Below, piece after piece: positions 1-23,213 of a stretch of 23,213 nucleotides of DNA (position 1 is the first letter of the stretch; every line of letters begins with the position of its first letter). The DNA lies in IMG/VR virus record IMGVR_UViG_3300009339_000008, positions 1 to 23,213 of that record. The stretch is one strand, 5' to 3'. Origin of the DNA: a virus. A program made the position numbers and the translations under genes. The notes under the pieces were generated by a model that saw only the letters and a list, made by a program, of their open reading frames with translations, did no database searches and was not told the origin of the DNA.

Positions 1-348
1 ACCCCTAATAGCTTTAACAAATGGTGGACTGGAATACAGTCACACAAGCGTGATAAACGCAAAGAACTAACAGACAGATGGTTGTACTATGCAACCAAAA
101 CAGTGAGTATGCGTGGAAATCACGACGAACAATTGGTAGTATTTTGTATATGGAATAGATATTCAAAGAGCAAATACAGTTTACCAAAGTACCAAGCTCG
201 TACAGTGTATGATATAATAAATCAAAAGCAATTGGCTTATAAACGAGAAAACAAAGCTAACAAAAGCCCAGTTGTGATTAAAAAGAAAACTAGTAAACGA
301 ATTATTAGTAGTGGGTATACGGGAAATCGTATTAACTATAATAGATAA
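1..348 (+). CDS. Unknown protein, 5'-truncated by the window edge
   Basis: The reading frame is open from the first base of the window to the TAA at 346-348, so at least 115 residues are visible and the true start lies to the left. A TTG at 82 could be taken as a start, but no Shine-Dalgarno site precedes it and the frame stays open with protein-like sequence (NSFNKWWTGIQSHKRDKR) before it. I do not recognise the family. The visible part is basic and soluble-looking: an aromatic, charged first half (KELTDRWLYYATKTV, VVFCIWNRY) and a lysine-rich tail (VVIKKKTSKR). No membrane segment or signal peptide is seen. It lies upstream of the terminase region and could belong to the preceding module. 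Confidence 0.6.
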   Translation, partial: TPNSFNKWWTGIQSHKRDKRKELTDRWLYYATKTVSMRGNHDEQLVVFCIWNRYSKSKYSLPKYQARTVYDIINQKQLAYKRENKANKSPVVIKKKTSKRIISSGYTGNRINYNR

Positions 349-354
349 GAGCCC

Positions 355-408
355 CCAAAGCAGACGGACCACTTCAGGGGCAATGTAGACCCACCCCCTA
401 GGTCCACA
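355..408. other. GC-rich foldable block, candidate packaging (cos/pac) region
   Basis: This non-coding stretch is visibly GC-rich (roughly 60 %) in an AT-rich genome. It contains nested inverted repeats: GGACC (366-370) with GGTCC (401-405), and inside them AGGGG (376-380) with CCCCT (395-399). Runs of C flank both. It lies a short distance upstream of the small terminase gene, where cos sites and terminase-binding sites are found in many phages. The sequence shows the composition and the repeats; the packaging role is inferred from position only. Confidence 0.35.
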
Positions 409-449
409 GCGTATTTATAGTAAAATGATAAATAAAGGAGTAAAAGATT

Positions 450-593
450 ATGAAAGTAACAAAACCAAGTGTAGAAGAACAAACCAAAAGCAGTCTTAAA
501 AACTGTTTGGTATTGACTAATGCAATACTAGGGTTAGTGTTCATACATTATTTTGTATATTTAATTAATAGCTTATTTAATTGGATATTTTAG
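450..593 (+). CDS. 47-residue single-pass membrane protein
   Basis: The gene starts at ATG 450 and ends at TAG 591-593. A strong ribosome site AAAGGAG (434-440) sits 9 bases before the start. The protein has a polar N-terminus (KVTKPSVEEQTKSS) and one long hydrophobic stretch from about residue 19 to 47 (CLVLTNAILGLVFIHYFVYL and on), which would cross the membrane. No family is recognised. It stands directly before the small terminase gene and is one of four small membrane proteins between 450 and 3122. A holin, lysis-accessory or superinfection role is possible, but nothing in the sequence decides between them. Confidence 0.6.
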   Translation: MKVTKPSVEEQTKSSLKNCLVLTNAILGLVFIHYFVYLINSLFNWIF

Positions 594-624
594 CCACTAA
601 GGCGTAAACTAGGAGATAAGTCAA

Positions 625-972
625 ATGACTGAAAAAAGCAAAAGCAACCCCAAAGGTGCGGGTCGTAAAAAGATAGAACTTGATCGTGATATGATACTCA
701 AGTTAGCAGAGCTACAATGCAATTGGAAAGAAATTGCATATGTTTGTGAATGCAGTGTAGATACTCTAAAGCGTAATTATGCCGATATAATCGACAAAGG
801 ATACGCACAGGGTAAAATCAAGCTTCGCAGAGCAATGTTTCGTAATGCAGTAGAAAATGACAATGCTGTAATACAGATCTTTTTAGCTAAAAACCTATTG
901 GGAATGCAGAACGATCCTGTCAATCAGGGCGAAGATAGTGTAGTATTACCGTGGGAATCAGACGATAAATAA
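625..972 (+). CDS. Terminase small subunit
   Basis: This 115-residue protein would recognise phage DNA and present it to the large terminase during packaging. A basic N-terminus with GAGRKK is followed by a helix-turn-helix at about residues 22-56 (ILKLAELQCNWKEIAYVCEC, then VDTLKRNY). Next comes RRAMFRNAVENDNAVIQIFLAKNLLGMQ at 68-95, a pattern I know from many phage small terminases, where a segment of this kind precedes the acidic C-terminus. The start is set by TAGGAG about 9 bases before ATG 625. Unusually, the large terminase gene begins only at 3669, so nine small genes separate the two subunits. The stop overlaps an ATAAATA motif (965-971). Confidence 0.8.
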   Translation: MTEKSKSNPKGAGRKKIELDRDMILKLAELQCNWKEIAYVCECSVDTLKRNYADIIDKGYAQGKIKLRRAMFRNAVENDNAVIQIFLAKNLLGMQNDPVNQGEDSVVLPWESDDK

Positions 973-1018
973 CACTAAGAACAACCCCTAAAAGTTAAAC
1001 CATACATAGGAAAAACAC

Positions 1019-1249
1019 ATGAGCAATGCAAACAAGTGGGCGGAAGTCACAGAACAAAATGAAAAAGATATAGTAGAAATTAAACACAGTATCAAAACAA
1101 TCAAGGACAACCACTTGACACACATCGAAAAAGACATGTGTAAACAAAGCAAAAAGCTCGACAGTTTAGATCAACGCATATGGTGGATTTTATCCATACT
1201 AGTAGTAAGCGTTGTATTAAGTATGGTAGGACCAAGTATAGGAGTATAG
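1019..1249 (+). CDS. Coiled-coil plus C-terminal membrane-anchor protein (XhlA-like architecture)
   Basis: This 76-residue protein has an N-terminal charged helical region (about residues 5-50, rich in Glu, Lys and heptad-like Ile/Leu) followed by one membrane segment at about 54-72 (RIWWILSILVVSVVLSMVGP). The same layout is seen in XhlA-type haemolysin/holin-accessory proteins of phages, where the helix sits in the cytoplasm and the C-terminal anchor is in the inner membrane. The resemblance is of architecture, not of a diagnostic motif. The ribosome site is weak (AGG 8 bases before the start). It lies in a cluster of small membrane proteins that may together form the lysis set, though no endolysin is visible here. 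Confidence 0.6.
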   Translation: MSNANKWAEVTEQNEKDIVEIKHSIKTIKDNHLTHIEKDMCKQSKKLDSLDQRIWWILSILVVSVVLSMVGPSIGV

Positions 1250-1253
1250 AATA

Positions 1254-1328
1254 ATGGCTTATAAAAGTAAAAAAACTAAAACCTCTAAAAAGAAAAACTC
1301 AAAGAAGAAATCAAAGGGGAAATATTAA
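1254..1328 (+). CDS. 24-residue lysine-rich peptide
   Basis: The frame runs from ATG 1254 to TAA 1326-1328. An AGGAG (1240-1244) lies 9 bases before the start, inside the last codons of the preceding gene. Twelve of the 24 residues are lysine, the rest mostly Ser, Thr, Asn and Gly, beginning MAYKSKKTKTSKKK. It has no hydrophobic segment. The stop overlaps the next ATG as TAATG, which supports translation as part of a coupled run. The function is unknown. Such a polycation would be expected to bind nucleic acid or acidic membrane lipid, but that follows from composition alone. It could also be a translated spacer without function. Confidence 0.5.
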   Translation: MAYKSKKTKTSKKKNSKKKSKGKY

Positions 1329-1441
1329 TGACTAAATTAAAGAAATTATTAAACAATCGTAAAGCACAACTATGTGCAATAATAATAGGATGTGGATTAA
1401 TAGTCTGGCATTATTGGCCATTCATTGATGCTGCATTATAA
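1328..1441 (+). CDS. 37-residue single-pass membrane peptide
   Basis: ATG 1328 overlaps the stop of the lysine-rich peptide (TAATG), and AAGGGGA (1314-1320) forms a good ribosome site 7 bases upstream. The product has a basic N-terminus (MTKLKKLLNNRKAQ) followed by a hydrophobic segment at about residues 15-33 (CAIIIGCGLIVWHYWPFI). The positive-inside rule predicts an N-terminus in the cytoplasm. No family is recognised. Small size, one membrane span and its neighbours fit a lysis-cluster peptide (pinholin- or spanin-like), but it has no lipobox and no second span to support either. Confidence 0.55.
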   Translation: MTKLKKLLNNRKAQLCAIIIGCGLIVWHYWPFIDAAL

Positions 1442-1453
1442 GGAGAAAAAGAT

Positions 1454-2140
1454 ATGGCGTTCGTAAGAGGCGATGAAGAACTAACAATTCAAGTATTTGG
1501 ACACAATCCACAATTAGCAGATACAACAGAAACTATCTGGCCAACAGGTGGATTTATTACATCAGGGTACCCTGGTGCAGCTCAGACACTGACATTAACA
1601 AGTGCCAGTGGTGCAACTGATAGTGGTGTTGTAATCACAATGCAAGGTCTAGATGGATCTACTTGGAACCTCGCTGAAGAAGAGGTAACACTGGGTGCTG
1701 ATGGTACCTTTACCACAACAAGTACTTGGGCTAAAGTAAACAGAGCTTGGGTAAGTGGTACAACAGAACTAGACGGTGATTGTACTATCGCAACAACAAC
1801 AACCGATGTAACTTTACAAGTATTAAAAGTGGATGGTAACACAACAGGTAATGCAACATACACAGTTCCTTGGGGCTATACTGGATATATGGATAGTATT
1901 AGTTGTAATGCAAGTGTTGATACAGATGTAAAATTAATTATCAGTATACTCGAGTTTAAATCGGGTACTGGATTCCTAGTTAAAGATAAAAGTCGTATCA
2001 TTAACTTTAGAAACAGTTATCAAAGACAGTTTATCAAACCTGTAAAAGTTCCACAAGGAAGTACAGTAGAACTACAAGCAGTTGCTGGTAGCAGTACTGG
2101 TATCAGTGCTGACTTTGTAATGTTGCTTGATAAAAATTAA
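1454..2140 (+). CDS. Beta-rich probable virion protein, paralogue 1
   Basis: This 228-residue protein is rich in Thr, Ser, Gly and Val with alternating hydrophobic residues, as in beta-sandwich virion proteins. It begins after AAGGAG about 8 bases upstream. It shares an order of motifs with the next gene: ETIW near the N-terminus, GA-T/S-DSGV, a GL/GV-G-TW segment, T-E/V-V-L, a VNRAWVSGT/VHRGYITGT segment, TVPWGYTGYM/TIPAGYNGYL and a C-terminal SADF-x-LL/ILE-K. The two are therefore an old tandem duplication. No signal peptide, coiled coil or membrane segment is seen. Location in the packaging/head module suggests a head fibre, decoration or other exposed virion protein. I cannot name a family. 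Confidence 0.65.
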   Translation: MAFVRGDEELTIQVFGHNPQLADTTETIWPTGGFITSGYPGAAQTLTLTSASGATDSGVVITMQGLDGSTWNLAEEEVTLGADGTFTTTSTWAKVNRAWVSGTTELDGDCTIATTTTDVTLQVLKVDGNTTGNATYTVPWGYTGYMDSISCNASVDTDVKLIISILEFKSGTGFLVKDKSRIINFRNSYQRQFIKPVKVPQGSTVELQAVAGSSTGISADFVMLLDKN

Positions 2141-2151
2141 GGAGCCAGCGT

Positions 2152-2886
2152 ATGCCTTTTAGTAAAGCACAAAGCACACACGATATCCCTTATGGGTTAC
2201 CCATAGTTAAAGGTCAAATTGATGCGTTAAGTGGTGTTCACAAATATGGATACAATGACGCTTGTAGTACAGCATGGGAAACTATATGGGACGGTGGTGG
2301 AACATATAATTGGATCACCACACCTGGTACATTAACTGCGACCAGCAGTGCAGGTGCCAGTGATAGTGGTGTAAGTGTAACACTAGAAGGCGTACATGGT
2401 ACAACTTGGGAACCCTTAACTGAAACTGTGGTATTAAATGGTTCAGGAGTGGGTGTAACAAGTGGCAGCTTCGGCAGAGTTCACAGAGGTTATATAACTG
2501 GAACCACAGACAGTACTGGTGACATAACTGTAACAGTAACTGGCAGTGCCACAGTACATGCAGTAATAAAATCACAGTTCAATCAAACACAAATGGCAGT
2601 TTATACAATCCCAGCTGGATACAATGGTTATCTCGTACAATTAAGTGCAACTATACAAAAGAATCAAGATATGGTATTAGCGTATAGAACCAGAGAGTAT
2701 ACAGATGGTGTGGGATACAGCCCTTGGAGAGCCAAAAGTGTTATTAGTTCATTTGCAGGAACTGTAGATAGAAAGTTCGACTTTCCAGAACATATGACTG
2801 CTAGAACTGATATTGATTTACAAGTTAAATGTGGAGCAACTGCGGAAGTTAGTGCAGATTTCGAAATCATATTGGAAAAACAATAA
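2152..2886 (+). CDS. Beta-rich probable virion protein, paralogue 2
   Basis: This 244-residue protein is a paralogue of the preceding one, with the same motif order but strongly diverged. It has a longer N-terminus (about 40 residues before TAWETIWDGG) and an extra basic-aromatic segment near residues 182-200 (LAYRTREYTDGVGYSPWRAK). AGGAG lies 9 bases before ATG 2152. Its stop overlaps the start of the holin-like gene as TAATG. A virion surface role is inferred from composition, duplication and context. A host-facing or capsid-decoration protein would fit, but no catalytic or carbohydrate-binding motif can be pointed out. Confidence 0.65.
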   Translation: MPFSKAQSTHDIPYGLPIVKGQIDALSGVHKYGYNDACSTAWETIWDGGGTYNWITTPGTLTATSSAGASDSGVSVTLEGVHGTTWEPLTETVVLNGSGVGVTSGSFGRVHRGYITGTTDSTGDITVTVTGSATVHAVIKSQFNQTQMAVYTIPAGYNGYLVQLSATIQKNQDMVLAYRTREYTDGVGYSPWRAKSVISSFAGTVDRKFDFPEHMTARTDIDLQVKCGATAEVSADFEIILEKQ

Positions 2887-3122
2887 TGCGTTTAACCCCC
2901 AATCATTTAGATAGATGGCGCATTATTCCAAGACTGTTGATACTAACATATATGATTGTGTTTTATCAAGTTACTGCTTGGTTTATGGCACTACCAGAAC
3001 CAAACAATGCACAAGCAGGCTTTGTTAGTGTTATTGTAGGTGCAGGTGCAGCCTGGTTTGGACTATATGTTAATAGTAAAACTACACCAGTAGAAGATAA
3101 AAAACCAAAAGAGAAATACTAA
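2886..3122 (+). CDS. Two-span membrane protein, candidate holin
   Basis: This 78-residue protein has a basic N-terminus (MRLTPNHLDRWRIIPR), a first membrane span at about residues 15-36 (LLILTYMIVFYQVTAWFM), a short polar turn (EPNNAQ), a second span at about 44-62 (GFVSVIVGAGAAWFGLYV) and a charged lysine-rich tail (EDKKPKEKY). Two spans with a charged C-terminus is a class II holin layout. I also know similar R-L-x-P-x-x-W-R-x-x-P-R-L N-termini from phage proteins annotated only as putative holins. It starts inside the stop of the preceding gene and its own stop overlaps the next start, so translation is probably coupled. No endolysin is adjacent. Confidence 0.55.
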   Translation: MRLTPNHLDRWRIIPRLLILTYMIVFYQVTAWFMALPEPNNAQAGFVSVIVGAGAAWFGLYVNSKTTPVEDKKPKEKY

Positions 3123-3466
3123 TGGCAAAATTTAAAGGATACAACTGTTTAACTGGCAACTGTGGAGGACACAAAGCTGGTTACAGGTATGGTAAAAACG
3201 GAGGTGGTACTCCAAGTCCACATAGCCCAAGTTTCAATGAAGGCTTAGCACTAGCAAGTGGACTGTTAAAATCACCAACACAAAAAGTAATAGGTAAAGC
3301 AGCAAAAGTTGCCGGTGGAACTGCTAAAGGATTATTAAGCAGTGCTAATGTTGTAAACAAAGGTATAGCAATTACCGGTTTAGCAGCAGCAAGTGGTGTT
3401 GCACTAAGTAACAGAGCAAACAAACAAAACAACAACTATAAACCACCTTACGATCAAAAACCATAA
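3122..3466 (+). CDS. Unknown small protein with CxxxxC / GGHKAGYRYG N-terminus
   Basis: This 114-residue protein starts with a short motif containing Cys9 and Cys14 (YNCLTGNCGGHKAGYRYGKN), then a Gly/Pro/Ser linker, then a long Ala/Gly/Lys-rich half (about residues 40-100) with helical, weakly hydrophobic character. I recall comparable N-C-x-G-H-x-A-G-Y motifs in uncharacterised marine-phage proteins, but no function is known to me. The two cysteines and the histidine could bind a metal; this is speculation. It overlaps the previous stop (TAATG) and lies in the run leading to the large terminase. Confidence 0.6.
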   Translation: MAKFKGYNCLTGNCGGHKAGYRYGKNGGGTPSPHSPSFNEGLALASGLLKSPTQKVIGKAAKVAGGTAKGLLSSANVVNKGIAITGLAAASGVALSNRANKQNNNYKPPYDQKP

Positions 3467-3481
3467 ACATGAGAACCCCCA

Positions 3482-3682
3482 ATGAAAATCAAAGACGCAC
3501 CATATTCAAATGATCAACTGTTTGATCAACCAGAACCTGGATTAATAAAACAAGTATTTGTAGAATATAGAAGCAAACCCAAAGGTGTAGAAGTAATTAC
3601 AACTACTAGAAACTATCATGGAACTGATGATTACTTTGATAGTGTAACAGTGGAATTTTTACAAACACATGCCACTAAGTAA
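3482..3682 (+). CDS. Unknown 66-residue protein overlapping the large terminase start
   Basis: The frame runs from ATG 3482 to TAA 3680-3682 and overlaps the first 14 bases of the large terminase gene, a typical coupling arrangement. The product is acidic to neutral and soluble, with predicted strand segments (LIKQVFVEYRSK, GVEVITTTRNY, FDSVTVEFL). No family is recognised. There is no convincing Shine-Dalgarno site; the start is preceded by GAGAACCCCCA. A small head-assembly or terminase-accessory protein is possible from position only. Confidence 0.55.
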   Translation: MKIKDAPYSNDQLFDQPEPGLIKQVFVEYRSKPKGVEVITTTRNYHGTDDYFDSVTVEFLQTHATK

Positions 3683-4904
3683 ACCACAACAAAAGATATT
3701 TGATGATTCGAGTCGCTTCCGTGTAGTAAGTGCAGGTAGACGCTTTGGTAAAAGTTTCTTAAGTGTATGGGAAATGGCTAGAGCAGCCAGATATCCAAAT
3801 CAAAAAGTAATGTATGTTGCACCCAGTTATAGACAAGCCAAAAGTATTATATGGGAAGAACTAAAGAATCAATTAATAAGCAAACGCTGGATCAAAAAAA
3901 TAAACGAAAGTGAATTGAGTATACTGTTAGTAAATGGCAGTACAATAATACTTCGCAGTGCTGACGCAGGGGAGAGTATCCGTGGGTTGGAGTTCGACCT
4001 AGTAATATGTGATGAGATGGCTTTCTTTCCAAATGGAAGCAGTGTATGGACAGATATTATAAGACCAACACTATCAAGCAGACCAGGATCAAAAGCATTG
4101 TTTATTAGTACACCTCAAGGTATGGGTAACTTCTTTTATGACTTGTATCAACAAGGACATACTGTAGAAGATTGGAGCAGTCATCAATATACAACTGCTG
4201 AAGGTGGTAATGTTCCAGAAGAAGAGATACTAGCCGCCAAGCGAGATTTAGATACAAAAACATATTTGCAAGAATATGAAGCAAGTTTTCAAAGCTCAGG
4301 TAATGTTATATACTATGCATTCAAACCAGATAACATACGCAAGTTTGAACATGAGATTCCAAATCAATTACATGTGGGACTTGACCTCAATGTTAGCAAA
4401 ATGGTCGCTATAGTATGTGCAAAGTATACAGATGGATTACATATAATAGATGAAGTAGTATTACGCAATACTAACACAGATGAAATATGTCAAGCATTGC
4501 GAGAACGGTACCCTGGTAAACGCATATACATATATGCAGATCCGGCTGGTAAGCAAAGGCGTACAAGTGCAAGAGATAACACTGATCATACCATAATAAC
4601 ACAATGGGGTATGGAGTTAAGATCACCGCGAGCACATCCACTAGTTAAAGATAGAATCAATGCAGTAAACAGACTGTTATGCAATGCAGAAGAACAAAGA
4701 CATTTGTTTGTGGATCCACAGTGTAAAGAAAGCATAGAAGCATTAAGCAAACAACAATACAAGCCCGGCACAAACATTCCTATAAAAGACGCAGAATTTG
4801 GTTATGATGGTGTAAATGATGGTATAGGATACGCAGTAAGTTATCTATATCCATTGCGTAAAGAATACACACAACGCACACAAAAGGTATTTGGAGCCTG
4901 GTAA
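3669..4904 (+). CDS. Terminase large subunit (packaging ATPase-nuclease)
   Basis: This 411-residue protein drives DNA into the prohead and cuts the concatemer. The N-terminal ATPase shows a Walker A of the terminase type, SAGRRFGKS (residues 21-29), a Walker B with catalytic acid LVICDE (111-116) and the coupling motif STP (147-149). The C-terminal RNase H-like nuclease shows the expected spaced acidic residues: D239 in GLDLN, D291 in YADPAG and D380/D384 in YDGVNDGIGYA. Both domains appear intact. The start is ATG 3669, inside the end of the upstream small gene. The gene is the last before the regulatory island at 4905-6563 and is separated from the small subunit by about 2.7 kb. Known terminases act at the portal vertex, whose gene follows at 7001. 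Confidence 0.93.
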   Translation: MPLSKPQQKIFDDSSRFRVVSAGRRFGKSFLSVWEMARAARYPNQKVMYVAPSYRQAKSIIWEELKNQLISKRWIKKINESELSILLVNGSTIILRSADAGESIRGLEFDLVICDEMAFFPNGSSVWTDIIRPTLSSRPGSKALFISTPQGMGNFFYDLYQQGHTVEDWSSHQYTTAEGGNVPEEEILAAKRDLDTKTYLQEYEASFQSSGNVIYYAFKPDNIRKFEHEIPNQLHVGLDLNVSKMVAIVCAKYTDGLHIIDEVVLRNTNTDEICQALRERYPGKRIYIYADPAGKQRRTSARDNTDHTIITQWGMELRSPRAHPLVKDRINAVNRLLCNAEEQRHLFVDPQCKESIEALSKQQYKPGTNIPIKDAEFGYDGVNDGIGYAVSYLYPLRKEYTQRTQKVFGAW

Positions 4905-4921
4905 AAAATAGCTAAAAAAGG

Positions 4922-4950
4922 TTGACAATAGCAAGAATTCTTGCTATAAT
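4922..4950 (+). promoter_or_regulatory. Consensus promoter P1 with a 20-bp palindromic operator in its spacer
   Basis: TTGACA (4922-4927) and TATAAT (4945-4950) are both perfect sigma-70 boxes with a 17-nt spacer. The perfect palindrome ATAGCAAGAATTCTTGCTAT (4928-4947) fills the spacer and overlaps the -10, as expected of a repressor site that blocks polymerase. The preceding AAAAGGTTGACAA is repeated at P2. The predicted start of transcription is near 4957. Confidence 0.85.
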
Positions 4951-4956
4951 ATGTTT

Positions 4957-5041
4957 ATAAATTAACCCACAGTGCATCTCTCCTATTGCAAGCGTTAATT
5001 CTCTAATGTTAAACATTGCAGGATGTATTGTGGGTTTTTTT
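4957..5041 (+). ncRNA. Candidate about 85-nt small RNA ending in an intrinsic terminator
   Basis: A transcript from P1 would start near 4957 and end at the seven T residues at 5035-5041. No ribosome site with a usable frame lies between. The arms 4964-4978 and 5022-5036 pair over 15 bp with two G-U pairs (AACCCACAGTGCATC with GATGTATTGTGGGTT). The 43-nt apical region can form a further short stem, TGCAA (4987-4991) with TTGCA (5016-5020). The outer stem and U-run work as an intrinsic terminator, so this unit is closed: promoter, operator, RNA, terminator. A related stem-loop closes the neighbouring ParB-like gene at 6165. The alternative is that it is only a leader with strong attenuation ahead of P2 and the ParB-like gene. 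Confidence 0.6.
4964..5041 (+). terminator. Intrinsic terminator closing the P1 transcript
   Basis: A 15-bp stem (4964-4978 with 5022-5036) is followed by seven T residues (5035-5041). It would stop both the P1 transcript and read-through from the large terminase gene before P2. The stem is longer and the loop far larger than in a minimal terminator, which is why the whole is also listed as a candidate RNA. Confidence 0.75.
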
Positions 5042-5065
5042 GTAGCTAAAAAGTAGCACAAAAGG

Positions 5066-5094
5066 TTGACAAATACAGTATAATACTGTATATT
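5066..5094 (+). promoter_or_regulatory. Promoter P2 with a 19-bp palindromic operator, driving the ParB-like gene
   Basis: TTGACA (5066-5071) and TATATT (5089-5094) are 17 nt apart. The perfect interrupted palindrome ATACAGTAT-A-ATACTGTAT (5073-5091) occupies the spacer and enters the -10. Transcription would start near 5101, about 70 bases before the ParB-like start codon. Confidence 0.8.
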
Positions 5095-5099
5095 GTTAT

Positions 5100-5127
5100 A
5101 TGTAAGTTGGAAATATTGAACTTACAT
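5100..5127 (+). promoter_or_regulatory. 5'-terminal mRNA hairpin of the ParB-like transcript
   Basis: ATGTAAGTT (5100-5108) and AACTTACAT (5119-5127) pair perfectly over 9 bp around a 10-nt loop, exactly where the P2 transcript should begin. Hairpins at the extreme 5' end of bacterial mRNAs are known to slow decay. The start codon and its strong ribosome site AAAGGAGG (5158-5165) are outside the stem. Confidence 0.5.
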
Positions 5128-5170
5128 TTTATAAACCGGCCGTAGTAACGAGCCAATAAAGGAGGACATT

Positions 5171-6118
5171 ATGTCACAAACTAAGATAAAAGTCGTTGAT
5201 CAGACTGTAAATGATCTACCAATCCCAAACATTTTAAAAAAGTATGTAGGCAAGGAAACAGGTACTAAAGCATCAGCTCAAACAGTATCAGTTAATATTC
5301 CTATGCATATTGCTCAGCGTGATATACATACCAAAGACATTATCAAATGGGTTACTAAAAGCAAAGGCTTTGATTGGAGCTTGTTTGGTGTTGTCACAGT
5401 AGTAGAAGACAGCAAAGGTAATCAAACTTGTTTGGATGCACAACACAGATTACAAATGATCCGTTGGATCTTACCACATGTAACACAAGTACCAGCACAT
5501 ATTATTCAGACAGATGATCCTGCATATGCAAGTAAAGTATTTGCAGGTAAAAATGGTACTATGGTTAGAAGATTAAGTGCCGAAGAACTGTTTTGGGCAC
5601 AAACAATTGAAGGTGATAAACATGCATTGTTTCTAAAAGATATATTAGAAGTTGCAGAAATCAGTTGTGGTAAAGTAAATGAGGGTCCAGATAGAAAAAC
5701 TGTTAAGTATGCTAGTTTTGATAAAAGTGTTAAAATGGGTGCAGATGAAACTGTTTATGCAATTGAATTATTGCAAGAAGCATATCCTAAATCAAACATA
5801 CAAGCACAAGTTATGTGTGGATTAACAAGATTGTTTACACTTAAAAAGTATGAAGATCAAGGTAATCCAGATACTGAACTTGGTAAATTGTTTCATGAAT
5901 GGTTTACACAGATTCTTGCACCAGGACACAAACTAGCAGAATTAAACTTTCCTGAGTATCATAATACAAATGTGTGGCACAATGGTGTTGCATATGGATT
6001 ACAAGAGAAGTTTAACCACTGGTTAGATCGCTTAGGTCACAAGCGTGTACATATTAAGCAAATCAGAGATATCTATCGAGCAGGTATAACTGGAAAAATT
6101 GCTGAAGATGATGAATAA
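5171..6118 (+). CDS. ParB/sulfiredoxin-fold-like protein (DUF6551-like), independently transcribed cargo gene
   Basis: This 315-residue protein resembles phage and plasmid proteins with a ParB N-terminal-like domain. VNIPMHIAQRDI (41-52) is followed by a W-x-x-x-x-G region, FGVVTVVEDSKGNQT (72-86) and the signature CLDAQHRLQMI (87-97), which corresponds to the D-G-Q-H-R box of the family. VPAHII (107-112) and a helical C-terminal two thirds follow. In the family the box binds nucleotide (CTP in true ParB), but this is not proven for phage members. No separate helix-turn-helix is obvious, so DNA binding is uncertain. The gene has its own operator-bearing promoter, a 5' hairpin, a strong ribosome site 5 bases before the start and a terminator, and it interrupts the usual large terminase-portal order. 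It is therefore a moron-like unit, perhaps autoregulated through the P2 palindrome. Confidence 0.7.
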   Translation: MSQTKIKVVDQTVNDLPIPNILKKYVGKETGTKASAQTVSVNIPMHIAQRDIHTKDIIKWVTKSKGFDWSLFGVVTVVEDSKGNQTCLDAQHRLQMIRWILPHVTQVPAHIIQTDDPAYASKVFAGKNGTMVRRLSAEELFWAQTIEGDKHALFLKDILEVAEISCGKVNEGPDRKTVKYASFDKSVKMGADETVYAIELLQEAYPKSNIQAQVMCGLTRLFTLKKYEDQGNPDTELGKLFHEWFTQILAPGHKLAELNFPEYHNTNVWHNGVAYGLQEKFNHWLDRLGHKRVHIKQIRDIYRAGITGKIAEDDE

Positions 6119-6164
6119 ATACTAGGTCTCAATAGAGATACCAAGTAAGAATTTATCATTACAT

Positions 6165-6205
6165 AACCCACAGTGTAGTACAAGATGCATTGTGGGTTTT
6201 TCTTT
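6165..6205 (+). terminator. Intrinsic terminator after the ParB-like gene, sister of the 4964-5041 stem-loop
   Basis: AACCCACAGTGTA (6165-6177) pairs with TGCATTGTGGGTT (6186-6198), including two G-U pairs, around an 8-nt loop, and is followed by TTTTTCTTT. The left arm starts with the same AACCCACAGTG and the right arm ends with the same ATTGTGGGTTTTT as the 4964-5041 element, so the two copies appear related by duplication or recombination. Confidence 0.8.
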
Positions 6206-6210
6206 GGCCA

Positions 6211-6246
6211 TAAAAAAAGCCCCACAGTCCCAAAACCGTAGGGCTT
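6211..6246 (-). terminator. Minus-strand intrinsic terminator
   Basis: Read on the minus strand, AAGCCCTACGG (6246-6236) pairs with CTGTGGGGCTT (6227-6217), with two G-U pairs, around the loop TTTTGGGA. The run of T ends at 6212. On the plus strand the stem is followed by TATAAA rather than T, so the signal is directional. Its only candidate client is the minus-strand transcript from P3. Confidence 0.7.
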
Positions 6247-6250
6247 ATAA

Positions 6251-6265
6251 ATGAGTTTAGTTTAA
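6251..6265 (+). repeat. Left copy of a 15-bp inverted repeat
   Basis: ATGAGTTTAGTTTAA here is the exact reverse complement of 6536-6550. Its first 10 bases are also complementary to 6304-6313, so three sites can pair in alternative ways. Confidence 0.75.
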
Positions 6266-6381
6266 ACATGAAATACTATTTGATTGGAGAAATAAAACAA
6301 TGTCTAAACTCATTTTGTTTGTATAACACTCGTTATACAATGTAACTTTCGTTACACAACTGTACTCAACAATCAAACACT

Positions 6382-6410
6382 AGTATAACACTGTTATATG
6401 GTGTTGTCAA
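6382..6410 (-). promoter_or_regulatory. Minus-strand promoter P3 with a 15-bp palindrome
   Basis: On the minus strand TTGACA (6410-6405) and TATACT (6387-6382) are 17 nt apart. The palindrome TATAACA-C-TGTTATA on the plus strand (6384-6398) covers the -10 and most of the spacer. The box is preceded by GG as in the other three promoters. Transcription would start near 6375 and proceed towards the 6211 terminator. Confidence 0.75.
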
Positions 6411-6429
6411 CCGAGTATGTATATATTTA

Positions 6430-6438
6430 TGCTAGAAT
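6430..6438 (+). promoter_or_regulatory. Possible extended -10 promoter for the endonuclease/portal operon
   Basis: TGCTAGAAT fits an extended -10 (TGN plus TAGAAT) but has no -35 at the right distance. A promoter is needed somewhere here, because terminators at 6165 lie upstream and a long structural operon begins at 6564. ATAAATA motifs follow at 6442 and 6471. This is a weak candidate only. Confidence 0.25.
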
Positions 6439-6485
6439 ATCATAAATACATTATCCAAATAAAAAAGATGATAAATAACAATGTA

Positions 6486-6505
6486 ATTAACTCTGCTCAG
6501 TTAAT
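6486..6505 (+). other. Leader hairpin upstream of the endonuclease/portal operon
   Basis: ATTAACT (6486-6492) and AGTTAAT (6499-6505) form a perfect 7-bp stem with the loop CTGCTC. It lies in the non-coding 6412-6563 stretch, in which I see no frame with a ribosome site. It has no U-run and so is not a terminator. Confidence 0.35.
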
Positions 6506-6535
6506 GGCTAGAAGCATATGTCCAGTGGTGACAGA

Positions 6536-6550
6536 TTAAACTAAACTCAT
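6536..6550 (+). repeat. Right copy of a 15-bp inverted repeat, next to a ribosome site
   Basis: TTAAACTAAACTCAT is the exact reverse complement of 6251-6265 and ends just before the AAGAGGA ribosome site of the endonuclease gene. The minus-strand RNA carries AATGAGTTTAG, complementary to the last 10 bases of this copy, so pairing in trans is possible. Confidence 0.7.
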
Positions 6551-6563
6551 AAGAGGAAAACAG

Positions 6564-6584
6564 ATGAAAACATCAAAACAATTA
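6564..6584 (+). repeat. 21-bp direct repeat, copy 1 (endonuclease start)
   Basis: These 21 bases, starting ATGAAAACATC and ending CAATTA, recur exactly at 7001-7021. Both copies are start codons plus six more codons (MKTSKQL) of their genes. Confidence 0.9.
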
Positions 6585-7001
6585 AGTTCGGTGCATCAGA
6601 AAGCATATCGTGATCACAAATCAAATGCTAAAAGACGCAACATCGAATTCAACTTCACATACGAAGAATGGTTAAACTTTTGGGGCTCAGACATTAACAA
6701 CAGAGGCACTGGAAGTTTAGATTTACAAATGTGTAGATACAATGATACAGGTGCTTATAGCCCTGATAATGTATTTAAAGCTACACACAGAGAAAATGCT
6801 CAACAACAAGATAATAGTAATTATAATGTAGTTCCTGCTACATTGGCAAAACATAAAAAAGTACACACAGACAAAGGTATATTTGAAAGCGTTAAAGAAG
6901 CTGGAGAATACTTTGGATTCAGTGATGTATATGGGACAGTTCGCAACCGTTGTTTAAGCAATAACTATAGCAACTGGTATTATGTAGGAGAAACAGTATA
7001 A
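6564..7001 (+). CDS. Small HNH-like / NUMOD endonuclease, probable free-standing homing endonuclease
   Basis: This 145-residue protein has a basic start (YRDHKSNAKRRNIEF, 15-29) and a segment GSLDLQMCRYNDTGAYSPDNVFKATHRENAQQ (50-81). I know this L-x-M-x-R-x-x-D-x-G-x-Y-x-x-x-N-V-x-x-x-T-x-x-x-N pattern from small phage nucleases of the HNH superfamily, although a canonical HNH triad is not complete. Residues 103-141 (DKGIFESVKEAGEYFGFSDV, then NNYSNWYYV) match the NUMOD type of DNA-binding repeat common in homing endonucleases. The first 11 residues, MKTSKQLSSVH, copy those of the portal protein (MKTSKQLAHVH), and 21 bases are identical. The element therefore appears to have entered at the portal start and used its initiation region. 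Its stop overlaps the portal ATG (TAATG). Confidence 0.7.
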   Translation: MKTSKQLSSVHQKAYRDHKSNAKRRNIEFNFTYEEWLNFWGSDINNRGTGSLDLQMCRYNDTGAYSPDNVFKATHRENAQQQDNSNYNVVPATLAKHKKVHTDKGIFESVKEAGEYFGFSDVYGTVRNRCLSNNYSNWYYVGETV

Positions 7002-7021
7002 TGAAAACATCAAAACAATTA
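7001..7021 (+). repeat. 21-bp direct repeat, copy 2 (portal start)
   Basis: An exact copy of 6564-6584. Beyond it the two genes still agree in spirit (x-x-V-H) but not in third positions, so the duplication is not brand new. Confidence 0.9.
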
Positions 7022-8461
7022 GCTCATGTTCACGCTGGGTATGCAGAATATGCCTATAGATGGGACTATTATATGCGTTCATACATGGGAGCAGAAGAAT
7101 ACAGAGATGGTGCATACTTGCGTAAATATATTGCAGAAGATCAAGCACCAGGAAATCAATATCAACAAAGATTAGTAGACACAGCGTTGCAAAACCATGT
7201 GCGTCAAATAGTAGATGCATATAGAAGTTTCTTATTCCGTAACCCACCTAGAAGAACAATGGGTTCATTAGCGGATAATCCATTTGCAATGCAATTTTTA
7301 GAAAATACAGATTTAGATTATACAACATTAAATGACTTCATGCGTGAAGTTAATGATATGGTAACAATTTATGGTGGTGCCTGGATCGCATTAGATAGAC
7401 CGGCCTACCAAGTGGAAACTGTTGCACAGGAAATAGCTGAAGATATCAGGACATATGCTACACTCTACAGTCCAACAAATGTAAGAGACTGGAGTTTTAG
7501 CAAAAAAACAAATGGTCAGAGAGTATTAGATTATGTAAAAGTAATTGATGAATCATATGAAGATTATGATGTAATACGCTGTTGGCATCCTGATATGATT
7601 GAAGTATATACAGTACAAAAAAGTGAGAGTGCTGATTATACTTTACGAGAAACTGGTATACATGAACTAAACAATGTTCGTGACAGTATAGCAATTGATT
7701 ATGGTAAAATACTCAATTATACTGAGTATGAAAACACACTAGGCTATGTTCCGTTTATACATGTGCAAACGGACAAAAGTTTCCACAAGGGCATTGGTAC
7801 AAGTGCAGTAGGTGATGTATGCGATTTAACTCGCGAAATATACAACTTGACATCGGAATTGTATCAGACGATTCGCATATCGTCTGCCCCTAGTATTGTG
7901 GCCGAACCTGCTGCAGAAATAAATGGTGGCGCTGGAGCTATTATTACAATTCCAGAAGACACTACAAACACACCATACTTGCTACAACCAACTGGTGCAA
8001 GTGTTGATGGTATCTTAAAAAGCATACAACAAAAAGTAGATGCTATTGATGAGTTATCACACTTAACTGCTATTAAGGCCAAAAAAGGTCCTCAAAGTGG
8101 AATCAGTTTACAAGTAGAAAAAGAAATGTTGAATGCCAAGTTGGCAGACACAGCTGGTGTATTAGAAGCAGCAGAAAAGAAAATGTGGATGATGTGGTTC
8201 GATTTACAAGGAATGGAAGCACCAGAAGAATTCTACATTGAATATGAAAAGAGTTTCGATCTCAGAGACAAATCACAAGAACTAGCATTGTATACAAATG
8301 CAGCAGCGGCTGTACCACATGATAGTTTCAAACACTATATGCACAATGAAATTGCAAGGTTAATGATCACAGATGAAAGTGATTTGCAAGTGGTGTTAGA
8401 TGAGATCGCAAAAGATCACGCTAATATGGATGTTGAAGTACCAGGTACTGACAACTCATAA
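7001..8461 (+). CDS. Portal protein
   Basis: This 486-residue protein would form the dodecameric ring at the capsid vertex through which the large terminase pumps DNA. The length and pattern fit the SPP1 gp6-like portal group. An N-terminal segment with YQQRLVDTALQNHVRQIVDAYRSFLF (53-78) precedes NPPRR, a DNA-channel clip region lies in the middle, and a helical region follows (about 330-430; HLTAIKAKKGPQSGISLQVE). An acidic C-terminus closes the protein. The start is ATG 7001 with TAGGAG (6985-6990) 10 bases upstream, inside the endonuclease gene. Its first codons are duplicated in that gene. It is followed by a stem-loop at 8477 and the scaffold gene, the usual portal-scaffold-capsid order. 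Confidence 0.88.
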   Translation: MKTSKQLAHVHAGYAEYAYRWDYYMRSYMGAEEYRDGAYLRKYIAEDQAPGNQYQQRLVDTALQNHVRQIVDAYRSFLFRNPPRRTMGSLADNPFAMQFLENTDLDYTTLNDFMREVNDMVTIYGGAWIALDRPAYQVETVAQEIAEDIRTYATLYSPTNVRDWSFSKKTNGQRVLDYVKVIDESYEDYDVIRCWHPDMIEVYTVQKSESADYTLRETGIHELNNVRDSIAIDYGKILNYTEYENTLGYVPFIHVQTDKSFHKGIGTSAVGDVCDLTREIYNLTSELYQTIRISSAPSIVAEPAAEINGGAGAIITIPEDTTNTPYLLQPTGASVDGILKSIQQKVDAIDELSHLTAIKAKKGPQSGISLQVEKEMLNAKLADTAGVLEAAEKKMWMMWFDLQGMEAPEEFYIEYEKSFDLRDKSQELALYTNAAAAVPHDSFKHYMHNEIARLMITDESDLQVVLDEIAKDHANMDVEVPGTDNS

Positions 8462-8476
8462 ATAGCAGTGTAAAAC

Positions 8477-8511
8477 GGATTTAGGTAGAGTACTACCCCC
8501 AACATAAATCC
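8477..8511 (+). other. Stem-loop in the portal-scaffold gap
   Basis: GGATTTA (8477-8483) pairs with TAAATCC (8505-8511). Directly inside, GGTAG (8484-8488) pairs with CTACC (8493-8497) around the loop AGTA, leaving a 7-nt bulge. There is no U-run, so it looks like an mRNA processing or stability element rather than a terminator. An ATAAATA motif overlaps the portal stop at 8458-8464. Confidence 0.55.
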
Positions 8512-8543
8512 AAACAATTACCTTGTACAGGGAGAATCGTAAT

Positions 8544-9239
8544 ATGGACGAACAAAAACAAGTCATAGAAAACACTGAAGTTGAATCTACTGGTGATACA
8601 ACAATTCAGGAAACAACAAATAACCAGGCTGAGAAACTTTTCAAACAAGAAGATGTTGATCGTATTATTGCAAACAGACTTAAACAAGTTGAACGCAAAT
8701 ATGAAGGCATTGACTTAGAAGAGTATAACAATCTGAAAACTGCGGCTGAGCAGGCCAAAGAAAATCAGATGATGAAAAAAGAGCAGTTTGAAGAACTACT
8801 ACACAAGCAAAAAAGCGAAGCTGATCAAAAGTTAGCTAATATGCAAGCACAACTTGAAAAAGTACATGTGGATGGTGCCTTATTAAGTGCAGCATCAAAG
8901 CATAAAGCAGTTAACCCAGAACATGTAGCTGATTTGCTTAAAGCACAAGTCCGTTATAATGATGGAAAAGTGGAAGTATTAGACTCAAACGGCGAGTTGC
9001 GTTACAACACAAATACTGCAGAACCAGTAACATTGGATGAAGCAGTAAGCGAGTTCATGCAACAAAACGCATATTTCAAAGCGGCACAACCAGCAGGAAG
9101 TGGTGCTAATGGAAATGCAAAACATACAACTTCAAGAGAAGTTAAATTATCGGATCTCGATATGAACAATCCAGAGCATAGAGCCTTATACGCTCAAAAG
9201 CACAAGATTGGAAATTCGAGAAAGTTCAGTACTAAGTAA
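8544..9239 (+). CDS. Head scaffolding protein
   Basis: This 231-residue, highly charged protein should template capsid assembly and be expelled or degraded afterwards. A polar N-terminus is followed by FKQEDVDRIIANRLKQVERKYEG, a motif I know from many phage scaffold proteins. A long coiled coil comes next (about residues 35-115, Glu/Lys/Gln-rich, EQFEELLHKQKSEADQKLAN). The C-terminus is basic (KIGNSRKFSTK), as expected for the coat-binding end of scaffolds. The start is ATG 8544, with AGGGAG (8529-8534) 9 bases upstream. A TTG at 8523 in the same frame has no such site and is rejected. No protease motif is visible, so cleavage, if any, is not encoded in this gene. The stop lies inside the 9230-9250 hairpin. 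Confidence 0.8.
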   Translation: MDEQKQVIENTEVESTGDTTIQETTNNQAEKLFKQEDVDRIIANRLKQVERKYEGIDLEEYNNLKTAAEQAKENQMMKKEQFEELLHKQKSEADQKLANMQAQLEKVHVDGALLSAASKHKAVNPEHVADLLKAQVRYNDGKVEVLDSNGELRYNTNTAEPVTLDEAVSEFMQQNAYFKAAQPAGSGANGNAKHTTSREVKLSDLDMNNPEHRALYAQKHKIGNSRKFSTK

Positions 9240-9252
9240 CACACTTAGTATT
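9228..9252 (+). other. Stem-loop spanning the scaffold stop, before the capsid gene
   Basis: TACTAAGT (9230-9237) and ACTTAGTA (9243-9250) form a perfect 8-bp stem with a 5-nt loop, extendable by G-U and A-U pairs to 10 bp. TTCTTT follows. It contains the scaffold stop codon. It may be a partial terminator or, more likely given the capsid gene downstream, a processing or stabilising element at the 5' end of a capsid mRNA. Confidence 0.6.
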
Positions 9253-9273
9253 CTTTAACAGGAGACCAATAAA

Positions 9274-10125
9274 ATGGCAAACGAACTAGACACAGGTAAC
9301 TCAGCTGGCGAATTATTTGAAAATATTACTCAATCAGCTCAGTTTACTATGAACGAAAATGCTTTACTAAAAAACTTAGTAACAGTATATGACATGCAAG
9401 GCACACCAGGCTTAACAGCAAGTGTTCCTGTATGGCCAAGAGTGACAGGACTATCTGCTTTGGCAGCTGGTGCTGATCTTTCTAACACAGACATCTCTGC
9501 AACAGCAGTAGATATCACAGCAGCAGAATATGGTGCAATGACAACTATCCAAGATATCGTTATTGAATCATCTCCTATCGCAGTAGCCCAAGACGCTGGT
9601 GCAGTATTAGGTGGCGGTGTTGCTCAAGCAATGGACGAAGTTATTGTTGACTTATTCACATCAGCTTCAACTGATGTAGGTCCAGGTGCAGGCGCAGAGC
9701 TTACTATGGATCACATCCTAAAAGCAGCAGCTACACTAAGAAAAAACAGTGTACCAATGCAAGGAATCGTAGCAGTACTTTCTCCTTCAGCGGCATACAA
9801 CCTTAAGAAAACACTAGTTAACGCTGGTGGTTCATTATCAAATAACGATCTTGCAAATGCAGCAGCTCGTGACTACTACTTAGGTACAGTTGCCGGCGTT
9901 GCTATGTATGAATCAGCATCAATTGATGTTGATGGTTCAGATGATGCAGTTTCGGCTGTATTCCATCCAGCAGCTATCGGTATGGTAATGAAGCGTGATT
10001 TAAGAATTGCTACACAAAGAGACGAATCAATTCGTGGATTTGAAGTAGTTTCTTCAGCGGCATTTGGCGCTGGTATCTTAGATCAAGCTAAGATTGTGAA
10101 GATGACTTCAGACTCTGCAATTTAA
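9274..10125 (+). CDS. Major capsid protein (HK97-fold type)
   Basis: This 283-residue protein follows the scaffold, as in most tailed phages. It opens with an N-terminal arm (residues 1-45). Then come a beta-rich E-loop-like region with repeated T/D/A (SNTDISATAVDITAAEYGAM), a helix-rich P-domain (DAGAVLGGGVAQAMDEVIVDLF; HILKAAATLRKN), the segment GIVAVLSPSAAYNLKK and an A-domain with FHPAAIGMVMKRDLRIATQRDESIRGFEVVSSAAFGAGI. A C-terminal helix-strand pattern with R-x-E/D-x-x-x-R-G and a closing G-A-G-I/V is characteristic of coat proteins of this fold. About 22 of its 24 serines use TCN codons, whereas neighbouring genes favour AGT/AGC. AGGAG lies 10 bases before ATG 9274. Confidence 0.85.
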   Translation: MANELDTGNSAGELFENITQSAQFTMNENALLKNLVTVYDMQGTPGLTASVPVWPRVTGLSALAAGADLSNTDISATAVDITAAEYGAMTTIQDIVIESSPIAVAQDAGAVLGGGVAQAMDEVIVDLFTSASTDVGPGAGAELTMDHILKAAATLRKNSVPMQGIVAVLSPSAAYNLKKTLVNAGGSLSNNDLANAAARDYYLGTVAGVAMYESASIDVDGSDDAVSAVFHPAAIGMVMKRDLRIATQRDESIRGFEVVSSAAFGAGILDQAKIVKMTSDSAI

Positions 10126-10147
10126 TTGTATTAAAAGGGGATAGGAT

Positions 10148-10564
10148 ATGGCATTCGCAACAAACTCACAACTACTAGAAGTTGTACCAAGTATTAACAG
10201 TCACGGTGTAACAGACTTTACAGATCAGTTAGCTGAAGCTGAAAAGGATGTTAAGCGTTTCTTGGAAGTAAAATGGTACAATAAGACTACTAGAGGTAAA
10301 ACATTTGATGCATCACTACTCACAGAAGCACAGTGGACTAGAGCCACTATATTTCGTGCGTTAAGTACTCATATCCTACCTTCCCTATCACCATTCGCTG
10401 TCGGTGGGGACACTTTTAGAGAAATGATAACTTTCTATAAGGCTAGATTCAACGAAGAAATGGACATGGAAATGTCACAAGGCGTTGAATATGATGCTGA
10501 TAATGATAGTGTTATTACCAAAGGTGAGATACATAGACAACGAGCCGATAGGATATACAGATAA
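10148..10564 (+). CDS. Head-tail connector / adaptor protein
   Basis: This 138-residue, mostly helical protein lies directly after the capsid gene, where the adaptor that docks to the portal is encoded in siphoviruses. The region DQLAEAEKDVKRFLEVKWYN followed by ASLLTEAQWTRATIFRALSTHI resembles head-completion proteins of the gp15/gp6 kind in length and pattern. I see no diagnostic motif, so the call rests on size, helices and order. Its stop overlaps the next start as TAATG. Confidence 0.6.
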   Translation: MAFATNSQLLEVVPSINSHGVTDFTDQLAEAEKDVKRFLEVKWYNKTTRGKTFDASLLTEAQWTRATIFRALSTHILPSLSPFAVGGDTFREMITFYKARFNEEMDMEMSQGVEYDADNDSVITKGEIHRQRADRIYR

Positions 10565-10989
10565 TGAGCATTCGTGAAAACATCACAGCACATATTGTCA
10601 CTCAAATAGATGGCATCACTGAAGTCAAAACAGTGACTAGAGAACCCAAAGCGTTAACAGAATTGGCTGCTACATCGTACCCACATGTATTAGTAGAAAC
10701 AGCTAATGAACGCAGAGAAAACTCTAGTTATGGTAATGAAATTCGCCGTAAAGCTACTATGGATATTATACTTAATGTAGTAGTGTACAGTAACAACAGA
10801 GATCAAAGTCGTAATAGTATTATTGAATTGATTGAAGAAAAACTTGCACTAGATACTACACTGGGTGGTAACGCCATAGACAGTGGAACAAGCGAAATAG
10901 TTATTAGAGAAATTGGTGAAACTGCCCCCTATGGACAAGCGGCAATAATTTATACAGTTGAATATTACTACACCCGTGGTACTGTTTAA
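10564..10989 (+). CDS. Tail terminator / head-tail joining protein
   Basis: This 141-residue alpha/beta protein begins with RENITAHIVTQIDGITEVKTV and has the segment YPHVLVETANERRENSSYGNEIRRKATMDIILNVVVYS. A helix NRDQSRNSIIELIEEKLALD and strands ending YTVEYYYTRG follow. Strand-helix-strand order, length and location before the major tail protein match tail terminator proteins (gpU-like, DUF3168-like), which cap the tail tube and join it to the head. The assignment is by architecture, without a fixed motif. Confidence 0.6.
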   Translation: MSIRENITAHIVTQIDGITEVKTVTREPKALTELAATSYPHVLVETANERRENSSYGNEIRRKATMDIILNVVVYSNNRDQSRNSIIELIEEKLALDTTLGGNAIDSGTSEIVIREIGETAPYGQAAIIYTVEYYYTRGTV

Positions 10990-10991
10990 CA

Positions 10992-11012
10992 ACTATTGCT
11001 CTATGCGATAGT
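10992..11012 (+). other. Stem-loop before the major tail protein gene
   Basis: ACTATTGC (10992-10999) and GCGATAGT (11005-11012) pair over 8 bp with one G-U pair around the loop TCTAT. It has no U-run. Like the hairpin before the capsid gene, it precedes a gene whose product is needed in many copies. Confidence 0.5.
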
Positions 11013-11032
11013 AAGCTATTAGGAGATATACA

Positions 11033-11470
11033 ATGGCAGAAACATTAGGACTAAACGGCGTTGTTAGATTAGCAGATACAGGTACAACTTTATCAGCTAG
11101 TCATAACATGCTACATGTCACAAGCTTCTCAATTGAAGAAACATCTGAAACTATTGATACAACATCAATGGGTGACGCTTCAAGAGAAATCCTTGCAACT
11201 TTCAGAGCATTTACTGGAACTGTTGACGGATATTGGGACAAAGATGATCCAGCTTTGGGTCACGATGCTTCACCTACTGCACCAGTTGTGCAAGCAGGCG
11301 ATAAAATCGACTTTGAACTACATCCATCAGGCGTAGGTACTGGAAACAGCATCTATGAAGGTTCAGCAATTGTAACAAGTATCTCAAGATCACAATCTTT
11401 CGACGGAGTAACTGAATACTCAATTACTTTTGAAGGAACTGGCGACCTTGGATATAATGTAGGTTCATAA
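11033..11470 (+). CDS. Major tail tube protein
   Basis: This 145-residue protein would form the hexameric rings of the long non-contractile tail. It is beta-rich with the plan typical of small tail tube proteins: an N-terminal strand (LGLNGVVRLADTG), a central SFSIEETSETIDTTSMGDASREILATFRAFTGTVDGYWD and a C-terminal SAIVTSISRSQSFDGVTEYSITFEGTG. I know the last pattern (I-T-S-x-S-x-x-x-x-x-D-x-x-x-Y-x-x-T-F-x-G-x-G) from siphovirus tube proteins. Its serines are mainly TCA/TCT, shifted in the same direction as the capsid gene. AGGAG stands 9 bases before the ATG. Confidence 0.8.
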   Translation: MAETLGLNGVVRLADTGTTLSASHNMLHVTSFSIEETSETIDTTSMGDASREILATFRAFTGTVDGYWDKDDPALGHDASPTAPVVQAGDKIDFELHPSGVGTGNSIYEGSAIVTSISRSQSFDGVTEYSITFEGTGDLGYNVGS

Positions 11471-11483
11471 GGACTTTAAAATT

Positions 11484-11810
11484 ATGGTACGCTCAAGCAA
11501 CCCTAACAAGATCTTTAGAGATATTGAGAAACAGCTTGGGCGTGCCGTTAATGAAACAATTGAAGAGATAAATACAATTGCAATAAAAGAAACCCCGGTT
11601 GATACAGGGTATGCCAAAAGTAGATGGCGTACTGTGGGACGATATAAGTTAGGAGATACTATGAATGTTATCGACAATAATGCCACATATATAGGAATAC
11701 TTGATGGAGTGTTGGGTACACCAACTTCTAAACAAGCACCTGCAGGTATTATTAATCCTAAACTTAACAACAACATAAGAAGCATAACAAACAGACGGAG
11801 AAAATTATGA
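11484..11810 (+). CDS. HK97 gp10-like neck protein
   Basis: This 108-residue basic protein contains the pattern IKETPVDTGYAKSRWRTVG (about residues 34-52), which is the hallmark of the HK97 gp10-like head-tail neck family. The family bridges adaptor and tail terminator. It is unusual that the gene lies after the major tail protein; in most phages it comes before the tail terminator. AAGGA lies 10 bases before the start. Its end overlaps the next gene as ATGA. Confidence 0.75.
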   Translation: MVRSSNPNKIFRDIEKQLGRAVNETIEEINTIAIKETPVDTGYAKSRWRTVGRYKLGDTMNVIDNNATYIGILDGVLGTPTSKQAPAGIINPKLNNNIRSITNRRRKL

Positions 11811-12187
11811 CGGATAAAAGAGTAGAAGCAAGAAAAAAAGCCAAAGCAAGAGCAATTAACCTAGCAACAGCACACTTTGAAACAATGTTAGCTGGTGCAA
11901 TGCGTGGACCGATTGCAGTTCCTGAATGGGACTTAGATGTATACTATAAAACTACATCAACTATGGCTCAAGAAGCTAGAGTTATTGAATTAACACAAGA
12001 AGGTAAAACCACAGAAGGATTAGTGGTACAATTAATTATGAAGGCTTTAGATGAAGATGGTGATCCATTATTTGATATGGGTGACAAACTAAAGCTAATG
12101 AACAATGTAGATCCAAGCGTTATCTTGCGTGTAGTAACAAGCATGAATAACGATGTTAAAGCAGAGGAAGCCAAGTCGGGAAACTAA
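11807..12187 (+). CDS. Tail assembly chaperone G (short form)
   Basis: This 126-residue protein begins with a basic helix (MTDKRVEARKKAKARAINLA). It continues with the tail-chaperone core: WDLDVYYKTTSTMAQEARVIELTQEGKTTEGLVVQLIMKAL, then DPLFDMGDKLKLMNNVDPSVILRVVTSMN. In lambda-like phages such a protein coats the tape measure and keeps the tube protein soluble. Its TAA at 12185-12187 directly follows the slippery heptamer GGGAAAC, so part of the ribosomes should continue into the extended GT form. It overlaps the previous gene (ATGA at 11807-11810), with GGAG upstream. Confidence 0.82.
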   Translation: MTDKRVEARKKAKARAINLATAHFETMLAGAMRGPIAVPEWDLDVYYKTTSTMAQEARVIELTQEGKTTEGLVVQLIMKALDEDGDPLFDMGDKLKLMNNVDPSVILRVVTSMNNDVKAEEAKSGN

Positions 12188-12369
12188 GTGACCTCCCTGA
12201 CATCCGTTTTCTTTATAAGTTAGCACAGGATCTTGGTAAGAGTGTTGAAGAAGTATTACAACTATCAACATTTGAACTAAAAGGCTGGATTGAATACTAT
12301 GTCTATGTCAATAAGGCAGAAAAAGAGGCAATAGAAACAGCCAAAAGAAAAAGTAAGGGGAGGCGTTAA
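11807..12369 (+). CDS. Tail assembly chaperone GT (long form by -1 frameshift)
   Basis: A -1 shift at GGGAAAC (12178-12184) joins 11807-12184 to 12184-12369 and gives 187 residues. The T part, LSDLPDIRFLYKLAQDLGKS then VEEVLQLSTFELKGWIEYY, is a well-known C-terminal extension of tail chaperones. It has no start codon of its own with a ribosome site. The upstream boundary of its frame is a TAA at 12157, so only the 12160-12187 overlap can host the shift. It ends at TAA 12367-12369, immediately before the tape measure ATG. The T domain is known to recruit tube subunits in lambda. Confidence 0.82.
12178..12184 (+). promoter_or_regulatory. Slippery heptamer for -1 ribosomal frameshifting
   Basis: G-GGA-AAC in the zero frame becomes GGG-AAA in the -1 frame, fitting the X-XXY-YYZ rule. 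Lambda uses GGGAAAG for the same gene pair. The zero-frame stop comes right after it. Confidence 0.85.
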
Positions 12370-15195
12370 ATGGCCAGCACATACCAGTTAATTATTGAGG
12401 CAGTCGATCAAACATCTGCCCCAATGAACAAGATCGAGAAAGCATTAAAAAGCACAAATACTCGAACTACCAAACTAAACGCAACATTAAAGAAAACAAA
12501 CAACGGATTAAAAACATTTGGTAAGGCTGGTGCAAAAGGATTAGGCACACTTACCAAAGGACTTGGAGTAGCAGCCGCAGCCGCAACTGCAACAGCAGGT
12601 GCTTTTGCATTATTGGCCAAGTCATCATTAAACACATTAGACACACTAGGTAAAACAGCAAGTAAACTGGGTGTAACAACAGAATTCCTATCAAAATATC
12701 AAGTAATAGCCAATAGAGCAGGTATTAGTACTGAAACCTTTAATATGGGTTTACAGAGATTCTTGCGTAGATTAGGTGAAGCACAACAGGGCACGGGTGA
12801 ACTATTAAAACCATTGCAACAAATGGGTATTAATATGAAAGATGCTAATGGAAACTTTAGAGAAGGCACAGATGTATTTGCTGAATATATGACTAAATTA
12901 GCAGGTACTGAAAGCAGTACTCAAAGACTAGCATTAGCAATGAAAGGTTTTGACTCAGAAGGTGTTGCAATGGTTAACATTGCAGAAATGGGTGCAGACA
13001 AGATTGCATTAATTGGGCGTAGAGCCGAAGAAGCAGGACTAGTTATAAGTGGTAAACTAACAAAATCAGCAGCTGAAGCCAATGATGCATTAAGTGATTT
13101 ATTTGATTTTGGTAAAGGTTTCAAACTACAGTTCTTTGGAGCATTAAGCGAAACAATAGAAGAATTAAGCGAGATGCTTAGAGAGAAAATTAAGTTAAAG
13201 GTTGAAGCCGCAGGTGGTATGAAAGCGTTCGCAAATGACATGGCAGCGGCGTTTTTAGATGGTACAAGCAAGTTTGTAACTGCAACTGCTAAAGTTATAG
13301 ATCAATTTATAGATGCATTCAATACATTTGGTAATATATTCAAACAAATAGTAATCAGTATTAGTAAAATTCCAGGCGTAGGCTTTGATGCAACATTTGG
13401 TGATAAAGCAAGTATAAAAGCCAAATTAGAATTAGATAAAGCAAGTGCTCAAGCAAGCCTAGATGAGTTACAAGCAACATTTGATGACTCAATGAAACGA
13501 GCAATGTTGACTGGTGACTTTACTAGTGTTGCAGACATAGGCACTATGCAAGCAATAGAAAGCTATTTGGCTACTATTCAAAAAGCTGATGAAGAATTAG
13601 CTAAGTTAGAAGATGGTAGTGTAGTATTCTTTGAAAAAGTAACAAGCAGCAGTACTGCGGCTCAAGATGCAGTATCAGGATTTAATGACAAACTACTTAA
13701 ACAGGCAGCAGGATTGCGTAAAGTTGCAGATGAGTCTAGAGTAGCTGAAGCTATAGAAAATTTAAGTGATGCTAATGACGGATGGGCAAACAGTGTAGAA
13801 ACACAAACTGATAAACAAGAAGAACAAAATAAAACTGTAAAAGCAGCTCTATTACCATTGAATCAATTTGATCAGTTTATGCGAGACTTAACAAACAGTG
13901 CAGGTGCAGCCGCAACTAAAATAATGCACGAACAACAAGCAGTTGCAGAACTAGATAGACTATTAGCCGCAGGTAGAATAAACATTGATACATATGCACA
14001 AGCTATGATTATGTTAGGCAAGGGTGCAAGTCAAGCCACTGAAGAAATATCAAAAATGGCTCCACATGTAAGTCAATTTGATCAATATATGCGAGATTTA
14101 ATTGATAGTTCAAATGCAGCAGTAACACAACAAGGCTTTGAAATAATGGCTCTACAAGAGCTTGATAGATTATTACAAGCAGGTAAAATCAGTTTAGATG
14201 CATATGCAGCCGCAAAAGAAAGCATTAGACCATATGACTTTACCAAAGATGCGCCACCAACACCGCCACAAATGTTCGATGAAGGATTAACTCCACAACA
14301 AAACTTAGATCTATTAACACAACAATTACAAAAAGAAGCTGAACTATTACAAATGAAAAAGGATATGCTTGCATTAGCAGGTCCTGAAAATGAAGAAGCA
14401 ATTAGAAAAAGATTAGGCTTAGAAGAAGAATTAGGTTTCCAAGATCGATTAGTTGAAACATATCAAAAGAATCACGACGCTTTAGAAGATGTACAAGAGG
14501 CTTTAGGTAATATTAGTCAATTGGCAAGAGATGCTGGTGTAAGTGAAGAGTTCTTAACTGAAAAACTAAAAGCACAAGAAGAACAATTATTAAAACAATT
14601 GGATCTTTACAAAGAAAAAGCATTAACAACAAGTGAAATTATTGAACAAGGTTTTGAAGGTATGAGTAACAGTATTGGTAGTGAACTAGCAAGTGCAATT
14701 ATGAACGGTGAGAATATGTTTGATGCACTAGGTAATGCATTCAAGAGAACACTAGATAATATACTACAACAAATATTAACAAGTCAAATAAACAGCTTAT
14801 TAGCACAAATGTTTAATATAGGACCACAAGCAGGAATGAGCGGTGGTGGTGGGCTTGGCGGCCTTATAACCAAGTTCCTAGGAACTCCAACAGTGGGTGC
14901 ACCAATGGGTGGATTCAACCCATTTGGTTTCTTAACAAGAGCAGCTGGTGGACCAGTATCAAGTTCAAGAAGTTACTTAGTAGGAGAACAAGGTCCCGAA
15001 TTATTTTCGCCAACTAGTTCAGGATCTATCACTAGTACAGACGAGGTAAATAATGGTAATGGAACAGTAGTGTTCAATTTAAATAGTGTGGATACGCAAA
15101 CAGGAGTTGAATTCTTATTAAAGAACAAACCACAAATAATTAATATGGTATCGCAAGGATTTAACCAACGCGGTAGACAAGGAATAACAAGTTAA
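12370..15195 (+). CDS. Tape measure protein
   Basis: This 941-residue protein spans the tail lumen and sets tail length; by the roughly 1.5 A per residue rule it implies a tail near 140 nm. It starts after GGGGAGG and directly abuts the GT stop. A hydrophobic Ala-rich segment lies at 66-83, followed by long helical stretches. A duplicated 70-residue-period block occurs at about 498-625. A second coiled region spans about 640-760. The C-terminal GGPVSSSRSYLVGEQGPELF (about 858-877) is the typical late motif of tape measure proteins. No transglycosylase or peptidase domain is visible. Codon use is AGT-rich, like the rest of the tail genes. Confidence 0.9.
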   Translation: MASTYQLIIEAVDQTSAPMNKIEKALKSTNTRTTKLNATLKKTNNGLKTFGKAGAKGLGTLTKGLGVAAAAATATAGAFALLAKSSLNTLDTLGKTASKLGVTTEFLSKYQVIANRAGISTETFNMGLQRFLRRLGEAQQGTGELLKPLQQMGINMKDANGNFREGTDVFAEYMTKLAGTESSTQRLALAMKGFDSEGVAMVNIAEMGADKIALIGRRAEEAGLVISGKLTKSAAEANDALSDLFDFGKGFKLQFFGALSETIEELSEMLREKIKLKVEAAGGMKAFANDMAAAFLDGTSKFVTATAKVIDQFIDAFNTFGNIFKQIVISISKIPGVGFDATFGDKASIKAKLELDKASAQASLDELQATFDDSMKRAMLTGDFTSVADIGTMQAIESYLATIQKADEELAKLEDGSVVFFEKVTSSSTAAQDAVSGFNDKLLKQAAGLRKVADESRVAEAIENLSDANDGWANSVETQTDKQEEQNKTVKAALLPLNQFDQFMRDLTNSAGAAATKIMHEQQAVAELDRLLAAGRINIDTYAQAMIMLGKGASQATEEISKMAPHVSQFDQYMRDLIDSSNAAVTQQGFEIMALQELDRLLQAGKISLDAYAAAKESIRPYDFTKDAPPTPPQMFDEGLTPQQNLDLLTQQLQKEAELLQMKKDMLALAGPENEEAIRKRLGLEEELGFQDRLVETYQKNHDALEDVQEALGNISQLARDAGVSEEFLTEKLKAQEEQLLKQLDLYKEKALTTSEIIEQGFEGMSNSIGSELASAIMNGENMFDALGNAFKRTLDNILQQILTSQINSLLAQMFNIGPQAGMSGGGGLGGLITKFLGTPTVGAPMGGFNPFGFLTRAAGGPVSSSRSYLVGEQGPELFSPTSSGSITSTDEVNNGNGTVVFNLNSVDTQTGVEFLLKNKPQIINMVSQGFNQRGRQGITS
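13861..14025 (+). repeat. Tape measure internal repeat, unit 1
   Basis: It encodes FDQFMRDL (from residue 500) to ELDRLLAAGRINIDTYAQA. Unit 2 lies exactly 210 bases (70 residues) further on. Confidence 0.85.
14071..14235 (+). repeat. Tape measure internal repeat, unit 2
   Basis: It encodes FDQYMRDL (from residue 570) to ELDRLLQAGKISLDAYAAA, aligned with unit 1 without gaps. The stretch CAATTTGATCA and ATGCGAGA is shared at DNA level. Confidence 0.85.
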
Positions 15196-15205
15196 GGAGT
15201 AAAAT

Positions 15206-17971
15206 ATGGCAACATTAAAAGACATATGGGATTACCCAAATAACTCATCAAGTGGTTATGCACAGAACACAGATAACTGGAGCGGTGACAACAGTTATGG
15301 TTTAGATAAAAGAATCGAAGATTTAAGAACTGGTACATATACAGCGTGGCCAAATATAAACCCAAGTACTGATTTAACTCGTAATGGAGTAATATTAGAC
15401 ACTCAGGATTTATCTACCGCTCTTTCACAGTATAGCAATTATGTTGATTCGTTCAGTGATGATACAAACTTAACTTTTAGACAAATATATAAACACGAAT
15501 TAGCTGAAATGAGTTCTTTCGTAAATGGTGCAAAAGTAACAGCAGTCGTAACAGAAATTGATACTGTTAGTGGATTACCAGCAGTTAAAATGACAACAGA
15601 TAGTACAACTCCACATAATTTAACATCGGGTGATGCAATTAGTGGATTCGCTTTTAGTAATGATATTGCAGATGATAGTTATTATGAAAGTATGAATTAT
15701 GACCAACATTATGTAAGAGTAATTGATGCAAATAATGTGTATTTGTACGAGGATAGTGCGTTAACAACACCAGCATATTTCGGTACAAGTGAAGGAACAG
15801 CAAAAGCAGAGCACATTCCAACAATGTATAGTATATTTCCACACGATGATGGCACATATGATGGTGCATTAATAGCCTTTCCAAACGAAGGATTTCCTGG
15901 AACATTAGAAGTTGTACCTGGAAGCTCTCCAACTGCGTACCAAGTGACACCACAAACCAGTTTAACAGATCAAATTCCAAATGGTACAAAATTTATAGTA
16001 ACTGCTCAACATACTGGAGCAGGTACAGCAGCAAACCCAAACCCTGGTGGAACATTCGGCAGTGCAACAGCTGGTGATGAAGTATATCTAAAGTATTTTA
16101 GAAAAAATGTATATAAAATGTATACAGATAGTGCAATGACAGTACCGTATACAGTAGCATCAAACCCGTACTCATATGTATTTGATAGTGGAACTCAAAC
16201 AATTTCCGCATCAACAACATATAAAACAGTGAGTGGAGTTATAAGTGACACAGGTTTACAAAACTTTATTAAATCACACGCTATGTTGTTTCAACACGAT
16301 AATTTACCAGCGTACGGCGAACCATTATATCAAGGATTATGTAGAGTTCAATTAGTAACAGGTACAAGCACAAGTACAACAAAAACAATTCCTAGTAATT
16401 TAGATGAAAGTGAATACTTTCATTATAGCTTTAATAGTGTAACAAATGCCTTTGTAGTATACGAGGATCTATATAATGAACCAAACAGTACAAGTATCTG
16501 GACAACTGGAGCATATGGTGATTATTATCACAACCAGTATACAGATAACTTTCTTACACCGCCGTCAGTTGATGAACCAAAAGGACTTGAAATTGATACA
16601 GTAACATCGGGCGCATATAGATATAAAGTTGAATTTTGTAGTATGTTCGAGGTATCACCACATGATGATGAAACAACAACTGGTGGATTATGGAGAGATG
16701 ATGTATCACAGACATTGGCTGTGGGTTCACAAGCTGGTGGCATTTTAACAAACCCATTAATTGGAAAATACGATGTATTTTTTGACCACACAGGTGTAAC
16801 AAGTACAAGCAGTACTTGGCCAAGTGTAACTGATTTAACTGCGGGCATAACAAATAACACAACAATGTTCTTACCGGGCAATCAAGTATACAGTTATCAA
16901 GACAGTAGTAATGTAACACAATATGCAGCTGGCAATATTGATTTCACTAAACGATGGAGACCCAGGTATTTAGACGGTCCAGCAGTAGAGCAATCAGTAA
17001 CTTGGATTACAAACCCAGTTGTTGTTCCAAATGTAAACAGCAGTGGATATGTTGATAACACATATACAATAACCAACCCTGGAGCAATAACTTTAGGAAA
17101 TTATTATCAAAGTATTTACAGCGATGCAACAGTATCAGAGTCAGCGTGGCTCACTAATATTGAAAATGGGCCATTCGTGTCTGGAACCACTTTCCCAAAT
17201 TTTAATTGGAATTGGGGTGTAAGTAAGTTCCAACAACGAGCTGATGAGTATGTAGCACCAACACCTTATTGGGAGGACTTTTTTGATAGAGGCAATGAAT
17301 GGGATACTGAAGCATACGATGGTGCCAATGCTAAACAGTGGCCCAAGCATATAACACCAAGCAGTATTAAAGTAGTACAAGCAACACCAAGTAGTGTAAC
17401 AACAAGTCAAAGTGGCGTTAAGTATGTTAGAGCAAGTGGTATAATAAGACACCAAATACAAGTTGAGTATCCACCAATGGATGAAACGGCTTTTAGAGAA
17501 TTTGAAGCAACAGTAGCCGCAGCAAGAGGACAAGCAACACCTTTCTATTTTGATTTCTATGGTTATGGCAGTGGAAGCACAACAATTGCATTTAATAGAA
17601 TAGATGATAATAATATATATAATACTGTTGCATTAAGATATCCAGTAACAAAGGGTGATAACTATATAACGCTTGAAGGGTATCAAGCAAATCAAACAGA
17701 TGCAGTATTACCAGGCGAGTATATGGTGTTAGGTGGATCAGCTGATGGTGGATTATTACAAACAGTAAGTGGTGATGACTCAAATGTGTTCGGTGAAATT
17801 AAATTTAGAATGGCAGTGGGTTCAAAATTTGATTACCCAGCAGGCGGCCGATTGCATAAAAACCCTGCACACGCTATTGTAACTATAGCAGAAGATACAT
17901 TAGAGTATACTATAGGAACTGATCAATTGTATAGATTTAGTGTACGATTTGACTGGGATCAATGGAAATAA
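15206..17971 (+). CDS. Large distal-tail-like structural protein
   Basis: This 921-residue protein stands between the tape measure and the hub genes, the place of lambda M or of the DUF2460 gene in gene transfer agents. Both relatives are far shorter (about 100-210 residues). Most of it is beta-rich, Thr/Ser/Tyr-rich sequence with recurrent short motifs such as VYLYEDSALTTPAYF (about 176-190) and VYKMYTDSAMTVPYT (about 300-314). I have seen these motifs in large structural proteins of marine phages. The last 240 residues (from YWEDFFDRGNEWD, about 684) contain IKVVQATP and MDETAFREFEATVAAARGQATPFYFDFYG, ending in FSVRFDWDQWK. This end looks like the ancestral distal-tail domain. The long N-terminal part may be an acquired, host-facing extension; this is inferred. 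Confidence 0.6.
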   Translation: MATLKDIWDYPNNSSSGYAQNTDNWSGDNSYGLDKRIEDLRTGTYTAWPNINPSTDLTRNGVILDTQDLSTALSQYSNYVDSFSDDTNLTFRQIYKHELAEMSSFVNGAKVTAVVTEIDTVSGLPAVKMTTDSTTPHNLTSGDAISGFAFSNDIADDSYYESMNYDQHYVRVIDANNVYLYEDSALTTPAYFGTSEGTAKAEHIPTMYSIFPHDDGTYDGALIAFPNEGFPGTLEVVPGSSPTAYQVTPQTSLTDQIPNGTKFIVTAQHTGAGTAANPNPGGTFGSATAGDEVYLKYFRKNVYKMYTDSAMTVPYTVASNPYSYVFDSGTQTISASTTYKTVSGVISDTGLQNFIKSHAMLFQHDNLPAYGEPLYQGLCRVQLVTGTSTSTTKTIPSNLDESEYFHYSFNSVTNAFVVYEDLYNEPNSTSIWTTGAYGDYYHNQYTDNFLTPPSVDEPKGLEIDTVTSGAYRYKVEFCSMFEVSPHDDETTTGGLWRDDVSQTLAVGSQAGGILTNPLIGKYDVFFDHTGVTSTSSTWPSVTDLTAGITNNTTMFLPGNQVYSYQDSSNVTQYAAGNIDFTKRWRPRYLDGPAVEQSVTWITNPVVVPNVNSSGYVDNTYTITNPGAITLGNYYQSIYSDATVSESAWLTNIENGPFVSGTTFPNFNWNWGVSKFQQRADEYVAPTPYWEDFFDRGNEWDTEAYDGANAKQWPKHITPSSIKVVQATPSSVTTSQSGVKYVRASGIIRHQIQVEYPPMDETAFREFEATVAAARGQATPFYFDFYGYGSGSTTIAFNRIDDNNIYNTVALRYPVTKGDNYITLEGYQANQTDAVLPGEYMVLGGSADGGLLQTVSGDDSNVFGEIKFRMAVGSKFDYPAGGRLHKNPAHAIVTIAEDTLEYTIGTDQLYRFSVRFDWDQWK

Positions 17972-17974
17972 AAT

Positions 17975-18541
17975 ATGGCAGATAGATTAAGTTCAGCATT
18001 AATAAATGCAGTTGAAAAAAAGGTAATACAGTGCCACGAAAGTGTATATATGGATATTGATGATGGAGTATATATAACAAATGCACCATTTGATTTAACC
18101 ATTGACGGTAATGTATATCGTAGTGTAGGACAGTTCTTGGGCTTTAGTAGTATACAAGAAGAAAAGATATTTACAACAAGTGAAGTAACAATTAGCTTGA
18201 GTGGAATGCCAAGTCACGAACTTGGAACCAGCTTTATTAGTGATTTATTACAATATGACTATGTAGACAAAGAAGTAAAAATATATCGTAGCTTTTTAGA
18301 TCATAATAGTTATATAGACAGCTTTTTAATGTTTAAAGGCAGATTGGATAGTCCTGTAATACAAGATGATCCAAATGAAACAACAACAATAGCAGCCACT
18401 TGTAGCAGTCACTGGGTTGATTATGAGCGAACAAATGGATTAATAACAAACGACGATAGACAACAAAACATTTATAGCGGTGATTTAGGTTTCGAATACG
18501 CAAAAGAAACAATCAAAGATATTAAATGGAAAACAGGATAA
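17975..18541 (+). CDS. Tail hub protein (DUF2163 / lambda L-like position)
   Basis: This 188-residue protein contains FDLTIDGNVYRSVGQFLGFSSIQEEKIFTTSEVTISLSGM and VKIYRSFLDHNSYIDSFLMFKGRLDSPVIQDDPNETTTIAATCSSHWVDYERTNG. This pattern of a W/Y-rich hub with G-x-L/I-D and S-x-x-x-D-x-x-R-x-x-G is like the N-terminal region of DUF2163 hub proteins, which usually run to about 290 residues. The present one is shorter and seems to lack the C-terminal part. The start is 4 bases after the previous stop, with no good ribosome site, so coupling is likely. Its Cys is single, so an iron-sulfur site as in lambda L is not evident. Confidence 0.6.
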   Translation: MADRLSSALINAVEKKVIQCHESVYMDIDDGVYITNAPFDLTIDGNVYRSVGQFLGFSSIQEEKIFTTSEVTISLSGMPSHELGTSFISDLLQYDYVDKEVKIYRSFLDHNSYIDSFLMFKGRLDSPVIQDDPNETTTIAATCSSHWVDYERTNGLITNDDRQQNIYSGDLGFEYAKETIKDIKWKTG

Positions 18542-18553
18542 GGAGTATATATT

Positions 18554-19186
18554 ATGAAAATGCAAGAAAAAATGATATTAGCAACATATATTGCAAGCAA
18601 GCACGGAGCTGAGTACGAATGGGGTGTTAACGATTGTAACACTTTTGTATTTGAGTTCCACGATCAAGCATATGGTACAAACTTAATGAGTATGTGTAAG
18701 TACAGAGATAAGCGAGCTGCAATGAAATTTAGTAAAGGTTATTGCACACTGAATCAATGGATGCATATACATGATTATAACGCTAAACCAAAGAGTGGTA
18801 AAAACAAGGCTTGGCAGGAAGGTGATATAGCAGTACAAACTATAAAGCCGTGGTACAACAGTGCATTCATTTATCACAATGGTGCGTTTTGGGCTATGGA
18901 AGAAGGCAAAGGTCTTAACAACTATACAACTAAAGCAGTAGAAAGTGTTATGACAAGTGCGTGGCGCAAAGACACTGGTAAAGATGAAGATACAACAGAA
19001 GAAATTGATACAGTTGAGTTAAAAGTTGGACCAGGATTAGCCAATAAAGAAACTGTTGAAATTGCATATGAAACACCAGAAGAATCAGAAGCAGCTTTAG
19101 AAACAGAAGAAAGTGATTGGATCGATGACAACACTTGTGAGGATTGTAATGAATTTCCTTGCGAATGTGATAGACCAACGGAGTAA
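18554..19186 (+). CDS. NlpC/P60-like tail peptidase (K-like) with an acidic, Cys-rich tail
   Basis: This 210-residue protein has the start EYEWGVNDCNTFVFEFHDQAYG (residues 20-41) of the DUF6950/NlpC-like tail proteins. Cys28 in W-G-x-N-D-C is the likely nucleophile, EGDIAV (89-94) is a typical strand and His108 (IYHNGAFW) could be the partner. Such proteins sit at the tail tip and open peptidoglycan locally during entry. Residues 143-210 are an extra acidic extension ending in a C-x2-C-x4-C-x-C cluster (Cys195, 198, 203, 205), possibly a metal site and not usual for the family. AAGGAG lies 9 bases before the ATG. Confidence 0.7.
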   Translation: MKMQEKMILATYIASKHGAEYEWGVNDCNTFVFEFHDQAYGTNLMSMCKYRDKRAAMKFSKGYCTLNQWMHIHDYNAKPKSGKNKAWQEGDIAVQTIKPWYNSAFIYHNGAFWAMEEGKGLNNYTTKAVESVMTSAWRKDTGKDEDTTEEIDTVELKVGPGLANKETVEIAYETPEESEAALETEESDWIDDNTCEDCNEFPCECDRPTE

Positions 19187-19190
19187 TTAA

Positions 19191-20726
19191 ATGGGTGCGG
19201 CACTAGGCAGTATTTTAGGAATTGCAACGGCAGTTTTTGCTCCGTATGCCGCAGCGGCGTTGGGCTTAACAGGTATCGGTGCAACACTGTTCGGATTAGG
19301 ACTGCAATTTGCAATTGGCAGCATCTTTAACAAGAAAGCCAAAAAAGATCAAGGCGGTATTAGTGATACTGGACTATTAGTTAATAAAACAAGTAATGTA
19401 GCTCCATTGCCAGTAATATACGGTGTAGGATCAAGCAGTTATCCAGGTAGACGATTGGGTGGTACAAGAGTATATATGCAAAGTACCAACAATGATGGTG
19501 TAACAACTGGAACTGGTGGCGATGAGTATTTGCATGTTGTATTAGCATATGCACACGGTGGCGGTTTACCAAGTACAAGTATACATCACAGTGCAGGACC
19601 AGTAGTAAAACAAATATTCTTAAATGACAAAGTCGCGTGGACAGCCGCAGAAGGAAAAGTAGTATCAGGACACAGTTTATACGATGCAACTGAATACGAG
19701 GGCTATGATTTTAGTAAGTTCGATGTAGCATTATTTAATGGATGTACGGACCAAACTCACTCAGTAGGGCGAGATTACAGCACCTTTGATGACTTTGATG
19801 CAAGGAAAAGTGATGAATGGACAAGTAATCACAGGCTAAGAGGAGTTGCATATGCATATTGCAGATTCCAATTTGACCGAGATACATTCCCAGGTGCACC
19901 AACTATCCTAATTGAATCTGAAGGAAACAAAATCAAAGATGTATATGAAGTACAACAAGGTACAACAAGTACAGCTTTATATGCCAACAAAGATAACCCT
20001 GCTAACATATTGTACGATTACTTAACAAATACAACTTTCGGTAAAGGATTAGATCCAGCAGACATTGACATAGACAGTTTTGTAGTAGCAAGAAACTATT
20101 ACAATACTATCAATTTAGACTTTATAGGTGTATTAGAAACAGGTAATAGCATATACGACAATGTACAACAAATTTTAGCAAGTTCAAATGCAAATTTATA
20201 CTATAGTAGAGGACAGTATGCAATTAGTATACATAAACAAGAAACATTTGATAGCAATACATTTGTGTTTAGTGAAGATAATATTTTAGGTGAATGGACT
20301 ATTAGTCTAGGAAGCAAAAAGAATAGATTTAATGATTTAACTGTACAGTATTATGATGCAAGCAACGGATGGCAACCAAACAGTATTAAAGTAGAAAATG
20401 CCACATACTTGGCAGCTGACAGTGGTGTATTAAATGAAGGTAGTATGGATCTACCGATGGTATACAACAAAACAGATGCAACAAGAATGGGTAAATTCTA
20501 TTTAGATCAAAGTCGTACAATGACAGTGGTTAACTTTAAAGCAAGCCACGAAGCCCTACAACTGGATGTAAATGATATTGTATATGTTGATCACGCGGTA
20601 CCAGGATGGACTGACAGTAATAAAAAGAAATTCCGTGTTCAAGCATTAGTACTAAATAGTGATAGTACCGTAGAGGTAACATTAATGGAATATGCACCAG
20701 ACAGTGTGTATATAGAGAATCAATAA
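19191..20726 (+). CDS. Tail tip attachment protein (J-like, central hub)
   Basis: This 511-residue protein starts with a hydrophobic Ala/Gly/Leu segment (residues 2-43), as J-like and I-like tail tip proteins do. After KKAKKDQGGISDTGLLVNKTSNVAPLPVIYGVG comes a strand-rich hub domain (RVYMQSTNNDG; YLHVVLAYAHGGG; IKQIFLND-type turns). AYCRFQFDRDTFPGAPTILIESEGNKIKDV and NPANILYDYLTNTTFGKGLDPADID follow; the latter is a recognised J-like motif (N-P-A-x-x-L-x-D-x-L-T-x-x-x-Y/F-G). The C-terminal part (AMTVVNFKASHEALQLDVND-like strands) ends with VTLMEYAPDSVY. It is shorter than lambda J (about 1130 residues) and lacks long fibronectin repeats, so receptor contact is probably left to the next gene. 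Confidence 0.82.
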   Translation: MGAALGSILGIATAVFAPYAAAALGLTGIGATLFGLGLQFAIGSIFNKKAKKDQGGISDTGLLVNKTSNVAPLPVIYGVGSSSYPGRRLGGTRVYMQSTNNDGVTTGTGGDEYLHVVLAYAHGGGLPSTSIHHSAGPVVKQIFLNDKVAWTAAEGKVVSGHSLYDATEYEGYDFSKFDVALFNGCTDQTHSVGRDYSTFDDFDARKSDEWTSNHRLRGVAYAYCRFQFDRDTFPGAPTILIESEGNKIKDVYEVQQGTTSTALYANKDNPANILYDYLTNTTFGKGLDPADIDIDSFVVARNYYNTINLDFIGVLETGNSIYDNVQQILASSNANLYYSRGQYAISIHKQETFDSNTFVFSEDNILGEWTISLGSKKNRFNDLTVQYYDASNGWQPNSIKVENATYLAADSGVLNEGSMDLPMVYNKTDATRMGKFYLDQSRTMTVVNFKASHEALQLDVNDIVYVDHAVPGWTDSNKKKFRVQALVLNSDSTVEVTLMEYAPDSVYIENQ

Positions 20727-20737
20727 AGGAGTTATAA

Positions 20738-22246
20738 ATGAGTGTAATTAGTATTAAAAACGGCGATGCATTTACAAGTTCACAAGATGAAGTAGGAGTT
20801 ATTGCAGGTGATTATGCAACACAAAGCTATGTTAACACCGCAATAAGCGATTTAATAGACGGTGCTCCCGGTACATTAGATACATTAAATGAATTAGCAG
20901 CAGCGTTGCAAGACGATGCCAATTTCGCATCAACGGTGGTATTAAAAGCTGGTAGCACAATGACTGGTGATTTAATACTTAATGCAGATCCAACAAACGC
21001 CTTGGGTGCAGCAACAAAACAGTATGTTGATAACACTATTGGTGGCAGTGCTATTAATTTAGATGATTTAGCTGATGTAACAAGTGGAACACCATCTGGT
21101 GTAAGACATGTACTATGGTACGAGGGTATCGGAGCAACTCCAAAATGGAGCTCACAAGAATTAAATTTAAATGATAGTATGTTCGCAAATTTAGCCATAA
21201 CCAGTTTAGCAGATAAAGATATACTAAAGTATGATAGTTCAACATCAAAATGGATAAACTCAGATACTTTTAAAGGTATTAAAAATGTAGCAGACAATTA
21301 TAGTGAAATAGCGGCATTTGAAAGTAACACCACTGTAGCAAGTACATCTGTGGGTATTGAGTTACAGCGTAACTTGAGCACAGATGGTGCAGTAAGTGGC
21401 AGAGATACTAGAGGTGTAGCTCAACTGTATGCAGTATATTCAGACAGTGGTAACACCAATGGAAGTGCAACAGCAATTTACCCAGGTGGATTTACTGGAC
21501 AAAGTGGAAGCAATGATGGAACCAGCCCACACTGGCTTAAAGCATTTACATATGATGATGGTATCAGCAGCTTCAATGAAGAAACCATATGGGAAGGTAC
21601 CAAAGATAATTTATATATATATCCACAAACCAAAATAAGCAATTTATTAGAAGTAGAAGGTACTAGTGGTGGTGTTGAAACAAGCGTAGTTAATATTAAA
21701 ACAGACAACTCAGGTTGGGACAAAGGACAAATAACATTAGAAGATTCAAATGCCAAAGCAGTAACAATAACTGGCGAAGATAACACATCATTAAATAAAT
21801 TTAGATACATTCAGACTTTTGATCCAGACGGTGATCACAATCCAAGCGGTGGTGGCACAGGTGACTATGGAATGTATTATTATAAAGACTATAGTAATTT
21901 AAGTACTGGTGTAATAATGGGTTGGGATGTCTTTGGAGCTCAAGATAGATTTGAATGGCGAGTACGAGGCGATAACAATGGTGGTACCGACTCATATGAT
22001 TATAAACCTATAAAAATTCTCAGTGATACATTTACATTACAAAGCAGAGACGGTTATGCCAGTGTAACAAATACATTAGAAGTATCATCAACCAAAGTAG
22101 AAGCCAAAGTACCAGTACAATTACCAGTGTATGCAGATAATACGGCTCGTGATGCAGCAATAACATCGCCAGCTGCTGGAATGACAATACTTAATGGAAC
22201 CACATTCCAAGGTTATGATGGATCTAGTTGGGTAGATCTAAACTAG
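20738..22246 (+). CDS. Tail fibre / receptor-binding protein
   Basis: This 502-residue protein has an N-terminal part with YVNTAISDLIDGAPGTLDTL followed by NELAAAL, then MTGDLILNADPTNALGAATKQYVDN, two well-known phage fibre motifs. A middle beta-rich domain of unknown fold follows (about residues 110-440). The end, NTARDAAITSPAAGMTILNG then TTFQGYDGSSWVDLN, is also a common fibre ending. Fibres of this kind are trimeric and bind the host surface. AAAGGAG lies 7 bases before the ATG. It is the last gene of the structural run; no clear U-run terminator follows. The middle region is where host-range variation would be expected. Confidence 0.82.
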   Translation: MSVISIKNGDAFTSSQDEVGVIAGDYATQSYVNTAISDLIDGAPGTLDTLNELAAALQDDANFASTVVLKAGSTMTGDLILNADPTNALGAATKQYVDNTIGGSAINLDDLADVTSGTPSGVRHVLWYEGIGATPKWSSQELNLNDSMFANLAITSLADKDILKYDSSTSKWINSDTFKGIKNVADNYSEIAAFESNTTVASTSVGIELQRNLSTDGAVSGRDTRGVAQLYAVYSDSGNTNGSATAIYPGGFTGQSGSNDGTSPHWLKAFTYDDGISSFNEETIWEGTKDNLYIYPQTKISNLLEVEGTSGGVETSVVNIKTDNSGWDKGQITLEDSNAKAVTITGEDNTSLNKFRYIQTFDPDGDHNPSGGGTGDYGMYYYKDYSNLSTGVIMGWDVFGAQDRFEWRVRGDNNGGTDSYDYKPIKILSDTFTLQSRDGYASVTNTLEVSSTKVEAKVPVQLPVYADNTARDAAITSPAAGMTILNGTTFQGYDGSSWVDLN

Positions 22247-22316
22247 GCACTTTTAGAGCCCTTTCCTACAAACATAAATACATACAATAAGCACACTATA
22301 TACAGTCATTTAAGGT

Positions 22317-22337
22317 GTCTTAGACGCATTTTAAGAC
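22317..22337 (+). other. Weak hairpin in the fibre-regulator gap
   Basis: GTCTTA (22317-22322) pairs with TAAGAC (22332-22337) around a 9-nt loop. No U-run follows and no near-consensus promoter is seen in 22247-22392, although an ATAAATA motif occurs at 22274-22280. Confidence 0.3.
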
Positions 22338-22392
22338 TATATATAGCGGTGATCGTTCTCGGACTGTACTCAACTAGCTCAGAGGATATAAA

Positions 22393-23082
22393 ATGAAATT
22401 TAAAGACGGAAACATAGCAATAAGACCATATGGTCCAAAAGTTATGGGACAATGGAAAAGATTGGGTAATGTAAGTGCAGTAGCTGGTAAACAAACAGTA
22501 TTTGTTGTGCCACACATAAGCGAATTACCACCCGGTAAAGATGTAAGTGTACTGTATACAAGCAGAGCATTATATCACGCAAACAGACTAAAAGTAAATC
22601 AAACCAGAGTAGCCTTAATAGCCACAGATGCTGAATTATCAGAATGTGAAAAGTGGATATCTATACAACCCCAAATATTTGAAACAATAGAACTTGAAGA
22701 GTATGTAAACCCATTAGCAGGTGTAACAAGAAGCTTGGATAGTTATAACTATAAACCACGAGGTATGTACGAAATAGACAATGATACATTATATAAGCAA
22801 GTACAAGGTGGAGCAACTTTAGCCGAATTGGCACAAAAGTATGGATGCGGTTATCATAACTTGTATAACAGATATCATAGACATGTAAAAAACTTACATA
22901 AACAAGCCAAATTAAAGGGCAACACATATTATGATATTGATAACAAAGAACTGGTATATCAAATAGAAACATTGGGAATGAGTTTACACGAATGTGCAGA
23001 ACAATATGGTTGTACATATCAAGTAATATATGCAAGATATAAAAGATACGGTACAAAAAACAAAAAAGTGGTTGACAACTAA
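22393..23082 (+). CDS. Double helix-turn-helix-like protein, possible regulator
   Basis: This 229-residue protein has an N-terminal alpha/beta region (MKFKDGNIAIRPYGPKVMGQ and on; KQTVFVVPHISEL; RVALIATDAELSECEKW). Two related C-terminal repeats follow: ATLAELAQKYGCGYHNLYNRYHRHVK (about 139-164) and GMSLHECAEQYGCTYQVIYARYKRYG (about 195-220). Each has the shape of a helix-turn-helix (AE/AQ-x-Y-G-C-x-Y-x-x-x-Y-x-R-Y). This suggests DNA binding, perhaps to a site with two half sites, but no family is recognised. AGAGGA lies 6 bases before the ATG. Its last codons encode VVDN and contain the -35 box of promoter P4, so it is placed to control, or be uncoupled from, the next gene. A structural-gene role is less likely. 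Confidence 0.55.
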   Translation: MKFKDGNIAIRPYGPKVMGQWKRLGNVSAVAGKQTVFVVPHISELPPGKDVSVLYTSRALYHANRLKVNQTRVALIATDAELSECEKWISIQPQIFETIELEEYVNPLAGVTRSLDSYNYKPRGMYEIDNDTLYKQVQGGATLAELAQKYGCGYHNLYNRYHRHVKNLHKQAKLKGNTYYDIDNKELVYQIETLGMSLHECAEQYGCTYQVIYARYKRYGTKNKKVVDN

Positions 23083-23100
23083 CACTGTTTGTAGTATCAT
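23072..23100 (+). promoter_or_regulatory. Promoter P4 with an AACACTGTT spacer motif
   Basis: TTGACA (23072-23077), 17 nt, then TATCAT (23095-23100). The -35 lies in the last codons of the upstream gene. The spacer carries AACACTGTT (23081-23089), and TAACACTGTT is shared with the P3 palindrome. It points at the gene starting at 23163. An ATAAATA motif overlaps the -10 end (23099-23105). Confidence 0.75.
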
Positions 23101-23110
23101 AAATAGTATT

Positions 23111-23129
23111 GTAACAGTAATACTGTTAC
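23111..23129 (+). promoter_or_regulatory. 19-bp palindrome just downstream of P4, operator or leader hairpin
   Basis: GTAACAGTA-A-TACTGTTAC is a perfect interrupted palindrome a few bases after the expected P4 start site. It shares ACAGTA/TACTGT half sites with the P2 operator, though with 2 bp closer spacing. It could bind a repressor or fold at the mRNA 5' end. Confidence 0.65.
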
Positions 23130-23162
23130 CCATTAAAATCTCAAACTCCTTGTTTGATATAG

Positions 23163-23213
23163 ATGACAACTCAGTATATGATGACAGACGAAACACACAT
23201 GTTCCGACTCCTT
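23163..23213 (+). CDS. Start of an unknown gene, cut by the right window edge
   Basis: Seventeen codons (MTTQYMMTDETHMFRLL) are open from ATG 23163 to the end. The triplet before the ATG is an in-frame TAG, so the start is not further left. Met6 and Met7 are alternative starts. No Shine-Dalgarno site is visible. Promoter P4 and the 23111 palindrome stand directly upstream, which supports a gene here. Too little is visible for a function. Confidence 0.4.
   Translation, partial: MTTQYMMTDETHMFRLL

Follow-up and report, generated by a model that had tools for sequence, protein, structure and literature searches.

To our knowledge, little has been learned so far about small RNAs in uncultured phages. 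Lambdoid phages carry 'moron' cassettes, self-contained promoter–gene–terminator inserts between late genes; the insert described here differs in that its predicted product is an RNA, not a protein. Among RNAs with anti-Shine-Dalgarno (aSD) loops, the α-r14/NfeR1 RNAs of rhizobia are chromosomal and built of three hairpins, each with CCUCCUCCC (PMC10746234, PMC3927594), and the aSD motif stays unpaired while the stems differ (PMC10746234). Phages encode RNAs of comparable action: PMC12197685 describes c4 RNA of phages P1 and P7, whose loops complement the ribosome-binding region of its target, and sar RNA of phage P22, which is 68/69 nt long and pairs with ant mRNA.

The locus compared here with these systems lies in a linear virus record of 23,213 bases (37% G+C), which was analysed whole and is called the window. 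It consists of a predicted RNA of about 85 nt behind a promoter that we designate P1, and by sequence or architecture this P1 RNA lies outside the α-r14 and the phage c4/sar families. Where α-r14/NfeR1 RNAs have three hairpins each with CCUCCUCCC, P1 RNA has one hairpin with CUCCUAU and shares the loop type only; closer in this respect is a sister family on the opposite strand, which keeps unpaired aSD loops despite differing stems. The likeness would extend to the proposed action, pairing at the translation start, but the RNAs here are phage-encoded and their loops read CUCCUAU or UAUUUCUCCAAA. As proposed, P1 RNA would resemble c4 in being a phage-encoded RNA with a loop complementary to a ribosome-binding region; c4, however, belongs to an immunity circuit, where ant is its one defined target, and no such partner is seen in the 23-kb fragment. 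Likewise, the partner of sar is ant mRNA, whereas nothing ant-like was identified for P1 RNA, and there is no lysogeny gene among the 10 proteins of this fragment scanned with PHROGs. Rfam 15 at gathering cut-offs gave 0 matches in the window, a relaxed Rfam search over P1 RNA returned chance-level miRNA models only (18.5–21.3 bits, against cut-offs of 70–100), and blastn of the P1 unit against named phages produced matches only at E ~1 or worse. A literature search of open-licence papers found no publication on P1 or sister RNAs.

A PHROGs scan of the window places the gene for the terminase large subunit at 3669–4904 and that for the portal at 7001–8461, and also shows scaffold, major head and tape-measure genes. 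The portal is 35% identical to that of Pelagibacter phage HTVC026P and the terminase 44% identical to that of phage DSL-LC06; the nearest named phages are remote in both cases and suggest a virus of aquatic origin. The terminase–portal interval is hypervariable in this phage clade and holds at least two small-RNA cassettes (Table 1, in which, as throughout, L-numbers denote loci of other contigs compared with the window). Other parts of the window have peculiarities of their own. Genes 1454–2140 and 2152–2886 adjoin and both match phrog_8198, likely a tandem duplication. The same 21 bases open an HNH-type gene (6564–6584) and the portal gene (7001–7021), which suggests that the HNH gene was inserted at the portal start; L005 lacks the HNH gene. 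A stretch 5′ of the HNH and portal genes (6480–6560, CTCAGTTAATGGC..GCATATGTCC..GACAG), kept in L005, L029, L030, L033, L036, L041 and L044, is possibly a structured leader, with changes among relatives that are apparently matched.

P1 matches the consensus at 12 of 12 positions and is the only exact TTGACA-N17-TATAAT in the window; shuffled windows averaged 0.03 exact matches, with 3 of 100 having one. Before it stands AAAAAAGG, the scan flagged a TG before its −10, and the AAAAGG-TTGACA context is found again in relatives. The 20-bp palindrome in its spacer is the window's only perfect palindrome of at least 16 bp, where simulation gave 0.58 per window at this length and 0.03 at 20 bp or more. 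The original prediction was right on both the perfect promoter and the 20-bp palindrome. It had also held that P1 far exceeds the promoters around it; P1 does rank above them, but not by far, as P2 and P3 score 11/12 and each has a spacer palindrome.

A transcript from P1 is likely, and promoter spacing would put its start at 4957. The computed fold of this RNA reaches −31.2 kcal/mol, compared with −12.8 ± 2.6 for shuffles (z = −7.0; 0 of 200 as low), and takes the form of a long terminator hairpin; the U7 expected at its end is there, and the stem, previously given as 15 bp, is one pair longer. The claim that the stretch has no usable frame was nearly right: no Shine-Dalgarno-led frame of at least 20 codons lies between P1 and the terminator, but an ATG at 5006 opens 16 codons (21 in L003) that run through the terminator. 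With its promoter, fold and terminator, the self-contained small-RNA unit of the original prediction is still the best reading, as a predicted short non-coding RNA.

Table 1. Features of the P1 locus, of its neighbours in the window and of related RNAs in other contigs.
Feature	Position	Strand	Basis or remark
Promoter P1, TTGACA-N17-TATAAT, 12/12	4922–4950 (TTGACA 4922, TATAAT 4950)	+	pattern scan
Putative operator, 20-bp perfect palindrome ATAGCAAGAATTCTTGCTAT in P1 spacer, touching −10	4928–4947	.	palindrome scan
Predicted non-coding P1 RNA, ~85 nt, start inferred	4957–5041	+	fold
Long terminator hairpin	4964–5036	+	basal stem 16 bp, 4964–4979/5021–5036
One-sided unpaired CUCCUAU bulge, proposed seed, complementary to Shine-Dalgarno	4980–4986	+	fold, duplex tests
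Inner 5-bp helices of P1 RNA	4987–4991/5016–5020, 4995–4999/5008–5012	+	fold; 3×3 internal loop between
Apical loop UCUCUAAU, 8 nt, possible second seed	5000–5007	+	fold
U7 after P1 hairpin	5035–5041	+	sequence
Junction between P1 terminator and P2	5042–5065	.	differences between near-identical contigs
Promoter P2, 11/12, spacer palindrome ATACAGTATAATACTGTAT at 5073–5091	5066–5094	+	promoter scan; predicted to drive 315-aa gene
315-aa ORF of next cassette, distantly ParB-like	5171–6118	+	24.6% identity to ParB/RepB/Spo0J-annotated record, E 7e-6
Terminator of 315-aa-gene cassette	6165–6198	+	scan; arms resemble P1 RNA hairpin arms
Promoter P3, 11/12, spacer palindrome TATAACAGTGTTATA	6410–6382	−	promoter scan
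Second predicted small RNA, ~166 nt	6377–6212	−	fold z −5.6; conserved in clade
Terminator of minus-strand RNA	6246–6217	−	scan
Sister YUCC loops: UUAUUUCUCCAAUC window; UUAUUUCUCCAAAAU L005; GUAUUUCUCCAAAAU L044; GGUUUCUCCUAUG L030
Sister YUCC loops: CACUCCUAUUACAA L041; CUAUUUCCAAUAAU L033, L036; UAUUUUUCCUAUUA L051
Plus-strand structured RNA after small gene	L032:5941–6053, L033:6507–6620, L036:3993–4108	+

We tentatively read the P1 unit as a phage gene for a trans-acting small RNA that masks Shine-Dalgarno sites. Its transcription, repressor, aSD pairing and targets we infer as follows. Host RNA polymerase would start at P1 when a putative palindrome-binding repressor, of phage or host, is off its site, and the transcript would stop at its own hairpin and U-run. 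CUCCUAU, and possibly UCUCUAAU, exposed outside the long stem, would pair with the Shine-Dalgarno regions of target mRNAs and lower their translation. By analogy, P1 RNA may act as the sister RNAs seem to, its CUCCUAU bulge masking such sites.

The strongest support for this small-RNA reading is the adjoining conserved minus-strand unit. From its 5′ end, this sister RNA has UGUUGAGUA, tetraloop hairpins, a long stem with loop UUAUUUCUCCAA and a terminator, and this same gene, with promoter, UGUUGAGUA, hairpins, long stem and terminator, lies upstream of the portal gene in 16 of 17 relatives compared by portal (the L042 sequence is truncated too early to judge, and that of L053 is incomplete in its 3′ part). 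There are 12 distinct forms, and promoter and RNA are inverted together in L041 and L044. The stems diverge strongly while an unpaired or loop-side YUCC stretch (UUUCUCC-type) stays, and two of the loops, CACUCCUAUUACAA in L041 and UUUCUCCUAUG in L030, are similar to the loop CUCUCCUAUUGCAA of P1 RNA; P1 RNA has neither UGUUGAGUA nor the tetraloop hairpins. These hairpins show compensating double changes in 7 of 7 pairs over seven rows, a count that is partly circular, since perfect hairpins were picked, and whose seven rows may not all be homologous. For the minus-strand RNAs of L032, L033 and L036, which make three rows only, double changes occur at 1 of 24 pairs (reached by 185 of 500 shuffles); an automatic alignment with errors along the long stem was left out of the covariation counts. 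Judged from sequence, the minus-strand sister RNAs are a candidate new RNA family. Another reading of these RNAs, in which their opposite strand would hold a ribosome site and a very short frame (in the window GGAGAAATAAAACAATG, 8 codons), we rejected because promoter and terminator run the other way and invert with the RNA in L041 and L044.

Further structured RNAs occur in the compared contigs. The plus-strand RNAs of L032, L033 and L036, convergent to the minus-strand RNA, combine two 7-bp hairpins (GAGA and GAGU loops) with a long stem and the same aSD loop, and the long stem has double compensating changes in L036; over these three rows only, double changes affect 2 of 24 pairs, a count reached by 50 of 500 shuffles; neither this set nor the three-row minus-strand one is distinct from its shuffles. 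No promoter was found for them, and here the opposite strand may hold a ribosome site and a very short frame. The word T[AG]TTTCTCCA[AT] has 6 distinct contexts among the ~348,000 distinct 31-mers examined, all 6 in intergenic hairpins; two of these RNAs, on the plus strands of L032 and L050, are unlike the sister family, and the word is found again in L129 and L143. A scan for TGTATTTCTCCAAAA gave at least 120 loci, and among 80 examined 65 lie in frames of at least 60 aa, which makes most occurrences beyond the clade a matter of chance; at 9 of the 80, a frame of at least 30 aa begins on the opposite strand. A third hairpin RNA, around 2082 (+) in L050 and also in L143, contains UUGUAUUUCUCCAAAAAC within a long stem and is followed by a terminator.

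The P1 operator recurs in other phage contigs. An IMG/VR pattern scan for the promoter with an AGCAAG/CTTGCT palindrome found 20 stretches, two of them near-identical contigs of the window virus; a looser pattern, run on 30 records, matched 22 of them in 45 rows, and 0 when read backwards, with 20 of the 30 records having been fetched for carrying one operator site and only L028 and L044 matching among the other 10. The palindromic operator originally proposed is borne out to the extent that its motif stands in 18 further stretches, but those stand before protein genes. At the loci examined, an open frame follows 21 of 22 distinct class promoters, the exception being P1: 17 have a Shine-Dalgarno-led frame, three (L006, L009, L017) a 201-aa frame that opens 2 nt after the presumed start and is counted as open but not as Shine-Dalgarno-led, one (L019, 9221) a frame with a weak Shine-Dalgarno judged by eye, and one none. 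On these counts the palindrome very probably serves small phage genes as a common operator, and the T4-type clamp-loader gene in operator-bearing L019 shows that the class extends to unrelated phages. A P1-type promoter and operator is, on this showing, not peculiar to RNA genes. In a genome collection, the operator scan gave a single match, the Lachnospiraceae MAG contig L038, which we take as chance or unrelated. At L059 8521 (−), a promoter is followed by ~210 nt with CUCCUUUC, a strong terminator and no Shine-Dalgarno-led frame, possibly another small-RNA unit.

The frames after class promoters favour the rival that we take most seriously, although we consider it rather unlikely: a relic at a cassette boundary, in which recombination between cassette ends removed the small early protein gene of P1, leaving a transcript that meets the boundary terminator and has no function in trans. 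Several loci do end cassettes in a terminator followed by AAAAGG-TTGACA; the arms of the P1 terminator resemble those of the terminator after the 315-aa gene (81% match between the two regions); and differences among near-identical contigs cluster in the stretch between P1 terminator and P2, likely a cassette junction: of the 32 and 21 differences to the two contigs, 6 in each case fall at 5044–5059. A boundary terminator, however, has no need of a long double-bulged hairpin, and those of L028, L031 and L010 are compact. The promoter, the palindrome and the hairpin of the P1 unit are each intact, with no visible decay, and L031 and L032 repeat the promoter–RNA–terminator layout with an unrelated RNA.

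In these two relatives (terminase 64% identical), the order is that of the window: promoter, ~115 nt of non-coding sequence unrelated to P1 RNA, an AACCCAC/GTGGGTT terminator, a second promoter and a gene. Relatives at 82–87% identity have other cassettes in place of the P1 unit. Downstream sequence was read in 11 of the 12 terminase relatives (L034 ends inside the gene), and among these 11 only L026, from a near-identical contig, has P1 RNA after the terminase gene. Its place is taken in L027, which lies on the L005 contig, by an 87-codon frame (92 codons from a TTG), in L028 by a terminator with a further operator promoter, in L029 and L030 by other content, and in L033 and L036 by a promoter leading straight into a gene; the remote relatives L035 and L037 have nothing resembling the P1 unit. 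Searched with its loop left free, the P1 hairpin turned up in only two contigs, both near-identical to the window; a TCTCTCCTATTGCAAG scan found 11 stretches, two being these contigs and the other nine having no P1-like unit. The near-identical contigs are 99.7–99.8% identical to the window, with 0 differences in the 120 bp of 4922–5041 where ~0.3 would be expected, a figure uninformative about selection; confined to such copies, P1 RNA offers neither covariation nor a selection signal.

A second rival, raised in the original prediction, is an attenuated leader of the 315-aa gene, with P1 transcripts stopping at U7 or reading on when the hairpin is opened. The gene is on the same strand and starts 130 nt downstream of U7, but the hairpin is very stable, the 214-nt fold holds no alternative antiterminator, and there is no leader peptide with a Shine-Dalgarno. 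Moreover, after the terminator the gene has a promoter of its own in P2, which is kept in L005, where P1 is absent. This option is weak, and we hold it to be decidedly unlikely. The 315-aa ORF had no match in Pfam and PHROG searches. In its own leader (5101–5170), one hairpin has a GGAAA loop; L005 keeps this hairpin, and L028 has a similar AAGUUGGAAA hairpin. Another in the leader, CCGG..GUAGU..GCC, resembles one in the L031 RNA.

Very unlikely, in our estimate, is a decoy, in which the RNA or the palindromic DNA would titrate an RNA-binding factor or the operator-class repressor: the perfect 20-bp palindrome is stronger than most of its class, but one site per genome fragment means little titration, and no known protein-binding motif was recognised in P1 RNA. 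Highly improbable is a small membrane peptide from ATG 5006 (MLNIAGCIVGFFVAKK, longer in L003), whose frame is open in both variants but has no Shine-Dalgarno, starts inside the hairpin and crosses the terminator U-run.

For the reading as a trans-acting small RNA, we computed pairing at gene starts. Against 255 starts, the P1 loop pairs at a mean of −8.5, compared with a mean of −6.4 and a best of −8.1 for shuffled loops (150 of the 255 starts used), as expected of any aSD sequence, and a CUCC-type word in ~23 unpaired bases of such composition is not rare (~0.14, an estimate). Of the 27 starts in the window, that of the scaffold gene at 8544 pairs best (−15.4 kcal/mol), a non-significant result, as 15% of shuffled loops do equally well (p = 0.15); the mean over the 27 is reached by 4%. 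In relatives that lack P1, the orthologous scaffold starts give still better pairing with the P1 loop (−17 kcal/mol), so no co-adaptation is seen. The sister seed UGUAUUUCUCC, for its part, exactly complements GGAGAAAUACA before the ATG of genes in L008, L012, L020, L022 and L050, and several contigs with GGAGAAAUACA-AUG starts also carry the operator class. A broader proposal, which seems to us quite unlikely, is that the clade carries a set of unrelated-looking RNA cassettes (P1, minus-strand, L032/L033/L036 plus-strand and L050), all with an aSD loop; through the complementarity just described, these RNAs could block translation in competing phages or that of their own phage's early genes.

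The main value of the P1 finding is the conserved sister family reached through it, which is open to modelling and searching. If real, the P1 unit would be a compact system for phage translation control, made up of 85 nt with a single promoter and a single operator, and phages would swap RNA genes as cassettes, as they do small protein genes.

Follow-up and report, generated by a model that had tools for sequence, protein, structure and literature searches.

In the alpha-r14/cuckoo RNAs of Alphaproteobacteria, an invariant anti-Shine-Dalgarno motif is left unpaired and the stem sequences are highly variable; one of these RNAs, NfeR1, base-pairs with mRNAs at their translation initiation regions and thereby silences them (PMC10746234). 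The defining feature of Yfr1/Yfr10, small marine RNAs of cyanobacteria, is a conserved motif that contains UCCU and is unpaired. In Yfr10 this motif alone is kept, atop a stem, while the rest of the RNA drifts, and mutation of the UCCU abolishes target binding (PMC6778093). A function is known for only a few phage-encoded small RNAs. The c4 RNA of P1/P7 is a phage antisense RNA whose loop sequences are complementary to the ribosome-binding site of a dedicated target, the ant mRNA, and CfrI of cyanophage S-PM2 is antisense to psbA and lies beside a homing-endonuclease gene (PMC12197685). Our literature searches found no phage-encoded small RNA of known function for phages related to the Pelagibacter phages. 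The phi29 packaging RNA is a structured phage RNA similar in size to the unit described here.

The window, by which we mean the whole 23,213-nt stretch of an IMG/VR virus record that was analysed, comes from a tailed phage and contains the following structural and packaging genes:

625-972: small terminase
3669-4904: large terminase, Terminase_6/T4 type
7001-8461: portal
9274-10125: major capsid
12370-15195: tape measure

By portal protein, the closest cultured relatives are the Pelagibacter phages HTVC026P, HTVC111P, HTVC202P and HTVC112P (33-35% identity), together with phage DSL-LC06. Searches with the portal and terminase recovered several dozen related contigs, and no portal relatives were found in the cellular genome collection. 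One related contig, G001 (24,338 nt), carries at both ends a tail gene homologous to 15206-17971, so the genomes of this group are probably ~25 kb long and the window nearly complete. Two IMG/VR contigs, L090 (G020), with two portals in opposite orientation, and L213, with two terminases in opposite orientation, are probably assembly chimeras. The interval between the terminase and portal genes holds cargo whose gene content differs from phage to phage. In the window it includes gene 5171-6118 (plus strand), whose 315-aa product matches nothing in Pfam or PHROG and has no relative among cultured phages; no DNA match to 5171-7000 was found among cultured phages either. The structured unit lies in the same interval, with these parts and neighbours:

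6382-6410, minus strand: promoter of the small RNA, with -35 TTGACA at 6410-6405, a 17-nt spacer and -10 TATACT at 6387-6382
6212-6375, minus strand: predicted small RNA of ~163 nt, its start placed from the -10 element and its end from the T run
6358-6374, minus strand: 5' hairpin from the fold, its loop holding the conserved (GU)UGAGUA
6340-6357, minus strand: GNRA tetraloop hairpin GUAAC-GAAA-GUUAC, from the fold
6319-6340, minus strand: GAGU tetraloop hairpin UGUAUAAC-GAGU-GUUAUACA, from the fold; a recurrent module whose stems differ in other phages
6304-6315 with 6249-6260, minus strand: long perfect 12-bp stem enclosing the conserved loop domain 6249-6315
6286-6292, minus strand: conserved UUUCUCC, with CUCC (6289-6286) predicted to be unpaired in an apical loop; the anti-Shine-Dalgarno element
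6210-6246, minus strand: intrinsic terminator of the small RNA, a 13-pair stem (6246-6217) followed by T7
6165-6205, plus strand: convergent intrinsic terminator, closing gene 5171-6118
6466-6563, plus strand: conserved leader, upstream of an HNH-like gene here and of the portal gene in relatives; outside the small RNA

A sequence-only reading of the window had picked out this locus as an independent, structured minus-strand RNA. The strong promoter that it proposed is present, with a sigma-70 match of 11/12 and a TG preceding the -10 element, and the promoter block recurs in L004, L019 and L007. Both proposed tetraloop hairpins (GAAA and GAGU loops) appear in the fold, as does the 12-bp stem; the GNRA hairpin is not present in L004 or L019. 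The directional terminator was found on the minus strand only and, with the convergent terminator standing at 6165-6205, the small RNA stops short of gene 5171-6118. A pseudoknot between the 5' end and a loop had also been suggested. The complementarity UUUGAUUG/CAAUCAAA exists, but the pairing is lost in L004 and L019 and the pseudoknot is therefore unsupported. The RNA overlaps no long frame, and the claim that it has no translatable one stands: an 18-codon frame (AUG at 6313) lacks a Shine-Dalgarno sequence and reads AUG-GGU-UAA in L004 and L019. Under the criteria used, no other minus-strand promoter-terminator unit was found in the window.

The folding energy of RNA 6376-6208 is -51.1 kcal/mol, compared with -30.5 +/- 4.1 kcal/mol for dinucleotide shuffles (z = -5.1), and 0/200 shuffles folded as well. 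In a structure scan of 578 segments of 160 nt covering both strands, the region was among the best, with z-scores of -7.0 for 6091-6250 (plus strand) and -3.9 for 6171-6330 (minus strand). The idea that its density of structure lies far above the rest of the window is only partly right, in that 4891-5130 (plus strand) is equally structured (-5.2 and -5.5). With its own promoter and intrinsic terminator, an intergenic position and no conserved frame, 6212-6410 on the minus strand is very probably a self-contained RNA gene.

The whole unit is kept in L004/L009 and L019 at ~70-72% DNA identity. L007 keeps a 91-nt promoter-hairpin block at 80% identity in inverted orientation, whereas the portal leader downstream of it is 97% identical and in the normal orientation, indicating that the unit is an independent gene and not antisense to its neighbours. 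Plus-direction units occur in L010, L020, L043 and L021, and L013, L014 and L022 each have one plus-strand and one minus-strand unit facing each other. Most minus-strand units carry GUUGAGUA near the RNA 5' end, where it is also found in L004, L019, L007, L010, L011, L013(-), L014(-), L017(-) and L022(-). Pairing of GUUGAGUA with UACUCAA upstream of the portal Shine-Dalgarno sequence was considered and set aside; it amounts to 9-10 bp in L010 and L011 (by eye) and to 4-5 bp in the window and L009.

Compensatory changes support an independent RNA read from the minus strand, and they affect both helices that the sequence-only reading had named for a covariance test. In hairpin 6319-6327/6332-6340, the closing pair changes from C-G to U-A in L010, and in the long stem 6249-6260/6304-6315 an A-U pair becomes G-C in L004 and L019. 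The terminator helix shows one double change and three one-sided G-U changes (L004, L019, L007), and in the long stems five double changes were counted for the L041/L044/L056 group and three for L013/L014/L022. Because MAFFT columns fail to align the changing stems, helices were counted on hand-aligned arms, and because these arms were picked as helices, the evidence consists only of changes between homologous units; the sample is small, with 3-5 sequences per group and some cells related by descent. Within the aligned helices of four homologous groups, 13/13 counted G-U cells belong to the strand of the promoter and terminator, which is the minus strand in the window, and no mirror cell (A-C there, G-U on the other strand) occurs inside any helix. 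The compensatory changes and the uniform direction of the G-U pairs together fix the transcribed strand, on which the secondary structure covaries.

The long stems span 8-15 bp, or up to ~25 bp with a bulge, and their sequences are unrelated between lineages. A stem-enclosed (A/U)UUUCUCCA or a close variant is found in the window, L004, L019, L010, L013+, L014+, L022+ (where the loop variant is UUCUCCA) and L020, and also in L043, L041, L044, L056 and L045/G006. In L007, ACUCCUAUU in the terminator loop replaces the motif, and L049 is without UUUCUCC. When inverted repeats of at least 9 bp around a word were counted, GGAGAAA/UUUCUCC proved to be the most often enclosed among the 35 permutations of the 7-mer, at 10 distinct sites versus an average of ~1. 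The predicted unpaired probability of CUCC averages 0.82, compared with 0.51 for the enclosed domain, and is the higher of the two in 11/13 units. The U and A runs beside CUCC form a short apical stem of varying sequence (GAUU/AAUC, GUUU/AAAC, UUAUUU/AAAUAA), as in the mini-hairpins GAUU-CUCC-AAUC of G003, GUUU-CUCCA-AAAC of L043 and UUAUUU-CUCCA-AAAUAA of L004. CAU, the complement of the start codon, is frequent upstream of UUUCUCC though not universal, and is suggestive only.

Hairpins with a GAGU loop recur with the loop constant and stems of differing sequence. There is also a second kind of unit (type II), in which the loop domain on a long variable stem contains UAUUUCCA and UAC(A)GCUCAU; these units adjoin type I units or sit elsewhere in the genome:

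L013, 4157-4221: type II unit
L014, 724-785: type II unit
L022, 4767-4830: type II unit
L072, 716-815: type II unit
L079, 6722-6824: type II unit

The remote type II units of L072 and L079 are followed by two GAGU hairpins. In the sister phages L285, L287, L288 and L290, a small gene is preceded by a larger structured element (~260 nt) that contains U(U/C)UCUCC and a pair of GAGU hairpins; no Rfam match to it was found in L285, L287 or L290. The GAGU double-hairpin pattern has no match in the cellular genome collection and 8 matches in viral contigs, four of them new contigs with the larger element and U(U/C)UCUCC. Pattern TTGTATTTCTCCAAAA gave at least 80 matches in viral contigs; among those listed from outside the phage group, two have an enclosing stem of 9-10 bp and neither is unit-like. 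The 16-mer TTGTATTTCTCCAAAA alone is therefore not diagnostic. A tentative and perhaps unlikely generalization is that these units form a portable small-RNA family, often with two or more members per genome, in either orientation and at varied positions, with type I (UUUCUCCA loop) and type II (UAUUUCCA and UAC(A)GCUCAU) forms, in which stems are quickly replaced around an unchanging mimic of the 3' tail of 16S rRNA. Such a family would give phages of ~25 kb an RNA-based control of host or phage translation for very little DNA.

At the gathering threshold, no Rfam 15 family was found in the window or in 12 related loci, and at relaxed thresholds the best sub-threshold matches were leader and sRNA models at chance level. 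The phage units resemble the alpha-r14/cuckoo RNAs in having variable stems and an invariant loop. However, of the cuckoo motif CCUCCUCCC only CUCC is present here, and the cuckoo RNAs are cellular and display their motif in three hairpins, whereas the window unit has one CUCC loop; the phage design joins a (U)UUCUCCA loop, carried by a long stem, to GAGU hairpins and a terminator of its own. The ACUCCUCACAC/UCCU motif of Yfr1/Yfr10 is likewise absent, the window reading UUUCUCCAAUC. Like c4 and CfrI the unit is phage-encoded, and it lies near an HNH-like gene much as CfrI lies by a homing-endonuclease gene, but it overlaps no cis target and occurs in both orientations. It shares with the phi29 packaging RNA the nature of a structured phage RNA and is found between the terminase and portal genes; however, the terminase here is of the Terminase_6/T4 type, the unit varies in position and also occurs elsewhere in the genome, and it has no Rfam match. 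From these comparisons, the best reading would be that the phage RNA works like alpha-r14/cuckoo or Yfr1/Yfr10 but belongs to no described family. We found no such RNAs described in related phages in the literature. A family of small RNAs in phages that combines an anti-Shine-Dalgarno loop with fast-changing stems suggests convergent use of an alphaproteobacterial and cyanobacterial RNA design, and through its tetraloop and loop motifs more RNAs of this kind could be sought in uncultured phages.

CUCC is the core of the 16S anti-Shine-Dalgarno sequence, and GGAGAAA, the complement of the loop, is the Shine-Dalgarno-plus-spacer of these phages' genes, upstream of which the commonest 7-mers are AAGGAGA, AAAGGAG and AGGAGAA. 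Outside the units, 21/37 occurrences of GGAGAAA (57%) fall at a gene initiation region, compared with 232/1,219 (19%) for all permutations together. Outside the unit, the window has three plus-strand occurrences, 3/3 of them at gene starts:

1442-1448, plus strand: candidate target site GGAGAAA in the initiation region of gene 1454-2140; matched in G001
6987-6993, plus strand: candidate target site GGAGAAA in the initiation region of portal gene 7001-8461
11797-11803, plus strand: candidate target site GGAGAAA in the initiation region of gene 11807-12187

A site homologous to 11797-11803 is kept in G001, G002, G004, G007 and G010. Loop-target complementarity in the window is limited to 7 bp because the base after CUCC is usually A, which pairs with U, and the phage sites are mostly AGGAG. 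Longer matches are seen in L045, where 12 bp of the unit pair with the start of a neighbouring gene (UUGUAUUUCUCC with GGAGAAAUACAA), and in G016 (11 bp); no conserved single target with long complementarity was found in all members. Since any CUCC anti-Shine-Dalgarno loop complements ribosome-binding sites, matches at start sites are suggestive, not proof, of targeting by an element that is predicted to be accessible and complementary to initiation regions. Gene 1454-2140 (phrog_8198) and the adjacent 2152-2886 are tandem paralogues with 33-34% identity.

The reading that we prefer, with about even confidence, is that the unit encodes a trans-acting phage small RNA whose anti-Shine-Dalgarno loop would block translation of target mRNAs. 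Host sigma-70 RNA polymerase would transcribe it from its own strong promoter, with no phage factor needed and hence probably early, and transcription would end at the unit's own terminator. The RNA is predicted to fold into small tetraloop hairpins and a long stem presenting the CUCC(A) loop, the helices being backed by covariation. This loop could pair in trans with the Shine-Dalgarno core GGAG in a number of mRNAs, over a stretch that can lengthen to GGAGAAA, and precedent suggests that such pairing would cover the Shine-Dalgarno sequence so that ribosomes cannot load. Genes 1454-2140, 7001-8461 (portal) and 11807-12187 are candidate targets, and host mRNAs are equally possible ones. A family in which an anti-Shine-Dalgarno loop is the sole fixed element yields a hypothesis, open to sharp tests, of how a small marine phage might control translation.

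The main rival holds that the CUCC loop and GAGU tetraloops of a structured RNA bind a protein (for example an RNA-binding protein, RNase or polymerase of phage or host) or make tertiary contacts, and that the likeness to the anti-Shine-Dalgarno sequence is incidental. We consider this possible, if rather unlikely. The U and A runs beside CUCC form the mini-hairpin, so that shape is kept as well as sequence, and they may be conserved for that hairpin and not for pairing; GAGU hairpins with differing stems keep the same loop, and type II units carry UAUUUCCA and UAC(A)GCUCAU instead. On the other hand, CUCC is exactly the 16S anti-Shine-Dalgarno core, GGAGAAA stands at phage starts far more often (57%) than its permutations taken together do (19%), and no candidate protein partner was found.

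We give little credence to a reading in which the terminase-portal interval is a cargo hot spot and the unit a by-product of it, transcribed but either functionless or purely structural. The interval does hold different small genes with their own promoters, phage by phage, and L040 and more distant relatives lack the unit ahead of the portal, but a loop that stays invariant while its stems change fast and compensate bears the mark of selection on RNA. It is similarly improbable that the unit acts in cis or as DNA, for instance by regulating the portal leader or a neighbouring gene in antisense or by providing an inverted-repeat site for recombination or replication. Its position between the terminase and portal genes, beside the HNH-like gene and the conserved portal leader, would fit such a role, as would the long inverted repeats at several intergenic places in these phages. 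However, both orientations relative to the portal gene occur, the unit stops short of the convergent terminator without overlapping any long frame, and one-strand-only G-U pairs are not expected of a DNA hairpin; orientation and G-U asymmetry largely refute this proposal. A functional opposite strand, with a Shine-Dalgarno sequence and AUG (GGAGAAATAnnnATG) driving a minigene or small peptide, is very improbable and was rejected on the evidence of orientation and G-U pairs; although many units read GGAGAAAUA(n)AUG opposite the loop and AUG-codon-stop frames occur in some phages (G004, G012, G006), the frames run to 2, 8, 10, 27, 43 and 49 codons with none in L004, L019, L013 or L011, no promoter-terminator pair was found on that strand, U runs stand where A is usual before GGAG, and the G-U pairs lie on the other strand.

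The equally structured region at 4891-5130 contains a further unit:

4922-5053, plus strand: second promoter-hairpin-terminator unit, between the terminase gene and gene 5171-6118

Its promoter (4922-4950) is TTGACA-17-TATAAT, a 12/12 match, and its long hairpin-terminator encloses CUCUCC, the inner part reading AUCUCUCCUAUUGC. The second unit is not in the relative G001, where other sequence occupies the interval.

The HNH-like gene 6564-7021 (phrog_16521, weakly phrog_3118) separates the conserved leader from the portal gene and is present in the nearest relatives only. It opens with a duplicate of the first 21-32 nt of portal (ATGAAAACATCAAAACAATTA...), as though a recent insertion had rebuilt the start of the portal gene. 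The leader itself, 6466-6563 (GATGATAAATAACAATGTAATTAAC...), is among the group's most conserved non-coding DNA, with 88-93% identity across ~43 nt in distant relatives. It contains small hairpins and an ACUC...GAG hairpin covering the Shine-Dalgarno sequence, and is possibly a late promoter with a regulated leader.
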